This document shows positions 1-64,000 of a DNA stretch of 64,000 nt, piece by piece. The stretch's first letter is position 1, and every line of letters begins with the position of its first letter. The DNA lies in NCBI RefSeq assembly GCF_027947535.2, contig NZ_JAAGKO020000016.1, positions 62,001-126,000 on the forward strand. Reading direction: 5' to 3'. The position numbers and the translations under genes were made by a program. This stretch comes from Streptantibioticus silvisoli. GTDB taxonomy: Bacteria > Actinomycetota > Actinomycetes > Streptomycetales > Streptomycetaceae. The notes under the pieces were generated by a model, which was given only the letters and a program-made list of their open reading frames with translations, had not been told where the DNA came from and did no database searches.

Positions 1-532
1 GGTGCGGGGACGGCGGTGCGGGTGTTCGGCGGTGCGTGTTTGGGGGCGCCGGTGCGGGGGCCTGCGGGAGGGGAGTTCGACGGTGCGGGTGTTCGGGGTG
101 CGGGGCTCGGCGGTGCGGGGGCGGCGGTGCGGTCTGCGCCGGGTGCGATCGGCGCCGGTGCGGGGGCTTTCGGTGCGCGGGCGGTCAGCGGAGCCCCCTC
201 CGGTGCGGGTGCCGGCGGTGCTCCGGCGTCGGCGTCGGGCGGTGACTCCGACGGCGGGGTGGTGCCGACGGTGTCAGGGGTGCCCGGTGTTGCCTGCGGG
301 GCCTCGCCGACGGAGGGGCCTGTGGGGCTGCTGTGCGGTGCCTGTGCGGGCTGCGGAGGGTCGGGCGTACGTCGGGAGCCCCCGAGGGCGTTGCGCGGCT
401 GTGCGGGCGCGCTGGGGCGTTGCCGACGGGCGGGTGGGTGTCCGGTGGCCCGGCGCGCGGCCGTACGGGTCGGCCGCGAGCGGGTGGACGCCGGATGGGG
501 CCGGGCGACCGGCCGCGAGGGCGGACCCGGCG
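1..532. other. GC-rich repetitive stretch with no supported gene
   Basis: This stretch is made of degenerate reiterations of a GGTGCGGG-like word in the first 250 bases, grading into GC-rich DNA. Open frames exist on the plus strand, but they encode Arg/Gly/Ala-rich strings with no domain and run antisense into the nucleotidyltransferase gene. They look like high-GC shadows. I see no RNA gene or terminator. It lies downstream of the minus-strand nucleotidyltransferase gene and resembles the repetitive spacers found elsewhere in the window. Confidence 0.5.
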
Positions 533-1258
533 TCAGCCGGCGAGTTCGCGGGCGGCCTCGGTGAGGTCCTTGGCGGTGTCGATGGCCCGCCAGTACGACC
601 CCTGCGGCAGCCGGAAGCCCGCGAGGCGCCGCGTGCGGGCGAGTTGGGGGAACGTGGTGCGTTCGTGGTCGCCGCGGTCCGGCAGCAGGGCGGTGAACTC
701 CGGGCCGAAGACGTAGACGCCCGCGTTGATCAGGTACGGGGAGGGCGGCGCCTCGATGAAGTCCAGCACGTGGCCGAACTCGTTGGTCTCCACCGCGCCC
801 CAGGGCATGTTGGGGCGGGCCAGCGCGAGGGTGGCCGAGGCGCCGCGTTCGGCGTGGAAGGCGGACATCGCGCGCAGTGAGAAGCGCGTCCAGATGTCAC
901 CGTTGGTCGCGTACCAGGGCTCGTCGGCCCGGGGCAGCGAGGCGGCGGCGTACTTCAGGCCGCCGCCGCGGCCGAGGGGTTCGGTCTCCACGACGGTGGT
1001 CGCGCGCAGCGGCAGGTCGGTGGACTCCAGCCAGTCCTGGAGCACGTCCGCGAGATGGCCGCACGAGATGACGACGTCGGTGACGCCTTCCTCGGCGAGC
1101 CAGTCGAGTTGGTGGCCGATGATCGGGATGCCCGTTCCGGGGATCTCGACCATCGGCTTGGGACGGTCGTCGGTGTACGGCCGCAGCCGTGAGCCCTGGC
1201 CACCTGCCAGAACCACGGCCTGCGTGATGGGGGCGGTGTGATGGTCACCTGTGGTCAT
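533..1258 (-). CDS. Sugar-1-phosphate nucleotidyltransferase (NTP-transferase family)
   Basis: About 241 aa. It would join a sugar-1-phosphate to an NTP to give an NDP-sugar in the cytoplasm. The N-terminus has the Rossmann-like signature AVVLAGGQGSRLRPYT followed by PKPMVEIPG, the nucleotide-binding and catalytic loop of GalU/RmlA/ManC-type enzymes. A central GDIW segment resembles the metal-binding GD motif. The protein lacks the C-terminal beta-helix of ManC/GlmU, so it is a minimal catalytic domain. I chose the ATG at 1258. A GTG three codons upstream is also possible, and neither has a strong ribosome binding site. The sugar substrate cannot be read from sequence; a mannose-1-phosphate guanylyltransferase-like role is the usual annotation. 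The next gene upstream is on the same strand, about 80 bp away. Confidence 0.85.
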   Translation of the reverse strand: MTTGDHHTAPITQAVVLAGGQGSRLRPYTDDRPKPMVEIPGTGIPIIGHQLDWLAEEGVTDVVISCGHLADVLQDWLESTDLPLRATTVVETEPLGRGGGLKYAAASLPRADEPWYATNGDIWTRFSLRAMSAFHAERGASATLALARPNMPWGAVETNEFGHVLDFIEAPPSPYLINAGVYVFGPEFTALLPDRGDHERTTFPQLARTRRLAGFRLPQGSYWRAIDTAKDLTEAARELAG

Positions 1259-1337
1259 GGTCCGCACGATACGTCGTCACCCTCAGCCGGGTGATCCGAC
1301 CCCGCAGGGGTATCGACGTGGTGCGGACCGACCCGCG

Positions 1338-1844
1338 TCAGTTGGTGGCCGACGAGCCGCCGCCGAACCCGGTCTCCGGACCGTCGGTGTCGTCGGAATA
1401 GGTGCCGCTGGAGTCCGCCGCGCCGCCGTCGGCCGTCCCGGCGGTCGAGGCGACCCCGGTGGCGAACGACGTGTCGCACACCGGCCGCGCGAACGACTGG
1501 GCGCGCTGCGGGCCGTACTTGGCGACCGCCGCCCGCCCGAGCGCACGGGCGATGTCGCCGCAGTAACGCGCCAGCGTCGGCTGCTGGGCGGTCTGCGACT
1601 GGAGGTCGGTGAGCGCGACCGACGGGTTGCGCTCCTGGAGCTCCGCGAGGAGCCGGCGGCGCAGTACGTCCTGCGGGGCCCTGGAGGGCTCCGTACCGCG
1701 CTTGGAGGAGGCGGTGAGCACCTGGGCCTCGGTCGGGGCCGCCGACCAGGGCACGCGGGCGACCGCGAGCGTCCCGGACAGGACGAGGACGACCGGGAGG
1801 ACCATTGCGAATGTCTTGCCGAAACGGCGGGCTGCCTGGTTCAC
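1338..1844 (-). CDS. Small secreted or membrane-anchored protein of unknown function
   Basis: 168 aa. The N-terminus has a basic stretch (MNQAARRFGKTF) followed by a hydrophobic segment (AMVLPVVLVLSGTLAVA), which is a signal peptide or single anchor, so most of the protein should lie outside the membrane. The extracellular part is helical and Gln/Arg/Leu-rich and has two cysteines (ARYCGD and RPVCDT) that could form a disulfide. The tail is low-complexity Gly/Ser/Asp. I do not recognise the family. It lies between the nucleotidyltransferase gene and msiK on the same strand but is separated from msiK by a strong terminator, so it probably has its own promoter. Confidence 0.7.
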   Translation of the reverse strand: MNQAARRFGKTFAMVLPVVLVLSGTLAVARVPWSAAPTEAQVLTASSKRGTEPSRAPQDVLRRRLLAELQERNPSVALTDLQSQTAQQPTLARYCGDIARALGRAAVAKYGPQRAQSFARPVCDTSFATGVASTAGTADGGAADSSGTYSDDTDGPETGFGGGSSATN

Positions 1845-2008
1845 GTCCGTGATGGTAGCGAGGAGTGATGGTTTGACAACATTTCGTCACCCTTACGAGG
1901 GAGCCATGTCGCCGGTTCGAGGGGCCTGGGTTGACGGCCAACCGGTCCACCGCGGCGGTCCGTTGCCTAAGGCCCGGCCGCGCCCCGCCGTGTGGGGACC
2001 GCAACGCG

Positions 2009-2042
2009 AACGGCCGCCCGCCGGGGAGGGCGGGCGGCCGTT
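2009..2042 (-). terminator. Strong hairpin downstream of msiK
   Basis: A perfect 14-bp inverted repeat (2009-2022 with 2029-2042) encloses a 6-nt loop. It lies about 100 bp past the msiK stop codon and ahead of the next minus-strand gene. It fits an intrinsic terminator of the GC-rich actinomycete type without a long U tract. Confidence 0.75.
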
Positions 2043-2109
2043 GTGCCGCTGTACGTCACGCGTGAGGCGTGACGCGTACGTCGTTGACGCGCGCGTGACG
2101 TGATAGAGG

Positions 2110-2133
2110 CATCGTGACGTATACGTCACGATG
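2110..2133. promoter_or_regulatory. Perfect 24-bp palindrome beside the msiK 3' end
   Basis: A perfect 24-bp palindrome with the core TGACGTATACGTCA and no central loop lies 12 bp past the msiK stop. The preceding 70 bases carry further variants of the same TACGTCACG half-site. It could bind a dimeric regulator or act as a cruciform. No regulator can be assigned. The same half-site recurs in two other intergenic regions near 39.7-39.9 kb and 41.4-41.5 kb. Confidence 0.5.
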
Positions 2134-2145
2134 GCCGGGTGGGCC

Positions 2146-3264
<1,119 letters not shown>

Positions 3265-3621
3265 GGTGCGTGGTCCCTCCACCGGCAGGAACGTGCCGGA
3301 CGATCCGAGTAAAGGCCCACCCCGGGCACACCCCGCGCCGCCTGAGCGTCGCGATCCGCACCCCGGTGAGGTTTCTGGTTCGGTCCACCGAAGTGAACTT
3401 TCCGTGACGCTACCCCCCACGCCTCCGCTTGTCAGCATGCGGTAGGGCACAGATTTGCATCTCAGACGCCCGGAGGACCGCTCCGCGGGGGTGCGTGGGG
3501 CGTCCGGCGGTTTGGCCCGCCCGGCGGCCCGGCGGCACTCGGGAAACCCGCCGGTGGCGCGCGCCGACGCTTGGTACCCTTCGGAAGGCCCACGACCGCG
3601 TCCCACCCCGGTCCGGGCCAC
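3265..3621. other. msiK upstream region
   Basis: This 357-bp stretch holds the msiK ribosome binding site (GGAGGG, 3277-3282 region) and presumably the msiK promoter, followed by GC-rich DNA running into the tRNA gene. A loosely dre-like word lies at 3374-3389 but matches only about 10 of 16 consensus bases, so I do not call it. No gene is seen. Confidence 0.5.
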
Positions 3622-3695
3622 GCCTCCTTAGCTCAGCTGGCCAGAGCACCGCTCTTGTAAAGCGGGGGTCGTCGGTTCGAACCCGACAGGGGGCT
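3622..3695 (+). tRNA. tRNA-Thr (anticodon UGU)
   Basis: The 74-nt cloverleaf can be folded by eye. The acceptor GCCTCCT (3622-3628) pairs with AGGGGGC (3688-3694) with one G-U pair. The D stem is GCTC/GAGC and the anticodon stem is CCGCT/AGCGG around the loop CTTGTAA, giving anticodon TGT. The T arm carries GGTTCGAAC. CCA is not encoded, as is usual in streptomycetes. The 3' part of the gene is the left copy of a 21-bp direct repeat whose other copy lies at 5358-5378, which marks the gene as an integration site. Confidence 0.95.
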
Positions 3696-3697
3696 CT
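3677..3697 (+). repeat. Left attachment repeat (att) in the tRNA-Thr 3' end
   Basis: These 21 bases, from the T-loop to just past the acceptor stem, are repeated exactly at 5358-5378. Site-specific integration by an actinomycete tyrosine integrase into a tRNA 3' end leaves exactly this arrangement: an intact tRNA on the integrase side and a partial copy at the far end. Confidence 0.8.
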
Positions 3698-3713
3698 GTG
3701 TGTGACCAGCACC

Positions 3714-3746
3714 AATGCCCCCACGATCATGGATCGTGGGGGCATT
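3714..3746. terminator. Bidirectional hairpin between tRNA-Thr and integrase relic
   Basis: A perfect 15-bp inverted repeat (3714-3728 with 3732-3746) has a 3-nt loop. It lies between the convergent tRNA and integrase 3' ends and can stop transcription from both sides. It probably arrived with the element. Confidence 0.8.
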
Positions 3747-3773
3747 GACGGCAGTACTTGACGGCAGCCGCGC

Positions 3774-3929
3774 TTACCGGCGCCGCTTGAGGAGCCGGTC
3801 CATGTGGCTCATCGCCTCCCGGCGGTTGCCGTCGCTGACGTGGGTGTAGATGTTCATGGTCACCGCGATCTGCGAGTGGCCCAGGATCTCCATGACCGTC
3901 CGGGGCGCGACGCCGGCCGCGAAGAGCAG
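3774..3929 (-). pseudogene. Tyrosine integrase, C-terminal remnant
   Basis: Only the last 51 codons survive. They read as the end of a tyrosine recombinase: LLFAAGVAPRTV, then MEILGHSQIAVTMNIYTHV, then a basic tail ending LLKRRR and TAA. The LGH histidine and the NIYTH tyrosine nucleophile of the catalytic box are visible. The upstream arm-binding and core domains and the HxxR box are gone, because the sequence switches at about 3930-3945 to an unrelated plus-strand gene remnant. The orientation, pointing toward the tRNA att copy, is that of a resident integrase. It cannot make an active enzyme. Confidence 0.85.
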
Positions 3930-3940
3930 CGGCGCGTCCG

Positions 3941-4374
3941 GCGCGCGACTGGTCGCAGTTGGACGCGGTGAGGGCTCTACGGGCCCACGCGCCGGCGGAG
4001 CTGCCGTCCGATGAAAGCATGGTGCGGCAGTGGAAGCGCTGGGAGTCCGGCTCTGTGCCTGGCGAGTTCTAGAAGCCGATCATCGCGGCCACCTTCGGCA
4101 CAGTCACTCACGCACTGTTTCCGGAGCCTGGACGCAGGAAGAGCGGTAAGGAGATTCTCGCTGCAAGCGGCATGGAGACGCCCGAAATCGTCAGCCGCCT
4201 GAACAGGTCCGACGTGAACAACGCCACCCTGGACGCCCTCCGCATTACGACCGATCGCCTCTGTTCGGAATACCCGTACATGCCGAGCGGCCAACTGCTT
4301 ATCGAGGGGCGCCAGTGGCTGAGGCGCGTCGTCGAACTCCACTCCAAGAGCCGGGCGGGGAAGCCGTCGGGGAC
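3941..4374 (+). pseudogene. Truncated HTH (XRE-like) regulator with in-frame amber codon
   Basis: A continuous plus-strand frame reads DWSQLDAVRALRAHAP, then MVRQWKRWESG, then GEF, a TAG stop at 4070-4072, and continues in the same frame with KPIIAATFGTVTHALF to WLRRVVELHSKSRAGK. This is the layout of actinomycete XRE-family regulators that have a WKRWE HTH region and a C-terminal helical domain. The N-terminus is missing at the junction with the integrase remnant. The amber codon sits where the family usually has Tyr after GEF. The 3' end runs directly into the first CRISPR repeat. It is dead three ways: truncated, interrupted and fused. Confidence 0.7.
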
Positions 4375-4830
4375 GGGACCACCCCCGCATGCGCGGGGAC
4401 CACCGGGCATGGTGCGTGGCGGGGCTGACGCGAAGGGGACCACCCCCGCATGCGCGGGGACCACTTCCAGGGCGTACAGCGGTGCGTCAAGGAGTCGGGA
4501 CCACCTCCGCATGCGCGGGGACCACACGGCACCAGTGAGGCTTCCGCGGAAAGCACGGGGACCACCCCCGCATGCGCGGGGACCACCTGGCCCCCAGCAT
4601 CGCGGAGGTGGACCGGATGGGACCACCCCCGCATGCGCGGGGACCACAGCGCACAGAGCCGCCTCGGCAACCCGGTCACGGGACCACCCCCGTATGCGCG
4701 GGGACCACCCTGGGCCGACGAGGCACTGGGCTATGTACCCGGGACCACCCCCGTATGCGCGGGGACCACGGCCCGTCCGCCAGGGCGGCGTCCATCACCT
4801 GGGGACCACCCCCGTATGCGCGGGGACCAC
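4375..4830 (-). CRISPR. Orphan type I-E CRISPR array, 8 repeats and 7 spacers
   Basis: Eight 29-bp repeats start at 4375, 4436, 4497, 4558, 4619, 4680, 4741 and 4802. They are separated by seven spacers of exactly 32 bp, a constant 61-bp period. Read on the minus strand, the repeat begins GTGGTCCCCGCGC and ends GGGTGGTCCC, the palindromic type I-E class known in streptomycetes. The repeats fall into two variants: those from 4680 onward carry A instead of G in the loop (minus strand), and the one at 4497 has one further substitution. Length uniformity suggests an array that was once functional. No cas gene lies in the window. Confidence 0.97.
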
Positions 4831-4930
4831 AGGAGCTGACCTGCGACTTCACGGAGTCCGAGCGCGGTTTTTACTCACTTTGCCATTGGGCGACATCGCG
4901 CACATAGGGAACATGTCGCGGGTCTCCCGC
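4831..4930 (-). promoter_or_regulatory. Presumed CRISPR leader
   Basis: By analogy with type I-E arrays, whose repeat starts with GTG and runs away from the leader, the leader should lie right of the last repeat. This stretch is locally AT-richer and, on the minus strand, contains a GCAAAGTGAGTAAAAACC-like run about 30-55 bp from the array. The most degenerate repeat is toward the far end, which supports this polarity. Promoter function is inferred. Confidence 0.5.
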
Positions 4931-5357
4931 GGATTCCCCATGCTTGCTCTGCCTGTTCGCACTCGTCCATCGTCATGGTCACAACACGCTCTGCGTGCTG
5001 GACTCGGGCGAGCATAGTGGCCGAGCGAGAGCGTGAGGGGGGAGACGCCGTCTCCTGTATTCCTGCTGGCTCGCACGCGCAGAAAGCGGTTTACAGGCGA
5101 CACGACGCCCAAGCGCGTCGTGCGGACGGAAGACTTGGTGTCTTCTCCTCCTACCGGTATCCGGCGATGGGACTGGGCTGGCCCTGTCCAACCGCCACCG
5201 TCGGCTCTGCATCCGTCCGTGTGACGGCGATTCCTGACCGGCAACGTCTTCGGACGTTGCGACACGTCGGCGGACCGTAATGTGCATGCTTCTGTCCTAC
5301 TCGGTGGTCCTGGGCTGGCACGGGCGTCCCTTGGGGGAGCTTGTGAAGCGGGGGGCG
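4931..5357. other. Non-coding remainder of the element, with a UUCG hairpin
   Basis: No convincing gene is present; open frames on both strands give unfamiliar Arg-rich strings. A perfect 8-bp stem closed by a TTCG tetraloop lies at 5241-5260 (GCAACGTC, TTCG, GACGTTGC). It is an exceptionally stable RNA hairpin that could be a terminator core or part of a lost RNA. The stretch ends at the right att repeat. Confidence 0.4.
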
Positions 5358-5378
5358 TCGAACCCGACAGGGGGCTCT
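5358..5378 (+). repeat. Right attachment repeat (partial tRNA-Thr copy)
   Basis: An exact 21-bp copy of the tRNA-Thr 3' end (3677-3697). Upstream similarity (AAGCGGGG) extends with a gap, so it is slightly longer than the minimal core. It does not restore a tRNA. Confidence 0.8.
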
Positions 5379-5392
5379 TTGCATACCCAGCG

Positions 5393-5429
5393 GAGAAGCC
5401 CCGGATCGGACGACGGTTCGGGGCTTCTC
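5393..5429 (+). terminator. Hairpin past the right att repeat, probable original tRNA terminator
   Basis: A perfect 11-bp inverted repeat (5393-5403 with 5419-5429) of the sequence GAGAAGCCCCG lies 15 bp after the right att copy. This spacing matches what a tRNA gene would have before integration. It is inferred to be the native terminator, now 1.7 kb from the gene. Confidence 0.65.
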
Positions 5430-5854
5430 GGTGTGTGTGGCTTTCACCGGTGGCATCGACGGCGACGGCTGAGGGGTCCCTCTTGTGCGGACGGGCCATC
5501 GCCACGCCTCCGTCCATCACCATCGGGCACCGGCGCCGCAATCCTGGCCCGCGCCGTTCGCGAGTACGTCACCCACGACTGCCGCTCGTTCGTCCGGGCC
5601 GCCAAATCCGCCGTCCCCGACCAGCCCGCCTCCCCGACGCCCGGCGCAGCTGCCCGCGTGGCGACCGAATCCGTTCGCGGACGGTCGACCGGCCGGCTCC
5701 CGGTGCGGTGCAGACCCGGTGCGCTGCCCCGGCCATGCCGGTCTGGGCGGGGCCTACGCGGCGACGTTGACGACGTTGCGGGAGCGGTGGTTGGCGGACG
5801 GGGAGAGCTCTGTGGCCCAGGCGCGCTCAGCGGCGGTTTGGGCGGGGGGATGAA
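5430..5854. other. Region with only doubtful coding potential
   Basis: A plus-strand frame from GTG 5485 to TGA 5853 would give 122 aa and end one base before the next gene. Its first two thirds are Pro/Arg/Ser-rich shadow-like sequence; only the last 50 residues (RCPGHAGLGGAYAATLTTLR onward) look protein-like. It may be the frameshifted remnant of a small gene. I do not recognise it. Confidence 0.3.
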
Positions 5855-6049
5855 GTGGTCATGGCGGGGTGGCGAACGGTCGGACAGCTGGCCGGAGTGA
5901 GCGTTGCGGCGTCCTGCTGGGTCGCCCTGGTGGATCACTTGCTCTGGCACCAGTCGTGGCGGGGCTCCTGGGCGCACGGGATCGGGACGGGCGCCGTGGG
6001 CTTCGCTGCCGGCCTCCTGGTGGGGTTGGTCCTGCGGTTGAGGCGTTGA
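5855..6049 (+). CDS. Small two-helix membrane protein
   Basis: 64 aa from GTG 5855, or 62 aa from ATG 5861. It has two hydrophobic segments, QLAGVSVAASCWVALVDHLL and GAVGFAAGLLVGLVL, separated by a short Trp/His-rich loop, and ends in RLRR. This is a helical hairpin with a basic cytoplasmic end. It begins directly after a TGA of the upstream frame. I do not recognise the family; the function is unknown. Confidence 0.45.
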   Translation: MVMAGWRTVGQLAGVSVAASCWVALVDHLLWHQSWRGSWAHGIGTGAVGFAAGLLVGLVLRLRR

Positions 6050-6197
6050 CGTCCTCGTCGGGCCCGTACGGGCTGGGCAACGTTTCGTCGCCGGTGGACA
6101 CGCGGGTGAGCGCCGGATGCGCCTCCGGGGGATACTCCCTGCGGGCATCGACGGCCCATGCGGTGCTGGTGGTGCGGCTGTTCATCGGAGGGGTGCC

Positions 6198-6485
6198 ATG
6201 AAGGTGACGGTTCCCGGCTCCGCTGGCCAGGAGCACGCGGCCGCCGCCATCAGCGACTTCGGGCCGGCCTGCGGAGCGGAGTACCCCCTGGGCGTCGAAC
6301 CGAGAGGCGTCGAACCGAGAGGCGTCGAACCGATGGGCGTCGAACCGATGGGCGTCGAACCGATCGCGTTCGCCCGGCAGCGGTGGCGGGTCGCCGACGC
6401 GTTCCGGCTCGTCGCCCTCACCCGCGGCGGCGTCCACTTCGAACGCGGCCACCTCGTCGAACGCCCCGGGGCGGTCACCGCGTGA
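6198..6485 (+). CDS. Small protein with GVEPx pentapeptide repeats and RGHLVE tail
   Basis: 95 aa from the ATG at 6198, chosen for the GGAGGGG ribosome binding site 4 bases upstream. The middle holds five perfect-length pentapeptide repeats (GVEPR twice, GVEPM twice, GVEPI) encoded by 15-bp direct repeats. The C-terminal half reads RLVALTRGGVHFERGHLVE and ends in TA. The stop codon overlaps the GTG of the next gene (GTGA). That next gene encodes a 27-aa protein aligning with this C-terminus, so a segment has been duplicated in tandem. I do not recognise the family. Confidence 0.6.
   Translation: MKVTVPGSAGQEHAAAAISDFGPACGAEYPLGVEPRGVEPRGVEPMGVEPMGVEPIAFARQRWRVADAFRLVALTRGGVHFERGHLVERPGAVTA
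6291..6365 (+). repeat. Five tandem 15-bp repeats (GGCGTCGAACCGAnn)
   Basis: Five consecutive copies with changes only in the last two bases. They are in frame inside the small gene and give the GVEPx pentapeptide. Near identity points to recent slippage expansion. Confidence 0.9.
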
Positions 6486-6565
6486 GCGTCCTCACCTTCA
6501 CCCCTTCCGGCTACCGCTTCCGACGCGGCCACCTCGTCGAACTTCCCGAGGAGGGCACGGCGTGA
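6482..6565 (+). CDS. 27-aa RGHLVE mini-protein
   Basis: GTG at 6482 overlaps the previous stop, and the TGA at 6563-6565 overlaps the GTG of the GNAT gene (GTGA at both joints), so translation is probably coupled through all three. The product, starting VSVLTFTPSGYRFRRGHLVE, aligns end to end with the last 27 residues of the preceding protein. The DNA shows an 80-bp direct duplication: the 20-mer at 6443-6462 recurs at 6523-6542, and the start-region 14-mer at 6480-6493 recurs at 6560-6573. It may be a real leader-like peptide or a by-product of that duplication. Confidence 0.45.
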   Translation: MSVLTFTPSGYRFRRGHLVELPEEGTA

Positions 6566-7083
6566 GCGTCCTCGTGGCCCAGGTCATCGGCACCGGGCGG
6601 CTCGACCTGGTGCCGCTGCGTGTCGGGCACGCTGACGAGATGGCTGCGGTGCTGGCCGATCCGGGGCTGCACACCTACATCGGCGGTGCCCCGGACACCC
6701 CGCGAACCCTGCGCTCGCGCTACCGGCGCCTCACCGCGGGCTCTCCCGATCCGGACGTTTCCTGGCTGAACTGGGTGATCCGGCTCCGTGACACGTCCTG
6801 CCTGACGGGTACGGTCCAGGCGACGGTCGGCCCCGCCGGCCACGGCCTCGTCGCCGAGGTCGCCTGGGTGGTGGGGACGCCGTGGCAGGGCCGGGGCATC
6901 GCCACCGAGGCGGCCCGGGGGCTCGTGGACTGGCTCGGCCGGCAGCCGGTGCACACCGTCATCGCCCACATCCACCCCGGACATCGGGCGTCCGCCGCCG
7001 TCGCCACCGCCGCCGGGCTCGCACCCACCGACGAGTGGCACGACGGCGAGATCCGATGGCGCCGGAACCTTCAAGGGCGATGA
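6562..7083 (+). CDS. GNAT family N-acetyltransferase (RimJ/RimL-like)
   Basis: 173 aa. It would transfer an acetyl group from acetyl-CoA to an amine or protein N-terminus. The fold is indicated by the N-terminal RLDLVPLRVGHADEM strand-helix, the beta4 strand VAEVAWVVG and the acetyl-CoA loop QGRGIATEAARG, followed by VIAHIHPGHRASAAVATAAGL, typical of the RimJ/RimL subgroup. Full family length. GTG at 6562 overlaps the TGA of the 27-aa gene. The substrate is unknown; coupling to the two RGHLVE proteins suggests one of them could be the acylated partner, which is speculation. Confidence 0.85.
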   Translation: MSVLVAQVIGTGRLDLVPLRVGHADEMAAVLADPGLHTYIGGAPDTPRTLRSRYRRLTAGSPDPDVSWLNWVIRLRDTSCLTGTVQATVGPAGHGLVAEVAWVVGTPWQGRGIATEAARGLVDWLGRQPVHTVIAHIHPGHRASAAVATAAGLAPTDEWHDGEIRWRRNLQGR

Positions 7084-7154
7084 CGTCAACGGTCGACCGG
7101 CCTTGACCGTCACCCCGTCGGACTCTCGCTCCCCGGACTCGGTGAGGCGCCCCC

Positions 7155-8735
7155 TCACCCCGAGCCGTCGGATCCCGCCGCCGACGGCTGGGCCGTGCCT
7201 TGGGGGGCTTTGGGGATGGGGATCCAGGCGGTGCTGGTGTAGTAGTACAACGGGTCGCCCTTCAGGCCGACCGTGCGGAACGGGTGCCCGTGGTCGTCGA
7301 TCCGCAGGGTGCCCTGCCGGGTGCCGCTGCTCCAGACGAGGTCCAGGTACCAGCTGACGTCGTGGTCCAGGGTGTGCGCGTCGACGTCGAGGACCTCGGC
7401 GTCGTTCGCCGAGACCTGGAGCGGGAAGTCGACCGCGGGTTCGCGGTCGCCGCCGTCGAAGCCGGACACGGAACGGGCCCGGGGCGCGGTCGCGTCGAGG
7501 TCGACGGCGAACGACGCGGGGGCGAGCCCGCCCCCGCAGCCGGCCGAGAGCGTGTAGCCGTTCCCCGCCGGCGCGGTGGTGCTGCCGACCACCGTCACGT
7601 AGAGGGTGTGCAGCACGACCGGTTCGCCGGGCCGGCTCTGCACGGTCAGCTGCAGCCGCAGGTCCTGCGCCGGGACACCGCCGAGCGCCGCCGCCCACGC
7701 GTCCGTCTGCTGCGGCGGCGGCAGCGGCGGAACCCGCCCGGGCGGCTGCTGGAGCAGGTACCACTGGTCGCACTGCGTGTCCCAGTTGTCGGCCAGGACC
7801 GTCACCTGAAGCGGTGGCTTCCCGCTGTCCGGGACCGGCGGGGCCACCGGAGTGCGGCCAACCGTGCCGGCCGTGTCCGGCGGCGTGCTCGCGGACGCCG
7901 AGGCCCCCGCGACGGCCGTACGGTCCGGCGACCCCCCGGACGGCGACGGCCGCGCCGTCGACCCCGCTCCCGGGAGCGGTGGTACGGACAGGGCGCGCGG
8001 GCGCTGCCCCCCGTGGAACGCCGCCAGCCCCAGCGGCAGCCCGACGGCGAGCACGGCGGCCGCCGCCAGGACCACGAGGCCGGTGCGGCGCCGGAACCGG
8101 AGGAGTGCCCGCCCGTGCCGGAACCGGAGGAGTGCCCGACCGCGCCCGAGCCGGAGAACTGGCCGACCGTGCCGGAACCGGTGGGGTGCTTGACGCGGGG
8201 GAGTCGGCGGTACGTCAACGGGAGGCGGCAGAGCGGCAGTCGGGTCGCCCTCGGCCGCCGCGGCGGTCCCCGCGGTCCGGGTGGTGCCGGTGGAAACCGG
8301 CGACGCGGCGGTCGGGCTGCCCTCGGCCGATGCGGGCGCCCCCTCCGGTGCACCGGCGCCCGACGCCCCCTCCGGTGAGTCGCTCCCCGTTGCCGCCGGG
8401 GCTCCCGGGACCGGCGCCCCCTCCGGTGAGCCGGCCGCAGGCTCCCCCTCCGGCGAACCGGCAAGCCCCGCGCCGCGGTTGGGGCCGAGGCGCCGGGCGG
8501 CTTCCGCGAGGAGCCAGAGTTGATGGAGCGCCACCAGCTCCTCCGCGCCCGCCCCGCACTGCCGCGCGAACCGCTCCACCGGGGCGTACTCCGCGGGGAC
8601 CGCGGCGCCGTTGCAGTAGCGGTGCAGCGTCGAGGTGCTGACGTGCAGACGGGCCGCGAGCGTTCCGTAGCTGCGCCCCGACCGTTCCTTGAGGAAACGC
8701 AGCCGCTCCGCGAACTCGTCGACGTGCGTGCTCAT
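7155..8735 (-). CDS. Membrane-anchored HTH protein with extracellular C-terminal domain
   Basis: 526 aa. Residues about 5-65 form an XRE-type helix-turn-helix (RLRFLKERSGRSYGTLAARL, then HVSTSTLHRYCNG). A long Pro/Ala/Gly/Ser-rich linker of about 150 residues follows, then one transmembrane helix (TGLVVLAAAAVLAVGLPLGL), a second linker, and an extracellular beta-rich domain of about 220 residues with the conserved-looking DNWDTQCDQWYLL. The HTH faces DNA and the C-terminus faces outside, so it may be a one-protein transmembrane sensor or a RodZ-like scaffold. I chose ATG 8735 because it starts the HTH. It is divergent from a lipoprotein gene starting 172 bp away. Confidence 0.75.
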   Translation of the reverse strand: MSTHVDEFAERLRFLKERSGRSYGTLAARLHVSTSTLHRYCNGAAVPAEYAPVERFARQCGAGAEELVALHQLWLLAEAARRLGPNRGAGLAGSPEGEPAAGSPEGAPVPGAPAATGSDSPEGASGAGAPEGAPASAEGSPTAASPVSTGTTRTAGTAAAAEGDPTAALPPPVDVPPTPPRQAPHRFRHGRPVLRLGRGRALLRFRHGRALLRFRRRTGLVVLAAAAVLAVGLPLGLAAFHGGQRPRALSVPPLPGAGSTARPSPSGGSPDRTAVAGASASASTPPDTAGTVGRTPVAPPVPDSGKPPLQVTVLADNWDTQCDQWYLLQQPPGRVPPLPPPQQTDAWAAALGGVPAQDLRLQLTVQSRPGEPVVLHTLYVTVVGSTTAPAGNGYTLSAGCGGGLAPASFAVDLDATAPRARSVSGFDGGDREPAVDFPLQVSANDAEVLDVDAHTLDHDVSWYLDLVWSSGTRQGTLRIDDHGHPFRTVGLKGDPLYYYTSTAWIPIPKAPQGTAQPSAAGSDGSG

Positions 8736-8907
8736 TCCACCATCAGCCCCGTTCCGGCCCGGCGTTCCAGCCTTCAACACCATCGCAGGTCACCGGGCCC
8801 GGCACCATTCCAGCGTCCCGGACTGTCGCTGGACTGTGGCATTCGGAACGGGAGGAGGCGCAGCCTCGGTGTCATCCCGGTCCTCCATCGTGAACGAAGG
8901 CCTCGCC

Positions 8908-9714
8908 ATGCACGTCAAATCCGTTCTGTCCTCCGCCACGGCCCTGCTCGCCGGCGCCGTCGTGCTCACCGCGTGCGGCCCCGGCACGAGCCCCCCGTCG
9001 GCGGGCTCCTCGTCCGCGCGTCCCTCCTTCGCCTCCTCCGCCCCGGCCCGGAGCGAGCGGCCGGCGCCGCCGAGCCCGTCCACCGCCCGGTCCGCCGCTC
9101 CGTCCGCCGTCCCCTCCGGCCCCGCGTCCCCCGCGACCGCCTCCGTACCCGTCGCGACCCCGACACCGGCCGGGGGAACCGGCGGGACCGGCGCCGGCGC
9201 GTCCGGCGGTGCGAAGGGGGGCCAGGGCGGCGACGCCACCAGCGACACCTACGCCTACTACCACCCCTGCACCAGCGCGCAGCTCTCCGTCCGCCTGGTC
9301 CGCGGGGAGACCGCCACACAGCGGCTCATCGAGGTGCGCAACCTCGGTACGCGCTCCTGCGGCCTCAGTTACTACCCGCGGGTCACCCTCTACAACGGGG
9401 ACTCCGCGACCGGCGACCCCTTCGTCGAGCCGGAGGTCCCCGACGGCCTCGGCGGCCCGCCCGCCACCCCGGTGTACGCCGGCCGAACCGCGTACGCCGA
9501 CCTCGACCTCGACCCCAGCGGCGACACCCGGCACGCGGACCCCATGATCAACACGATGAACGTGCTCCCCGACGGCACGCACATGAGCAGCCGCTACACC
9601 CGGATCTTCCGGCTCGGCGCTGCCGACCGCGTGCTCGACCCGAAGCTCGGCCTGTACGAGACGAGCATCACGGCCGCGGACGAATCCCTCCACGGTGTGG
9701 GCCCGACATCCTGA
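8908..9714 (+). CDS. Lipoprotein with DUF4232-like domain
   Basis: 268 aa. The signal peptide MHVKSVLSSATALLAGAVVL ends in a lipobox TAC with the lipid-modified Cys at residue 23. A long Ser/Pro/Ala/Gly spacer of about 90 residues follows, then a globular domain starting YHPCTSAQLSVRLVRGE and continuing IEVRNLGTRSCGLSYYPRVTLYN. This Cys pair and NxG pattern resemble the DUF4232 family of streptomycete exported proteins. It would be anchored to the outer face of the membrane. An in-frame GTG at 8890 would add six residues but spoil the signal peptide. It is divergent from the transmembrane HTH protein, a possible partner. The molecular function is unknown. Confidence 0.8.
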   Translation: MHVKSVLSSATALLAGAVVLTACGPGTSPPSAGSSSARPSFASSAPARSERPAPPSPSTARSAAPSAVPSGPASPATASVPVATPTPAGGTGGTGAGASGGAKGGQGGDATSDTYAYYHPCTSAQLSVRLVRGETATQRLIEVRNLGTRSCGLSYYPRVTLYNGDSATGDPFVEPEVPDGLGGPPATPVYAGRTAYADLDLDPSGDTRHADPMINTMNVLPDGTHMSSRYTRIFRLGAADRVLDPKLGLYETSITAADESLHGVGPTS

Positions 9715-10570
9715 CGCCGGCAGGCCGCGGATTTCCCTCCGCTCCAGCGAGGCCGCCGGCTTCGCACCACCTGGGGACTGAGCATTCCGGCGACCGTCCC
9801 CTGCCCGCCTCCTGCGTACCAGGGCGGAAGGCGTAACAGGGCAGGGGCGGCGCTCAAGGACGGGCATCGGGGAAAGCGCTCGGGGAAGTCGGCGGGGAAT
9901 CGGTCTGGGAATCAGCCGGGGGAATCGGTCCGGGAGAGAGGAATCCACCCGGGACCGTCGTTCGGGGCGAGGCATGACCGACCGGCCGCACGTTCGGCAG
10001 GCCCCGCACGGCAATCGGTCCGCAGCCGCGCAACCTTCGCGCCGCCGCCCCGCCCGAACGTACCGACATCATCCGGCTCCGAAACGCCAGACCCCGCCCC
10101 GCCGGATCAACGCACCGGCAACCCGGCACCGCACATCAGCGCGCCGTAATCAGCGCATCGCAACCCGGCGCCGCAATCGCCGTACCGGAATCCGACGCAC
10201 CGGCAACCATCGCTCCCGCAATCCGGCGCAACGCAATCCGGCGCAACACGATCCCGTGCCCCCGTCGGCGTCCCTCCCCGCAATCCGCCGTACCGCCACC
10301 CCGCGACCCTGGCGCCGTCCCGATATTCCTCCCGCAATACCCCCGCCCCACCCCGCGCCCCCGAACGAACAATCCCCCGACCCCGCCGTCGCAATCCCCC
10401 CGGAGCCGGACGGGAAACCGCAACCGTTCGCACCGTTCCACAGCCGTTCGGGCCGTTCCGGAGGAGTGCATCCGCAGCCGTTCAGCCGTTCCGGAGAAGC
10501 AGCCCCGCAGCCGTTCGCGCCGTTCCGGAGAAGTAGCCCCGCAGCCGTCACCGCCCCGGCGGAGCCGCTC
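9715..10570. other. Repetitive intergenic DNA without a supported gene
   Basis: This 856-bp gap is low-complexity. Between 10010 and 10280 short words such as CGCAATCCGGCGCAA recur. From about 10415 to 10560 a unit built on GCAGCCGTTC and CCGTTCCGGAGAAG repeats about every 45-50 bases. Open frames give Arg/Pro/Gln-rich strings with no domain. It has the same character as the spacers inside the neighbouring lipid cluster. Confidence 0.55.
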
Positions 10571-11038
10571 TCACTCCCGGGGTGGTGACGGTTCCGGGAT
10601 CGGTGGGATGGCGTAGGTGAGTGTCGCGCTGGCGACCAGCACGTCGTCCGCGTCGAGGAGTTCCGCCAGGACCACGCAGAGGCGGCGGCCGAACTTGGCT
10701 GTTCTGGCCCGGACTTGGAGGTCGCCGGGCCTGGGGCGGTTGAGGAAGTTGATCTGGAGCGAGCTGGTCAGCGCCATCAGGGTGGGGCCGAGGCGGGCGT
10801 TGATCAGCAGGAAGGCGGCGAGGTCGACCAGGCCGGCCTGTTCGGGGCCGGAGATCGTGCCGCCCGGGCGGGTGCGCAGGCGGTTGCCGTCCACCGCCAT
10901 CGTCAGCGTCCGCCGGTCCACCTCGACCACGCGGCAGGCCGGGTAGTCGGGGAACTGGCCGTCGATCAACTCGTTGAGCCGCTCCGGGCCCATCACGACG
11001 TCGACGGTGCCGACCGCCGTACCGGACTCAGTGGACAT
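10571..11038 (-). CDS. PaaI-like hotdog-fold thioesterase
   Basis: 155 aa. It would hydrolyse an acyl-CoA or acyl-ACP thioester. The hotdog core is visible as RTRPGGTISGPEQAGLVDLA, an active-site-type helix, followed by LTSSLQINFLNRPRPGDLQ and the edge strands RRLCVVLAELLDADDVLVA, the PaaI/DUF4442 pattern. I chose the ATG at 11038, which opens MSTESGTAV; longer forms are not supported. It diverges from the lipid gene cluster starting at 11724 and may belong to it as a releasing enzyme, or may be independent. Confidence 0.8.
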   Translation of the reverse strand: MSTESGTAVGTVDVVMGPERLNELIDGQFPDYPACRVVEVDRRTLTMAVDGNRLRTRPGGTISGPEQAGLVDLAAFLLINARLGPTLMALTSSLQINFLNRPRPGDLQVRARTAKFGRRLCVVLAELLDADDVLVASATLTYAIPPIPEPSPPRE

Positions 11039-11567
11039 CTCTTCTGGCCTCGCAGCAGTGTGGTCAGGAGGGACCGCTCGGATCGGGGTCAGCGTATAGG
11101 GAATTCGGCGCGTGTCCACGGATTCCGCGGATTCACAGGATTCCGCGGCCGGGCAATCGATGACCGGCGGCGGCCGACTCGTGCCGTGCACGACCCGCCG
11201 CCGGTGATCCGGGCGACAATCCGGATCGCGCCAACTTCCGGCCTGATCCGGCGCCTCGTCCCACCGGGGGCGAATCGCATATCCGGGCACGTGGGAGGTG
11301 TGATGGCGGTATACGGAACGTGAAGGTCCGGTGGTGGTGGATGGCTGAATGCCGGTCGCGGTGACTGATTCGGGCCTTGTTCGGCCTGAAGTCTTACGCC
11401 TACAGTCCGTGACGCCCTACGGATCACATCGAAGCTCCGCAAGGCCGCCCGGGGGGAGCGGCCGTTCTCCGCCGGCCTGCCGAGACGTACCGGACGCCGT
11501 GCGTTATGAGTTCATCGCTTCCGCGGGCCTCGCCGACGAGGTCTCGACGTCCCACACGAGCTTCAAG
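11039..11567. other. Divergent intergenic region upstream of the lipid cluster
   Basis: No gene is recognised. The DNA is less GC-extreme than its surroundings, especially 11090-11240, and is a plausible place for promoters of the thioesterase gene and the cluster. The word GGATTC recurs several times around 11120-11150. Confidence 0.4.
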
Positions 11568-11705
11568 GAAACGTCTGACGCGAGTCCGGCGAAATGTCTG
11601 ACGCGAGTCCGGCGAAACGTCTGACGCGAGCCTGGTGAAACGTCCGACGCGAACCTTCCGAAGTGTCTCGCTCGATCCCTGTGCAACGTCTCACGCGAGC
11701 CTTAT
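11568..11705 (+). repeat. Six tandem 23-bp direct repeats ahead of the cluster
   Basis: Copies begin at 11568, 11591, 11614, 11637, 11660 and 11683, each exactly 23 bp with the core GAAACGTCTGACGCGAG. They grow more degenerate downstream. A truncated seventh copy (GAAACGAGG) supplies the ribosome binding region of the next gene. A constant period of about two helical turns would suit cooperative binding of a regulator on one DNA face, but slippage alone could also produce it. Confidence 0.85.
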
Positions 11706-11723
11706 GAAACGAGGTGCCCTGTC

Positions 11724-12443
11724 ATGGGATTTTCCCTTCTGGCCGACGAGGCGGTCGTGGTCCGGACCCCCGAGGAATTCCTGGCCATGCCGGAGGAGTA
11801 CCGGGAGATCGCGATCCGCGGGATGGTGGTCAACACCGAGGGTGAACTCTCCGGTGGCGACGATTACATCAGCGTCTTCCTGCCGCTCGCGCCCGACGCC
11901 GAGGAGCGCCAGGTCTGCGCCGAGCGCGCGGTCGAGGAGTACGACCACTACAAGATCGGCAAGCGGGTGCTCGGCGAGATCGGCGTCGACACCTCGTACA
12001 TGGAGTCGCAGACCCTCGCGGAGCGGAACCTGTTCAGGGCGCAGGAGTTCCACAACTGCACGACCTGGGCCGAGCGCGGCATCTTCTCCTACGTCGGCGA
12101 GGAGACCGCGATGGTGATGATCTCCGAGTTCGCGCAGAGCAGTTACAAGCCCTGGGCGGACGCGGTGCGCACGATCATCCAGGACGAGAAGGTGCACATC
12201 GCCCACGGCGCCCGGGTGTGCCGCAACCTCGCCGCGACCGACGACGGCCGCGAGCAGCTCCAGCAGGCGCTGGACCGGCTCTGGCCCACCTTCATCCGGA
12301 TCTTCGGCAGCCCGCGCTCGGAGCGCGCCAAGCTGGCCGTGCGGTTCGGGCTCCGGCAGACCACCAACGGCCAGGCCTGCGACGTCTGGCGCGAGAAGGT
12401 CACGCCGCGCATCACCAACCTGGGCCTCCGGATCCCGCAGTAG
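11724..12443 (+). CDS. PaaA-like ferritin-fold diiron protein
   Basis: 239 aa, shorter than catabolic PaaA at about 310. The family includes the oxygenase subunit of phenylacetyl-CoA epoxidase, which activates O2 at a carboxylate-bridged diiron site. Two ExxH metal motifs are present, E72-Y-D-H75 and E155-K-V-H158. The C-terminal part (LQQALDRLWPTFIRIFG to VTPRITNLGLRIP) aligns by eye with the end of PaaA. No PaaB, C, D or E partner is nearby, so electrons must come from elsewhere. It is the first gene of the putative cluster, preceded by tandem 23-bp repeats and GAGG. A role in oxygenating or desaturating an acyl thioester is inferred, not shown. Confidence 0.8.
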   Translation: MGFSLLADEAVVVRTPEEFLAMPEEYREIAIRGMVVNTEGELSGGDDYISVFLPLAPDAEERQVCAERAVEEYDHYKIGKRVLGEIGVDTSYMESQTLAERNLFRAQEFHNCTTWAERGIFSYVGEETAMVMISEFAQSSYKPWADAVRTIIQDEKVHIAHGARVCRNLAATDDGREQLQQALDRLWPTFIRIFGSPRSERAKLAVRFGLRQTTNGQACDVWREKVTPRITNLGLRIPQ

Positions 12444-12473
12444 CGGTCGCCTCCCGGCAGGTGTCCGGGAGCG

Positions 12474-12541
12474 GCAGCCGGTCCACACGCGACGGTGCAG
12501 CCGGTCCACAGCGACCGTGCAGCCGGTCCACACGCGACAGT
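12474..12541 (+). repeat. Three imperfect 23-bp tandem repeats
   Basis: Three copies of a unit beginning GCAGCCGGTCCACA (12474, 12497, 12519; lengths 23, 22 and 23) fill the spacer between the diiron and radical SAM genes and stop just before the AAGGAG ribosome binding site. Confidence 0.8.
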
Positions 12542-12556
12542 CAAGGAGCCCATGCC

Positions 12557-13678
12557 ATGGCGACACCCGTCTCCATCGAACAGCGTCCGCCGAGCCGCCG
12601 CGAGGCCAAGGCACGCACCGCCGAGTTACTCGCCGGCCGCCCCGACCTCGCCGAACGGCTGCACCGCGTGCGCCGGCTGGGGCGCAGTGTGCGCTCCTGC
12701 GAGGTGCACCTCACCAACACCTGCAACATCCGCTGCAAGGGCTGCTGGTACTTCGAGGGCGGCTTCGACACCGCGGTCAAGGAACTGTCCGACCTGGACA
12801 AGATCCGGGCCTTCGCCCGCCGGCTGGCCGACGAGGGCGTCAACCAGGCGACCCTGATCGGCGGCGAACCCACCCTCGTCCCGCGCCGCGTCGAGGCCTT
12901 CGTCGAGCAGCTGCCGCACGTCACCATCTCCACCAACGGCCTGCGCCCGATGCCCAAGCAGGGTTTCGAGAAGATCGCCATCGCGGTGTCCATCTTCGGC
13001 GGCGGGGTGCTCGACGACGACCTGCGCGCGATCCGGGTCAACGGCTCGACCTTCTCCGGCCTGCTCGACACCGCGCTGGGCCACTACCGCGACGACCCGC
13101 GGGTGCTGTTCATCTACGCGCTCGCCGAGGCCGGCGTGGAGCACATCGAGCCCACCGTGCGGAAGATCGCCGAGAACGGCAACATCGTCACCTTCAACTT
13201 CTACAGCGAGCACGGTACCGAGAACCCCATCCGGATCGCCAACGAACAGCGGGTGCTGGACGAGGCGTTGCGGGTCAAGGAGCTGTACCCGCACGCGGTG
13301 GTCAGCCACCCGTACTTCATCGAGACGCTGATCACCGGACGGTCGCACTGGGGCGGCACGTTCGGCTACGACGTCTGCCCCAGCCTCAGCGTCGACCACC
13401 CCGACCACGCCGAGCGGCTGGCCAACGGCAACCCGGTCATCCCCGGCTTCAACGCCTGGGGCGCCGACTACGAGACGGTGCAGTTCTGCTGCACCTCCGG
13501 CGACTGCGGCGGCTGCCGGGACAGCCAGGCCGTCTACAGCTGGCTGGTGGTGAACGGCTCCCGCTTCCTGGACGACGTCCAGCGGCTGGAGCAGTGGCTG
13601 GACATCTCCGAGAGCTACTGGCGGCAGTGGCACTGGGCGCCCTACCACGCCAGCAAGCTCGACAGCCTCACGTCCTGA
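12557..13678 (+). CDS. Radical SAM enzyme with a TTA codon
   Basis: 373 aa. The [4Fe-4S]-binding motif is C56-x3-C60-x2-C63 in LTNTCNIRCKGCWYFEGG, followed by the SAM-binding GGEPTL and a partial TIM barrel. A late Cys cluster (FCCTSGDCGGC) may bind an auxiliary Fe-S centre, as in SPASM-type proteins. The ATG at 12557 is chosen for AAGGAG 7 bases upstream; another ATG five bases earlier is out of frame. Codon 24 (12626-12628) is TTA, so translation should depend on the bldA leucyl-tRNA, typical of developmentally timed secondary-metabolism genes. The substrate is unknown; the neighbouring ACP suggests an ACP- or CoA-bound chain. Confidence 0.85.
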   Translation: MATPVSIEQRPPSRREAKARTAELLAGRPDLAERLHRVRRLGRSVRSCEVHLTNTCNIRCKGCWYFEGGFDTAVKELSDLDKIRAFARRLADEGVNQATLIGGEPTLVPRRVEAFVEQLPHVTISTNGLRPMPKQGFEKIAIAVSIFGGGVLDDDLRAIRVNGSTFSGLLDTALGHYRDDPRVLFIYALAEAGVEHIEPTVRKIAENGNIVTFNFYSEHGTENPIRIANEQRVLDEALRVKELYPHAVVSHPYFIETLITGRSHWGGTFGYDVCPSLSVDHPDHAERLANGNPVIPGFNAWGADYETVQFCCTSGDCGGCRDSQAVYSWLVVNGSRFLDDVQRLEQWLDISESYWRQWHWAPYHASKLDSLTS

Positions 13679-13860
13679 CCGCACCGGTGCCGGCACCGCA
13701 CCGGGACCGAAGCCGGCGCCGCGCCGGGACCGACGCCGCCACCGCATCCGTGCGACCCGGCCCCCGTGCGACCGGCCCCGTGCGACCGGCCCCGTGCGAC
13801 CCGACCCCCGGACGACCCCGCACCCCCGCGACCCCACACCCGCGTGACCGCCGCCGTGCG
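13679..13860 (+). repeat. Degenerate repeats in the radical SAM-ACP spacer
   Basis: The spacer is built of drifting copies of GGCACCGCACCGGGACCG and later CCCCGTGCGACCGGC (13755-13800). It ends at the ACP ribosome binding site AAGGAGAG. No gene is seen. Confidence 0.65.
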
Positions 13861-13873
13861 GACAAGGAGAGAC

Positions 13874-14128
13874 ATGCCCGACACCCTGGACCTCACCACC
13901 ATCGAGAACTTCGTCACCGACGCCCTGGTGGAGCTCGGCGTGGAGCGTTCCGATATCGCCGAGGACGCCGTCCTGGACGAGCTGGAGATCGACTCGCTCG
14001 ACATGGTCGAGCTGAGCCAGTCCATCAAGAAGCAGCTCGGCATCCCGGTCAAGCCGAAGGACTTCGACGACGTGGACACCGTCGGCGAGGTGCTCGCCCT
14101 GTGCCGTCACAAGGCCGGACTGGAGTGA
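13874..14128 (+). CDS. Acyl carrier protein
   Basis: 84 aa, normal ACP length. The phosphopantetheine attachment motif is ELEIDSLDMVEL with Ser41. Acidic helices and the start VTDALVELGVERSDIAEDA match fatty-acid or polyketide ACPs. The start ATG follows AAGGAGAG. The stop codon overlaps the GTG of the KS gene (GTGA), so ACP and KS are translationally coupled and probably work as a pair. As a second ACP outside the housekeeping fab operon, it marks a dedicated pathway. Confidence 0.93.
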   Translation: MPDTLDLTTIENFVTDALVELGVERSDIAEDAVLDELEIDSLDMVELSQSIKKQLGIPVKPKDFDDVDTVGEVLALCRHKAGLE

Positions 14129-15354
14129 CCTCCGGGGTCGTTGTCACGGGCCTGGGCGCGGTGACCCCGCTGGGCGTGGGGGCCGGGGTGCTGCACCGGC
14201 GCGCGGTGGCCGGGGACAGCGCGCTGGCCGGCGGCCTGGGGCGGTGCGAGGACTTCCGGGCCGCCGACCACCTGTCCCGCCAGCAGATCCGCCGCACCGA
14301 CCGGTTCGCCCGGTTCGCCCTGGTGGCCGCCGCCGAGGCGCTGGCCCAGGCCGGCTGGACGTCCGGCGCGCTGCCCTACCCGGCCGAGCGGATCGCCTGC
14401 GTGGTCGGCTGCGCGCTGGGCGGCACGGAGAGCTTCGAGGCGCAGCGCGACGTACTCCGGCAGCAGGGCGCGGAGTTCGTCTCGCCGCTGATGGTCTCGT
14501 CGATGATGGCCAACGCCGCGGCCTCGCAGCTGTCCCTGCGGTTCGGCTTCCAGGGCGAGGCCCTCTGCGTCGCCTCGGCGTGCAGCAGCGGGACGCAGGC
14601 GATCGGCACCGGGCTGATGCTGCTGGCCGCCGGTGCCGCCGACGCGGTGCTGGTCGGCGGCGCCGAGGCGTCCACCTCCGAGCTGGTCCAAGCCGCGTTC
14701 CGCAACGCCGGCGCCCTGTCGCCGACCGGTGATTCGGTGCCGTTCGACCGGGGCCGGGACGGGTTCCTGATCGGCGAGGGCGCCGGAATCCTGCTGCTGG
14801 AGACGGCGGCCGGCGCGGCGGCGCGCGGGGCCGCCGTGCTCGGCGAGGTGCTCGGCTACGGGGCCAGCGCCGACGCGCACCACCTGACCGCCCCGGACCC
14901 CACCGGCGTGCCCGCCGCCCGCGCCGTCGGCCAGGCGCTGCGCGCGGCCGGGGTGGCGCCGCGGGAGATCGGCTACGTCAACGCGCACGGCACCGGCACC
15001 GTCCTCAACGACCAACTGGAGTGCGACGCGCTGCGGTTGGCGCTCGGCCCGGCACTCGAAGGGATTCCGCTGTCCTCCACCAAGTCCGCGATCGGCCACC
15101 TCTTCGGCGCGGCCGGCGCGGTGGAGGCCGTCGCCACGCTCCAGGCACTGCGGCACGCCACCGCACCGCCCACCGTCGGGCTGCGCGAGCCGGACGAGCG
15201 GCTCGGCCGGCTGAACCTGATCCGGCACGCCACACCGCTCGCCGTCCCCGGGACGCTCCCCGGCCGGCCGGCCCCGCGCCTGGTCGGGCTCTCCACCTCG
15301 TTCGGCTTCGGCGGGCACAACGCCGCGCTCGTCCTGGCCGCTTCTCCCGCGTGA
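14125..15354 (+). CDS. FabF-type beta-ketoacyl-ACP synthase
   Basis: 409 aa. It catalyses decarboxylative Claisen condensation of malonyl-ACP with an acyl chain. The catalytic triad is intact: Cys153 in VASACSSGTQ, His288 in NAHGTGT and His325 in SAIGHLFGA, with the usual C-to-H spacing. The Gly-rich C-terminus SFGFGGHNAALVL is present. The start is GTG 14125, nested in the ACP stop. Whether this is a chain-length-specific condensing enzyme or a drug-resistant FabF duplicate cannot be decided from sequence. Co-occurrence with its own ACP, enoyl reductase and FabH favours a dedicated fatty-acid line. Confidence 0.93.
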   Translation: MTSGVVVTGLGAVTPLGVGAGVLHRRAVAGDSALAGGLGRCEDFRAADHLSRQQIRRTDRFARFALVAAAEALAQAGWTSGALPYPAERIACVVGCALGGTESFEAQRDVLRQQGAEFVSPLMVSSMMANAAASQLSLRFGFQGEALCVASACSSGTQAIGTGLMLLAAGAADAVLVGGAEASTSELVQAAFRNAGALSPTGDSVPFDRGRDGFLIGEGAGILLLETAAGAAARGAAVLGEVLGYGASADAHHLTAPDPTGVPAARAVGQALRAAGVAPREIGYVNAHGTGTVLNDQLECDALRLALGPALEGIPLSSTKSAIGHLFGAAGAVEAVATLQALRHATAPPTVGLREPDERLGRLNLIRHATPLAVPGTLPGRPAPRLVGLSTSFGFGGHNAALVLAASPA

Positions 15355-15356
15355 CG

Positions 15357-15585
15357 AACCGTGCGTGGCGACTTCTGCGTAACGACCCCTCCTCAACGAG
15401 CCCCGTGCGCCAACCCCGTGGCCAACGAACCGCGTGCGCCGGCCCCGTCCGTACGTACCCCGTGCTCAACGAACGCCGTGCGCCGACCCCGTGCGAGAGC
15501 CCCGTACGAACGAACCCCGTACGTAACGAACCCCGTGCCCGACGAACCCCGCGTGACGAATTCCGTGTGACGAAAGGTCAACAGC
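15357..15585 (+). repeat. Degenerate CGAACCCCGTGCG-type repeats ahead of the enoyl reductase
   Basis: The 230-bp gap consists of more than ten drifting copies of a 12-20-bp unit around AACGAACCCCGTGCG and ends in CGAAAGGTCAACAGCA just before the next start codon. It has no coding potential. It is the longest repeat spacer in the cluster. Confidence 0.75.
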
Positions 15586-15586
15586 A

Positions 15587-16489
15587 ATGCTCGGCTTCGA
15601 AGGACGCCGTTATCTGATCACCGGAGTGCTCAACGACGACTCGATCGCCTGGCACACCGCCAAGGCGCTCCAGGAGGCCGGGGCGGAGGTCCTGCTGACC
15701 GGGTTCGGACGTGCCCGGCGGATCACCGAGGCCGCGGCGAGCGGACTTCCCCGGCCGCCGGAGGTGCTGACGCTGGACGTGACCAGGCCGGAGGACTTCG
15801 TCGGCCTGGCCGGGGAGCTGACGGAACGCTGGGGAGCGGTCGACGGTGTGCTGCACGCGGTCGCCGCCGCACCGCAGGAGGCGCTCAGCGGCAACTTCCT
15901 GACCGCCTCGCCGGACAGCGCCACGTTCGCGCTGCGCACCGCGGCGGTCTCGCTGCACTCGCTGGCCACCGCGCTGGCCCCGCTGCTCAGCGCGGACGGC
16001 CGGCGCGGCAGCGTGGTCGGGCTGGACTTCGACGCCTCCGGCGCCTGGGCCGGCTACGACTGGATGGGCGTCAGCAAGGCGGCCCTCGGCGCGGTCTGCC
16101 GTTACCTCGCGATGTACCTGGGCCCGTCCGGAATCCGGGTCAACCTGGTCGCGGCCGGCCCGGTGGAGACCGTGGCCGGGCAGGCGATCAGCACCTTCGG
16201 CCGGATCGCCGACCGCTGGGAGGCCGAGGCACCGCTCGGCTGGGACCGCACCGATCCCGCGGTGCTCACCGGGCCGGTGCTCTTCCTGCTCTCCGACCTG
16301 GCCGCGACCGTCACCGGGGAGATCGTGCACGCCGACGGCGGCATGCACTCCGTACGGATGGGCGCGGGGCCGGCCTTCGCCGAGGGAGCGGTCGCCGCCG
16401 GGGGAGCGGCCACCGCCAAGGGGTCGGCCACCGCCGAAGGACCGGTCGCCGCCGAAGGACCGGCCTTCGCCGAGGGGGCGGCCCGGTGA
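15587..16489 (+). CDS. InhA/FabI-like enoyl-ACP reductase with repeat tail
   Basis: 300 aa. NAD(P)H-dependent reduction of trans-2-enoyl-ACP. The Rossmann start GRRYLITGVLNDDSIAWH, the strand GSVVGLDFDAS and the catalytic Tyr157 and Lys164 in YDWMGVSKAAL closely follow InhA. Residues after about 262 form a tail of degenerate six-residue units such as ATAEGP and AFAEGA, encoded by 18-bp repeats at about 16374-16488, which is not part of the FabI fold. The stop overlaps the GTG of the FabH-like gene. It may be a dedicated reductase or a resistant copy of the housekeeping enzyme. Confidence 0.88.
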   Translation: MLGFEGRRYLITGVLNDDSIAWHTAKALQEAGAEVLLTGFGRARRITEAAASGLPRPPEVLTLDVTRPEDFVGLAGELTERWGAVDGVLHAVAAAPQEALSGNFLTASPDSATFALRTAAVSLHSLATALAPLLSADGRRGSVVGLDFDASGAWAGYDWMGVSKAALGAVCRYLAMYLGPSGIRVNLVAAGPVETVAGQAISTFGRIADRWEAEAPLGWDRTDPAVLTGPVLFLLSDLAATVTGEIVHADGGMHSVRMGAGPAFAEGAVAAGGAATAKGSATAEGPVAAEGPAFAEGAAR

Positions 16490-17466
16490 GCGCCGCGATC
16501 GTCGGCGTGGGGGCCGCGCTGCCCGAACGCGTCGTGCCCAACGCCCACTTCGACCGGATCGGCGCCTCCTCGGAGTGGATCGTCAAACGCACCGGGATCG
16601 AGGAGCGCCGCTTCATGGAGCCCGACGGCCGGCTCGCCGACCTGGTGGTGGCCGCGGCCGAGCAGGCGCTGCGGTCCAGCGGAGTGGCCGGGGAGCGGAT
16701 CCGGCACGTCGTGGTCGCCACCATCACCCCGGACCGGGTGACGCCCGGCGTCTCGGTCGAGGTCGCCGCCCGGCTCGGCATGCCGCAGGCCGCGGCCTTC
16801 GACCTGCACGCGGCCTGCGCCGGGTTCGTCTACGGGCTGGACCACGCCGCCGCGCTGATCGAGACCGGCCGCGCCGAGGCGGTTCTGGTCTGCGGCGCCG
16901 ACGCGCTCACCCGGATCACCGACCACGAGGACCGCGGCACCGCGGTGCTGCTGGCCGACGGCGCCGGCGCGGTGGTGGTGGCCGACGTTCCCGGCACGCC
17001 CCGCCCGGTCTTCTCGCTCGGCAGCGACGGGCGGCAGATCCCGCTGCTCCACGCCGACCGGGACGAGCGCAAACTGCGGATGGACGGCCGGGAGATCTTC
17101 ACCCACGCGGTGGAGAAGATGGCCGCCGCGACCCGCGAGGTGCTCGCCCGCACCGAGCTGACCTGCGAGGACCTCGACCTGTTCGTCGCCCACCAGGCCA
17201 ACGCGCGCATCGTGCGCGCGGTCGGCAAGGAACTGGGCGTGCCGCCCGAGCGGCTCTACCTCAACGTGCAGCGGGTCGCCAACACCTCCGCCGCCTCCAT
17301 CCCGCTGGCGCTGACCCACGCCCGCGAGGAGGGCCGGCTCGGCGACTCGGGACTGCTCGGCGTGGCCGCCTTTGGTGCCGGCATCACCTGGGGTGCCGGG
17401 GTCATCGGCTGGCGGCCGGCGCCGGCGCCGGAGCCGACGCCGGAGCCGGGCGGGGCGGCATGGTGA
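16486..17466 (+). CDS. FabH-type beta-ketoacyl-ACP synthase III
   Basis: 326 aa. It primes fatty-acid synthesis by condensing an acyl-CoA starter with malonyl-ACP. The triad is intact: Cys111 in HAACAGFVYG, His236 in VAHQANARI and Asn266 in NTSAASIP. The GAG loop GAGVIGW is followed by a short Pro/Glu tail (APAPEPTPEPGG) beyond the usual end. GTG start overlaps the upstream TGA, and the last codons overlap the next gene. A second FabH outside the fab operon usually selects an unusual starter. Convergent ilvE nearby would fit a branched-chain starter, but that is inference. Confidence 0.93.
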   Translation: MSAAIVGVGAALPERVVPNAHFDRIGASSEWIVKRTGIEERRFMEPDGRLADLVVAAAEQALRSSGVAGERIRHVVVATITPDRVTPGVSVEVAARLGMPQAAAFDLHAACAGFVYGLDHAAALIETGRAEAVLVCGADALTRITDHEDRGTAVLLADGAGAVVVADVPGTPRPVFSLGSDGRQIPLLHADRDERKLRMDGREIFTHAVEKMAAATREVLARTELTCEDLDLFVAHQANARIVRAVGKELGVPPERLYLNVQRVANTSAASIPLALTHAREEGRLGDSGLLGVAAFGAGITWGAGVIGWRPAPAPEPTPEPGGAAW

Positions 17467-18440
17467 GGACCCCGCGGTTCCCGCCGCTGGCCGAGATCCG
17501 CGCACCGGACGGCGCCAGGATCACGATCCGGGCGCTGGCCCGGCCGGACGCCGGCGCGCCGGTCGTGGTGGTCCTGCCGGCCATGGGCATGGCCGCCCGG
17601 CACTACACCCCGCTGGTCCGCTCGCTGCACGCGGCCGGGCTCACGGTGGCGACCTGCGACCTGCGCGGCCACGGTGAGAGCCGGCCCGTCCCCCGGCGCG
17701 GCGTCCGCTTCGGCTACCGCGAGATCGTGGAGCACGACATCAAGGCGGTGCTCGACGCGGTGGCCGCGGCCTTCCCGGCGGCGCCGCTCCTCCTGCTCGG
17801 GCACAGCCTGGGCGGGCAGCTGGGGATGGTGCACTGCGGGGTCTTCCGCCCCCGGCTCGCCGGCGCGGTCCTGGTGGCCAGCGGCTCGGCGTGGTTCCGC
17901 ACCTTCGGCCCGTTGGCCGGCCTGTACCGGCTAACGCACAGTCAGTTCTCCATTTTGGCTTCGGCGTTGCTCGGCCACTGGCCCGGCGAACGGCTCGGCT
18001 TCGGCGGCCGCGAGTCCGCCCGGCTGATGCGGGACTGGGCCCGGCAGATGCGCACCGGCCGCTACCGCGTGCCGGGCGCGTGCACGGACTACGACCAGGC
18101 GCTGGCCGACGTCGAGCTTCCGGTCCTCGCGGTGGACGTCGCCAACGACGCGCTGGCACCACCACGAGCCGTGGACCACCTGTGCGACAAGATGCCCAGG
18201 GCCCGGGTGGAACGCTGGAGCTACACGGTGGAACGGGCGGACGGCCGCCCGCTGGACCACTTCCGCTGGATCCGGCACAACCGCGGCCTGGTGGAGGTGA
18301 TCGCCCGGTGGGTCTTCCGACTCACCGCCGAGGTTGAGCGTTCCCCCGGTGCCGGACGCTCCGCTGAGGTCGAGGGGGACGCGGAGGTTGAGCGTTCCTC
18401 CGGTGCCGGACGTTCCGCCGACGTGGTTGACGCGGGTTGA
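17460..18440 (+). CDS. Alpha/beta hydrolase
   Basis: 326 aa. The oxyanion-region strand PVVVVLPAMGMAARHY, the nucleophile elbow GHSLGG (Ser116) and late Asp and His candidates (VDVANDALAPP; DHFRWIRHN) define the fold. It would hydrolyse an ester or thioester, for example releasing the acyl chain or trimming a side product. ATG 17460 overlaps the end of the FabH-like gene by 7 bases, so the pair is coupled. The last 40 residues are an Glu/Val/Arg/Ser/Gly-rich repeat tail (AEVERSPGAGRS and variants) outside the catalytic fold. Confidence 0.85.
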   Translation: MVRTPRFPPLAEIRAPDGARITIRALARPDAGAPVVVVLPAMGMAARHYTPLVRSLHAAGLTVATCDLRGHGESRPVPRRGVRFGYREIVEHDIKAVLDAVAAAFPAAPLLLLGHSLGGQLGMVHCGVFRPRLAGAVLVASGSAWFRTFGPLAGLYRLTHSQFSILASALLGHWPGERLGFGGRESARLMRDWARQMRTGRYRVPGACTDYDQALADVELPVLAVDVANDALAPPRAVDHLCDKMPRARVERWSYTVERADGRPLDHFRWIRHNRGLVEVIARWVFRLTAEVERSPGAGRSAEVEGDAEVERSSGAGRSADVVDAG

Positions 18441-18612
18441 CGCGGGCTGTTGTGACGCGCTCGGACGCGGCGGGGTGGTGGGCGGTGACCCGTCGCGCGA
18501 CCTGTCGACGGGCACCGGCCCGCGGGCAACGGCTCATCGCCGTCCTGCTGTCCCGCGCCGGTTCGCTCCCGGCCGGTTCTCCTTCCATCAGTACCTGACC
18601 GAGGAGCCCCTC

Positions 18613-20184
18613 ATGCCCGCCGACACCACCGAGTCCGCCGACATCGCCGACATCGCCGGGAGCACACCGCGCGGCGTCCCCGACCTGCTGGCGGCCTCCG
18701 TCGCCCGGAGTCCGGAGCGGCCCGTCCTGCGGATGGACGACGACGTGCTGACCCTCGCCGACCTCGACGTACTCAGTGCCCGGGCCGCGCGGTGGCTGGC
18801 CTCCCTCGGCGTCGTGCCCGGCGACCGGGTGGCCGTACTGCAACCCAACGTGCCGACGTTCGCGGTGCTGTACTACGGCATCCTGCGGGCGGGCGCGGTG
18901 GTGGTGCCGATGAACCCGCTGCTGAAGTCCCGGGAGGTCGAGCACTGCCTGTCCGACGCCGGGGCCGCGCTGCTGATCTGCTGGCACGAGGGCACGGAGG
19001 AGGCGGTGACCGGCGCCGTACGGGTCGGCACCCCGTGCGTCACGGTCGGGCCGGACGCGTTCGCCACGGACGCGTTCGCGCCGGATGTGCACCCCGCGCC
19101 GCCGGCGGCGCACCGGCGCGGCGGCGAGGACACCGCGGTGATCCTCTACACCTCCGGCACCACCGGCGTGCCGAAGGGCGCGGAACTGACCCACCGCAAC
19201 ATCCTGGGCAACGTCCGGGCGGGCATCCAGGTGCTGGGGATCGGCGAGGACGACGTGATCTTCGGCGGCCTGCCGCTGTTCCACTCCTTCGGGCAGGTGA
19301 TGGGCCTCAACTGCGCGGTGGCGACGGGCGCGTGCCTCACCCTGGTGGCCCGTTTCGACCCGGCCGGGGCCATGGCGGTGATCCGGCGCGACCGGGTCAG
19401 CGTCTTCCTCGGGGTGCCGGCCATGTACACCCTGATGCTGACCCACCCGGACCGGGCCGGCCACGACGTGAGCTCGCTGCGGGTCTGCCTGTGCGGCGGC
19501 TCCCCGCTGCCGCCGGAGGTGCTGCGCGGGTTCGAGGACGACTTCGGCTGCGTGGTGCTGGAGGGCTACGGGCTCTCCGAGTCCTCCCCGCTGGCCTGCG
19601 CCAACCGGATCGACCGCGAGCGCGTCGCCGGCAGCATCGGCGTCCCGATCGAGGGCGTGCGGATGCGCGTGGTCGACGAGTCCGGCACCGAGGTCCCCGA
19701 CGGCACGGTCGGCGAGGTGGTGATCCGGGGCCACAACGTGATGAAGGGCTACTGGCGCCGGCCGGAGGCGACCGCGCGGGCCATCAGGTCCGGCTGGCTG
19801 TACACCGGTGACCTCGGCACCCGTGACGCGCGGGGCGACTTCCGGATCGTGGACCGCAGCAAGGACGTCATCATCCGCGGCGGCTTCAACGTCTACCCGC
19901 GCGAGGTGGAGGACGTCCTGTACGAGCACCCGGCGGTCGCCGAGGCCACCGTCGTCGGCGTCCCGCACCCCACGCACGGCCAGGAGGTGGCGGCCGCGGT
20001 CGTACTGCGCGACGGCGCGCGGGTCGCCCCGGAGGAGATCCGCGCGTTCGTCCGGGAGCGGGTGGCTCCGTTCAAGTACCCCCGCCTGGTCTGGCTGACC
20101 GACGCCCTGCCGAAGGGCCCGACCGGCAAGATCCTCAAGCGCGAGATCGTGCTGCCGGCGGGCCTCGGGAATCCGGCGCGGTGA
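18613..20184 (+). CDS. Acyl-CoA synthetase / AMP-dependent fatty-acid ligase
   Basis: 523 aa, full ANL length. The ATP/AMP motif YTSGTTGVPKGAE, the A5-type GYGLSESSP, the hinge region YTGDLG, RDRSKD-like VDRSKDVIIRGGFNVYP and the catalytic Lys near the C-terminus in GPTGKILKRE are all present. It would activate a fatty acid to its adenylate and load CoA or the cluster ACP. The ATG at 18613 follows GAGGAG. The gap to the hydrolase gene is about 170 bp, so it may have its own promoter, but strand and function place it in the cluster. The acid substrate is unknown. Confidence 0.9.
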   Translation: MPADTTESADIADIAGSTPRGVPDLLAASVARSPERPVLRMDDDVLTLADLDVLSARAARWLASLGVVPGDRVAVLQPNVPTFAVLYYGILRAGAVVVPMNPLLKSREVEHCLSDAGAALLICWHEGTEEAVTGAVRVGTPCVTVGPDAFATDAFAPDVHPAPPAAHRRGGEDTAVILYTSGTTGVPKGAELTHRNILGNVRAGIQVLGIGEDDVIFGGLPLFHSFGQVMGLNCAVATGACLTLVARFDPAGAMAVIRRDRVSVFLGVPAMYTLMLTHPDRAGHDVSSLRVCLCGGSPLPPEVLRGFEDDFGCVVLEGYGLSESSPLACANRIDRERVAGSIGVPIEGVRMRVVDESGTEVPDGTVGEVVIRGHNVMKGYWRRPEATARAIRSGWLYTGDLGTRDARGDFRIVDRSKDVIIRGGFNVYPREVEDVLYEHPAVAEATVVGVPHPTHGQEVAAAVVLRDGARVAPEEIRAFVRERVAPFKYPRLVWLTDALPKGPTGKILKREIVLPAGLGNPAR

Positions 20185-20311
20185 CGAGCGGGGCCGACGG
20201 GGGGTGGCGGGGCGGATGGGGGCGGTGCGGTGCCGATCGGGGCCGGCCCCGCGCCCGTTCCTGCTCCTGCTCCCGCTCCGTTCCCGCTCCCGCGCCCGTT
20301 CCGCTGCCGGT

Positions 20312-21406
20312 TCAGACGACCTGCCGCAGCCAGCCGTGCTTGTCCTGCGCGCGCCCGTACTGGATGTCCAGCACGCGCTCGCGAAGCGCCGTGGTCTGCT
20401 CGCCGGGTGCTCCGCTGCCGATGGTGAACTCGTAGCCCTCGCCCTTGAAGCCCACGATCGGGGTGACCACGGCGGCGGTACCGGCGGCGAACGCCTCGGT
20501 GATCGTGCCGTCGGCGGCGCCGGCGCGCAGTTCGGCGAGGGTGATGGAGCGTTCCACCGGGGTGAGGCCGAAGTCGGTGGCGAGCGTCAGGATCGTGTCG
20601 CGGGTGACGCCTTCGAGGATCGTGCCCAGCTGCGGGGTCACCAGTTCGCCGGCCGAGGTGACCAGGCACAGGTTCATCGTGCCGGACTCCTCCAGGCTGC
20701 CGTCGCCGCCGGTGTCGTCGAGGAACATCACCTGGTCGCAGCCGTGCTGCTTCGCCTCGATCTGCGCGGCCAGGCTCGCGGCGTAGTTGCCGCCGCACTT
20801 GGCAGCGCCGGTGCCGCCCCGGCCGGAGCGAGTGTACTCGCTGCTGATCCACAGCGTGACGCCGCTGAGGCCGCCGGCGAAGTACGGTCCCGCCGGGCTG
20901 GCGATCACCGAGTAGACCACCCGCTCGGCCGGCCGGACGCCGAGGAAGACCTCCGAGGCGAACATGAACGGCCGCACGTAGAGGCTGCCCTCGTTGGCGG
21001 AGTCCGGCACCCAGGGGGCGTCCGCGCGGACCAGTTCCTCGACGCTGGTGAGGAAGTCCTCCTCCGGCAGCTCGGGCAGCGCGAGCCGCCGCGCGGAGCG
21101 GGCGAAGCGGCGGGCGTTGACCTCGGGACGGAACAGCCAGACGGTCCCGTCCGCGTGCCGGTACGCCTTCAGCCCCTCGAAGATCTCCTGCGCGTAGTGG
21201 AGCACGGCGGCGCTCGGGTGCATGGAGAACGGCTCCAGGGGTCCGACCTTGCGGTCGTGCCATCCGTCGGCCGGCGTCCACGTGGCCGTCGCCATGTGGT
21301 CGGTGAAGAACCGTCCGAACCCTGGCGCGCCGAGAATCGCGGCCCGCTCCGCTTCAGCCACGGGACTCGTTGTCCGGAACAGGGGGAAGCCACGGCTCAT
21401 CGCCAA
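20312..21406 (-). CDS. ilvE: Branched-chain amino acid aminotransferase
   Basis: 364 aa PLP class IV aminotransferase that interconverts Leu, Ile and Val with their 2-keto acids. The PLP lysine lies in GAAKCGGNYAASL, with EIFEGLKAYRH, FLDDTGGDGSLEESGTMN and the C-terminal GEQTTALRERVLDIQYG typical of actinomycete IlvE. Start at ATG 21406, or at 21400. It converges with the acyl-CoA ligase gene. It could be the housekeeping copy bordering the cluster, or could supply branched 2-keto acids as starter precursors. Confidence 0.93.
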   Translation of the reverse strand: MAMSRGFPLFRTTSPVAEAERAAILGAPGFGRFFTDHMATATWTPADGWHDRKVGPLEPFSMHPSAAVLHYAQEIFEGLKAYRHADGTVWLFRPEVNARRFARSARRLALPELPEEDFLTSVEELVRADAPWVPDSANEGSLYVRPFMFASEVFLGVRPAERVVYSVIASPAGPYFAGGLSGVTLWISSEYTRSGRGGTGAAKCGGNYAASLAAQIEAKQHGCDQVMFLDDTGGDGSLEESGTMNLCLVTSAGELVTPQLGTILEGVTRDTILTLATDFGLTPVERSITLAELRAGAADGTITEAFAAGTAAVVTPIVGFKGEGYEFTIGSGAPGEQTTALRERVLDIQYGRAQDKHGWLRQVV

Positions 21407-22817
21407 CTCCTATACGCCGATGCGGAGTTTCCGCTGCGGACCGGCGCACCGATCGGCGCCGCTACCGCCTAGGCTAACGGCCGTTACCCGCCTTGAGCAG
21501 GCGTCATGCGCCCCCGCAGAACCCCGCGAACGGGCGGCCGCCGGCCGGTGCGGGGGCTTCCCCCGGAAGTCGCGTCCGGGGGGCGGGTGTGCGGTGGTCC
21601 CGCACCCCGAAAGGCGCCGCGCGAGACCGCCGCGGGCCCCGACAAGACCCGCATCACACCGGTAGGGGTATCCGATGACAAGACCGCGCGAAACGGACAC
21701 CGCCGACTCCTGCTCACACCCGCCGCCGAACTCACCGGCAGCCGGACCCGCCGCCCGTTCCTGACGGCGCGAGATTCTCTCCGCGCCGGGCTTGCCCTCA
21801 GATGTTCGGGCGCGAGGACACCGGGCCATCTCGCCGCCGGACCGCGACCTGCGCCATCGTCGTCCACGGCGGGTTCTCACGATCGTCCGCGTGTCTCACG
21901 GCAGTTGGAACGTGGCGTTGGGGCCGGATGACAGCAGCGACTGCCCCATCGAGCAGTCGGACGAGGAGCACGCCGGTTTCTTCTCACCCGACGGCTTCCG
22001 GCATCCTCCGGAGTCCGGAGATCGCCACGGCAGTCGGTCTTGTGCAGGCGGGTGCCCGGCCTCAGGCAACGTGAGCGGTTGGGTCGCCCGTACTCACCCG
22101 GCTGCGGGCCGGCTTGGTGCGCGGGTCTGTCGCTCCTGTGAACGACGATGGTCCAGGCGCATCTCGCCGCCCCGAGGAGCAGCCCGGCTAATAAGGGGCC
22201 AGTGCAGGGGGGCAGTCCGTGGGTCGCGATGAACCCCGTTGCCGCCTCGGTGCTGACGCCGTACGCAGCCTCGGTGATCGTCTCGGTGATGATCGGGCTG
22301 GTCACTCTGCTGCGTCGTGGTGCCGCGTGCCGACCGTGGGTCGATAAACGTCGCATCGATTGCTCCCAATTTGCGGCACCTGAAGTGGTATATCGAGTGC
22401 CTGGTGGAGGCAGGATGCGGCGCGATGGGCAGGTTGTCGAGGTACGTCAGCCCGAGGTGTGGAACAGTCGCGGCGCCAACGGGTCCATGTGAAAGGGGAG
22501 TTGCCGGCGCAGGGACGCCGGGCCGGTTTGCCTTATCTTTACCTTCGGGTGGATGTGCGGGGCCGCCGACATGGTCGCTGCCCGGCCGGGTGAGTTGCCC
22601 GGCGTGTCCCGGACAGCACGATCGAGTACGTGCTCACGGCGCCCGATCGCCTCCTCGTGCGGGGGCAGGCATAGAGCTGCTCGCCCGCAGCCGGTCCAGT
22701 GGCACCGTCGCGGCCCTGCGTTCCGTCCGTCGAGGCGTGCGACCCGAGGGCGGCGGACGTCGCGGGGCCGGTCGCTACGATCGGTGCCACCGACCGGACC
22801 GGATCATAGGAGGCGCG
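21407..22817. other. Long intergenic stretch with no convincing gene
   Basis: 1.4 kb. The base composition is less extreme than in neighbouring genes, especially 22140-22560, suggesting foreign or decayed DNA. A plus-strand frame from ATG 22229 to 22492 contains one hydrophobic segment (SVIVSVMIGLVTLL), but the antisense frame is equally plausible and neither is recognised. It ends with the AGGAGG ribosome binding site of the next gene. Confidence 0.4.
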
Positions 22818-23108
22818 GTGCAGCGGCAGCGGACACCGGACGAGTGGCTGGACATCGCGCGGTTCGTCCGGCACGCGGCGAACAAGCTGGCCCCGGCGCC
22901 GTTGCCGCTGTGCCTGCCGGGGGAGCCGCAGGCGTGCGGCCAGGACGCCCAGCGGCACGCGCTGGGCTGGTCGGCGGAGCTGAAGGCACTGTCGCACCAC
23001 CTGATCGAGGCGGCTGCGGACTCGCAGGAGGAGGCCGCGTATTTCGCGGGCACCTTCTACAAGGAACGGCTGGCCGCCCTACGTGAGGCATCGCCGCCGA
23101 CCACGTAG
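22818..23108 (+). CDS. Small cytoplasmic protein of unknown function
   Basis: 96 aa. GTG 22818 is preceded by a perfect AGGAGG, which fixes the start. The product is soluble and helical (TPDEWLDIARFVRHAANKLA, then ELKALSHHLIEAAADSQEEA, then FYKERLAALREA) with a Cys pair in LCLPGEPQACG. A strong hairpin follows the stop. I do not recognise the family, but codon bias, start signal and terminator make it a real gene. Confidence 0.75.
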   Translation: MQRQRTPDEWLDIARFVRHAANKLAPAPLPLCLPGEPQACGQDAQRHALGWSAELKALSHHLIEAAADSQEEAAYFAGTFYKERLAALREASPPTT

Positions 23109-23120
23109 CCGCACAGCCGA

Positions 23121-23144
23121 AACGGCCCCCGCCCGGGGGCCGTT
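23121..23144 (+). terminator. Hairpin downstream of the 96-aa gene
   Basis: An 11-bp perfect stem AACGGCCCCCG with its complement and a 2-nt apparent loop lies 12 bp past the stop codon. Confidence 0.75.
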
Positions 23145-23339
23145 CGTGCGACCGGCGCGTGATCGGGCGCCCGGCGGGGGCCGGTGCGGGACCGCCGCGT
23201 CAAAGGCACCGCCCGCAGCCGCTCGCCCGCAGCCACCGCGGGTCTCCGCCGGCCGCTGCCGGCTTCCCGGCCGCCCCGCGGCAGCGGACCGGTGCCCGGA
23301 AGCCGTGATCCTCCCGGGCACCGCCTCGTTCGGTGTTCG

Positions 23340-24392
23340 TCAGGAGGTCGGCTTGGCCTGCGACGCCTGCTGGACGAACTCGTCGGTGTACGTCTTCGCC
23401 AGGTCGATCTTGTGGCCCTTGACGTTCGGGTCGACGGCGGTCAGGACGCGCAGCACGGTCTGCGGGGCGTCGGTGGGCATCTGGCCGGTGGGGTTGTACA
23501 TGCCCATCCCGTTGGCCAGCGCCTGGGTGTACTGCTCCTTGCCGCTGCCCTGGTAGAAGTCGGCCGGGACCTGGGCGGTGATCTGGGCGGCCGAGTGCGA
23601 CTCGATCCACAGCAGGGTGTCGTAGAGCGCGTCGACCATCTTCTGCACGGTGGGCTTGTGGCTGTTGGCCCACGCGGTCTGGACGAGCAGGCAGGTACCC
23701 GGGTACGGGCCGCCGAGCGCGGCCTTGGTGCCGGCGGCGGTGCGCATGTCGACGGTGATCTTCGCCAGGTGCTTGGTGAGCAGCGTGGAGATGGTCGGCT
23801 CGGTCGTGACGCCGGCGTCGACCCGGTTGTGCTGGAAGGCCGCGACGAAGGTGGGGCCGGCGGCCACGGCGACCAGGTGCGTCTGGTCGATCGGGATGTT
23901 GTTGTGCACGGCGAGGTAGGAGCCGAGGTAGGACGTCGAGGAGCCGAGCGAGGTCACGCCGATGGTCTTGCCGCGCAGGTCCGCGGGGGAGTTGATCGAC
24001 TCGTTCGTGCGGCCCATCTCGACCATGCCCGGCGCCTGGAGCAGCTGGATGACCGACTCGGTCTGCTTGCCCTTGGCCTGCAGGTCGAGGTTGTGGTCGT
24101 AGAACCCGATCATCGCCTGGGCGTCGCCGGTGAGCAGGGCGTCGGTGACCTGGGCCGTCGCCTGGAGGTTGTCGATCTTGACGTTGACGCCCTGCTTCTT
24201 GAAGAAGCCCAGGCGCTGCGCCAGGATCAGCGGCAGGTAACTCTGGTTCGCCTGGTTCGACAGCGCGATGGTCACCGTCGGCGAGGAGCCGTTCCCGGCC
24301 GCCGTGTCGCCGGACTTGCCGCCGGAGCAGGCGGTCAGCCCCGCGGCCAGGACCGTTGTCGCGGCTATGGAAACGATCTTCTTGTGCCACAT
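23340..24392 (-). CDS. ABC transporter substrate-binding lipoprotein (SsuA/TauA/NMT1 type)
   Basis: 350 aa. The signal peptide MWHKKIVSIAATTVLAAGLT ends in the lipobox TAC (Cys22). The mature part has the periplasmic-binding-protein type II fold of sulfonate, nitrate and THI5-like receptors: a start of VTIALSNQANQSYLPLILAQ, then LGFFKKQGVNVKIDN, and DLRGKTIGVTSLGSS. Start ATG 24392 follows GGAGGAG. It is last in a three-gene operon (ATPase, permease, binding protein). The ligand is not readable; candidates are sulfonates, pyrimidine precursors or aromatic acids. Confidence 0.88.
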   Translation of the reverse strand: MWHKKIVSIAATTVLAAGLTACSGGKSGDTAAGNGSSPTVTIALSNQANQSYLPLILAQRLGFFKKQGVNVKIDNLQATAQVTDALLTGDAQAMIGFYDHNLDLQAKGKQTESVIQLLQAPGMVEMGRTNESINSPADLRGKTIGVTSLGSSTSYLGSYLAVHNNIPIDQTHLVAVAAGPTFVAAFQHNRVDAGVTTEPTISTLLTKHLAKITVDMRTAAGTKAALGGPYPGTCLLVQTAWANSHKPTVQKMVDALYDTLLWIESHSAAQITAQVPADFYQGSGKEQYTQALANGMGMYNPTGQMPTDAPQTVLRVLTAVDPNVKGHKIDLAKTYTDEFVQQASQAKPTS

Positions 24393-24502
24393 GAGCTGTG
24401 CCTTCTCCTCCGGAGTGGACGCCTCGCGGGCCGTCTTCGGTCCCGGTGCGTGGGATGCGTTGGTGAGTGCGGTGCCGTCATGGGAAATGCCGTCATGGGA
24501 GA

Positions 24503-25435
24503 TCAGGAACCGGCGCCCGAACTGCGCGGGCGGGGCCGCCAGCGCAGCAGGCGCCGTTCGAGGAGCGTGATCAGCCCTTCGGCGATCAGTGCGAACGCCG
24601 CGGTGATGACCAGGCCCGCGTAGACGCCGTCGGGGTCGAAGTTGGCCTGGGCCTGGGAGATCAGCAGCCCGAGACCCTGCTGGGCCCCGAGCAGTTCGCC
24701 GACGATGGCGCCGGTGATGGCGAAGCCGAACGCGATGTGCAGGCTGGTGGTGATCCAGCTGAGCGCGGACGGGATGACCACGTGCAAGGTCACCTTGGCG
24801 TTGCTGGCGCCGAGGATGCGGGCGTTGGCGATGAGGTTGCGGTCCACCTCGCGGGCGCCCTGGAAGGCGTTGAAGAACACGCCGAAGAAGACCAGGACGA
24901 CCGCCAGCGCGACCTTGGAGTCGATGCCGAGGCCGAACCAGATGGCGAACACCGACCCGAGCACGATGCGCGGTATGGAGTTCAGCGTCTTGATGTAGGG
25001 GGCGAACACGTCCGACAGCAGGCTGAGCCGGCCGAGCACGATGCCGCACACGACGCCGAGGGTCACCCCGATCCCGAACCCGAGCAGGGTCTCCTGGAGG
25101 GTCACCCAGACCTGGTCCCACAGCGGGCCCTGGGACGTGCCGTGCGCCGTCCAGGCCCACAACTGCGTCCAGACACCGGAGGGTTCACCGAAGTAGAACG
25201 TGTCGATGGTGCCGGTGGAGGACAGCAGCTGCCACAGGCCGACGAACACCACGAGGACCAGCACCCGGCCGGTGAGGACCACCACGCGGCGCCGGTTGCG
25301 CTGCCGGCGGGCGGTCGCCGCCCGGGTCGCGGCCGCCTCGCTCAGCGGCGGGACCGGGCGGTCCGGCACGCCGTCGGCCGGGCCGGGATCCGCCGGCGCC
25401 GTACCGGTACTCGATCGGGGGCCTTGCGCGTTCAT
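24503..25435 (-). CDS. ABC transporter permease (SsuC/TauC type)
   Basis: 310 aa. After a Pro-rich cytoplasmic N-terminus come six hydrophobic segments, beginning VVVLTGRVLVLVVFVGLWQLL. The EAA-type cytoplasmic loop is visible as ANARILGASNAKVTLHVVIP. The C-terminal helix precedes a basic tail. Start ATG 25435 is chosen over a more distant GTG. It lies between the ATPase (110 bp upstream) and the binding protein (110 bp downstream) on the same strand, forming one importer. Confidence 0.88.
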   Translation of the reverse strand: MNAQGPRSSTGTAPADPGPADGVPDRPVPPLSEAAATRAATARRQRNRRRVVVLTGRVLVLVVFVGLWQLLSSTGTIDTFYFGEPSGVWTQLWAWTAHGTSQGPLWDQVWVTLQETLLGFGIGVTLGVVCGIVLGRLSLLSDVFAPYIKTLNSIPRIVLGSVFAIWFGLGIDSKVALAVVLVFFGVFFNAFQGAREVDRNLIANARILGASNAKVTLHVVIPSALSWITTSLHIAFGFAITGAIVGELLGAQQGLGLLISQAQANFDPDGVYAGLVITAAFALIAEGLITLLERRLLRWRPRPRSSGAGS

Positions 25436-25544
25436 GCGGTGGTGCCTCTTCCGGACGTCGGTCGGGTCTTGCGGACGGGCGGTGGTGCCTCTCGCGGCGG
25501 CCGGGGTCCCTCGCACGGCCCGACGCCGCCGGCGCGTAGCGGGG

Positions 25545-26408
25545 TCAGGCCGCGGTGACGCTGCGCCGGTAGGCGACCTGCACTTCGTCGCGCAGCGCCT
25601 CCCATATCCGTTCGTGCAGCTTGACGAACTCCGGGGTGTGCCGGATCTCGCGGGTGTTCCTCGGCCGGGGCAGGTCGATGCGGAACTCCTGCTTGACGGT
25701 GGCCGGTCCGGCGGTCATGACGACGACCCGGTCGGCGAGCGAGATCGCCTCCTCCAGGTCGTGGGTGATGAACACCACCGACGGCCGGGTCAGCTCCCAC
25801 AGGGACAGCAGTTCGTCGGACATGATCTGCCGGGTCTGCACGTCCAGGCCGGCGAACGGCTCGTCCATGAGCAGCACCCGCGGCCGGTTGATCATGGTCT
25901 GGGCGAGCGCCACCCGCTTGCGCATCCCGCCCGAGAGCTGGTGGGGGTGGTACCGCTCGAACCCGGCGAGCCCCACCCGGCGCACCCAGTCGGCGGCCTC
26001 GGCGAGCGCCTCCTTGCGGGGCATGCCGCGGAAGCGCGGACCGGTGGCGATGTTCCCGATGACCGTCTTCCAGGGGAATACCGCGTCGGCCTGGAAGACG
26101 AAGCCCACCTGGTCACCGATGCCGTCCACCGGACGGCCGCCGATCAGCACCTCACCGCTGTCGGGCTGGTCCGTACCGCAGATCATCGACAGTGTTGTGG
26201 ACTTGCCGCAGCCGGTCGGGCCGACGACCGCGGTGAACTCACCGGGCGCGACGGAGAAATTGATGTCGCGCAGCACATCGTGATTGCCGCCCTGGGGTGT
26301 ACTGAAGCTTTTGCTCACATCACGCATCACGATTGACGGCGGCTGCGTCGCCGGCTGCGGTGATGGGGCCGGTCCTTCGACGCGCCCACGCCGGGATTCG
26401 CTTGTCAC
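25545..26408 (-). CDS. ABC transporter ATPase (SsuB/TauB type)
   Basis: 287 aa. Walker A VGPTGCGKST, Q-loop FVFQADAVFPW, signature LSGGMRKRVALAQ, Walker B VLLMDEPFAGLD and switch HDLEEAISLADRV are intact. The first 25 residues are a disordered Arg/Pro/Ser stretch before IVMRDVSKSF. GTG 26408 is the longest start; a start nearer IVMRD is possible. It is the first gene of the importer operon and has its own dedicated membrane partners, so it does not rely on MsiK. Confidence 0.9.
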   Translation of the reverse strand: MTSESRRGRVEGPAPSPQPATQPPSIVMRDVSKSFSTPQGGNHDVLRDINFSVAPGEFTAVVGPTGCGKSTTLSMICGTDQPDSGEVLIGGRPVDGIGDQVGFVFQADAVFPWKTVIGNIATGPRFRGMPRKEALAEAADWVRRVGLAGFERYHPHQLSGGMRKRVALAQTMINRPRVLLMDEPFAGLDVQTRQIMSDELLSLWELTRPSVVFITHDLEEAISLADRVVVMTAGPATVKQEFRIDLPRPRNTREIRHTPEFVKLHERIWEALRDEVQVAYRRSVTAA

Positions 26409-26800
26409 GCAATGAGGCTGTCAGAACTCCACTCGGTGCAACAACCTTGTCGGCCGGAGGGGTCACTGACTTAAGAACCGGCCTGACGGTCGGTTAGTGG
26501 GCTTTCTGGGCAGGTATGGCATTGGCTGACCGGTATTCCTGCTCTGTCGGGGCGTTGATTCGCGCGTGTTTCGAAGGCGGTTCGGCGGTGTTCCGGAGGT
26601 CTGTTCATCAAGAGATGTCCGTGTATGGGGCAAGCAATGTGGACCGGGGTGGGTCCGGTCGGCCCGCTTTGGCGTGATTGAGGCATGTGTGCGCCGCCGG
26701 GTTGTGGTTTTTTCCTGGAGAACTTCTGTGTGAATGACGTGGCTGCGGAGATTATGCGAAGAAGATAGGGTGCGGCTATTCCGTGCGGTAACTTTTCGCG
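26409..26800. other. AT-richer divergent promoter region
   Basis: This 392-bp gap between the divergent ABC importer and the transposase-like gene has clearly lower GC than the rest of the window, with runs such as GGTTGTGGTTTTTTCC at about 26700-26715. No gene is seen. No IS terminal inverted repeat is obvious by eye. Confidence 0.45.
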
Positions 26801-27943
26801 ATGGCAGCCCCTTATCGCGGCATACGGTGCGAAACACACCTGCCCGACCGGCTCGCTCTGCGCATGCTCGTGCAGGCGTTTCGGCCCGAGCTGATGGACC
26901 GGCTGGTGGACGAGGCCGAGCGAAAAGAACGGCGTTCCAGGCTTCTTCCGGCGCGCGTCATGATGTACTTCACGCTCGCGATGTGGCTTTTCGAGACCTC
27001 TTCCTACGAGGAGGTGCTCGCCAAACTGACCGGCGGACTGCCCGAGTTCTTCGAGGAGGCCGGCGACCTGGCCAGCGCCGCCGCCATCACCCGGGCCCGC
27101 CGGCGACTGGGCGTCGAACCCCTCAAGGCCCTGTGCGGCCACCTGGCCGCCTCCGCCGAACCGGAGGCGTCCCCGGCGGACGGCGGGACGGCCCGTGCGG
27201 CAGGCCGGGTGCTCGCCTTCGAAAGCGTCGCGCTGGAGGCCCCCGACACCCCCGCCAACCGCGTCGCGTTCGGCGCGCCCGACGGGGACTGCCGCCACCT
27301 GAACGTCTGGCTGACCTCGCTCACCGACTGCCGCACCCGGGTGGTCGTGGCCTCCGCGATCGCCTCCGGCGCGGACCACGGCGCCGAAAGCCTGCTGGTC
27401 AGGTGTCCGCCCGGTCTCATCGGCGCCGGGACCCTGGTGGTGGGCGATGAAGAAACGATCCCCTCGAACCTGTGGCACGCCCTGGCCGAGGCGGGCGCCG
27501 ACCAGGTGTGGCAACTCGGCGAGCACGCCCAATTACCGGCCGCGCGCGGGCTGCCCGACGGCTCCTACCTCTCGGCCCCGGTCGGCGGCCACCGGGGAAC
27601 CGGTCCGCGCCGGGAGACCGTCGTGCGCGTGGTGCCCTGGAACGGTACGGGCAGACCCGGTGCCAGGCGGGCCGAGGAAGGGGGACGGCGGGACAGACTG
27701 GTCACGTCGATCCTCGACGACGACGCCGTGCCGGCCGACGTGATCGCGGCCCGTTACGCCCGGGCGGGAGCGGGCCGGGCCGGCGTGCGCCAGTTCACCG
27801 GGCAGTTGGACGGACAACGCGTCTTCTTGCGTTCCAAAAGCCCTGAACTTGTTCAGCAGGAAATATACGCGTTGCTCTGTACTTACCATGCCGTAAGGAA
27901 TCTGGTATCTCCGAACTATGCGGACGTCCGACTTTACGAATGA
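26801..27943 (+). CDS. IS4 transposase-like protein, probably catalytically dead and domesticated
   Basis: 380 aa, uninterrupted. The N-terminal domain (SRLLPARVMMYFTLAMWLF, YEEVLAKLTGGLPEF, RARRRLGVEPLKAL) and the C-terminal LRSKSPELVQQEIYALL are those of IS4-family transposases. The RNase-H core is altered. The usual DGT first-aspartate motif reads ESV in LAFESVALEAPDTPAN. The DRxF-type motif reads GDEET. The YxxxRWxIE catalytic glutamate region reads YARAGAGRAGVRQF. The protein therefore probably cannot transpose. Codon 245 (27533-27535) is TTA. Start ATG 26801 lacks a clear ribosome binding site. An intact frame with a lost catalytic triad suggests a DNA-binding role. Confidence 0.75.
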   Translation: MAAPYRGIRCETHLPDRLALRMLVQAFRPELMDRLVDEAERKERRSRLLPARVMMYFTLAMWLFETSSYEEVLAKLTGGLPEFFEEAGDLASAAAITRARRRLGVEPLKALCGHLAASAEPEASPADGGTARAAGRVLAFESVALEAPDTPANRVAFGAPDGDCRHLNVWLTSLTDCRTRVVVASAIASGADHGAESLLVRCPPGLIGAGTLVVGDEETIPSNLWHALAEAGADQVWQLGEHAQLPAARGLPDGSYLSAPVGGHRGTGPRRETVVRVVPWNGTGRPGARRAEEGGRRDRLVTSILDDDAVPADVIAARYARAGAGRAGVRQFTGQLDGQRVFLRSKSPELVQQEIYALLCTYHAVRNLVSPNYADVRLYE

Positions 27944-28216
27944 TGCCCGGGTGTGCCGGGATGCGGGTATGAAGGACTGCGTCCCGGGTGTGTGGACGCG
28001 CTCCGGCAGCCCGGCGGAAGGACCCACTCCGCTAAGTCAGTAATGGCGCCCTTTGCTCAGGTGAGCCATCGTGTGCTGGAATGCGGGTCACGACGAGGAC
28101 GCGGAAGACGTAAAGCCAAAGACCCGGTGTTTGGCGGATCCAGGTGTTCGTTGTGGCGAACCGGATTGACCAGGCGTCGTCGCGTCCGGAAACGACGTTA
28201 TGAGGGTTAAGGGTTA

Positions 28217-31200
28217 GTGGATGGAAGACCAGCGACCCCGCCGAGTCGGGTATCCGTCGACGGACGAAGGCCGCGGGGCACGTCGCGGCGTGGCCACGCT
28301 GTGACGGGAACGCCGGGAGCCGGCGGTGTCACCGAACGGGGACGGACCGCGGGAGCCGGCGGTCTGCCCGCCCGGTTGTCCGCCAAGCGGCGCCTGGGCA
28401 ACTGGCGGCTGCGCAGCCGCATGCTGCTGCTGGTCCTGGTCCCGCTGGTCGCGATCGTCCCGCTGGTCGGCGTCCGTGTCGTGTCCGAGGTCGGCACCGT
28501 GCAGGCCGACTCCGACACCCGTGACCAGACGCTGATCGCCCAGCGCATCTCCAGCCTGGTCAGCGCGCTCGACGACGAGCGGGACCTCACCGAGGTCGCG
28601 CTCAACGGATCGGGCGTCGGCGGGGACGCCCGGCTGCTGAAGGCCGAGCGGACCACCACGGCGGACGTCACGCAGTTCGACGACGCGCTGCGCCAGTACC
28701 ACGGCAGTGTCACCGCCCTGCCGCCCGCCACCCAGCAGCTCGGCGCGCGCGCCGAGGCCCGGCTCGCCGACATCGATCCGCTGCGCGCCTCCAACCTGCG
28801 GCTCGGCGCCGGTACGCCCAGCTTCACCGCGTACACGACGGTCATCGACGACCTGCTGGACTTCAGCGCCCAGCTCGCCGCGGTCAGCCCCGACCACACG
28901 CTCGGCACCCTGGTCGGCACGCTGGCCTCCGTCGAGCAGATCGAGCAGCAGACGTCGAGCGAGCGCGGATACCTCGTCGACGTGCTCAGCGCCGGCAGCT
29001 TCACGCTGGAGCAGAAGGAGGACATCGAGCAGGCGCAGGCGCAGTTCGCCACCGCCGCCACCTCGATCGCCAACGACGCGCCGGCGTCGATCCTCAACCT
29101 GTACCAGTCCACCGTCAGCGGCGACCAGGTGGGCGCCGCCGACGGCACCGTCGAGGACGTCTCCGCCGCGGCCCAGGAGGGCACCCCGCTCAGCAGCCTC
29201 GGGGTCAGCCGGTCCACCGCGTACCAGCAGCTGACGGACAAGCTCCAGGCGGTCCGCACCGTCGAGCAGAAGGTCAACGCCGACATGGGGCAGCGCGCTT
29301 CGCTGCTGGTGTCGCAGGGCGAGACCCAACTGTGGGAGAACGTCGGCCTCTTCGTCGCGGTGATCGTGCTGTCCTACCTCGCCGCCGTGGTCCTCGCCCG
29401 GTCCGTGGTGCTGCCGCTGCGTCAACTGCGCCGTTCCGCACTGGACATCGCCGACCACCGCCTGCCGGAGGTCGTGCGCCGGCTGCACGACGCGGAGCCC
29501 ACCGAGGAGTCCGTCCGGGTCCAGCCGATCGATCTGCACACGCAGGACGAGGTCGGCCAGGTGGCGCGGGCGTTCGACCGGGTCCACCACGAAGCGGTCC
29601 GCCTCGCCACCGAGCAGGCGATGATGCGCAGCAACGTCAACACGATCTTCACCAACCTCTCGCGGCGCAGTGAGAGCCTGGTGCTGCGGCAGTTGCAGCT
29701 GATCGACGAGCTGGAGAACGGCGAGCAGAACCCCGCCCAGCTCTCCAGCCTCTTCCAGCTCGACCACCTCGCGACCCGCATGCGCCGCAACAACGAGAAC
29801 CTGCTGGTGCTCGCCGGTGAGGAGCAGGGGCGCCGGTGGAACCAGCCGGTGTCGCTGCTCGACGTGGTCCGGGCCGCCACCGCGGAGGTCGAGCAGTACG
29901 AGCGCGTCGCCCTCTACGAGCTGCCCGACGTGGCGCTGTCCGGCCACGCCGCGACCGACGTCGTCCACCTGGTGGCCGAACTCATCGAGAACGCCACCTC
30001 GTTCTCGGCCCCCGAGAGCGAGGTCCTGGTCAGCGCCAGGACGCTGGCCGCCGGCGACGTCGTCCTCGACATCGCCGACTCCGGCATCGGCATCCGCTCG
30101 GAGGAGCTGGAGCGGATCAACGAGCGGCTCGCCGAGCCGCCGGTGGTGGACGTGGCGATCTCCCGCCGCATGGGGCTGTTCGTGGTCGGCCGGCTGGCGG
30201 TCAAGTACCGCATCCAGGTGTGGCTGACCAGCCCGGAGACCGGCGGGCTCAACGCGCTCGTGCGCATCCCGCCGGACCTGCTGCGGTCGGTGAACGAGCT
30301 CGACGAGGACTCCGGCACCGCGTTCGAGCAGGCCGTCCGGCCCGCCTCGCACGCCAAGGAACCGTCCGGCGCCCCCGAACCCGGCGCGCGGCCGCAGCGG
30401 AACGAGAGCCTCGGCTTCCGCCCGGAGCCGGCTGGCAGCGCCGGCTTCCGCGCCGAACCGTTCGACCCCGCCGGTTTCCGGCCCGAGCCGGCCGACATCA
30501 CCGGCTACCTGCCGGAACCGGGCGGCGCTGCGCGCTTCGACCCGTCCTTCGACACCTCCTTCAGCCAGATCGCCCAGGGCTCCGCGGGCGACCCGCGGTT
30601 CGACGACCTGCCGGTGCGCGGCCGTACCGACGACCTGCCGGTGCGCGGCCGTACCGACGACCTGCCGGTGCGCGGCCGTACCGGGCCCGACGCGGACGAC
30701 TTCCCGTGGTTCGTGGACGAGGCCGGTCCGCAGGCTCAGCCGGACGGCGACTTCTCGTGGTTCGAGCAGCCGGACGAGGTGGCCCCGCCGGCTGCTCCCG
30801 GTCGCGGCGGGCCGCAGTCCGGGCCGTCCCAGGACTCCGGCTGGCACGCCTTCGCCGATCCGGCCCACGGCGCGTCCGGCTCGGAGCGGTCACCGATCTT
30901 CGACTCGATGAACACCGAGTGGTTCGGGCCCGAGGGCCGCGGCCTGTCGCCCGCCGCCGGACCGGGCACGGGCGTGGCGCCGCTGCCCGGCCACCCGCAG
31001 TCCGCCGACGGCAGGTGGCCCGACCGGTCCGCCGCCGACAGCGGTGCCTCCGCCTCCTGGGCCCCGGCCCAGGACAGCTGGCGGTCCACCCCGGTCGTCA
31101 GGCCGGCGGTCGGCGGCCTGACCCCGCAGGGACTGCCCGTCCGGGTGCCGCGCGGCAACCCCGGCCCCGGCCAGGCCGCGAGCCCGGGCGCGTCGCGGCC

Positions 31201-31342
31201 GGCCCCGCCGCCGGTCGAGCCGCGTTCGGCGGACCTGATGAGGGAACGGCTGTCCCGTTTTCACCAGGGCGTCAGGCAGGGGAAGGACGGTTCGGGGCTT
31301 GACGGGCCGAGGCCGTTACCGGGTGGGCCGGAAACGCCATGA
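28217..31342 (+). CDS. cvnA: CvnA-type sensor histidine kinase with nitrate/nitrite-sensing-like domain
   Basis: 1041 aa. A basic N-terminus leads to TM1 (MLLLVLVPLVAIVPLVGV), an extracellular all-helical NIT-like sensor (about residues 95-370), TM2 (LFVAVIVLSYLAAVVLA), a HAMP-like segment, a helical dimerisation region (SRRSESLVLRQLQLIDELEN) and a GHKL ATPase with N box LIENATSFS and G1 DIADSGIGI. The last 330 residues are disordered, including three tandem copies of DDLPVRGRT. As in other conservons, it is followed by a roadblock protein and a DUF742 protein. GTG 28217 is the only plausible long start. Confidence 0.9.
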   Translation: MDGRPATPPSRVSVDGRRPRGTSRRGHAVTGTPGAGGVTERGRTAGAGGLPARLSAKRRLGNWRLRSRMLLLVLVPLVAIVPLVGVRVVSEVGTVQADSDTRDQTLIAQRISSLVSALDDERDLTEVALNGSGVGGDARLLKAERTTTADVTQFDDALRQYHGSVTALPPATQQLGARAEARLADIDPLRASNLRLGAGTPSFTAYTTVIDDLLDFSAQLAAVSPDHTLGTLVGTLASVEQIEQQTSSERGYLVDVLSAGSFTLEQKEDIEQAQAQFATAATSIANDAPASILNLYQSTVSGDQVGAADGTVEDVSAAAQEGTPLSSLGVSRSTAYQQLTDKLQAVRTVEQKVNADMGQRASLLVSQGETQLWENVGLFVAVIVLSYLAAVVLARSVVLPLRQLRRSALDIADHRLPEVVRRLHDAEPTEESVRVQPIDLHTQDEVGQVARAFDRVHHEAVRLATEQAMMRSNVNTIFTNLSRRSESLVLRQLQLIDELENGEQNPAQLSSLFQLDHLATRMRRNNENLLVLAGEEQGRRWNQPVSLLDVVRAATAEVEQYERVALYELPDVALSGHAATDVVHLVAELIENATSFSAPESEVLVSARTLAAGDVVLDIADSGIGIRSEELERINERLAEPPVVDVAISRRMGLFVVGRLAVKYRIQVWLTSPETGGLNALVRIPPDLLRSVNELDEDSGTAFEQAVRPASHAKEPSGAPEPGARPQRNESLGFRPEPAGSAGFRAEPFDPAGFRPEPADITGYLPEPGGAARFDPSFDTSFSQIAQGSAGDPRFDDLPVRGRTDDLPVRGRTDDLPVRGRTGPDADDFPWFVDEAGPQAQPDGDFSWFEQPDEVAPPAAPGRGGPQSGPSQDSGWHAFADPAHGASGSERSPIFDSMNTEWFGPEGRGLSPAAGPGTGVAPLPGHPQSADGRWPDRSAADSGASASWAPAQDSWRSTPVVRPAVGGLTPQGLPVRVPRGNPGPGQAASPGASRPAPPPVEPRSADLMRERLSRFHQGVRQGKDGSGLDGPRPLPGGPETP

Positions 31343-31404
31343 GCGGACCGTCGTCTCTCCTCCACCCCGGGACATCTGGGATGTCCACAGCACAGGAAGC
31401 AGTC

Positions 31405-31827
31405 ATGAGCGAGCTGAGCAAGGCAGCGCAGAACCTGAACTGGCTCGTCGCCAACTTCGTGAAGCAAGTACCGGGCGTGGCCCACGCGGTGGTCGTCTCC
31501 TCGGACGGCGTCCAGCTCCTGGCGTCCGAGGCCGTGCCCAAGGACCGCGGCGACCAGCTGGCGGCGGTGGCCTCCGGGCTGGCGAGCCTGACGCAGGGCG
31601 CGGCCAACCTCTTCGAGGCCGGCTCGGTCACCCAGACCGTCGTGGACATGCTGCACGGCTTCCTGTTCGTGACGTCGATCAGCGACGGCTCGGTGCTTGC
31701 CGTGCTCGCCTCGCCGACCTGCGACATGAAACTCGTCGGGTACGAGATGACCTTGCTGGTCGAACGTACCGGCGACGTGCTCACTCCCGCCCTGCGCGCG
31801 GAGCTCCAGAGCGCACTGGCACGCTGA
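31405..31827 (+). CDS. cvnB: CvnB-type roadblock/LC7 protein
   Basis: 140 aa (148 if started at ATG 31381). Roadblock/LC7 fold: AAQNLNWLVANFVKQVPGV, then HAVVVSSDGVQLLASE, a central helix with SGLASLTQGAANLF, and the strand FLFVTSISDGSVLAVL. In conservons, CvnB acts with a Ras-like GTPase, CvnD, as a bacterial analogue of a G-protein regulator. ATG 31405 is preferred because GGAAG lies upstream. It is placed 60 bp after cvnA and 49 bp before cvnC, so one operon. Confidence 0.92.
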   Translation: MSELSKAAQNLNWLVANFVKQVPGVAHAVVVSSDGVQLLASEAVPKDRGDQLAAVASGLASLTQGAANLFEAGSVTQTVVDMLHGFLFVTSISDGSVLAVLASPTCDMKLVGYEMTLLVERTGDVLTPALRAELQSALAR

Positions 31828-31876
31828 AACTGGGTAGGGCCTGCCGACCGGGCCCCACGGGGAAGGATGGGCTTTC

Positions 31877-32236
31877 GTGAACGGAGACCAGAGGGGCAGA
31901 TCATCGCCCTTCGTACGTCCCTACGCCGTCACCGGCGGACGTACGACGGCACGGCACGACTTCGCGCTTGAGGCGCTCGTCAGCACCAACATGCGTGCTT
32001 GGGACAGCGGCATCAGACTCTCTCCCGAGCACCGGGCGATCTGCCGGCTCTGCATGGAGCTGAAGTCGGTGGCCGAGATCTCCGCCCTGCTGAACGTGCC
32101 TCTCGGCGTCACCCGCGTCTTAGTGGGTGACCTCGCCGAAAGCGGTCTGGTCAACGTCCAGCAACCGGGCCAGGGCGGAGGACGGCCGGACGTCACGCTC
32201 CTGGAGCGGGTGCTCGTCGGGCTGCGCGGCCTGTAG
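31877..32236 (+). CDS. cvnC: CvnC-type DUF742 protein with a TTA codon
   Basis: 119 aa. DUF742 hallmarks: FVRPYAVTGGRT near the N-terminus, then SPEHRAICRLCMELKSVAEI and a winged-helix-like NVPLGVTRVLVGDLAESGLV. GTG 31877 is preceded by GGAAGGA. Codon 82 (32120-32122) is TTA, so full CvnC synthesis should need bldA. In standard conservons a GTPase gene, cvnD, follows within a few bases and overlaps; here the operon ends and 550 bp of repetitive DNA follow. Confidence 0.92.
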   Translation: MNGDQRGRSSPFVRPYAVTGGRTTARHDFALEALVSTNMRAWDSGIRLSPEHRAICRLCMELKSVAEISALLNVPLGVTRVLVGDLAESGLVNVQQPGQGGGRPDVTLLERVLVGLRGL

Positions 32237-32788
32237 GACGGGTCCCGCGGGGCGTGTCGGCTCCGCGGGACGTGGGCGTTCTGCGGGCGGGCGTGCGGGG
32301 CTGCGCGGCGTTGTGCGGGCGTGCGGGGCTGTGCCGGTCGCGCGGGTCGCCAGGCGTCGTGCGGACGTTGGGGGCTGTGCCGGTCGCTCGGGTCTGGGGA
32401 GCGGGTTCCGGCCGGCGCGGGTGCGGTGCGGCTGCGGGGCGCGGGCTGCGGTGCGGTGCTGGGCGCTGAGGCGTTCTGGCGGCTGGCCGGGGCGTTGCGG
32501 TAACGCCGCGATGTGCCGGGCCGGGCGGCGTGATCGCGCACCGCCGGCCCGCTCGCCCGGCCCCGACGACACCTGCGTCGGCCGTGGGCGTACGACACGG
32601 CCCCGCCACCGGCCGCGCCCGCCACCGGTGCGATCCGTCCGCCGCCGAACCGTCCGCCACCGAAGCCAACCGTCCACCACCGATGCGATCCACCCGTCTC
32701 CTCACGGCCGGCGGAGACGGCCGGCGAACACCGTGCACACGACCGGCCGGCCGAATCCGGGCTCCGCGCCCGCTGCCAAAGGAGAGTC
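32237..32788. other. Repetitive DNA where cvnD would be expected
   Basis: GC-rich drifting repeats built on GCGTGCGGGGCTGTGCCGG dominate 32260-32520, followed by CCACCGGTGCGATCC-like words to about 32690. I find no P-loop (GxxxxGKS/T) or other trace of a Ras-like GTPase in any frame. The AAGGAG ribosome binding site of the next gene closes the stretch. Confidence 0.6.
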
Positions 32789-33565
32789 ATGCTCAACCGA
32801 TCAGCGCGCGCCGTGTCCTTCGGGACCGCGGCCGAGGAGTACGACCGCTTCCGGATGGGCCCGTCGGAGCAGGTGCTCGACTGGCTGCTGCCCCCGGACT
32901 GCGCCGCGGTGCTGGACCTGGGCGCCGGCACCGGCCTGCTGACCCGTCAGCTCGCCGAACGGGTGGACGACGTGCTGGCCGTCGAGCCCGACGCCCGCAT
33001 GCGCGAGGTGCTCGCCGCCGGCTGCCCCCGGGCCACGGTGCTGGAGGGCACCGCCGAGAACATCCCGCTGCCCGGCGCCCGGGTCGGCGCCGTCACCGTG
33101 TCGGCCGCGTGGCACTGGATGGACCCGGTCCGCGCGCTCCCCGAGATCGCCCGGGTGCTCCAGCCCGGCGGCACGCTCGCCATCCTGTGGACCCGCCGGG
33201 ACCGCCGGGTGCCGTGGGTCGACGCCCTGGACTCCTTCGTACGGGACCTGGTGGGCGCCGGCGACGAGGTCGAGCGGCAGATCCGGCGGATGGGCACCGA
33301 GCGGTGGCTCCCGGACGGCGTGCCGTTCACCGAGCCGGAGTCGCGCGTCCTGACCTGGACCGCGCCGCTGACCGTCGACGCACTGGTCGGCATGTTCGCC
33401 ACCTACAGCGGGTTCATCGCACAGCCGGAGGAACGCAAGCGGGAGCTCGCCGGCCTGATCGACGCGCAGGTCCACCGGACGGCGGACATCGCCGACGGGA
33501 CGGTCCGGATGCCCATGGCCTGCCACACCTGGCGCCTGCGGCTCACGGAGGCCGCTCCGCGCTGA
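32789..33565 (+). CDS. Class I SAM-dependent methyltransferase
   Basis: 258 aa. Motif I is VLDLGAGTGLLTRQLAER, motif II ends in AVEPDARM, the acidic loop is EGTAENIPLP, and post-III is LQPGGTLAILW, the UbiE/Methyltransf_11 pattern. The aromatic run SAAWHWMDP after the binding site is typical of a streptomycete subgroup with a C-terminal helical lid. The start follows AAGGAG. The methyl acceptor is unknown. It stands alone between repetitive spacers. Confidence 0.88.
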   Translation: MLNRSARAVSFGTAAEEYDRFRMGPSEQVLDWLLPPDCAAVLDLGAGTGLLTRQLAERVDDVLAVEPDARMREVLAAGCPRATVLEGTAENIPLPGARVGAVTVSAAWHWMDPVRALPEIARVLQPGGTLAILWTRRDRRVPWVDALDSFVRDLVGAGDEVERQIRRMGTERWLPDGVPFTEPESRVLTWTAPLTVDALVGMFATYSGFIAQPEERKRELAGLIDAQVHRTADIADGTVRMPMACHTWRLRLTEAAPR

Positions 33566-33707
33566 CGCGGGGCCCCTCCGAGCTCACGGAGGCCGCTCCG
33601 AGCTGACGAGGGGGCGGGGCGGTGCGACGAGGGGGCGGGGCGGTGCCGCGCCGCCCGGCCGGGGCCGATGGCGTCGGCCGCCGCGCCAGGGGGGACGCCC
33701 CGCGTTC
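33566..33707. repeat. Short duplicated spacer between convergent genes
   Basis: The end of the methyltransferase gene is duplicated: GGAGGCCGCTCCGNGCTGACG appears at about 33548 and 33586. GACGAGGGGGCGGGGCGGTGC then appears twice in tandem (33606 and 33627 regions). It lies between convergent genes and holds nothing else. Confidence 0.65.
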
Positions 33708-34502
33708 TCACGCCTCCGGCTTCAGCACCACGAAGTCCGCTCCGTCGGGGTCGAGGCAGACGGCGAGGCGGCCGACGCCGGGGCCGTTCTCGGGGCCCAT
33801 CTGGATGCTGCCGCCGTTGGCGGTGACCCTGGCGACGGTCTCGTCGGTGTCGTCCACGGTGAAGACCGGGTGCCAGTAGGCGGTGCCGCCGGTCAGCGAG
33901 AGCACCTCGGGCGGCAGCTCCATCAGGCCGCCGTGCATGCGGTTGTCGTCGCCGCCGGCCGGCGTGAGGATCGAGTACGTGCCGGGTTCGTCGCCGGGCA
34001 TCGGTATGTCGGTGCCGGTCCAGCCGAACAGCTCGCCGTAGAACGCCTTCGCGCCGGCCGCGTCCGTCGTGTACAGCTCGGTCCAGCACAGCGAACCCGG
34101 CACGTCGGCGAGCTCGAAGCCCTGGTCCTTGCCGGGCTGCCAGACGGCGAACCGGCCGCCCTGCGGATCGCTGAGCTGCGCCAGCCGGCCCATCTCGGCG
34201 GCGTCGGCCGGCGCCGCGCGGACCGTGCCGCCCAGCTGCCGGGCCGCTGCGGCGGTCGCCTCGGCGTCGGGGGTGTTGAAGTAGAGCGTCCAGGCGGAAC
34301 GCGCGCCGTCCTCGGTGAGCTCGCCGACCCCGCCGACGGTCCGCCCGTCCTTGCTGAACGCGCCGTACCCGTTCGCGGCGCCCTCGTACGGCTCGAACGT
34401 CCACTCCATGACCGCGCCGTAGAAGCCGACCGCGTTCTCGACGTCCGGGGCGCCCAGGTCCATCCAGCACGGCGAACCGTGGATGAAGTCAGTGGTGATC
34501 AT
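33708..34502 (-). CDS. VOC family protein with two glyoxalase/bleomycin-resistance-like domains
   Basis: 264 aa. Two beta-alpha-beta-beta-beta modules are visible. The first starts GSPCWMDLGAPDVENAVGFY and ends QGGRFAVWQ. The second starts SLCWTELYTTDAAGAKAFYG and ends PDGADFVVLK. Such fused dimers bind or modify small molecules through a metal site and are common in streptomycetes, often annotated as hydroxylase or antibiotic-resistance-like. Start ATG 34502. No operon partner is visible. Confidence 0.85.
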   Translation of the reverse strand: MITTDFIHGSPCWMDLGAPDVENAVGFYGAVMEWTFEPYEGAANGYGAFSKDGRTVGGVGELTEDGARSAWTLYFNTPDAEATAAAARQLGGTVRAAPADAAEMGRLAQLSDPQGGRFAVWQPGKDQGFELADVPGSLCWTELYTTDAAGAKAFYGELFGWTGTDIPMPGDEPGTYSILTPAGGDDNRMHGGLMELPPEVLSLTGGTAYWHPVFTVDDTDETVARVTANGGSIQMGPENGPGVGRLAVCLDPDGADFVVLKPEA

Positions 34503-35008
34503 GGCGATGTCCCTTCGCAGATCCCTGGTGCCACCAGCGTCGCACCGACCGCTGACACCCGCCTCCCGGTACGGCTGCGGGGTTGGCTGCGGGGTTGGTT
34601 GCGCGGGCGGTTGAGCGGTCGGCTGCGGGTCCGGCCGCCGGGGCCTGGGCCATTCGGGTCTCGTTACGGGGGGAGGGGTGGCAGCGTGCCGAACGCGGTG
34701 GGGGCGCTACGGGGCGGGGAGTATGCGGGCCGCCGGTGCCGAGCGCGGGGAGTGCGCGGGGCGATCGGTGCCGAGGCCGCCGGTCGCCGAAGCCACCGCG
34801 CGCGTGGCCGGGCCCCGGAGGCGGCCTCGCGACGTTCCTCCGCATGCGGTCGGCCCACCGTCGGCCGAGCCCGCCGCGCCGCCTGGCCTCCGGGGACGGC
34901 GTTGCCCGGGACGACCTCGCCTCCCGGGACGGCGTTGCCCCCGGAGACGGCGTTGCCCCCTCGGGGACGACCTCACCCCCGGAGGGCTGCCCACCTCCCG
35001 GGAGGCTT
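34503..35008. other. Repetitive intergenic DNA
   Basis: It contains GGTTGGCTGCGGG repeats near 34570-34620 and GGGACGGCGTTGCCC-type repeats near 34890-34960. No gene or RNA is recognised. Confidence 0.5.
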
Positions 35009-35239
35009 TCACTCCTCCGGGAGGTGGTCCCAGATCTCGCCGTCCTGGACCAGGTGGAAGCCGGCCGCGCGGGCGATGTCGCGGGCCTCGGTCCTGCTGC
35101 GGATCGGGGCGTCGACATGCGCGTCGGCCGTGGTCTTGCCGTCCGCGGGCGCGCTGCGCCACACCTCGTAGACGACCCTGCCTTCCAGGTCGCGCATGAG
35201 GATCATGATCGGGGTGTACGCCTCCGATGAATCTCCCAT
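35009..35239 (-). CDS. Small conserved-looking protein of unknown function
   Basis: 76 aa from ATG 35239. It reads as a compact alpha/beta protein: YTPIMILMRDLEGRVVYEVW, a charged middle, then IRSRTEARDIARAAGFHLVQ and the terminal DGEIWDHLPEE. The alternation of strands and the absence of low-complexity sequence support a real gene. It lies 45 bp downstream of the formaldehyde dehydrogenase gene on the same strand, so it may share its transcript. I do not recognise the family. Confidence 0.65.
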   Translation of the reverse strand: MGDSSEAYTPIMILMRDLEGRVVYEVWRSAPADGKTTADAHVDAPIRSRTEARDIARAAGFHLVQDGEIWDHLPEE

Positions 35240-35283
35240 AAAGGGAAGATATCGCCCATCGCCCCGCTTCGCATCGCTGAGAG

Positions 35284-36369
35284 CTACAGCATCACCACCG
35301 AGCGCAGCACCTCCCCCTTCTGCATCTTGGTGAACGCCTCCTCCACCTGGTCCAGCGCGATGGTCTCCGACACGAAGGCGTCGAGGTCGAGCCGGCCCTG
35401 GAGGTAGAGGTCGACGAGTACGGGGAAGTCGCGGGACGGAAGGCAGTCGCCGTACCAGGAGGACTTCAGCGAACCGCCGCGACCGAAGACGTCGAGCAGC
35501 GGCAGTTCGAGCTGCATCTGCGGTGTGGGCACGCCGACGAGCACCACGGTGCCGGCCAGGTCGCGGGCGTAGAAGGCCTGCCGGTAGGTCTCGGGGTGGC
35601 CGACCGCCTCGATGACGACGTCGGCGCCGAAGCCCCCGGTCAGCTCGCGGATCGCCTCGACCGGGTCCCCGGAACGGGAGTTGACGGTGTGGGTGGCGCC
35701 GAGCCGCTGGGCGGTGGCGAGCTTGGCGTCGTCGATGTCGACGGCGATGATCCGGGACGCGCCGGCCAGCCGGGAGCCCATGACCGCCGCGTTGCCCACG
35801 CCGCCGCAGCCGATGACCGCCACGGTGTCGCCCCGGGAGACGTTGCCGGTGTTCACCGCGGCGCCGAGGCCGGCCATCACGCCGCAGCCCAGCAGTCCGG
35901 CGGCGGCCGGGGAGGCGGCCGGGTCCACCTTGGTGCACTGGCCGGCCGCGACCAGGGTCTTGTCGGCGAAGGCGCCGATGCCCAGGGCGGGCGACAGTTC
36001 GGTGCCGTCCTCCAGGGTCATCCGCTGCTTCGCGTTGTGCGTGTCGAAGCAGTACCAGGGGCGGCCGCGCCGGCAGGCCCGGCACTGGCCGCACACCGCG
36101 CGCCAGTTGAGGATCACGAAGTCGCCGGGCGCCACCTCGGTGACGCCGTCGCCGACCGACTCGACGATCCCGGCCGCCTCGTGGCCCAGCAGGAAGGGGA
36201 AGTCGTCGTTGATGCCGCCCTCGCGGTAGTGCAGGTCGGTGTGGCAGACCCCGCACGCCTGGATCTTGACCACCGCCTCGCCCGGACCCGGGTCCGGGAT
36301 GACGATGGTCTCGATCCGCACCGGCTCGCCCTTGCCGGCCGCGACCACTCCACGTACGCGCTGCGCCAT
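35284..36369 (-). CDS. mscR: S-(hydroxymethyl)mycothiol dehydrogenase (formaldehyde detoxification)
   Basis: 361 aa zinc-dependent medium-chain dehydrogenase. It oxidises the formaldehyde-mycothiol adduct, and related enzymes also reduce S-nitrosomycothiol, with NAD. Catalytic zinc ligands lie in [14 protein letters not shown] and GHEAAGIV. The structural zinc site is the four-Cys cluster [15 protein letters not shown]. The NAD-binding loop is [14 protein letters not shown]. Residues 1-10 ([10 protein letters not shown]) are typical of the mycothiol subgroup. The metallo-beta-lactamase hydrolase often next to it is not here; a 76-aa gene follows instead. Confidence 0.9.
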
Positions 36370-36825
36370 GGGATTCCCCTTCTTCGCTCAACTCGCCGGG
36401 CCCGCCGCGCCGCTCGGCCGAACCCGCCGCGTCGCCCGGTCCCGTTGATCACTCGTCGTCCTGTGATCAGGTTCCCAGGTAACGCCCGGTTCGTCACCGG
36501 ACGCCCTCAACCTGTGGAAAACCCCGCGCCACCCCTGTGGAAAACTCCGCCCGACCCCGGGAAAACCCCGCCCGGCCCCGGGAGGACGCCGCGCGGCTTC
36601 CCGGGGAGGGGCGGCATGGCTCCGGCGCCGACCGCCGCGTCCCGGCGCCGCGGAAACGGGCCGGGGACCGCGCGGACCGGCCGGGCCCCGCGGACGCTGG
36701 CCCCGGCCCCGGCCCCGCAGGCACGTTCCGCCGCCGCAGGCACGTTCCGGCACCGCAGGCACCTCCGGCGCCCCAAGCGCCCCCCGGCGCCCCAAGCGCC
36801 CCCCGGCGGTCGCCGCCGGCCGGTG
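36370..36825. other. Repetitive intergenic DNA
   Basis: It includes tandem CCCTGTGGAAAAC(C/T)CCGC units at about 36510-36580, GCAGGCACGTTCCG repeats at about 36717-36760 and a duplicated GGCGCCCCAAGCGCCCCCC at about 36769-36805. No gene is recognised. Confidence 0.5.
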
Positions 36826-37395
36826 TCAGTGTCCGGCCGCCACCTTGACCAGTACGATCAGCGCGCCGATCACCAGGTCCGCCACCCCCGCCAGGATCGC
36901 GGCCGGCACCCCGCCGCCCAGCCGCAGACCGCCCAGCACGCCCCAGGCGAACAGACCGGCCAGTTCGACGAACACCGCCGCCGTCAGCGCGTCGCCCAGG
37001 TGCAGCAGGCCGAGGCCGGCCAGCACGGTGAAGCTCAGCGGTACCACCGCGCTGAGCAGCAGCGGGAAGCTCGTGTAGAGCATGACGCGCAGGTCCCGGC
37101 CGCGGGCCAGGCGTTGGTGTACGACCCGGTGCGCCTGCTGGTCGGCGACGACGGTGGCCAGCCACACTCCGAGCGCGGTACCGCCGATGGTCCACGCCGC
37201 GCTCGGGGCGCTCAGGTGGTCGTCCTCGGTCAGGGTGACCACGACGGCGAGCATGGTGATGACGGCGTAGATCCGCTCCCGCAGCCGGATGGCCTCGGTC
37301 CGCGCGTCGTGCGGCGGGCGGTCGGCGGCGGCATCGGCGTCGTCGTGCGGAACGTCCGGGCCCGGGGTGCCGCCGTCCGCCGTGCCGCCGCTCAT
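36826..37395 (-). CDS. Multi-pass membrane protein coupled to the MreB-like gene
   Basis: 189 aa. A hydrophilic N-terminus of about 35 residues is followed by four or five hydrophobic segments (AVITMLAVVVTLTED, AWTIGGTALGVWLATVV, FPLLLSAVVPLSFTVLAG and two more), with a VVHQRLARGRDLR cytoplasmic loop. The start ATG at 37395 overlaps the end of the MreB-like gene by 4 bases, so translation is coupled and the two probably work together at the membrane. The family is not recognised beyond a streptomycete membrane protein. Confidence 0.8.
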   Translation of the reverse strand: MSGGTADGGTPGPDVPHDDADAAADRPPHDARTEAIRLRERIYAVITMLAVVVTLTEDDHLSAPSAAWTIGGTALGVWLATVVADQQAHRVVHQRLARGRDLRVMLYTSFPLLLSAVVPLSFTVLAGLGLLHLGDALTAAVFVELAGLFAWGVLGGLRLGGGVPAAILAGVADLVIGALIVLVKVAAGH

Positions 37396-38429
37396 CCGGC
37401 GAAGCTGACCGACTCCAGCGCCATCGGCGTCGCGCGGCCCTCCAGCATGGCGCCGAGGCCGCGGACCGAGCAGGAACCGGGGTGTTCGCTGACGGTGACG
37501 GGCATGCCGGTGCCCTCGCGCAGCACGGTGTCCAGGCCGGGGAGCCGGGCGCTGCCGCCGGCCAGCATGATGCCGCGGTCGCCCAGGTCGGCGACCAGGT
37601 CGGGCGGGCAGCGGCGCAGTACCGCGCGGATGCCGTCGAGCACGTTGTTGAACGTGGGCTCGATGGCCAGCCGCATACCGGCGGCCTCCACCCGGATGGA
37701 GCGGGCCGTGGCGCTGGAGGCGTCCATGCCGTGTACCTCGACGGTGGCCGGCCCGCCGCCGCCGGAGGTCTCCAGCATGCCGTGCAGCGACCGGACGGAC
37801 TGGCCGGGCAGCAGCAACGCGTGCTGGTTGCGCAGGTGCTGGAGCATGGCCCGGTCGATGACCTCACCGCCGACCTGGACGGTGTCCGCCGCCACGATCG
37901 CGCCCAGCGACAACACGGCGACGTGGGTGGTGGTCGCGCCGCACACCACGATCATCGTGGCCTCGGGGTACTCCACCGGCAGGCCGCAGCCGACCGCCGC
38001 GGCGATCAGGGTGTCGACGAGTTCGACCCGCCGGGCGCCGAGGCCGGTCAGCGTCTCGATGGCGGCGCGCTGCGTCATCGGTTCGCTGCCGCTCGGTACG
38101 CACATCGCCGCGCGCAGCATCGGCTTGCGGCGCCAGGCGCGGCTGAGCCGGTCGCCCAGCAGGTGACGCAGCATGCGCTGGGCCATGTCGATGTCGACCA
38201 CCGCGCCGCCGGAGATCGGCCGGATCACCCGGATGTGCTCGGGGGTGCGGCCGGTCATGCGTTCCGCCGTCTCGCCGACCGCGACGAGCGAACCGGTGTG
38301 GCAGTCGACCGCCGCCACGCTGGGTTCGTCGACGACGAGACCGACGTTCTTGAGGTAGACCCGGGTCCTGGAGGCCCCGAGGTCAATGGCGGCGGTGCAG
38401 CGGCGCAGCTGTTCGAGGCTGGCGGTCAT
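37392..38429 (-). CDS. Divergent MreB/Mbl-like actin homologue
   Basis: 345 aa. The fold is recognisable: phosphate-1 region AAIDLGASRTRVYLKNVG with the following DEPSVAAVD, the phosphate-2 region MIVVCGATTTHVAVLSLG, GGEVIDRAMLQHLRNQHALL, and the adenosine-binding LAGGSARLPGLD. Compared with canonical MreB, the phosphate-2 motif DIGGGTT is replaced by VCGATTT, losing the Asp and two Gly, so nucleotide hydrolysis is doubtful. Streptomycetes carry MreB and Mbl for spore-wall synthesis plus extra paralogues; this looks like an extra paralogue. It overlaps a membrane protein gene downstream. Confidence 0.85.
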   Translation of the reverse strand: MTASLEQLRRCTAAIDLGASRTRVYLKNVGLVVDEPSVAAVDCHTGSLVAVGETAERMTGRTPEHIRVIRPISGGAVVDIDMAQRMLRHLLGDRLSRAWRRKPMLRAAMCVPSGSEPMTQRAAIETLTGLGARRVELVDTLIAAAVGCGLPVEYPEATMIVVCGATTTHVAVLSLGAIVAADTVQVGGEVIDRAMLQHLRNQHALLLPGQSVRSLHGMLETSGGGGPATVEVHGMDASSATARSIRVEAAGMRLAIEPTFNNVLDGIRAVLRRCPPDLVADLGDRGIMLAGGSARLPGLDTVLREGTGMPVTVSEHPGSCSVRGLGAMLEGRATPMALESVSFAG

Positions 38430-38464
38430 GGGCGGTCCGTCCCATCCTGGCCTATTGTCGGACG

Positions 38465-38479
38465 ATATGTCATACATAT
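38465..38479. promoter_or_regulatory. AT-rich operator-like palindrome in a divergent promoter
   Basis: ATATGT-CAT-ACATAT is a perfect 6-bp inverted repeat with a 3-bp centre, strikingly AT-rich for this DNA. It lies 36 bp upstream of the MreB-like start and 98 bp upstream of the esterase start, where a repressor could control both. Confidence 0.5.
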
Positions 38480-38576
38480 TGACCCTGGGCGGTCCTGACC
38501 ATCCCTCCGACCCGCCGCGCCCGGCCCCGGCACGACACCCGGGTGGCCGCTCGGCCGCCCGCGCCGGGCTGCGGCC

Positions 38577-39671
38577 ATGACCCCTGCCACGCGCCCCACA
38601 GAGCGCCTGCGGCCGTCCCGGCGGCCCGCGGGCCCCACCCGGCGGTCCCGGCTGCGTACGGCGCTCCTGCTGGCGCCGCTGCTCCTCGTGGCGTCCCTCG
38701 CCGGTTGCGGGGACCAGGGCGACCCGGTGTCGTTCGCCGGCGCGGGCACGGGCAACGGCACGGCCGTCGGTGCCGGCACGGCCCGCACCGGGGGCTCGGC
38801 GGCGGGCGGCGCCCGGCTGGCCGTCATGCCGAGCGGGCCGCAGGCCGACTGGCGGGTGCAGCGCACCGTCGGCGCGGCCGGCGGGACGCGGATCGCGGTG
38901 ACCCGACTGCACGGGCCGGCGTCCGGCTTCACCGGCAGGGTCTGGGTGTGGGCGCCGCCCGAGTACTTCCTCCGGGCGAACGCGGACAAGGGATTCCCGG
39001 TGCTGATCGCGCTGCCCGGCGGGTTCGGGTGGCCGAACAACTACTGGTACGGCGCGGACCTGCGCCTCCAGGAGGACTTCCACGCCTGGACGGCGCAGGG
39101 CAGGTCGCTGCCGTTCATCCTGGTCATGCCGGTCATCAACCCCGACCAGCGCTACCACGACTGCAGCGACATCCCCGGCTCGCAGCGGATGGGCACCTGG
39201 CTGACCCGGGACGTGCCCGGCCTCGTGCGCCGCACGTTCCGCACCCTGCGCACCCGGGACGGCTGGGGGTTCATGGGGTCGTCGTCCGGCGGCTTCTGCG
39301 CCCTCAAGAGCGTGCTGAAACACCCCGAGGCCTTCAAGGCCGCCATCCCGTCCGGCCCGGACATCGCCCCCGACTCCCCGCTGTGGCACGGCGACGCCGC
39401 CGCCATGCGCGCCGACGACCCGCGCCATCTCGCCCGGGCCCTCGCTGCCCGGCACGGGCCCGACGTCTACCTCGGCTTCCAGGCCGGCAGCACCGAGACC
39501 GCGGACCTGGCCGAGGTCCGCCGCTTCATCGCGCAGTACGGGCACGGCCCGGTGCACACCCGCCTGGAGGTCGTCGCCGGCGGCGGCCACAACGCCCGCA
39601 GCTACACGCGCGGCATGGCCGACGGCACCATCGCCTGGATCAGCGCGCACATGCGCGGCCCCAGCACGTGA
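38577..39671 (+). CDS. Secreted lipoprotein esterase (esterase D / antigen 85-like fold)
   Basis: 364 aa. A long basic N-terminus leads to ALLLAPLLLVASLAGC with a lipobox Cys at about residue 42, so the protein is lipid-anchored outside. The catalytic domain (from about residue 100) has GRVWVWAPPEYF, the oxyanion-region ALPGGFGWPNN, the nucleophile GSSSGG and a late GGGHN histidine. This layout matches the esterase D/mycolyltransferase-like alpha/beta hydrolases of actinomycetes. The natural ester is unknown. It diverges from the MreB-like operon. Confidence 0.85.
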   Translation: MTPATRPTERLRPSRRPAGPTRRSRLRTALLLAPLLLVASLAGCGDQGDPVSFAGAGTGNGTAVGAGTARTGGSAAGGARLAVMPSGPQADWRVQRTVGAAGGTRIAVTRLHGPASGFTGRVWVWAPPEYFLRANADKGFPVLIALPGGFGWPNNYWYGADLRLQEDFHAWTAQGRSLPFILVMPVINPDQRYHDCSDIPGSQRMGTWLTRDVPGLVRRTFRTLRTRDGWGFMGSSSGGFCALKSVLKHPEAFKAAIPSGPDIAPDSPLWHGDAAAMRADDPRHLARALAARHGPDVYLGFQAGSTETADLAEVRRFIAQYGHGPVHTRLEVVAGGGHNARSYTRGMADGTIAWISAHMRGPST

Positions 39672-39715
39672 CCGCTCCCGCGCCCCGCCCCACGTCCGGC
39701 GGTCGCGGAATCCAG

Positions 39716-39915
39716 CGGTGATACGTCACGCGAACCGGCGCACGCCATACGTCACGAAAGCGGCGGGGCCTCGTACACGTCACGAAGCGGCGGAGGACCC
39801 GCACGCGTCACGAGGCCGGCGAAAGACCCGTATACGTCACGAAAACGACGAAGTGGTCCGTATACGTCACGAAAACAGCGCACCGCGCGCCGGGGAACGC
39901 GCCGGAGACGTCACG
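39716..39915. repeat. Direct repeats of TACGTCACG every 26-30 bp
   Basis: The word A/TACGTCACG recurs at about 39721, 39747, 39774, 39801, 39831, 39861 and 39908, separated by GC-rich filler such as AAAGCGGCGG. It lies between convergent genes. The same half-site builds the palindrome at 2110-2133 and the array at 41378-41545. Confidence 0.8.
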
Positions 39916-39921
39916 AGGGCG

Positions 39922-40551
39922 TCAGCTCGGTGACGGGGACGCGGAGGCCGACTGCTGGGCGGCCACCTGCTGGGCGTAGGTCTTGGTGTAGTCCGGTATC
40001 AGGTCCTCGATGCGGGTGACGTAGTTCTCGGTCTCGCTTATCCGCGGGATGCCGCCGGCGTTGATCACCGCGGTCGGTCCCGCGTTGTAGGCGGCCAGGG
40101 TCAGCTGCGTCGGGTCGCCGGGGACCGTCTTGACCTGCTTGAACAGCGCGCACATGTAGGCGGCCTGGGAGCGGATGGCGTCCTGCGGGTTCCACACGTC
40201 GGCGGTGCCGTCGCCCGAGTAGTCCTTGCCCCACTCCGACCAGGTCGACGGGTAGAACTGCGCGATGCCCTGCGCCTGGCCGGAGTTGGCCTCCGGGTTC
40301 CAGTGGCTCTCCGCGTCGATCTGCGCCGCCAGCAGCGGCACGTTGACCTGGGGGCAGGTGCGGGCGGCGGCCTGGACGGTGCTCAGGTACTCGTCGGGGA
40401 TGGACGGCAGCGGCGGCGGGCGGTTGAGCCAGGCCAGCCACAGGTGCAGACCCACCGCGACGGCGGCGGCCAGCGCGACGACGGCGACCAGACAACCCAC
40501 GACGCAGCCACGGCGCCGGGATCGGCTTCTGTGCCCGGTCTTGTTCTCCAT
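39922..40551 (-). CDS. Membrane-anchored lytic transglycosylase (SLT domain)
   Basis: 209 aa. A basic start (KTGHRSRSRRR) and one hydrophobic anchor (VVGCLVAVVALAAAVAVGL) place the catalytic domain outside. The SLT fold has the catalytic Glu in AQIDAESHWNP, GQAQGIAQFYPSTW and the LAAYNAGP motif. It would cleave the MurNAc-GlcNAc bond of peptidoglycan. The tail is Ala/Ser/Pro-rich. Start ATG 40551. It is monocistronic as far as can be seen. Confidence 0.9.
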   Translation of the reverse strand: MENKTGHRSRSRRRGCVVGCLVAVVALAAAVAVGLHLWLAWLNRPPPLPSIPDEYLSTVQAAARTCPQVNVPLLAAQIDAESHWNPEANSGQAQGIAQFYPSTWSEWGKDYSGDGTADVWNPQDAIRSQAAYMCALFKQVKTVPGDPTQLTLAAYNAGPTAVINAGGIPRISETENYVTRIEDLIPDYTKTYAQQVAAQQSASASPSPS

Positions 40552-40642
40552 GTACGTCCTGAGTCGCCAAGGGCGGGGCAGGTGGCCCCGCGGTGGTGTG
40601 GGGAAGAGAGGGCGTGCGATGCGGAAGCGCGCGGTCCCCCTG

Positions 40643-41131
40643 TCAGTTCACACGGGGAAACCGGGCCATCAGGTTCCACACGGCCGGGTTGTCGTCCAGA
40701 CCGTCGTGCATGTCTACCAGGTCGGCCACGACGTCGTTGAGGAAGTCACGGGCCTCCCGGCGCAGATCGGCGTGCGAGACGGAGACGGCCTCGTCGCGCG
40801 CCCAGTCCGCCGTGACGTCCACCCAGCCGAACCGGCGGACGAAGCGCATCCGGTCCGCGGACTGGGTGAAGTCCAGCTCGGCGTGCTGCGGACGCGACGC
40901 CCGGCCGCCCATCGGGTCGCGGTCGAGCAGTTCGGCGATGTCGCACAGCGCCCACGCGAAGTCCAGGACCGGAACCCAGCCCCAGGCGGTCACCAACTCC
41001 CGTTCGCCCTCGGCCAGATACACATCACCGCAGAACAGATCGTGCCGCAGCGTGCGCACGTCCGCCGTGCGGTAGTCCGTCTGCGGCGGATCGGGAAAGC
41101 GGCGGGACAGCGCGTAGCCGAGGTCGATCAC
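40643..41131 (-). CDS. Conserved actinomycete protein of unknown function
   Basis: 162 aa, soluble, Asp/Arg/Trp-rich. A run such as VPVLDFAWALCDIAELLDRD and the aromatic FVRRFGWVDVTADWARDEA look like a genuine fold. It opens MIDLGYALSRRFPDPP. I recall similar hypothetical proteins in streptomycetes but no function. It lies 91 bp upstream of the transglycosylase gene on the same strand. Confidence 0.7.
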   Translation of the reverse strand: MIDLGYALSRRFPDPPQTDYRTADVRTLRHDLFCGDVYLAEGERELVTAWGWVPVLDFAWALCDIAELLDRDPMGGRASRPQHAELDFTQSADRMRFVRRFGWVDVTADWARDEAVSVSHADLRREARDFLNDVVADLVDMHDGLDDNPAVWNLMARFPRVN

Positions 41132-41589
41132 CGGGGAATCGTAGGCGACCCCGCCGTCCGCCGTCGCGGCCGGTACGGGACGGCCCCCTCCACCGGTCGC
41201 CGGGGCACACCTCCGCCGGGCGGCAGGGCCACGCCTTCGCCGGTCGCCGGCGGCACGTCCCCGGGCAGGAGGATGCTCCGGTGCGGCGGCGGGGGCGGCG
41301 AGGCGGCTCGGGGCGGGAAAGCGCGGACCGGGGAGGAGGGCTCCGGCGTGCGGGCGGCCGGGCAGCGGGTCGTCGTGACGTGTACGTCACGCCGTGACGT
41401 GGACGCCCGTCGTGGCGTGTACGTCCGCCGCGATGCGGCCATCCGTCGTGACGTGTACGCCCGTCGTGACGTGTACGCCGCCCCGACGCGTACGCCCACC
41501 CTGACGTGTACGTCCGCCGCGATGCGTACGCCCGCCGCGCGACGGTGACCCGTGCGGTCCGGCCGCCGGGCGGCCGGACCGGGGGGTGC
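41132..41589. repeat. Spacer with a dense TGACGTGTACG repeat array
   Basis: The first half is CGCCGG-rich filler. From 41378 to 41545 the words GTGACGTGTACG, CGCCCGTCGTGACG and CCGCCGCGATGCG recur with a period of roughly 20-30 bp. No gene is present. Half-sites match those at 2110-2133 and 39716-39915. Confidence 0.75.
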
Positions 41590-42249
41590 TCAGCGGCGGT
41601 GACCGCAATCCGGGCAGAACGCCGCGGCGTCGGGCAGTGTGCCGCCGCAGCCGGTGCAGTGGTTCTGCCGGGCGAGTTCGTGGCCGCAGCCGCCGCAGAA
41701 ACGGCTGCCGTGGGTCTCGGCGCGGCACTGGGGGCAGACGAGCGGGGTGGAGGTCTGGACGTCGACCCCGCCGCCCTGCTGCCGGCCGGCCGCGTAACCG
41801 CGTTCGGAGACCTCGTCGTTGAGGCCGCGCTGCCGGGAGGCGGCGAGTTCGGCGGCGGTGTCGGGGGCGCAGACCAGGCACAGGCCCTGCTGAGCGTTCC
41901 AGCAGCGGGCGCACACGTGCGAGGTGCAGCGCGGGCAGCGGCTGAAGTGGCTCTGCGCGGTGGCGACCGCCCGGCGCAGCGAGGTGTCGCGGGCGTGGCC
42001 CCAGCCGGCGCCCGCCAGGCCGTCGGCGGCGGAGCTGACGTCGCCGCCGAGCCGGCCCAGCAGCCCGGAGGCGGCGCTGGCGCCCCGGTTGAGCCAGCCG
42101 GCCATCCGGGCGCCGGCGTAGCCCTCGAACGGCGAGCGCCAGGTGTCGTGGCAGCGCTGGCAGGAGAACTCGAACTGGAACCCGGCGCTGATGCCTGACT
42201 GCTGGCTCAGGTCCCGGTAGTTGTCGTTGAAGTAGATTTCCGAGCTCAA
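41590..42249 (-). CDS. Zinc-ribbon protein adjacent to terD
   Basis: 219 aa from the TTG at 42249, chosen for the GGAGGGGGAG just upstream and for the natural start SSEIYFNDNYRDLS. Cys pairs form several ribbons: CQRCHDTW near residue 30, CPRCTSHVCARCW and CLVC in the middle, and at the C-terminus CPQC, CGGCGHELARQNHCTGCGG and CPDCG, a double zinc ribbon. Such proteins accompany TerD genes in streptomycetes. It probably acts as a scaffold or nucleic-acid/protein-binding module; the mechanism is unknown. Confidence 0.8.
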   Translation of the reverse strand: MSSEIYFNDNYRDLSQQSGISAGFQFEFSCQRCHDTWRSPFEGYAGARMAGWLNRGASAASGLLGRLGGDVSSAADGLAGAGWGHARDTSLRRAVATAQSHFSRCPRCTSHVCARCWNAQQGLCLVCAPDTAAELAASRQRGLNDEVSERGYAAGRQQGGGVDVQTSTPLVCPQCRAETHGSRFCGGCGHELARQNHCTGCGGTLPDAAAFCPDCGHRR

Positions 42250-42438
42250 GGCTCCCCCTCCGGGCGCGCGCCGAACGGCACTCCGTACCGGCCGCACGTC
42301 GAGGCGCCGGTATGACGCTCGCATTGACGACAGTTGACGCGCGGCCGGTTCCATCAGCTGGAGTGTGGCACAGCGGGCCGGAACGCCGAAGCCCCGCAGG
42401 ATCGCGGTGCCGCGGCCCGGACGGTGGGGTACCGCGGC

Positions 42439-43014
42439 TCAGACGTTGACGCCGAAGTCCTGCGCGATGCCGACCAGGCCGGAGGCGTAGCCCTGGCCGA
42501 CGGCCCGGAACTTCCACTCGGCGCCGTTGCGGTACAGCTCGCCGAAGACCATGGCGGTCTCGGTGGCGGCGTCCTCGCTCAGGTCGTACCGCGCGACCTC
42601 GGTGCCGCCCGACTGGTTGACGATGCGGATGAACGCGTTGCGGACCTGGCCGAAGTTCTGGTTGCGGTTCTCGGCGTCGTAGATGGAGACCGGGAAGACG
42701 ATCTTGACGACGTCGGCGGGCAGCCCGGCCAGGTTGACCTTGATCTGCTCGTCGTCGCCCTCGCCGGCCCCGGTGACGTTGTCGCCGGTGTGCACGATGG
42801 TGCCGTCCGGGGTGGACTTGTTGTTGAAGAAGACGAAGTGCGCGTCGGAGTACACCTGGCCGGAGGTGTTGACGGCGATGGCGCTGGCGTCCAGGTCGAA
42901 GTCGGTGCCGGTCGTGGTGCGCACGTCCCAGCCGAGACCGACGGTGACGGCGGCGAGGCCCGGGGCTTCCTTGCTGAGCGACACGTTGCCGCCCTTGGAC
43001 AGGCTTACTGGCAT
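42439..43014 (-). CDS. terD: TerD family calcium-binding stress protein
   Basis: 191 aa, the exact family length. It starts [20 protein letters not shown] and carries the acidic Ca-binding segments [10 protein letters not shown] and [14 protein letters not shown], plus [20 protein letters not shown] typical of TerD/TerE. Streptomycetes carry many copies, implicated in calcium signalling, development and metal/phage stress. Start ATG 43014. It lies 190 bp upstream of the zinc-ribbon gene on the same strand. Confidence 0.95.
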
Positions 43015-43150
43015 GTGATTGATCCCCTCTGACCTTCGGTGTCTTGCGGTGTCACGCTCTCCGGTCATGTCGGTGTTCATCACACACAACGCGACCGGCG
43101 GGACCCATGGTTCCAAATCACGGTGACAGGGGCGAGGGAAAGGGGGGACC

Positions 43151-43588
43151 ATGATGGGTATGTCCGCCAACCTGGTCGTCCGCGGCTCGGTCTTCCTGCC
43201 GGAGTCCGAGCTCATGTGGCGCTTCTCGCGATCGTCCGGTCCCGGCGGCCAGAACGTGAACACCAGCGACACCCAGGTCGAGCTGCGGTTCGACCTGGCC
43301 GCCACCGAGGCGCTGCCCGCGGTGTGGAAGGACCGCGCCCTGGAACGGCTGGCCGGCCGCCTGATCGACGGCGCCGTGGTCGTGCGCTCCAGCGAGCACC
43401 GCTCCCAGTGGCGCAACCGCGAGGCCGCCGCCGAACGCCTGGTCGCCATCATCGCCGAGGCCACCGCGCCGCCGCCGAAGCCCCGCCGCCCCACGAAGAT
43501 CCCCCGCGGCATCAACGAACGCCGCTTGCGTGAGAAGCGGGCCCGCTCCGACACCAAGCGCTCCCGCACGCCGAAGAACTGGGACTGA
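43151..43588 (+). CDS. arfB: ArfB-type peptidyl-tRNA hydrolase (ribosome rescue)
   Basis: 145 aa. The GGQ catalytic motif is in [20 protein letters not shown], followed by the single RF-1 domain and the basic tail [20 protein letters not shown] that inserts into the ribosome mRNA channel. It would release nascent chains from stalled ribosomes. ATG 43151 lies five bases after GGGGGGA; ATGs at 43154 and 43160 are alternatives. It diverges from terD. Confidence 0.93.
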
Positions 43589-43977
43589 CCCGAACCACCC
43601 CCCGCTCCGGCCGCACCCCGCGCCGTCAGGCCGCGCCCCCGCTCCGGCCGCCCTCCTGCTCCGGCAGCCCCCGGCTCCGGTCGCGCCCCCGCTCCGGCAG
43701 CCCCCAGCGCCGCAAGCCGTACCGCCGAAGCCCCCCCGCACCGCCGAAGCCCACCGCACCGCCGCGCCGCCGCTCCGCCGCACCCCGCACCGCCGAAGCC
43801 CACCGCACCCCGTCCCGCCGAAGCCGCCCCCGGCGAATCCGCCCCCGGCGAATCCGCCCCCGGCGAATCCGCCCCCGCACCGCCGAAGCCGCCCCCGCCG
43901 AAGCCCCCCGTCCCGGCGAAGCCGCCCCCGCCGAAGCCCCCCGTCCCGGCGAAGCCGCCCCCGGCGAAGCCGCCCCC
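43589..43977. repeat. Tandem CCGAAGCCGCCCCCGG repeats between convergent genes
   Basis: Almost the whole 389 bp is made of 15-18-bp units: CCCCCGGCGAATCCG in perfect tandem at about 43840-43880, then GCCGAAGCCCCCCGTCCCGGCGAA variants to the end. It is not CRISPR, since no constant repeat with unique spacers is present. No gene is seen. Confidence 0.75.
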
Positions 43978-44613
43978 TCAGCCCAGCGTCTCGTACCTCC
44001 CCTTGAAGTGGATCAGCGGGCGGGCGCCGGGGGAGGGGAGGTGGGCGGCGAGGACGTGGCCGATCACCAGCGTGTGGTCGCCGGCCTCGACGCGGCTGGC
44101 GGTGCGGCACTCGACGTTGGCGAGCGCGCCGGTGACCAGGGGCGCGCCGCTGCGCGGGCCGCGTTCGTGCGGGAGGTCGGCGAACAGCAGGCGGTCGCTG
44201 ATCCGGTTGCGCATCGCGAAGCGGTCGGCCGTCTGGCGTTGCCCCTCGGCCAGCACGGACACCGCCCACAGCGGCTGCCCCTCCAGCAGGTCGCCCATCC
44301 GTGAGCCGGTGCGGACGCTGATCAGCACCATCGGCGGTGTCAGGGAGACCGACAGGAAGGCGGTGGCGGTCATGCCGACGTCCTCGCCGGCCGCGCCCTC
44401 GTCCGGGTCGTGCGCGGCGACCAGCGCCACCCCGCCGGCCAGCCGCGACATCGCCGCCCGGAACTCCTCCTCGGTCGCCGTCGCGCGGTCCGGGCCTGAG
44501 GTCTGCTGAACGCCCCCGAGGGCTTCGTCGTATGCCACGCTTCGCAACGCTAACCACGCCGGCTCCTCGGCGCATCGGCCGGTGGACGGGTCCGCGTCCG
44601 GCGCGGTGTCCAC
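43978..44613 (-). CDS. Flavin reductase-like (FMN-binding split barrel) protein
   Basis: 211 aa. The flavin reductase domain starts at about residue 48 (EEFRAAMSRLAGGVALVAAH) with GMTATAFLSVSLTPPMVLIS, the phosphate-binding SLTPP loop, then FAMRNRISDRLLF and HTLVIGHVLAA. It would supply reduced FMN to a monooxygenase or bind flavin itself. The first 45 residues are weakly conserved, so a GTG near 44541 is a possible alternative start. It diverges from the GGDEF gene and has no oxygenase partner beside it. Confidence 0.8.
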   Translation of the reverse strand: MDTAPDADPSTGRCAEEPAWLALRSVAYDEALGGVQQTSGPDRATATEEEFRAAMSRLAGGVALVAAHDPDEGAAGEDVGMTATAFLSVSLTPPMVLISVRTGSRMGDLLEGQPLWAVSVLAEGQRQTADRFAMRNRISDRLLFADLPHERGPRSGAPLVTGALANVECRTASRVEAGDHTLVIGHVLAAHLPSPGARPLIHFKGRYETLG

Positions 44614-44941
44614 CCCGGGACCTACGTCCTGCCTACGACCGCCGTCCGCGGTGCGCCGCGCGGCCTACGCCGGACGTCCGGACCGGGCTGCCGTCCGCAC
44701 AGTCGTATGCCGTACGCTCCCGGAACGTCCCTGCTAATCCGGCCGTTCAGAAGCTTTCGGTACGAAACCACAGGACGTGTCCGACTTGCCGCAATGTGGT
44801 GTGACCTCGGTCACAAGGCGCGGGAAAAGCTGACCCTGTGTACCGGCTGGGCTGCTCGCTGTGATTCAGTTGCGGTGGAAGTCGGACGATAGGACTACCA
44901 CAACGCCAGCGTTGATCCGCCAGGGTTCGCCGGGGGGTGAG
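44614..44941. other. Divergent promoter region of the GGDEF gene
   Basis: 328 bp. It contains the 14-bp palindrome at 44801-44814 and AT-richer DNA at 44740-44800, suitable for promoters on both sides. No gene is recognised. Confidence 0.5.
44801..44814. promoter_or_regulatory. GTGAC-CTCG-GTCAC palindrome upstream of the GGDEF gene
   Basis: A perfect 5-bp inverted repeat with a 4-bp centre, 128 bp upstream of the start codon. It resembles BldD-type half-sites (TNAC/GTNA), but the centre is one base shorter than the usual five, so regulator identity is open. Confidence 0.4.
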
Positions 44942-46570
44942 ATGGACACCGAGTCGGAGCCGTACGTACGCCTCGCCACACTCCGGGCGCTGCATCAGGT
45001 GATGGCGGACCTCAACACCGCGCGCAGTCTCGCCGACACGCTCCAGGCGGTCGTGGACGGCATCGTCGACGGCCTGGGGTACCAGCTGGCCGCCGTCAAC
45101 CTGGTGCGTCCCGACGGTGACCTGATCGTGGCCGCCGTCGCCGGGGACCCGGGCGCCGAGGCGCTGCTGGCCGGCCGGGTCGGCTCGCGCACCACGTGGG
45201 AGCGCTGGCTGTCGATGGCGCAGCGCTGGGGCTCGCTGCGGTTCATCCCGTTCGAACAGGGCTGGATGCTGGACGAGGACGACGTGCCGCAGTGGCGCTC
45301 GGAGGGTCCGCTGCCGCAGTTCGAGGACGAGTGGCACCCCGACGACCGGCTGCTCGCGCCGATGTACGCGGCGCCCTCCGGCGGCCGGGAGCTGGTCGGC
45401 GTCATATCGGTGGACCGGCCGCGCAACGGCCGCCGCCCGGGCGCGTGGGCCCGCGAGGCGCTGTCGATGTACTCCTTCCAGGCCGGCATAGCGATCAGCA
45501 ACGCGCGGCTGCGCGGCAACATGCAGCGCGCCCTGGTCCGGCTGGAACGCGAGCAGCAGGCGCTGCGGGCCAGTGAGGAATCCTTCCGCCAGGCTTTCGA
45601 TTACGCACCCAGCGGGATGGCGGTCGCCGAGATGGGCGGCGACGACGCCAAGCTGGTGCGGGCCAACGACGCGCTGTGCCGCCTGCTGGGCCGGCCGGCC
45701 TCGGTGCTGTGCCGCTACTCGTTCGCCGACCTGGTGCACCCCGACGACCGGGCCGCGCTGGTGCGCGGCTCGGCGCCCGGCGGCCGGGCCGAACTGCGGC
45801 TGGCCCGCCGCGACGGCAGCTACCTGTGGGTCTCGCTGCGCAACTCCGTGGTCGCCGACACCTCCGACGGGCCGAAGTTCCTGCTGACGCACGTCGAGGA
45901 CATAGAGGACCGCAAGCGCCACGAGCTGGCCCTCGCGCACCGCGCCAGCCACGACCAGCTCACCGGCCTGCCCAACAGCGCCGAACTGCGCTCCCGGCTC
46001 GGCTCGCGGCTGTGCTCGCAGCCGCTCGGCGCGGACCCGGGACCGGAGGCGGTCCTGGTGCGGCCGGACGGCACGCTGGGCGACACCGACGAGTTCGGCT
46101 ACGACTTCCCGGCGCCCGCCCCGGCCTACGACCCGCACGTGCACGCCGTCGAACCCGAGTCGCAGGCCGGCGCCGGCAAGGGGTTCGCGGTGCTCTTCTG
46201 CGACCTGGACGGCTTCAAGTCGATCAACGACCGCTTCGGCCACCACACCGGCGACGCGGTGCTGATCGAGGTCGCCCGCCGGCTGACCAGCGTGGTCCGC
46301 GACGGCGACACGGTGGCCCGGCTCGGCGGCGACGAGTTCGTGGTCCTCGCCGACGGCCTCGACCGCGACGGCGCCCAGGAGCTCGCGGTCCGGCTGCGCA
46401 ACGCGATCATCCCGCCGATCCGGGTCGAGGGCCGCGCGGTGCGGGTCGGCGCCAGTTTCGGCATCGGCTGGGCGGGCTGCGGCATGACGGTCGAGGAGAT
46501 CCTGCACTCGGCGGACCAGCGGATGTACGACGAGAAGCGCCGCAGCAAACAGCACCGCAGGGCGGGCTGA
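44942..46570 (+). CDS. cdgB: GAF-PAS-GGDEF diguanylate cyclase (CdgB-like)
   Basis: 542 aa. An N-terminal GAF domain (residues about 10-190), a PAS/PAC domain (about 205-340, with ESFRQAFDYAPSGMAV and a PAC end VEDIEDRKRHELAL) and a C-terminal GGDEF domain. The active-site GGDEF is intact at about 462-466 (ARLGGDEFVVL). An RxxD inhibitory site (RDGD) lies five residues before it, so c-di-GMP product inhibition is expected. The domain order is that of S. coelicolor CdgB, which makes c-di-GMP and influences development. ATG 44942 follows GGGGGTGAG. A low-complexity insert splits the start of the GGDEF domain. Confidence 0.9.
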   Translation: MDTESEPYVRLATLRALHQVMADLNTARSLADTLQAVVDGIVDGLGYQLAAVNLVRPDGDLIVAAVAGDPGAEALLAGRVGSRTTWERWLSMAQRWGSLRFIPFEQGWMLDEDDVPQWRSEGPLPQFEDEWHPDDRLLAPMYAAPSGGRELVGVISVDRPRNGRRPGAWAREALSMYSFQAGIAISNARLRGNMQRALVRLEREQQALRASEESFRQAFDYAPSGMAVAEMGGDDAKLVRANDALCRLLGRPASVLCRYSFADLVHPDDRAALVRGSAPGGRAELRLARRDGSYLWVSLRNSVVADTSDGPKFLLTHVEDIEDRKRHELALAHRASHDQLTGLPNSAELRSRLGSRLCSQPLGADPGPEAVLVRPDGTLGDTDEFGYDFPAPAPAYDPHVHAVEPESQAGAGKGFAVLFCDLDGFKSINDRFGHHTGDAVLIEVARRLTSVVRDGDTVARLGGDEFVVLADGLDRDGAQELAVRLRNAIIPPIRVEGRAVRVGASFGIGWAGCGMTVEEILHSADQRMYDEKRRSKQHRRAG

Positions 46571-46698
46571 AACCAGTACCGGGACGGCCCGGCCCCGAAC
46601 GGGTCATACGCACGGGTTCACCGGATCGGGGTAGGCTCGCCCGGGTCCAGTCATGTCCGGTCACCGTGTGGCCGGACCCAGTGGGGAGTGAACAGCGG

Positions 46699-47619
46699 AT
46701 GACCGCCGGTAATAACGGCACGCCCGAGAACGGGGAGGACGATCCCTTCGGGTACCTGTACCGAGGAGAGGGCGACCAGCCCGCTCCGGCGGAACGTCCC
46801 GGCGTCCCGCGTACCTCGTACCACCAGGTCAGCCGGGTCGGCGAACGCCGCAGCGCGCCCCCGCAGAGCGGCTACGGCTACCCCCAGCAGGGGCAGCAGC
46901 AACAGCCCTACGGCCAGCAGCAGCCGTACGGTCAGCAGCCGCCCGGCCAGCGCGCGCCGCAGCAGCAGCCGCAGGGCGCGCCGGAGCCGCCGCGCGGCGG
47001 CCGGGCCGCCGGACGCGCGGCCGGCGGGTCGCCCAACCGCCGCGGTCTGATGATCGGCGCCATCGCGGTCGTCGTGGTCGTCGCGGCCGGCATCGGCATC
47101 GCGGTCGCCACCGGGGACCACCAGAACAAGCAGCCGACCGCCGGCCAGTCCGACCAGCCGACGGACACCGCCTCGGCGGCGCCCAGCGCCTCGGCCGCCG
47201 ACCCGAACGCCAGCCTCCCCAAGCAGTTCGGCGCCTCGCTCACCCTCGGCGGCAAGGCCGCGGTCGCCAGCACCGACCAGGGCGCGCAGGGCCCCAACGG
47301 CTCCTACGTCACGATGCCCAACGTCGGCGACTCGGCCACCTGGAACGTCAACGTGCCGACCGCCGGGACCTACCGGCTCTACGTCGGCTACGGCAACGCC
47401 GGCCAGCCCGCCTCCGCCACCTTGACGGTCAACGGCACCGCGCAGTCCCGGCCGATAAACCTGGACAACTTCACCCACCAGAGCGACCCCACCCACGCGT
47501 GGACGCAGACCTGGTCGGTGGTCAACGTCAAGCAGGGCGCCAACACCATCGAGGTCTCCTGCGCGCAGGGCAACCAGTGCGCGTTCGACCTCGACCGCCT
47601 CTGGCTCAAGACCAACTGA
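46699..47619 (+). CDS. Single-pass membrane protein with CBM35/CBM6-like extracellular domain
   Basis: 306 aa. A Gln/Pro/Tyr-rich cytoplasmic region (YPQQGQQQQPYGQQQPYG) of about 115 residues precedes one transmembrane helix (LMIGAIAVVVVVAAGIGIAVA). A Ser/Ala linker then leads to a jelly-roll domain (VTMPNVGDSATWNVNVPTAG, YRLYVGYGNAG, FDLDRLWL) of the carbohydrate-binding CBM6/35 type. It probably senses or holds cell-wall or extracellular polysaccharide. It follows the GGDEF gene by 128 bp on the same strand. No catalytic domain is seen. Confidence 0.82.
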   Translation: MTAGNNGTPENGEDDPFGYLYRGEGDQPAPAERPGVPRTSYHQVSRVGERRSAPPQSGYGYPQQGQQQQPYGQQQPYGQQPPGQRAPQQQPQGAPEPPRGGRAAGRAAGGSPNRRGLMIGAIAVVVVVAAGIGIAVATGDHQNKQPTAGQSDQPTDTASAAPSASAADPNASLPKQFGASLTLGGKAAVASTDQGAQGPNGSYVTMPNVGDSATWNVNVPTAGTYRLYVGYGNAGQPASATLTVNGTAQSRPINLDNFTHQSDPTHAWTQTWSVVNVKQGANTIEVSCAQGNQCAFDLDRLWLKTN

Positions 47620-47708
47620 CGCGGTCGCCCGGCACGCCCCTTGCGGGGCGGGCCGTGATCACGGCGGACCGTGATCACGCCGGGACCCCGGTCAGTGGGT
47701 GACGTCGA

Positions 47709-48554
47709 TCACGGCGAGACGTCGATCACGGCGAGGAAGTGCGCGACCGTCTGCGTCATCGCGGTGCGGGCCGGCGCGAGGTACGCGCGCGGGTCGACGC
47801 CCTCGGGGTGCGCGGCCAGCCGGTCGCGCACCGCGCCGGTGAACGCGGTGTTCAAGGCGGTGCCCACGTTGATCTTCACCATGCCGGCGTCCACCGCCCG
47901 GCGGATCTCCCCGTCCGGTACGCCCGAGGAACCGTGCAGCACCAGCGGCACCGGCACCGCCTCCCGCAGCCTGGCGATGAGCCGGTGGTCCAGGGCCGCG
48001 GTGCGCCGGGTCATCGCGTGCGTGCTGCCCACCGCGACCGCCAGCGCGTCGATCCCGGTGGCCGCGGTGTAGGCGGCCGCCTCCGCCGGATCGGTACGCA
48101 CCCCCGGCGTGTGCGCGTCGCCCGCCTTGCCGCCGACCGCGCCCAACTCGGCCTCCACCCACAGCCCTTCGTCATGGCCGAAGCGGACCGCCTCGGCGGT
48201 GGCCTTCACGTTGTCCTCGTACTCCAGCTTCGAGGCGTCGAACATGACGGAGGAGGCGCCCAGTTCGGGTGCCGAGTGCAGCAGCTCGACGCTGACGACG
48301 TGGTCCAGATGCAGCGACAGCGGCGCGGAGGACTCCTGCGCGATCCGTGCGACGGCCGCCGCCAGCGGGCCGGGCCGGCCCGCGCGGAAGCGGACCGCGT
48401 TCTCGCTCAACTGGAGCACCGCGGGCCGCCCGGCGGCCTCCGCGCCGGCCGCGATCGCCTCGGCGTGCTCCAGGGTGATGACGTTGAACGCGGCGAGGCC
48501 CACCCCGCGCCGCTGCGCGTCGGTGATCAGGCGGCCGGTGCTGACGAGCGGCAT
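47709..48554 (-). CDS. Class II fructose/tagatose-bisphosphate-type aldolase
   Basis: 281 aa zinc aldolase. Metal ligands lie in SLHLDHVVS, and the class II signature EAELGAVGG and the phosphate-binding GSSGVPDGEIRRAVDAGMVKINVG are present. Length and pattern match GatY/KbaY-like and amino-sugar-linked aldolases more than housekeeping Fba. It is last in the amino-sugar block. A 12-bp-stem terminator separates it from nagA, so it probably has its own promoter. The extreme C-terminus shows a small tandem duplication (GTCGATCACGGCGAG twice) around the stop codon. Confidence 0.87.
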   Translation of the reverse strand: MPLVSTGRLITDAQRRGVGLAAFNVITLEHAEAIAAGAEAAGRPAVLQLSENAVRFRAGRPGPLAAAVARIAQESSAPLSLHLDHVVSVELLHSAPELGASSVMFDASKLEYEDNVKATAEAVRFGHDEGLWVEAELGAVGGKAGDAHTPGVRTDPAEAAAYTAATGIDALAVAVGSTHAMTRRTAALDHRLIARLREAVPVPLVLHGSSGVPDGEIRRAVDAGMVKINVGTALNTAFTGAVRDRLAAHPEGVDPRAYLAPARTAMTQTVAHFLAVIDVSP

Positions 48555-48679
48555 GCGTACCCCAACTGGTCGGTCCGGTAAGGACGTCGTCCCCGACCGT
48601 CCGGGCCGCCCGGCGTGACCGCACCGCGGCCCGCCCGCCGCCGCGCCGGCCACCGCGGTCCGGCCCACGACAACGCCGC

Positions 48680-48713
48680 GGCCCGGACCGCCGCGTTCTT
48701 CGCGGTCCGGGCC
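48680..48713 (-). terminator. Hairpin after nagA
   Basis: A perfect 12-bp stem (48680-48691 with 48702-48713, GGCCCGGACCGC and complement) with a 10-nt loop lies 17 bp past the nagA stop. It separates the ROK-nagA transcript from the aldolase gene. Confidence 0.75.
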
Positions 48714-48729
48714 GGGGCTTCATCCTGGA

Positions 48730-49887
48730 CTAACCCAGCGGCGGGCGCACGATCCATTCACCCTTCCGCATGACGCCGGTCACGGTGAACGCCTCGTCGA
48801 GAACGACCAGGTCCGCGTCCTTGCCGGGCTCCAGGGAGCCGACGCGGTCGTCGACGCCGAGCAGCCGGGCCGGGTTGGCGGAGATGGCCCGGACCACGTC
48901 GGTGACCGGCAGGCGGTCGACGGTGACCGCGCGCCGGAAGGCGACGTCGAGGGTGAGCGTCGAGCCGGCGATCGAACCGCCCTCCACCAGCCGGGCCACG
49001 CCGTCCAGGACGTCGACCTCCATCGGGCCGAGCGGATAGCGCCCGTCGCTCATCCCGGCCGCGCCCATGGCGTCGGTGATGAACGCCACCCGGCCGGCGC
49101 CCGCCGACCGGTACGCCAGTTGCAGCACCGAGGGGTCCAGATGGGTGCCGTCGTTGATCAGCTCGACGGTGACCCGCTCGTCCTCCAGCAGCGCCACCAC
49201 CGGGCCGGGTGCGCGGTGGCCGATGGCCGGCATGGCGTTGAACAGGTGCGTCGCGACCGTCGCGCCGGCGTCCAGCGCCTCCCGGGTGGCGCGGTAGTCG
49301 CCGTCGGTGTGCCCGACCGCGGCCAGCACGCCGCACTCCACCAGCAGGCGCACCGAGTCCAGGCCGCCCGGCAGTTCCGGCGCCAGCGTCATCATCCGCG
49401 CGCTGCCGCGGGCCGCCTCCAGCAGTTTGCGCACGTCGGAGGGGTCGGGGTCGCGCAGCAGCGACGGCTGGTGGGCGCCGCAGCGGTGCGGGGAGATGAA
49501 CGGGCCCTCGAAGTGCAGGCCGGCCAGGTCGCCCTGCTCGACGAGTTCCGACAGCACCGCCGCCTGCCGGGCCAGGTCCTCCAGGTCACCGGTGACGGTG
49601 GACGCGGCCATCGTGGTGGTGCCGTGCGCGCGGTGGGTGCCGATCACCGTCAGCGCCTCCTCGGCGCTGCCCGCCGAGAACGACGCGCCGCCGCCGCCGT
49701 GCACGTGCATGTCGACGAAGCCCGGCACGATCCAGTGCCCGGACAGGTCGGCGGTCACCGCCTCCCCGTCGCGCGCCGCGGCGATCCGGCCGCCGTCCAC
49801 CGCGAGGGCGGCGTCGAAGATCCCGGACGGCGAAACGACGCGCGCCCCGCCCAACACCTCGCGCCGAGTGCTGCTGTGAGCGGCCAT
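48730..49887 (-). CDS. nagA: N-acetylglucosamine-6-phosphate deacetylase
   Basis: 385 aa amidohydrolase that removes acetate from GlcNAc-6-P to give GlcN-6-P, the inducer that releases DasR. Metal and substrate motifs are intact: DMHVHGGGGASF, HFEGPFIS, AVGHTDGDY, HLFNAMPAIGHR, LINDGTHL and the catalytic Asp in FITDAMGAAGM. Start ATG 49887 shares a base with the ROK kinase stop (ATGA), so the two are translationally coupled. Confidence 0.95.
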   Translation of the reverse strand: MAAHSSTRREVLGGARVVSPSGIFDAALAVDGGRIAAARDGEAVTADLSGHWIVPGFVDMHVHGGGGASFSAGSAEEALTVIGTHRAHGTTTMAASTVTGDLEDLARQAAVLSELVEQGDLAGLHFEGPFISPHRCGAHQPSLLRDPDPSDVRKLLEAARGSARMMTLAPELPGGLDSVRLLVECGVLAAVGHTDGDYRATREALDAGATVATHLFNAMPAIGHRAPGPVVALLEDERVTVELINDGTHLDPSVLQLAYRSAGAGRVAFITDAMGAAGMSDGRYPLGPMEVDVLDGVARLVEGGSIAGSTLTLDVAFRRAVTVDRLPVTDVVRAISANPARLLGVDDRVGSLEPGKDADLVVLDEAFTVTGVMRKGEWIVRPPLG

Positions 49888-50852
49888 CAGCCGGACACCT
49901 CCACGTCATCGTCCACGGTCAGGTCGTCGTGCACTGCGTCCAGCCGGTCCCACGCCAGCAGGCCCGCGCCCAGGCAGCCCGCCGCGTCGCCCAGCGCCGC
50001 CGGGACGATCTCCGGCTCGCGCTGGAAGGTCAGCCGGGCGGCGACCGCTTCGCGCAGCGGCGTCAGCAGCGTCTCGCCGGCCTCCGCCAGCCCGCCGCCG
50101 ACGATCACCGTGCCCGGGTCCAGCAAGGTCAGCCCGGTCACCAGGCCGTCGGCGAGCGCGTCGACCGCCGCGGTCCACACCGCGACCGCCGCCGGGTCGC
50201 CGCGTTCGACGGCCTGCGCGCAGTCGGCCGCGGTCGCCGCCGGATCGCCGCAGGCCGCCGCCCACAGCCGGGTCACCGCGGCGGCCGACGCCAGCGTCTC
50301 CAGGCAGCCGCGCTGCCCGCACGGGCACGGCAGGCCGTCCGGGCGCACCACGATGTGGCCGATCTCGCCGGCCCCGCCGTTCGCGCCGGCCTCGATCCGG
50401 CCGCCCAGTCCGATCGCGGCGGCGATGCCGGTGCCCAGGGCCACGAACAGGAACCGGTCCCGGCCGCGCCCGGCGCCCAGCCGCCCCTCCGCCAGGCCGC
50501 CGCAGCGCAGGTCGTGGCCGAGCGCCACCGGGGCGCCCGACAGGCGTTCGGCCAGCGCGGCGCGCAGCGGCACGTCACGCCAGCCGAGGTTGGCGGAGTA
50601 CACCGCGACCCCGGCCGCGTCGTCCACCACGCCGGGTACCGCGACGCCGGCCGCGGCGGCCGGTTCGCCGAACTCCCGTATGCCGTACGCCCGCAGCTCC
50701 GCCGCGAAGTCCAGTACCGACGCCACGACGGACTGCGGGCCCCGGTCCCGCCCGGTCGGCCGCCGCGCCTGGTGCAGCGGCACCCCGTGGCGGTCCATCA
50801 GGGCGGCTTTCATCCCGGTGCCGCCGACATCCAGCGCGATGACGTGTCTCAC
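49887..50852 (-). CDS. ROK family sugar kinase (probable N-acetylglucosamine kinase)
   Basis: 321 aa. The ATP phosphate motif ALDVGGTGMKAAL, the catalytic ALGHDL, the ROK zinc motif CPCGQRGCLE and the adenosine motif VIVGGGLAEAG are all present. It has no N-terminal HTH, so it is a kinase rather than a NagC-type regulator. Coupling to nagA makes GlcNAc the likely substrate. The GTG at 50852 is chosen because it opens VRHVIALDVGGT and lies 29 bp from a DasR-type site; longer frames run through that site. Confidence 0.9.
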   Translation of the reverse strand: MRHVIALDVGGTGMKAALMDRHGVPLHQARRPTGRDRGPQSVVASVLDFAAELRAYGIREFGEPAAAAGVAVPGVVDDAAGVAVYSANLGWRDVPLRAALAERLSGAPVALGHDLRCGGLAEGRLGAGRGRDRFLFVALGTGIAAAIGLGGRIEAGANGGAGEIGHIVVRPDGLPCPCGQRGCLETLASAAAVTRLWAAACGDPAATAADCAQAVERGDPAAVAVWTAAVDALADGLVTGLTLLDPGTVIVGGGLAEAGETLLTPLREAVAARLTFQREPEIVPAALGDAAGCLGAGLLAWDRLDAVHDDLTVDDDVEVSG

Positions 50853-50880
50853 GCGGTCCAGTCTGGGGCCACCTACCGTG

Positions 50881-50896
50881 AAAGGTCTAGTCCACA
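50881..50896 (-). promoter_or_regulatory. dre (DasR-responsive) operator
   Basis: The 16-mer AAAGGTCTAGTCCACA matches about 12 of 16 positions of the dre consensus ACTGGTCTAGACCACT, including the whole GGTCTAG and CCAC cores. It lies 29 bp upstream of the ROK kinase start, where DasR would repress the kinase-nagA operon until GlcN-6-P accumulates. Confidence 0.8.
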
Positions 50897-50960
50897 GGTG
50901 AGCTTCCGCAGGGCTTTCACCCGTCGGCCGCCCCGGCAACACCCCCCGCGGGGCCGCCGG

Positions 50961-51965
50961 TCAGCCCAGGACGACGCTGCGGGTGAGGTTGCGCGGGGTG
51001 TCGGGGTCGAAGCCGGCCGCCTCCGCGCGGGCCACCGCGACCCGCTGGGCGCGCACCAGTTCGGCCAGCGGGTCCAGCTGCGAGTCCAGGAACGTGCCGC
51101 CGACCCGGGCGACGTCCTCGGCCAGTCCGGCCGGCGCGGGCCCGAACATCCAGGCCACCCGACCCGGCGCGGTGATCGCGATCGGCCCGTGCCGGTACTC
51201 CATCGCGGGATAGGACTCGGTCCACGAGCAGGCCGCCTCACGCATCTTCAGCGCCGCCTCCTGCGCCAGCCCGTACGCCCACCCGCCGCCCAGGAACGTC
51301 AACTGGTCGGCGTCGAGTGCCGCGCGCGGCAGCGGCCGGGCCAGCGCCGCCGCGCAGTCGCGCACCGCGTCCGCCACGCTGCCCACCCCCGGCAGCGGCC
51401 CCCGCGCGGCCAGCGCCGCCCGCAGCAGCACCAGCGCGGTGGTGGCGAACCGGGTCTGCACCACCGACTCCTCGTCGGCGAAGTCCAGCACCACGACCTC
51501 GTCGGCCGCCGTCATCACCGGTGTCGACGGGTCGGCGGTCAGCGCGGTCGTCGGCACCGAGCCGCGCAGCGCGCCCAGCAGCTCCAGCACCTCGGTGGTC
51601 GTACCGGACCGGGTGAGCGCGATCACCCGGTCGTACGAACGCCCGCGCGGGAACTGCGACGCCGCGTGCGCGTCCGTCTCGCCGAGCCCGGCCCCCTCCC
51701 GCAGCGCCGCGTACGCCTGGGCCATGAACCACGACGTGCCGCAGCCGGTGACCGCGACCCGCTCGCCGGGCGCCGGCAGCCCGGCCAGCCCCGGTGCCAG
51801 CCGCTCCGCGCGCAGCCACAGCGCCGGCTGCGAGGCGATCTCGGCGGCGGTGCGCGAAGGGGAGGCCGGGGCGGTGGCGGACGCGGGGGACGCGGGTGAG
51901 GAGGCCGAGGAGGCCGAGGGGGAGGACGGAGTGGGGGACGAGGGGGAGGCGGGGGCGGCACTCAT
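50961..51965 (-). CDS. SIS-domain sugar isomerase (AgaS/GlmS C-terminal-like)
   Basis: 334 aa. Two SIS modules: VAVTGCGTSWFMAQAYAALRE with ALTRSGTTTEVLELL, and LGGGWAYGLAQEAALKMREA, then AMEYRHGPIAI typical of glucosamine-phosphate isomerases. It lacks the GlmS glutaminase domain, so it is probably a catabolic deaminase/isomerase acting on amino-sugar phosphates from NagA. The first 38 residues are an Ala/Ser/Pro low-complexity leader. It lies 108 bp upstream of the ROK kinase on the same strand. Confidence 0.87.
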   Translation of the reverse strand: MSAAPASPSSPTPSSPSASSASSPASPASATAPASPSRTAAEIASQPALWLRAERLAPGLAGLPAPGERVAVTGCGTSWFMAQAYAALREGAGLGETDAHAASQFPRGRSYDRVIALTRSGTTTEVLELLGALRGSVPTTALTADPSTPVMTAADEVVVLDFADEESVVQTRFATTALVLLRAALAARGPLPGVGSVADAVRDCAAALARPLPRAALDADQLTFLGGGWAYGLAQEAALKMREAACSWTESYPAMEYRHGPIAITAPGRVAWMFGPAPAGLAEDVARVGGTFLDSQLDPLAELVRAQRVAVARAEAAGFDPDTPRNLTRSVVLG

Positions 51966-52042
51966 GCGGAACGGCTCCTTCGAACGGGGACGGGACACCC
52001 ATGCCATGTTCTCCGTCAGTGGTGCGGAGTAACGTCTCGGGC

Positions 52043-52300
52043 GTGGACGGCCCAGACGAGCAGACGGACGGACCGGCCGGGCTCACGGCACGCGACCGCG
52101 CCGTACTCGACCTGGAGGGGCGGCAGTGGCCGTCGCCCGGCGTGAAGGAACGCGCGATACGCGAACGGCTCGGCATGTCACCGGTGCTGTACTACCAGCA
52201 GCTCAACGCACTGCTGGACGACGCGCGGGCCCTGGCGCACGCCCCGAACACCGTCAACCGGCTGCGCCGCGCGCGGGACGCCCGCCGCGGACGCCCATAG
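52043..52300 (+). CDS. DUF3263 small protein
   Basis: 85 aa from GTG 52043. The hallmark sequence LTARDRAVLDLEGRQWPSPG, then KERAIRERLGMSPVLYYQQL and a basic tail defines DUF3263, a small actinobacterial family with an HTH-like fold, presumably DNA-binding. It lies 31 bp upstream of otsB on the same strand, an arrangement that may be conserved. The function is unknown. Confidence 0.87.
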   Translation: MDGPDEQTDGPAGLTARDRAVLDLEGRQWPSPGVKERAIRERLGMSPVLYYQQLNALLDDARALAHAPNTVNRLRRARDARRGRP

Positions 52301-52330
52301 CCCGGCCCCCGCCTGGGTAGGGTCGGCCGC

Positions 52331-53176
52331 ATGGGCCGCCTTCCGCACGCCACGCTTCCCGAACCGTCCACCGCCGCCGGCCGCGCCGGGCTCGCCGCGC
52401 TGCTGGCCGCGCCCGAGCGGGCCGTCGTCGTCCTGGACTTCGACGGCACCCTCGCCCCCATCGTCCCCGACCCCGAGCAGGCCCGCGCCCACCCCGACGC
52501 CGTGCCCGCGCTCGCCCAGCTGGCGCCGAAGCTGGGCTCCGTCGTGGTGCTCACCGGACGCCCGGCGGCCACCGCGGTCGCCTACGGCGGCTTCGCCGGG
52601 GTGCCGGGCCTGGAGCACCTGGTCGTACTGGGCCACTACGGCGCCGAACGCTGGGACGCCGCCACCGGGCGGACCGACGGCCCCGGCGACGACCCCGCGG
52701 TGGCCGCCGCCCGCGCCGAACTCCCGGCGCTGCTGGCCGACGCGCCGCAGGGCACCTGGGTGGAGGACAAGGGCGGCCGCGCGGTCGCCGTCCACACCCG
52801 CCGCGCCGCCGACCCCCGCGCCGCCTTCGAGGCGCTGCGCGAACCGCTGCGCGAGCTGGCCGACCGGCACGGCCTGAAGCTGGAACCCGGCAGCATGGTC
52901 CTGGAACTGCGCCCGCCCGGCGTGGACAAGGGCGTCGCGCTCACCTCCTACGTGCGGCACGCCGGTGCGTCCGCGGTGCTCTACGGCGGCGACGACCTGG
53001 GCGACCTGGCGGCCTTCGACGCGGTCGACCGGCTGCGCGCCGACGGCACCGGCGGGGTCCTGGTCGCCAGCGCCGCCACCGACGTCCCCGACCTCTCCGC
53101 CCGCGCCGACCTGGTCCTGCCCGGCCCGGCCGCGGTCGTGGAACTGCTGGCGGCGCTGGCGGACGCGCTGGAGTAG
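52331..53176 (+). CDS. otsB: Trehalose-6-phosphate phosphatase
   Basis: 281 aa HAD-family phosphatase that converts trehalose-6-phosphate to trehalose. The nucleophile motif is VVVLDFDGTLAPI, motif II VVLTGR, then the EDKGGRAVAVHTR substrate loop and the final acidic GGDDLGDLAAFDAV. Start ATG 52331. It is convergent with otsA, with a repetitive spacer between. Together they make trehalose, a spore and osmotic protectant. Confidence 0.93.
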   Translation: MGRLPHATLPEPSTAAGRAGLAALLAAPERAVVVLDFDGTLAPIVPDPEQARAHPDAVPALAQLAPKLGSVVVLTGRPAATAVAYGGFAGVPGLEHLVVLGHYGAERWDAATGRTDGPGDDPAVAAARAELPALLADAPQGTWVEDKGGRAVAVHTRRAADPRAAFEALREPLRELADRHGLKLEPGSMVLELRPPGVDKGVALTSYVRHAGASAVLYGGDDLGDLAAFDAVDRLRADGTGGVLVASAATDVPDLSARADLVLPGPAAVVELLAALADALE

Positions 53177-53523
53177 CCGCCGCGGGACCCGGCGGCAGCC
53201 GGGACCGGGGTTCCGTCGGGCCGGGCGGGAGCGGGTTCCGTCAGCCGGTGCGGACCTCCGCCGGCGGCCCGGTACCGGCGCCTGTCGAAGGGCCCGCGTC
53301 GACCGCCCGGGACCGGGTTTGCCGTGGCAGACCCCCGATCAGCTGCGGCCCGGGGCCGGGTTCCGTAAGCCGTGGCGGACCTCCGTCGACCCGCCCGGGA
53401 CCGGGTTCCGTCAGCCGGTGCGGACCTCCGCCGGCGGCCCGGTACCGGCGCCCGTCGAAGACCCCGGCAACCCTCGAAGACCTCCGTCGACCGCCCGGCA
53501 CCGGCAACCGTCGAAGACCCCCG
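53177..53523. repeat. 59-bp direct repeat and degenerate copies between otsB and otsA
   Basis: The segment 53232-53290 recurs at 53402-53460 with one mismatch. Between and after them lie partial copies (for example CGTGGCGGACCTCCGTCGACC at about 53370). The near identity implies recent duplication. No gene or clear hairpin is seen. Confidence 0.85.
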
Positions 53524-54990
53524 TCAGCCGCCCAGCGCCCGCAGCTGGTCGGTGAACCAGGTGGCCGGCGGCAGGGCGGTCGCCGCGGCGGCCAGCCGTC
53601 CGGTGCGTTCCGCGCGTTCGTCGTCCGGCATGGACAGCGCCCGGTGCAGCGCGTCCGCGGTCGCCTCGATGTCGTAGGGGTTGACGACGATCGAGTCGCC
53701 GCCGAGTTCCTCGAAGGCGCCGGCCTCCCGGGACAGCACCAGCGCGCAGCCCCGGTCGGACAGCACCGGGACCTCCTTGGCGACCAGGTTCATGCCGTCG
53801 CGGATCGGGTTGACCAGCGCCACGTCCGCGATCCGGTAGGCGGCCAGCGACCGGGCGAAGTCGTCCTCGACGTGCAGCAGCACCGGCAGCCAGTCCGGCG
53901 TGCCGAACCGCTCGTTGATGCCCTCGGCGACCTCGCGCACGGTGTCGGTGTACTCGCGGTAGACGGCCAGGTCGTAGCGCGAGGGATAGGCGAACGCCAC
54001 GTGCGTGACGCGGCCGACCCACTCCGGGTGGGTCTCCAGCAGGCGTTCGTAGGACCACAGGCCGCGCACGATGTTCTTCGACAGCTCGGTGCGGTCCACC
54101 CGCACGATGACCTTGCGGTCCGGGCCGATGCGTTCGCGCAGCGCCGCCATCCGGTCCGCGACGTCCGCGCGGTGGCCGCGCTCGCGCAGGAAGTCCCCGT
54201 CGGCGCCGAGCCCGTGCACCCCGATCCGGGTCGTGCGGCCCTGATGGGTGACGGTCGGCTCGCCGTCGCGCTCGCCGGTCTCCGCGCCCAGCAGCTGCGC
54301 CGCGCACTCGGTGAACGCCCGCGCCCACCGCCGGGTCAGGAACGCCGCCCGGTCGGCGCCCAGCACGCCCAGCAGCACCTGCTCGGCCACGTCGTCGGGC
54401 AGCAGGCGGAAGTAGTCCGGCGGCGCCCACGGGGTGTGCGAGAAGTGCCCGATGCGCAGGTCCGGGCGGCGCTCGCGCAGCATCCGCGGGGTCAGCGACA
54501 GGTGGTAGTCCTGGACGAGGACGGCCGCGCCCTGCCCGGCCTCCTCGGCGAGCGCGTCGGCGAAGGCGCCGTTGTACTCGCGGTAGGCCGACCACTGGGT
54601 GCGGAAGTCCTGGTCGAACGAGGGTTCCAGCGGGGTCTGGTAGAGCAGGTGGTGGATGAACCACAGCACCGAGTTGGCGACGCCGTTGTAGGCGCCGGCG
54701 TACACCTGCGGGTCGATCCCCAGCATGTGGACGCGCTGCCCGCCGGAGTCCGCCGGGTCCAGCCGCCCGCCGTCGGTGGCCGCGACGGCCGCGCGGTCGC
54801 CGTCCGACAGGGCCGCGCACACCCAGACCGCGCCGGCGTCCGGGCCGATCGCGCTCAGTCCGGAGACCAGGCCGCCGCCGCCGCGCCGGGCGGTCAGGGT
54901 GCCGTCGTCGGCGCGCGTGTAGGACACCGGGCCGCGGTTCGAGGCGACCAGGACCTGCGCGGCGGACCGGGAAGCGGGGGCAGCGATCAT
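53524..54990 (-). CDS. otsA: Trehalose-6-phosphate synthase
   Basis: 488 aa GT20 enzyme that joins UDP- or GDP-glucose to glucose-6-phosphate. Seen: VLVASNRGPVSY, the Gly-rich GGGGLVSGL loop, VLVQDYHLSLTPRMLRERRP, GHFSHTPWAPPDYF, RVDRTELSKNI and NPIRDGMNLVAKE with the Glu that contacts the nucleotide sugar. Full length. Start ATG 54990. It is convergent with otsB and divergent from the thrC riboswitch transcript. Confidence 0.95.
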   Translation of the reverse strand: MIAAPASRSAAQVLVASNRGPVSYTRADDGTLTARRGGGGLVSGLSAIGPDAGAVWVCAALSDGDRAAVAATDGGRLDPADSGGQRVHMLGIDPQVYAGAYNGVANSVLWFIHHLLYQTPLEPSFDQDFRTQWSAYREYNGAFADALAEEAGQGAAVLVQDYHLSLTPRMLRERRPDLRIGHFSHTPWAPPDYFRLLPDDVAEQVLLGVLGADRAAFLTRRWARAFTECAAQLLGAETGERDGEPTVTHQGRTTRIGVHGLGADGDFLRERGHRADVADRMAALRERIGPDRKVIVRVDRTELSKNIVRGLWSYERLLETHPEWVGRVTHVAFAYPSRYDLAVYREYTDTVREVAEGINERFGTPDWLPVLLHVEDDFARSLAAYRIADVALVNPIRDGMNLVAKEVPVLSDRGCALVLSREAGAFEELGGDSIVVNPYDIEATADALHRALSMPDDERAERTGRLAAAATALPPATWFTDQLRALGG

Positions 54991-55189
54991 GCGGGCAGCC
55001 TTGCCGCACCCCGGCGGCCCCAAACCTGACGGCCGCCCGGCACCGCCCGCCGAGCGCCCGCCGTCCCCCGGTCGGCCGTGCCCGGACCGGGGCAGGCGTC
55101 TCGCAGGGCGGACAGCCGTCTCAGGACTCCGGCGGGTCGGTTACAGTCGAGGGCGACACAAACGCCCGGGCCGGTGCCCGGTGCCATAC
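54991..55189 (+). promoter_or_regulatory. otsA/thrC divergent promoter region
   Basis: GC-rich filler near otsA gives way to a plausible thrC promoter around 55120-55150, with TACAGT (55142-55147) as a candidate -10 box about 45 bp before the riboswitch. Inferred from position. Confidence 0.4.
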
Positions 55190-55297
55190 CGCTCATCCAG
55201 AGGGGCAGAGGGAACGGCCCGTTGAAGCCCCGGCAACCCTCCCGCCGACCGCGAGGTCATGGTGGGGAAGGTGCCAATTCCGTCTCGCGGTGAGATA
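55190..55297 (+). ncRNA. SAM-I (S-box) riboswitch upstream of thrC
   Basis: The conserved SAM-I core is readable: CTCATCCAGAG at the 5' side of P1, GGCAGAGGGAACGGCCC, GTTGAAGCCCCGGCAACC, then AAGGTGCCAATTCC and a 3' GTGAG that pairs with CTCAT to close P1 (55192-55196 with 55290-55294). All helices of the family can be placed. It ends about 35 bp before the thrC start, so it may control initiation or premature termination on SAM binding. Confidence 0.93.
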
Positions 55298-55331
55298 CGC
55301 CGTGAGGAAGATGAGGAAGAGGCCTCGACCC

Positions 55332-56648
55332 ATGGCTGTGCAATCCCCCGCGCCCGGTACGACCGACCCCGGTCCGGCGCCCGCGAACCCCGATGCCCCC
55401 TCCGCGTTCGGCCCGGCCGTCGCGCTGTCCTGCCGGGAGTGCGGCGCCCGCGTCCCGCTCGGCCCGGTCTTCGCCTGCGAGGAGTGTTTCGGCCCGCTGG
55501 AGGTCGCCTACGACTTCGGCGACGAGGGACCGGAAGCCCTGCGCGCCCGGATCGAGGCCGGCCCGCAGAACATCTGGCGGTACGCGCCGCTGCTGCCGGT
55601 ACCGGCCGACGTCACCGACAAGCCCAACCTGAACCCGGGCTTCACCAAGCTGGTCAAGGCCGACCGGCTGGCCGCCGAACTCGGCGTCACCGGCGGCCTG
55701 TACGTCAAGGACGACTCCGGCAACCCCACGCACTCCTTCAAGGACCGCGTGGTGGCCATCGCCGTCGAGGCGGCCCGCACCTTCGGTCTGACCACCTTGT
55801 CGTGCTCCTCCACCGGCAACCTGGCCGGCGCGGTCGGCGCCGCCGCCGTCCGGGCCGGCTTCCGCTCCTGCGTCTTCATCCCCGCCGACCTGGAGGCCGG
55901 CAAGGTGGTGATGGCGGCGGTCTACGGCGGTGAGCTCGTCGGCATCGAGGGCACCTACGACGACGTCAACCGCTTCTGCAGCGAGCTGATCGGCGACCCG
56001 ATCGGCGAGAACTGGGGCTTCACCAACGTCAACCTGCGCCCCTACTACGGCGAGGGGTCCAAGACCCTCGCGTTCGAGATCTGCGAGCAGCTCGGCTGGC
56101 GGCTGCCGGACAACATCGTGATCCCGATCGCCTCCGGCTCGCAGCTCACCAAGATCGACAAGGGGCTCCAGGAGCTGATCAGGCTCGGCCTGGTGGCGGA
56201 CAAGCCGTACCGGATCTACGGCGCCCAGGCCGAGGGGTGCTCGCCGGTGTCGGCCGCGTTCAAGGCCGGCCACGACGTGGTGCGGCCGGTCAGGCCGGAC
56301 ACCATCGCCAAGTCGCTCGCCATCGGCAACCCGGCCGACGGCCCCTACGTGCTCGACATCGCCCGGCGCACCGGCGGCGCGGTGGAGGACGTCGACGACG
56401 AGCAGATCGTGGCCGCCATCAAGCAACTGGCCCGCACCGAGGGGATCTTCACCGAGACCGCGGGCGGGGTGACCATCGGCGTGCTGCGCAAGCTCATCGA
56501 GAGCGGGCAGCTCGACCCGGCCGCCGAGACCGTCGCGATCAACACCGGCGACGGCCTGAAGACCCTGGACGCCGTGGCGCCCTCGACCGGGATGACCGCC
56601 GTCATCCGTCCCACCCTTGACTCGTTCCGAGAGGCTGGCCTCGCATGA
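55332..56648 (+). CDS. thrC: Threonine synthase
   Basis: 438 aa PLP enzyme that converts O-phosphohomoserine to threonine. An N-terminal zinc-ribbon-like pair (SCRECG and CEECFGP) precedes the fold. The PLP lysine is in NPTHSFKDRV, with SCSSTGNLAGAVG as the phosphate-binding loop and NTGDGLKTLD at the C-terminus. ATG 55332 has GAGG 9 bases upstream and is preferred over the in-frame ATG 55311. The stop overlaps the start of the sulfur-carrier gene (ATGA). A SAM riboswitch precedes it. Confidence 0.95.
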   Translation: MAVQSPAPGTTDPGPAPANPDAPSAFGPAVALSCRECGARVPLGPVFACEECFGPLEVAYDFGDEGPEALRARIEAGPQNIWRYAPLLPVPADVTDKPNLNPGFTKLVKADRLAAELGVTGGLYVKDDSGNPTHSFKDRVVAIAVEAARTFGLTTLSCSSTGNLAGAVGAAAVRAGFRSCVFIPADLEAGKVVMAAVYGGELVGIEGTYDDVNRFCSELIGDPIGENWGFTNVNLRPYYGEGSKTLAFEICEQLGWRLPDNIVIPIASGSQLTKIDKGLQELIRLGLVADKPYRIYGAQAEGCSPVSAAFKAGHDVVRPVRPDTIAKSLAIGNPADGPYVLDIARRTGGAVEDVDDEQIVAAIKQLARTEGIFTETAGGVTIGVLRKLIESGQLDPAAETVAINTGDGLKTLDAVAPSTGMTAVIRPTLDSFREAGLA

Positions 56649-56923
56649 GCGTCACCGTTCGCATCCCGACCATCCTGCGCACCTACACCGGCGGCAAGGC
56701 GGAGGTTCCGGCCGACGGCGGCACGCTCGCCGAGGTGCTGGACTCGCTGGAGAAGGCCCACCCCGGCATCTCCGCGCGGGTGCTGGACGACCAGGGCAAG
56801 CTGCGCCGGTTCGTGAACGTCTACGTCAACGACGACGACGTCCGGTTCGACGAGGGCCTGGCGACGGCCACCCCGGACGGCGCCGGCGTCTCGATCATCC
56901 CCGCGGTGGCCGGCGGCTGCTGA
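56645..56923 (+). CDS. CysO-like ubiquitin-fold sulfur carrier with an extra C-terminal Cys
   Basis: 92 aa beta-grasp protein of the MoaD/ThiS family. VTVRIPTILRTYTGGKAEV, LRRFVNVYVNDDDVRF and IIPAVAGG closely follow mycobacterial CysO, which carries sulfur as a C-terminal thiocarboxylate for cysteine synthesis. Here the reading frame encodes one more residue, Cys, after the di-glycine. A JAMM-type protease would have to remove it before activation. ATG 56645 is nested in the thrC stop, so it shares the SAM-riboswitch transcript. A strong hairpin follows. Confidence 0.88.
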   Translation: MSVTVRIPTILRTYTGGKAEVPADGGTLAEVLDSLEKAHPGISARVLDDQGKLRRFVNVYVNDDDVRFDEGLATATPDGAGVSIIPAVAGGC

Positions 56924-57017
56924 CCCCTGCCGCCCCACCTGCTGTCCCGCCCCACCAGCCCCACCCGCTCCACCGCACCCCGCGCGCCGGCCGGCCGTAC
57001 GCCCCGCCGCGCGCCCC

Positions 57018-57067
57018 CGAGGGACCGGAAACACGTCGGCCGAATGGTGACGCGTTCCGGTCCCTCG
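57018..57067 (+). terminator. Hairpin after the thrC-cysO operon
   Basis: A perfect 13-bp stem (57018-57030 with 57055-57067) has a 24-nt loop and lies about 95 bp past the sulfur-carrier stop. Confidence 0.65.
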
Positions 57068-57561
57068 GAATTTCCGCCGGCAGCCCCGTTTATTCATCTG
57101 ACCCGTGGGGCAGGCGCACGCCCTCAGGCACGGTAGGGTGAATGAGGACAGCGGATGTCCCGTAGGTCAGAACAACGCTCCGCGCTGTCGAAACCTCGAA
57201 AACCGGCCGTTCCACCGGGCCTGGCGCACCGCAGCACTCCTTGAAGGACCGGTACGCGCATGTGCCGATGACATATGACAACGCGAGAAGTTGTGCCTCG
57301 AATTCGGGCACCATTTGTCGTGTCGGTGCCTTATGCCCGGTCCGGGTTGCCCCGGATTGTTTATCGATTTCCGGAAACCACCGATCAGGTGCGTCCAGAA
57401 TTCCCGGCGGAATGCTCTGTTGCACAGGGCTGCCGTCCAGATACATTCAGCCGCGGTCGACCCCATTCCGGCGCGCGCCCCGGCGCATTCCGGGGGTGGG
57501 GCACGGCCACGGACCCGCGGAGGGCGGGCCCGTGCAGGAGCCAGTAATAGGGGAGTTCAGG
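57068..57561 (+). promoter_or_regulatory. AT-richer upstream region of the cold-shock gene
   Basis: About 490 bp of markedly lower GC than the surroundings, running up to the csp start. It probably contains the promoter and a long 5' untranslated leader, as is common for cold-shock genes. The leader ends in AGGGGAGTTCAGG before the ATG. A minus-strand frame (57090-57446, 118 aa) has balanced composition but atypical codon use and is not called. Confidence 0.5.
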
Positions 57562-57771
57562 ATGGCTCAGGGCACCGTCAAGTGGTTCAACGCGGAGAAG
57601 GGCTACGGCTTCATCGCGGTCGACGGTGGTGCGGACGTCTTCGTGCACTACAGCGCGATCCAGATGGACGGCTACCGCACCCTCGAGGAAGGTCAGCGAG
57701 TCGAGTTCGAGATCTCGCAGGGCCAGAAGGGGCCGCAGGCGGACATGGTCCGGCTGGCCACCGCAGGCTGA
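57562..57771 (+). CDS. Cold-shock domain protein (CspA family)
   Basis: 69 aa, a single OB-fold cold-shock domain. RNP1 is KGYGFIAV and RNP2 is DVFVHYSAI. The start [11 protein letters not shown] is canonical. It binds single-stranded RNA/DNA as an RNA chaperone. The ATG follows GGAG and AGG. A strong hairpin follows the gene. Position after thrC and the MoaD-like gene matches the core order I recall in S. coelicolor. Confidence 0.96.
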
Positions 57772-57814
57772 ACCGCCCCCAAGCGGTTCTGGCTCGGCCA
57801 CGAGCTACGCGAGC

Positions 57815-57850
57815 GAGGGGCCCACACCCTGTACGGGGTGCGGGCCCCTC
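57815..57850 (+). terminator. Hairpin after the cold-shock gene
   Basis: A long stem: GAGGGGCCC (57815-57823) pairs with GGGCCCCTC (57842-57850), and inside it CACCC pairs with GGGTG. It lies 44 bp past the stop. Confidence 0.8.
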
Positions 57851-57954
57851 CGCGCTGTCCGCGGGCGCGCTGCCCGGAAGCGGAACCTCCGGACCGAGCG
57901 GCCCGGCACCCCGGCCGGTCGGCTTGTCGCGTCGCTGACCTGCGATGACATCTG

Positions 57955-57964
57955 CTTGCGCAAG
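57955..57964 (+). promoter_or_regulatory. Palindromic operator-like site upstream of the LacI gene
   Basis: CTTGCGCAAG is a perfect 10-bp palindrome, with a related TTGTCGCAAG at 57976-57985. Both lie within 100 bp of the LacI-family start at 58056. LacI regulators bind such palindromes with a central CG, so autoregulation is likely, and similar sites would be expected upstream of the importer operon beyond the window. Confidence 0.55.
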
Positions 57965-58055
57965 TAGCTGCGAAGTTGTCGCAAGAACCGAGAAGTTCTC
58001 TGAAAGTCTCAAGCTGGTCTATGCAAGGCGGCGCAACTCCCGCGACGATGCTGTC

Positions 58056-59123
58056 ATGACGCGCAGACTCGCCGAAGTGGCCCGCAAGGTGGGCGTGAGC
58101 GAGGCGACCGTGAGCCGGGTGTTGAACGGCAAGCCGGGCGTCTCCGACTCCACCCGGCGGGCCGTACTGACCGCCCTGGACGTGCTCGGCTACGAACGGC
58201 CCACCCAACTGCGGGGTGTCCGCGCCCGGTTGGTGGGCCTGGTGCTCCCGGAGCTGCAGAACCCGATCTTCCCGGCGCTGGCCGAGGTGGTCGGCGGCGC
58301 GCTGGTGCAGCTCGGCTTCACCCCGGTGCTGTGCACCCGCACCGCCGGCGGGCTGACCGAGGCGGAGTACGTGGCGATGCTGCTGGACCAGCAGGTCTCC
58401 GGCGTCGTCTTCTGCGGCGGGCTGAGCGCCGAGGAGTACCAGCACCTGCTGGGCCGCGGCGTGCCGGTCGTGCTGCTCAACGCCGCCGTCGACTACAGCG
58501 GCATGCCGCAGGAGCACTTCGCGGCGCTGCTGGACGGCGGACAGCTCGGCTTCCCGCAGGTCTCCACCGACGACGCCGCCGCCGTCGAGCAGGCCTTCCA
58601 CCACCTCACCGCGCTGGGCCACCGCGACATCGCGCTGATGGTGGGACCGGCCGACCACACCCCCTCGCGCCGCAAGACCGCCGCGTTCAACCGGCTCGCC
58701 GAGCGGGCCCGGATGGACACCGCCGGGCGGATCGGGCAGGCGCTGTTCTCCTTCGAGGGCGGCCAGGCGGTCGCCGCCGAACTGCTGGCCGCCGGTGCCA
58801 CCGCGCTGATCTGCGGCAGCGACATACTGGCCCTCGGCGCGGTCCGCGCCGCCCGCCGGGCGGGCCTGTCGGTGCCCGGTGACGTCTCGGTGGTCGGCTT
58901 CGACGACTCGGCGTTCATGAACTACACCGACCCGCCGCTGACCACGCTGCGCCAGCCGATCGAGGCGATGGCCCGGGCCGCGGTCACCCTGCTGGTCAAC
59001 CAGATCGACGGTAACTCCCCGGCGCCCAAGGAACTGCTGCACGAGCCGGAACTCGTCGTCCGCGGCTCCACCGCCCCGCGCACGCTGCCCGCCATGCTCG
59101 TGGAGCACCTCGCCCGTTCGTGA
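58056..59123 (+). CDS. LacI family regulator of the alpha-glucoside operon (MalR-like)
   Basis: 355 aa. The N-terminal LacI HTH is LAEVARKVGVSEATVSRVLN, with hinge helix TRRAVLTALDVLGYE, followed by a periplasmic-binding-like effector domain ending with VSVVGFDDSAFMNYTDPPLT. It would repress sugar uptake genes and respond to a maltose-type oligosaccharide. Start ATG 58056. It converges with the alpha-glucosidase gene, and the importer genes lie beyond, an arrangement typical of streptomycete maltose or alpha-glucoside loci. Confidence 0.9.
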   Translation: MTRRLAEVARKVGVSEATVSRVLNGKPGVSDSTRRAVLTALDVLGYERPTQLRGVRARLVGLVLPELQNPIFPALAEVVGGALVQLGFTPVLCTRTAGGLTEAEYVAMLLDQQVSGVVFCGGLSAEEYQHLLGRGVPVVLLNAAVDYSGMPQEHFAALLDGGQLGFPQVSTDDAAAVEQAFHHLTALGHRDIALMVGPADHTPSRRKTAAFNRLAERARMDTAGRIGQALFSFEGGQAVAAELLAAGATALICGSDILALGAVRAARRAGLSVPGDVSVVGFDDSAFMNYTDPPLTTLRQPIEAMARAAVTLLVNQIDGNSPAPKELLHEPELVVRGSTAPRTLPAMLVEHLARS

Positions 59124-59220
59124 CGCCCCGCGAGGCCCGTCCGGCGCTGTCCGCCCGCCGTCCGGCCCCCGCCCGTGCGCCGTACCGCCCTCCGTTCCGC
59201 CGTCCCCGCCCGTAACGCCG

Positions 59221-59266
59221 AGGGGGGTGCCCCGCAGGCCCGTTGAGGACCTGGGGGCACCCCCTT
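59221..59266. terminator. Bidirectional hairpin between the LacI and glucosidase genes
   Basis: GGGGGTGCCCC in the left arm (59222-59233) pairs with GGGGCACCCCC in the right arm (59253-59264) across a 20-nt loop. It lies between convergent stop codons. Confidence 0.75.
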
Positions 59267-59280
59267 CGTGTGGTGTGCCG

Positions 59281-60930
59281 TCAGCCGCGCAGCCACACCG
59301 CGGTGTCGGCCGGCAGCGTGCCGTCGGCCGGCAGCGGCCCGCTGGACAGCAGCACCCGGGCGCCGTCGGGCAGCGCGGCCGGGGCTCCGGAGACGTTGAC
59401 CAGGCAGCGGAAGCCGTCGCCGCGGCGGAAGTCCAGCACCGCCTCGCCGCCGTCGGACAGCCAGCCGAACTCCGCACCGTGCAGGGCGTCCTCGGCCCGG
59501 CGCAGCCCCAGCGCGTCGCGGTACAGCCGCAGCATGGAGTCCGGGTCGGCCTCCTGCGCCTCGACCGTGAAGTCCGCCCAGGCGGCCGGCTGCGGCAGCC
59601 ACGGCCGCTGCCCGGCGCCCTCGGGGCTGAAGCCGAACGGCGCCCGCGTTCCGCCCCACGGCAGCGGCACCCGGCAGCCGTCGCGGCCCGGGTCGGCGCC
59701 GCCGGAGCGGTGGAAGAACGGGTCCTGGCGGTCGGCGTCGGGGATGTCCTCGACCTCCCACAGCCCGAGTTCCTCGCCCTGGTAGACGTAACAGGAGCCG
59801 GGCAGCGCCAGGTTGAGCAGCAGCGCGGCGCGTGCGCGGCGGGTGCCGAGCGCGCGGTCGCTGGGCGCGCCGTGCCGCTGCGGGGCGCGGCCCATCGCGG
59901 TCTCCTCGCGCCCGTAGCGGGTCACGTGCCGGGTCACGTCATGGTTGGACAGCACCCAGGTGGCCGGCGCCCCGACCGGCGCGTGCGCGGCCAGCGTGCC
60001 GTCGATGACGGTACGCAGCGCGGGGCCGTCCCAGGGGCAGTTGAGGTAGTCGAAGTTGAACGCGGTGTGCATCTCGTCGGGACGCAGGTAGTTGGCGAAG
60101 CGCCCGGGGTCGTCCAGCCAGACCTCGCCGATCAGGGCGCGCGGCTCGGGGTAGGAGTCGGCCAGCGCGCGCCAGGCGCGGTAGATCTCGTGCACCTCGT
60201 CGCGGTCGACGAACGGGTGCGGGCGCGGCCGGGTGACGCCGTTGAAGTCGGGCAGCGCCGGGTCCTTGGCGGGCATGGTGGCCGAGTCGATGCGCACGCC
60301 GTCGGCGCCGCGGTCGAACCAGAACCGCAGGACGTCCTCGTGCTCCTCGCGGACCTTGGGGTTGTTCCAGTTCAGGTCGGGCTGCTCGCGGGCGAACAGG
60401 TGCAGGTACCACTCGCCCGGGGTGCCGTCCGGCTCGGTCACCCGGGTCCAGGCCGGCCCGCCGAACTCCGACTTCCAGTCGGTGGGCGGCAGTTCGCCGT
60501 CGGCGCCGCGGCCGGCCCGGAACCAGAACAGCTCGCGCGCCGCGGAGCCGGGACCGGCGGTGACCGCCTCGGTGAACCACGCGTGCGCGTCGGAGACGTG
60601 GTTGGGCACGATGTCGACGATGATCCGCATGCCGAGTTCGTGCGCCTCGGCGATCAGCGCCTCGGCCTCGGCCAGCGTGCCGAACGCCGGGTCGATGCGC
60701 CGGTAGTCGGCGACGTCGTAGCCGGCGTCGGCCATCGGGGAGGCGTACCAGGGGTTGAACCACAGGGCGTCGACGCCGAGCCCGGCCAGGTGCGGCAGCC
60801 GCGCCCGGACGCCGGCCAGGTCACCGATACCGTCGCCGTCGGCGTCCGCGAAGGAGCGCACGTAGACCTGGTAGATGACGGCGTCGCGCCACCAGGCGCC
60901 GGCGGCGGCGGAGTCGTTGCGTGGGGTCAT
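59281..60930 (-). CDS. GH13 alpha-glucosidase
   Basis: 549 aa cytoplasmic glycoside hydrolase. GH13 regions: DALWFNPWYASPMADAGYDV, DIVPNHVS (region I), GVRIDSATM with the Asp nucleophile (region II), LIGEVW with the acid/base Glu (region III) and LSNHDV with the third acid (region IV). It would cleave imported maltose or related alpha-glucosides to glucose. Start ATG 60930. It follows the MalG-like permease gene by 55 bp, so it is the last gene of the uptake operon. Confidence 0.93.
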   Translation of the reverse strand: MTPRNDSAAAGAWWRDAVIYQVYVRSFADADGDGIGDLAGVRARLPHLAGLGVDALWFNPWYASPMADAGYDVADYRRIDPAFGTLAEAEALIAEAHELGMRIIVDIVPNHVSDAHAWFTEAVTAGPGSAARELFWFRAGRGADGELPPTDWKSEFGGPAWTRVTEPDGTPGEWYLHLFAREQPDLNWNNPKVREEHEDVLRFWFDRGADGVRIDSATMPAKDPALPDFNGVTRPRPHPFVDRDEVHEIYRAWRALADSYPEPRALIGEVWLDDPGRFANYLRPDEMHTAFNFDYLNCPWDGPALRTVIDGTLAAHAPVGAPATWVLSNHDVTRHVTRYGREETAMGRAPQRHGAPSDRALGTRRARAALLLNLALPGSCYVYQGEELGLWEVEDIPDADRQDPFFHRSGGADPGRDGCRVPLPWGGTRAPFGFSPEGAGQRPWLPQPAAWADFTVEAQEADPDSMLRLYRDALGLRRAEDALHGAEFGWLSDGGEAVLDFRRGDGFRCLVNVSGAPAALPDGARVLLSSGPLPADGTLPADTAVWLRG

Positions 60931-60985
60931 CGGGGTGAGGCTCCTTGCCCGTGGGTGGTGGGGATGGGTGGCGGGGCGGGCCGGG

Positions 60986-61879
60986 TCAGCCCTTCATGGC
61001 CCCGGCGGTCAGGCCGGACATGATGTTGCGCTGGAAGATCAGGAAGAACACCACCGTCGGCACGCACGCGATGGCGAGCGCGGCGATGAACACGTTCTGC
61101 GAGATGCCGACGCTGAGCTGGTTGAGGCCGACGTTGACGGTCTGCACGGAGGTCTTCGGCAGTGTCAGCAGCGGCCACAGGAAGTCCTTCCAGACCGCGA
61201 CGACCGCGAAGATCGACACCACGCCGAGGATCGGCCGCGACATCGGCAGCACGATGGACCACAGGGTGCGCATCGGCCCGGCGCCGTCCACCGCGGCGGC
61301 GGCCAGCAGTTCGGTCGGTATGGAGTCGAAGAACCGCTTCAGCAGGAAGATGTTGAAGGCGTTGGCCACCGACGGCAGCCAGATCGCCCAAGGGGTGTTG
61401 ATCAGGCTGACGTGCAGGAACGGCAGGCTGTTGGCGGTCAGGTAGGTCGGCAGGATGATCACCGTGGTGGGGATCATCAAGGTGGCGAGCATGGCGAACA
61501 GCACCGCGTTGCCGAAGATCGGGCGCAGCTTGGAGATGGCGTAGGCGGCGGCCACGTCGAAGACCAGTTGCAGGGCGAGCGCGCCGAGCGCGTAGTACGC
61601 GGTGTTCCACAGCAGCCGGCCCAGGTGCAGCACCTGCCAGGCGGTGGAGTAGTTGCCCGGGTGGGCCGCGTGCGGCACCACGGTGGGCGGGGTCTGGATG
61701 ATCTCCTGCGGGGACTTCAGGCCGCCGGTGATCATCCAGTACAGCGGGAACAGGAAGACCAGCGCGAACAGGACCATCAGGACCCAGAAGACGGTCCAGT
61801 ACAGGACGCGCCCGGCCGGGCGGGCCAGTTGGGCCTGGGAGACCAGGGTGCGCGTCTGGGTGTCGAACGCCGTTGCCAT
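60986..61879 (-). CDS. Sugar ABC transporter permease (MalG type)
   Basis: 297 aa with six hydrophobic segments. The first is WTVFWVLMVLFALVFLFPLYWMI. The EAA loop is AAAAVDGAGPMRTLWSIVLP. The C-terminus FQRNIMSGLTAGAMKG is the MalG-type signature that contacts MalK, here presumably MsiK. The start lies 3 bp after the stop of the MalF-like gene, so the two are coupled. Confidence 0.93.
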   Translation of the reverse strand: MATAFDTQTRTLVSQAQLARPAGRVLYWTVFWVLMVLFALVFLFPLYWMITGGLKSPQEIIQTPPTVVPHAAHPGNYSTAWQVLHLGRLLWNTAYYALGALALQLVFDVAAAYAISKLRPIFGNAVLFAMLATLMIPTTVIILPTYLTANSLPFLHVSLINTPWAIWLPSVANAFNIFLLKRFFDSIPTELLAAAAVDGAGPMRTLWSIVLPMSRPILGVVSIFAVVAVWKDFLWPLLTLPKTSVQTVNVGLNQLSVGISQNVFIAALAIACVPTVVFFLIFQRNIMSGLTAGAMKG

Positions 61880-61882
61880 CGG

Positions 61883-62833
61883 TCAGTCCTCCTCGGCGCG
61901 ACGGCTCAGCCACAGGTAGCCGGCGGAGAAGCCGAGCAGCACCAGGAGCAGGACCACGCCCAGCGCCGAGGCGCTGCCGTAGTTGTTGAAGTTGAACGCG
62001 TACTGGTAGATCAGGTAGACCACCGACGCGGTGTTGTTCGACGACGCGGTGATCACGTAGGGCTCGACGAAGACCTGCATGGTGCCGACGACCTGGAGCA
62101 GCAGCATCATCGACAGGATCAGCCGGGTCTGCGGGATGGTGATGTGCCAGATCCGCCGCAGGATTCCGGTGCCGTCGACCTCGGCGGCCTCGTACAGCTC
62201 ACCGGGGATGCCCTGGAGCGAGGCGAGGTAGACCAGCACCGTGCCGCCCATGTTGATCCAGGTGGAGAACAGCACCAGGCACAGCACGGCCAGGGTGTGC
62301 GAGGACTGGAGCCACTGGACGGGCGGCAGGTGCAGCGCGTGCAGCACCGCGTTGAACAGGCCGGCGTCGTCGGGGCTGTAGAACCAGCGCCACAGGAAGG
62401 CGGCGGCCACCGGCGGCATCATGACGGGCAGGTAGACCAGCAGCCGGAAGTACGAGCGCACGTGCCGCAGTTCGTTCATCACCACGGCGGTCAGGAACGG
62501 CACCGCGTAGCCGAAGACCAGCGCGAACAGCGTGAACAGGCCGGTGGTGCGCCAGGCCTCGCCGAAGCTGGGGTCGGCGAAGACGTGCCGGTAGTTCTCC
62601 AGGCCGACCCAGCGGCTGGTGCCGGCGAAGTTGGTGTACTGGAAGCTCATGATCACTTCGCGGATCATGGGGTACCAGGAGAAGACCGCGAAGCACAGCA
62701 CCGCGCCGGCCATGAACAGGTAGGCGGTGGAGTGTTCCCGCAGCCGCCGTCGAAGCGGCATCCGGCGCCGGTCTCCGGCCGCCGCGTTCCGCGCGTCGCG
62801 TGCCGTGGCACGGGTGAGGTTGATCGTCGCCAT
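61883..62833 (-). CDS. Sugar ABC transporter permease (MalF type)
   Basis: 316 aa with six hydrophobic segments, after a cytoplasmic basic N-terminus. TM1 is AYLFMAGAVLCFAVFSWYPM. The EAA loop is YEAAEVDGTGILRRIWHITIP. It pairs with the MalG-type protein to form the channel. Start ATG 62833, 78 bp after the binding-protein gene. Confidence 0.93.
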   Translation of the reverse strand: MATINLTRATARDARNAAAGDRRRMPLRRRLREHSTAYLFMAGAVLCFAVFSWYPMIREVIMSFQYTNFAGTSRWVGLENYRHVFADPSFGEAWRTTGLFTLFALVFGYAVPFLTAVVMNELRHVRSYFRLLVYLPVMMPPVAAAFLWRWFYSPDDAGLFNAVLHALHLPPVQWLQSSHTLAVLCLVLFSTWINMGGTVLVYLASLQGIPGELYEAAEVDGTGILRRIWHITIPQTRLILSMMLLLQVVGTMQVFVEPYVITASSNNTASVVYLIYQYAFNFNNYGSASALGVVLLLVLLGFSAGYLWLSRRAEED

Positions 62834-62911
62834 GGGATGAGGGCTCTCGTCGGGGGACGGACGGCCGCGGGCCGCGCGGGGTGGGCTCCCCGCGCGGCCG
62901 GTGCGTCGGTG

Positions 62912-64000
62912 TCAGTGCTGGGCGTTGGCCAGGACGGTGTTGGTGGCCGTCTTGAAGGTGTCCAGCAGCTGCTGGGCGTTGGCGTTGGGGTTGGTCAGGA
63001 TGGAGTCCATCGCCTTGTCGCCCTGCGCGTAGATCGCCTGGGCCTGCGGCGGCTCGATGATCAGGTGCATCGTCGGCGTCGAGGCCACGTAGGAGGCGAA
63101 GTTGTCGGTGGGGATGTTGGCGTACTTCTTCATCACCGAGGTGTCGGCGACGGCGGCCGCGCCGCTCCACAGGTCCGGCTCCGGCAGGCCGACCGGCTGC
63201 TTGGTGGCCGCCAGCCGCTTGTAGTTGAACTGGCCGATGCCGGAGGTCATGAACTCGTAGTTCACGAACTTGATGCCGGCCTCGATCTGCGCCGGGCTGT
63301 CGTTCTTGTTGAACATGTAGCCCGAACCGCCGACCAGGGCCGCGGTCGGCTTGCTCACACCGGGCATCGGGCCGACGCCGAGGTTGGTGTACGCGGTCTT
63401 GTACTGGGTGTGGATGGCGGTGAGGTTGTCGGGCGAGCCGACGTACATGCCGAGCTTGCCGGAGGCCATCATCTGGAGCAGGTCGTTGTACTGCAGGCCC
63501 TGCTTGGTGCCCATCACGTTGTCGGTGAAGCGCAGCTTGTGCAGGAACTGCAGGGTGGCCAGGCCCTGGGCGTTGTCGAACGAGGCGGTCTTGCCGTCGG
63601 CGCTGACCATCGTGCCGCCGCGCGAGTACATCTCGGCCGCGAAGTGCCAGCCGCCGGTGTTGCCGGCGCTGTAGTCGCCGTAGCCGACCACGCCGCCGCC
63701 GAGCTTGTTGATGGCGATGGCGTCGGTCTCGACCTGGTCCCAGGTGGTCGGCGGCTTGTTCGGGTCGAGGCCGGCCCGCTTGAACAGCGCCTTGTTGTAG
63801 ACCATGCCGAGGCTGTAGTTGCCGGTGGGCACGCCGTACAGGTCACCGGTGGACTGGTTGCCCTGGCGGTAGACGTTCATCAGCGAGCTCTGGATGCTGC
63901 TGACCTCGTTGATGTCGCCGGTGTACTTCTGGATGTCGGCGGCCTGGCCGGAGTCGATGACGTTGTCGGCGTCGGTGAAGTACGTGTAGAAGACGTCGTC
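62912..64000 (-). CDS. Sugar ABC transporter substrate-binding protein, 5' end outside the window
   Basis: At least 362 residues of the C-terminal part are present; the signal peptide and N-terminal lobe start lie beyond the right edge. Family-1 (MalE-like) features: YGVPTGNYSLGMVYNKALFK, PPTTWDQVETDA, GKLGMYVGSP and the C-terminal PQAQAIYAQGDKAMDSILTN. It would be a lipoprotein that captures an alpha-glucoside or maltooligosaccharide for the two permeases. No ATPase accompanies it in view, consistent with energising by MsiK. Confidence 0.9.
   Translation of the reverse strand, partial: DDVFYTYFTDADNVIDSGQAADIQKYTGDINEVSSIQSSLMNVYRQGNQSTGDLYGVPTGNYSLGMVYNKALFKRAGLDPNKPPTTWDQVETDAIAINKLGGGVVGYGDYSAGNTGGWHFAAEMYSRGGTMVSADGKTASFDNAQGLATLQFLHKLRFTDNVMGTKQGLQYNDLLQMMASGKLGMYVGSPDNLTAIHTQYKTAYTNLGVGPMPGVSKPTAALVGGSGYMFNKNDSPAQIEAGIKFVNYEFMTSGIGQFNYKRLAATKQPVGLPEPDLWSGAAAVADTSVMKKYANIPTDNFASYVASTPTMHLIIEPPQAQAIYAQGDKAMDSILTNPNANAQQLLDTFKTATNTVLANAQH

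Follow-up and report, generated by a model that had tools for sequence, protein, structure and literature searches.

The type I-E CRISPR system of Streptomyces avermitilis is reported to be active against plasmids and to some extent against phage, with AAG as the PAM (PMC4762764). As described in the same source, it has 29-bp repeats, eight I-E cas genes and two arrays, and in its repeats and cas genes it resembles the system analysed here. The pSAM2-type AICEs, as described in PMC3218068, share with our locus attachment (att) repeats made from the 3' end of a tRNA gene, and they also have a tyrosine integrase, of which our locus has a remnant, RepSA and regulators of the GntR/XRE type; in the text of this source, CRISPR (cas components) is mentioned only for the T4SS-type Frankia ICE Fcci3350 and in the reference list, not for an AICE. 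Several cas-less arrays on mobile elements have been described. The virus-borne mini-CRISPR arrays, for which the use of host Cas proteins is shown or thought, contain only one or two spacers, most of which are directed at related viruses, and their repeats are identical to those of the host (PMC6858448, PMC11656645). For orphan arrays on plasmids, which are mobile replicons, the use of host Cas proteins in trans has been suggested (PMC9071438), and plasmid SCP1 of S. coelicolor is reported to have an array of four spacers and no cas gene (PMC12231136). A CRISPR system has also been found on an integrative conjugative element of Campylobacter; by the title of the report it is a Cas9 system that targets competing plasmids (PMC8743540). 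Among the literature matches listed, from open-licence papers, an array carried by an AICE was not found.

The array described here lies in a window of 64,000 nucleotides (the whole stretch of DNA that was analysed), which belongs to contig C39. The draft genome has a size of 8.7 Mb in 130 contigs and, judging from the nearest named relatives, its family is most likely Streptomycetaceae. We consider it likely that this array is phage-immunity cargo of a pSAM2-type AICE, located between a regulator of the NsdA family and the right attachment site, and that it uses the Cas proteins of the host in trans. This reading is based on the anatomy of the locus, the second copy at another tRNA gene, the homologous case of Streptomyces sp. 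CNQ085, the complete host cas gene set, the phage-terminase spacer and a repeat pattern that fits growth at the leader end.

Anatomy of the array and of the element remnant

The following features are found in the window.

3622-3696, plus strand: tRNA-Thr(TGT) gene, of which the 3' half (3653-3696) is the attachment core
3774-3938 (about), minus strand: C-terminal remnant of a tyrosine integrase, beside tRNA-Thr
3939-4352 (about), plus strand: partial NsdA-family TPR regulator gene that lacks both its ends and has an in-frame stop
4353-4374, minus strand: 22-nt stub of a further (eighth) spacer at the regulator/array deletion joint, from comparison with L013 (the C103 locus, see below)
4375-4830, minus strand: type I-E CRISPR array of eight repeats and seven spacers, with an exact 61-bp period
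4404-4435, 4465-4496, 4526-4557, 4587-4618, 4648-4679, 4709-4740 and 4770-4801, minus strand: spacers W7 to W1, in this order
4648-4679, minus strand: spacer W3, matching the terminase large subunit genes of two phage sequences
4831-4886, minus strand: conserved leader core, repeat - N7 - GACC - N27 - TTTTACTCACTT, which is the family-wide junction pattern
4887-5357, no strand assigned: right arm of the element, from leader to attachment site, common to the element on contig C103
5358-5378, plus strand: right attachment copy, 21 bp of the 3' end of tRNA-Thr, with a decayed upstream part

The original prediction of eight 29-bp repeats and seven 32-bp spacers is confirmed by the window sequence, as the eight copies of 29 bp at this period leave room for seven spacers of exactly that length. 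On the minus strand the repeat has the I-E form, and therefore the minus strand is the CRISPR sense and the leader is expected at the higher coordinates, where it is indeed found, on the right of the array. When folded, the repeat forms a hairpin of the I-E type with a 7-bp stem and a tetraloop, with a fold energy that is not unusual (z -0.63; 46 of 200 shuffled sequences fold equally well). Stem arms CCCCGC / GCGGGG, or near to these, are common to the three folded repeats (those of the window, of CNQ085 and of the array beside cas3 on contig C52), and the loops differ among the three. The leader core of the window has no mismatch to the family-wide junction pattern. This is a real type I-E array with a conserved leader: repeats of 29 nt, which form a stem of about 7 bp, alternate with 32-nt spacers, the leader at one end is common to other I-E arrays of the family and a full I-E cas gene set is present in the same genome.

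The truncated regulator (about 3939-4352), the spacer stub (4353-4374) and the leader (from 4831) had not been mentioned in the original prediction. From the 22-nt stub it appears that the array was once longer and that the present joint arose by a deletion running from within the regulator gene to within a spacer. One substitution is common to the three leader-proximal repeats (at 4680, 4741 and 4802) and absent from the repeats on C103, which fits a separation of the two copies followed by the addition of spacers next to the leader.

The array does lie between tRNA-Thr repeats, as had been proposed: the 21-bp copy is 1,681 bp from its partner, and the sequence before it continues the tRNA half in decayed form. 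The 3' half of tRNA-Thr(TGT) is an integration hot spot in the family. This half (3653-3696) recurs in many family genomes as copies of 43-44 bp some kilobases away, corresponding to positions 94-137 of the query (window 3560-3760). The integrase remnant that had been noticed is also real, with 46% identity over 43 residues (window 3801-3929; E 3e-6) to an integrase beside tRNA-Ile in locus L083. The regulator fragment is 98.3% identical over 414 bp to an intact gene on contig C103 (L013 8583-9830), the product of which has 415 residues and belongs to the TPR regulators of the NsdA family. As a separate observation, copies of a 15-bp repeat at 6289-6378 of the window lie within a small reading frame and encode five GVEP motifs in a row.

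As in AICEs, direct repeats of a tRNA 3' half bound the element, of which in the window only 21 bp are exact. Of the tyrosine integrase that AICEs have beside the attachment site, the window has a C-terminal remnant only, and none was found on C103. No match to RepSA or DUF2637 is found in the window or in L013, and for want of RepSA the element is therefore called the remnant of an AICE and not an AICE. The AICE membership of the two remnants of this genome rests accordingly on the regulator, the attachment repeats and the one integrase remnant. A CRISPR-associated transposon was also considered, and was set aside on the tRNA attachment repeats and the tyrosine integrase remnant, which point elsewhere.

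Related elements and the slot beside the attachment site

A genome search with the array repeat shows that it is also present on contig C103. Here tRNA-Arg(CCT) (L013 8000-8075) on one side and 45 bp copied from its 3' half (10583-10627) on the other enclose a segment of 2.5 kb, which contains the intact regulator of 415 residues, three repeats with two spacers, the outer repeat being degenerate, and the same leader. Leader and right arm of the two copies are 95% identical over 509 bp (of a 521-bp query, window 4825-5345), and no spacer is common to the two arrays. No integrase match was obtained in the C103 element, nor a match to RepSA or DUF2637. The DNA of the right end is common up to the attachment site while the tRNA gene is a different one, and therefore the array is part of the element, not of the chromosomal place where it is integrated. 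Exchange between the window and C103 copies within the one genome is conceivable.

The tRNA-Thr stretch has a match in 146 of the 150 genomes searched, and the 30 best places, including that of this genome, were examined over at most about 1.5 kb on either side. An array with a leader is seen at the window's own place only; L242 has a single repeat-like match and no leader. An array at the tRNA-Thr site without attachment repeats or integrase, which according to the original prediction would show that the array predates integration, is not seen in this small sample.

Relatives of the regulator were sought in named genomes, and the best 80 of 269 loci were kept. Carriage of an array by these elements is rare, being seen beside the regulator at one of the 80 best loci, that of Streptomyces sp. 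CNQ085 (L053); in L103 there is a single weak repeat-like match at about 9.4 kb from the regulator. In L053 the regulator ends at 5276 and is followed by 15 repeats (5292-6175), the leader and a tRNA-Ser 3' half. Genes for GntR and DUF2637 lie upstream, and the left end of the element is beyond the contig, so that only the right tRNA half is present on it. In the genome of CNQ085 three matches to I-E cas1 score over the cut-off. The right arm of the window has no match in the 80 relatives, apart from matches in L053 around the repeats and the start of the leader. The order regulator, array, leader and attachment site is thus found at two tRNA genes of this genome and in CNQ085, which supports carriage of the array by an integrative element, one of the two possibilities named in the original prediction.

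In the stretches examined around the 80 regulator loci (E 1e-10), an integrase match (to one of five queries) is present in 38 and absent in 42, a RepSA match is present in 18, and both together in 17; the GntR query matches in 62 and the DUF2637 query in 22, and the Cas queries match in none. The RepSA query corresponds to PF20199 (pSAM2 RepSA) with 510 bits, and two of the integrase queries pass PF00589 with a third just short of it. ARAGORN, run on 60 of the 80 loci, finds tRNA genes in 17, and a repeat of the tRNA 3' half was sought in 15 of these (L041 and L043 were left out). A copy to the right of the regulator is found in 12 of the 15 (L032, L040, L076, L079, L080, L082, L083, L084, L085, L087, L089 and L092), with a length of only 20-21 bp in L032 and L087; L052 and L088 have no such copy, and the two downstream tRNA genes of L053 gave no real second copy. 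From integrase, RepSA and the tRNA-half repeats we infer that the regulator-bearing elements are pSAM2-type AICEs. As the related elements carry an integrase and a pSAM2-type RepSA, the array-bearing elements would be remnants of AICEs.

The reading frames between regulator and right attachment site were listed in 12 array-free elements, and nine frames from five of these were scanned. Genes in this slot have PADLOC matches in two of the five elements (L092 and L076), and the presence of such defence-like genes in array-free elements suggests that the array occupies what seems to be a cargo slot between the regulator and the right attachment site. The individual contents are, in L092 (11103-14240), GmrSD_N (NsnA in PADLOC), a DNA methyltransferase and a HEPN protein, in L076 (11269-12162) a NucC/PD-DExK-like protein and in L060 (11283-12122) DUF4231; the slot of L032 has a TPR protein and that of L085 a HAD match under the cut-off. 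In seven cases, including some outside these elements, the leader end lies about 500-560 bp from the tRNA core:

window 4830-5358
L013 10073-10583
L053 6175-6736
G081 C2 4331076-4331605
G031 C13 410977-411517
G031 C13 433457-433959
G058 C32 43377-43879

Within this spacing, alignment shows that only the leader core is common across lineages. In G161 the distance is 1,146 bp, off this pattern, and in some island arrays it is the opposite end that faces the attachment copy.

Host Cas proteins, spacer targets and alternative readings

The full set of eight I-E proteins (Cas3, Cse1, Cse2, Cas7, Cas5, Cas6, Cas1 and Cas2) is encoded elsewhere in this genome, on contig C52, each scoring over its curated NCBIfam cut-off, Cas3 over those of the core and HD domains; the genome has one match to a Cas1 of the I-E type. 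A search of the 64-kb window with these eight proteins gives no match at E 0.001 or better, in agreement with the earlier remark that no cas gene is in view. The term orphan, used in the original prediction, is correct for the locus and not for the genome, which has a complete I-E cas set and more arrays on C52; 'away from cas genes' is the better description. On C52 there is a long array beside cas3 together with smaller arrays, and C13 has a two-repeat array. The repeats beside cas3 differ from the window repeat by at least four of 29 bases, except for the one at the far end (three), those of the C52 satellite arrays by at least two and those of C13 by three. An identity of the repeat with that of the cas-adjacent array of the host, as is typical for mini-arrays of mobile elements, is therefore not observed. 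Within the long array beside cas3 (L012 15801-19973) the last repeat base varies, and the repeat end shifts from TGGTCC to TGTCCC towards cas3.

The array would be transcribed leftwards from its own leader and the transcript would be cut by the Cas6e of the host. The resulting crRNAs would be loaded into the host Cascade and the target would be cleaved by Cas3, all of these being encoded on C52, and the host Cas1-Cas2 would add new spacers at the leader end. Since both elements of this genome are remnants, any present role of the array would be that of a host satellite array.

Spacer W3 matches the terminase large subunit gene of IMG/VR contig L233 at 27 of 32 positions, the first 21 nt being exact, with AAC as the upstream flank, and the terminase gene of phage phiSASD1 at 26 of 32, with the flank TAA. 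Both targets are in the same codon register and encode SAQSRLGNPV, or I at the last residue; by PHROGs the target gene in L233 is a terminase gene, and its neighbour encodes a portal protein. In a control with 1000 shuffled spacers none matched at six or fewer mismatches, a figure that holds for two sequences preselected by search and is not the chance for the whole collection. Spacer N12 of CNQ085 matches the terminase gene of Streptomyces phage Chymera at 28 of 32 positions (flank TAC). The three protospacer flanks AAC, TAA and TAC come from three sites, none of them with the AAG reported as the PAM of S. avermitilis and none a perfect match. Spacer N14 possibly matches minor tail genes of mycobacteriophages (27 of 32).

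For W1, W2, W4-W7 and spacer C1 of the C103 array no exact 20-nt match is found in viral contigs, and six of the seven window spacers have no accepted target. No match at three or fewer mismatches is obtained for W1, W2 and W3 in 169 other genomes (170 with the own one), or for spacer C1 besides its own array in 267 genomes, the own one included; these four spacers match only their own array and therefore do not target their own genome at this level. The match of W1 to phage Magritte (26 of 32) is weak and was set aside, as there is no second phage, and the matches to Hippo/Werner and to an unnamed phage record are weak and run into repeat sequence. The match of CNQ085 to Hiyaa was also rejected, as it runs from the repeat into spacer N6, where 19 of the 32 spacer positions agree. 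The two C103 spacers have only partial matches to phages (best 20 of 43 records), as has N12 to plasmids. When the whole array is searched against plasmids, matches of the repeat dominate and there is no usable spacer target in the best 40 of 460 records, which leaves room for plasmid targets. Repeats of this kind also occur in phages: Streptomyces phage Eklok (MT521991, L111 2402-2704) has six I-E-like repeat copies, 49-61 bp apart, in an unannotated gap, which from their sequence are a candidate phage mini-array or a candidate CRISPR inhibitor of the repeat type, and 16 records of Streptomyces sanglieri phages, several of them GenBank/RefSeq doubles, match the array repeat.

It is possible, though we doubt it, that the array came with the AICE and is a relic, no longer expressed or used and persisting on a dead remnant. 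The loss of most element genes, the broken regulator and integrase, the deletion that cut into the old end of the array and the six spacers without an accepted target would all agree with this, whereas the flawless leader core, the near-identical repeats with an intact stem and the complete cas set in the genome argue against it.

The leader was surveyed with the junction pattern, allowing three mismatches, which is found at 100 places in 46 of 394 family genomes and never in the reversed control; the three places in this genome are the window, C103 and a third one on C52. For the 97 junctions outside this genome, stretches of up to about 9.5 kb on either side (less at contig ends) were searched, and a Cas query matches near 33 of them and near none of the other 64. 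I-E arrays are dispersed in these genomes, and such cas-free arrays, like the further arrays of this genome on C52 and C13, would be compatible with a satellite array of the host that landed inside the AICE by recombination or by off-target integration. This reading is rather unlikely, as elements at three tRNA genes (Thr, Arg and Ser) all have the array in one position, flanked by the regulator and the attachment site, and the repeat of the two element arrays is at least two bases off the repeats of the C52 and C13 arrays. Carriage by such elements is rare in this survey as well: only the two own-genome element junctions of the 100 adjoin a regulator homologue of at least 80% identity (matches of 25-28%, in L173 and L199, were not counted).

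In a genus of the same family (g7), I-E loci (matches to cas3, cse1, cas5, cas6 and cas1, with arrays) lie as islands between 3'-half copies of tRNA-Ser(tga) or tRNA-Tyr, and contain a gene like the L040 integrase:

G084 C1 3981311-4008724 (L169, L273), about 27 kb
G099 C1 4662100-4693282 (L270, L174, L175), about 31 kb
G031 C13 410890-445760 (L148, L275, L149), about 35 kb
G058 C32 43333-74416 (L154-L156), about 31 kb
G129 C77 23671-31782 (L183), 8 kb, decayed, with broken cas genes

The G031 island has a third tRNA-half copy inside, with the cas genes in its right-hand part, and the tRNA genes called intact by ARAGORN at the left end of G084 and the right end of G058 are 3'-half copies. These islands of a sister genus suggest a possible route of arrays into AICEs.

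The idea of competition between elements, put forward in the original prediction, is not supported, and an array aimed mainly at rival AICEs or plasmids is very improbable despite the precedent in plasmid-borne systems (reviewed in PMC11656645), because the accepted targets are phage terminase genes and the 23 element-borne spacers have no strong match outside their own array in 3.4 Mb of loci, including the 80 regulator-bearing ones.

Comparison with known systems

Beyond the cargo reading for this locus, we tentatively suggest that a lineage of AICEs carries leader-equipped I-E arrays as immune cargo that can be updated, in which the host Cas1-Cas2 would write phage memories and which conjugation could spread to hosts with I-E Cas proteins. 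As the mobility genes are broken or not found in both remnants of this genome, such horizontal spread would apply to their ancestors. An array that recurs in an AICE slot, equipped with a host-type leader and a spacer against a phage, would make phage memory a mobile cargo and, if this is true, immunity acquired against phages would pass horizontally between hosts with no need for cas genes to travel along. This can be tested in Streptomyces, for which AICE transfer is known and activity of an I-E system is on record (PMC4762764).

The comparison with the described systems is as follows. In S. avermitilis the cas genes have the arrays on their flanks and AAG serves as the PAM, whereas here there is no cas gene, the array is in a tRNA-integrated remnant and the best W3 target has the flank AAC; phiSASD1, whose terminase gene is one of the W3 matches, was also used in the S. 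avermitilis study (PMC4762764). Nearly all mobility genes are lost here when compared with the pSAM2-type AICEs as described in PMC3218068. Unlike the virus-borne mini-arrays, the array has its own type of repeat and, besides the stub, seven spacers; a phage is among its targets, the spacers being directed, as far as targets were accepted, at phage terminase genes and not at related elements. It differs from the orphan plasmid arrays in its carrier, a chromosomally integrated AICE, and in its recurring slot beside the attachment site. The array is of a known kind, namely a mobile-element array that probably borrows the host Cas proteins, and what is new is the AICE as the carrier, the recurring slot, the recurrence at three tRNA genes and the spacer against a phage terminase gene.
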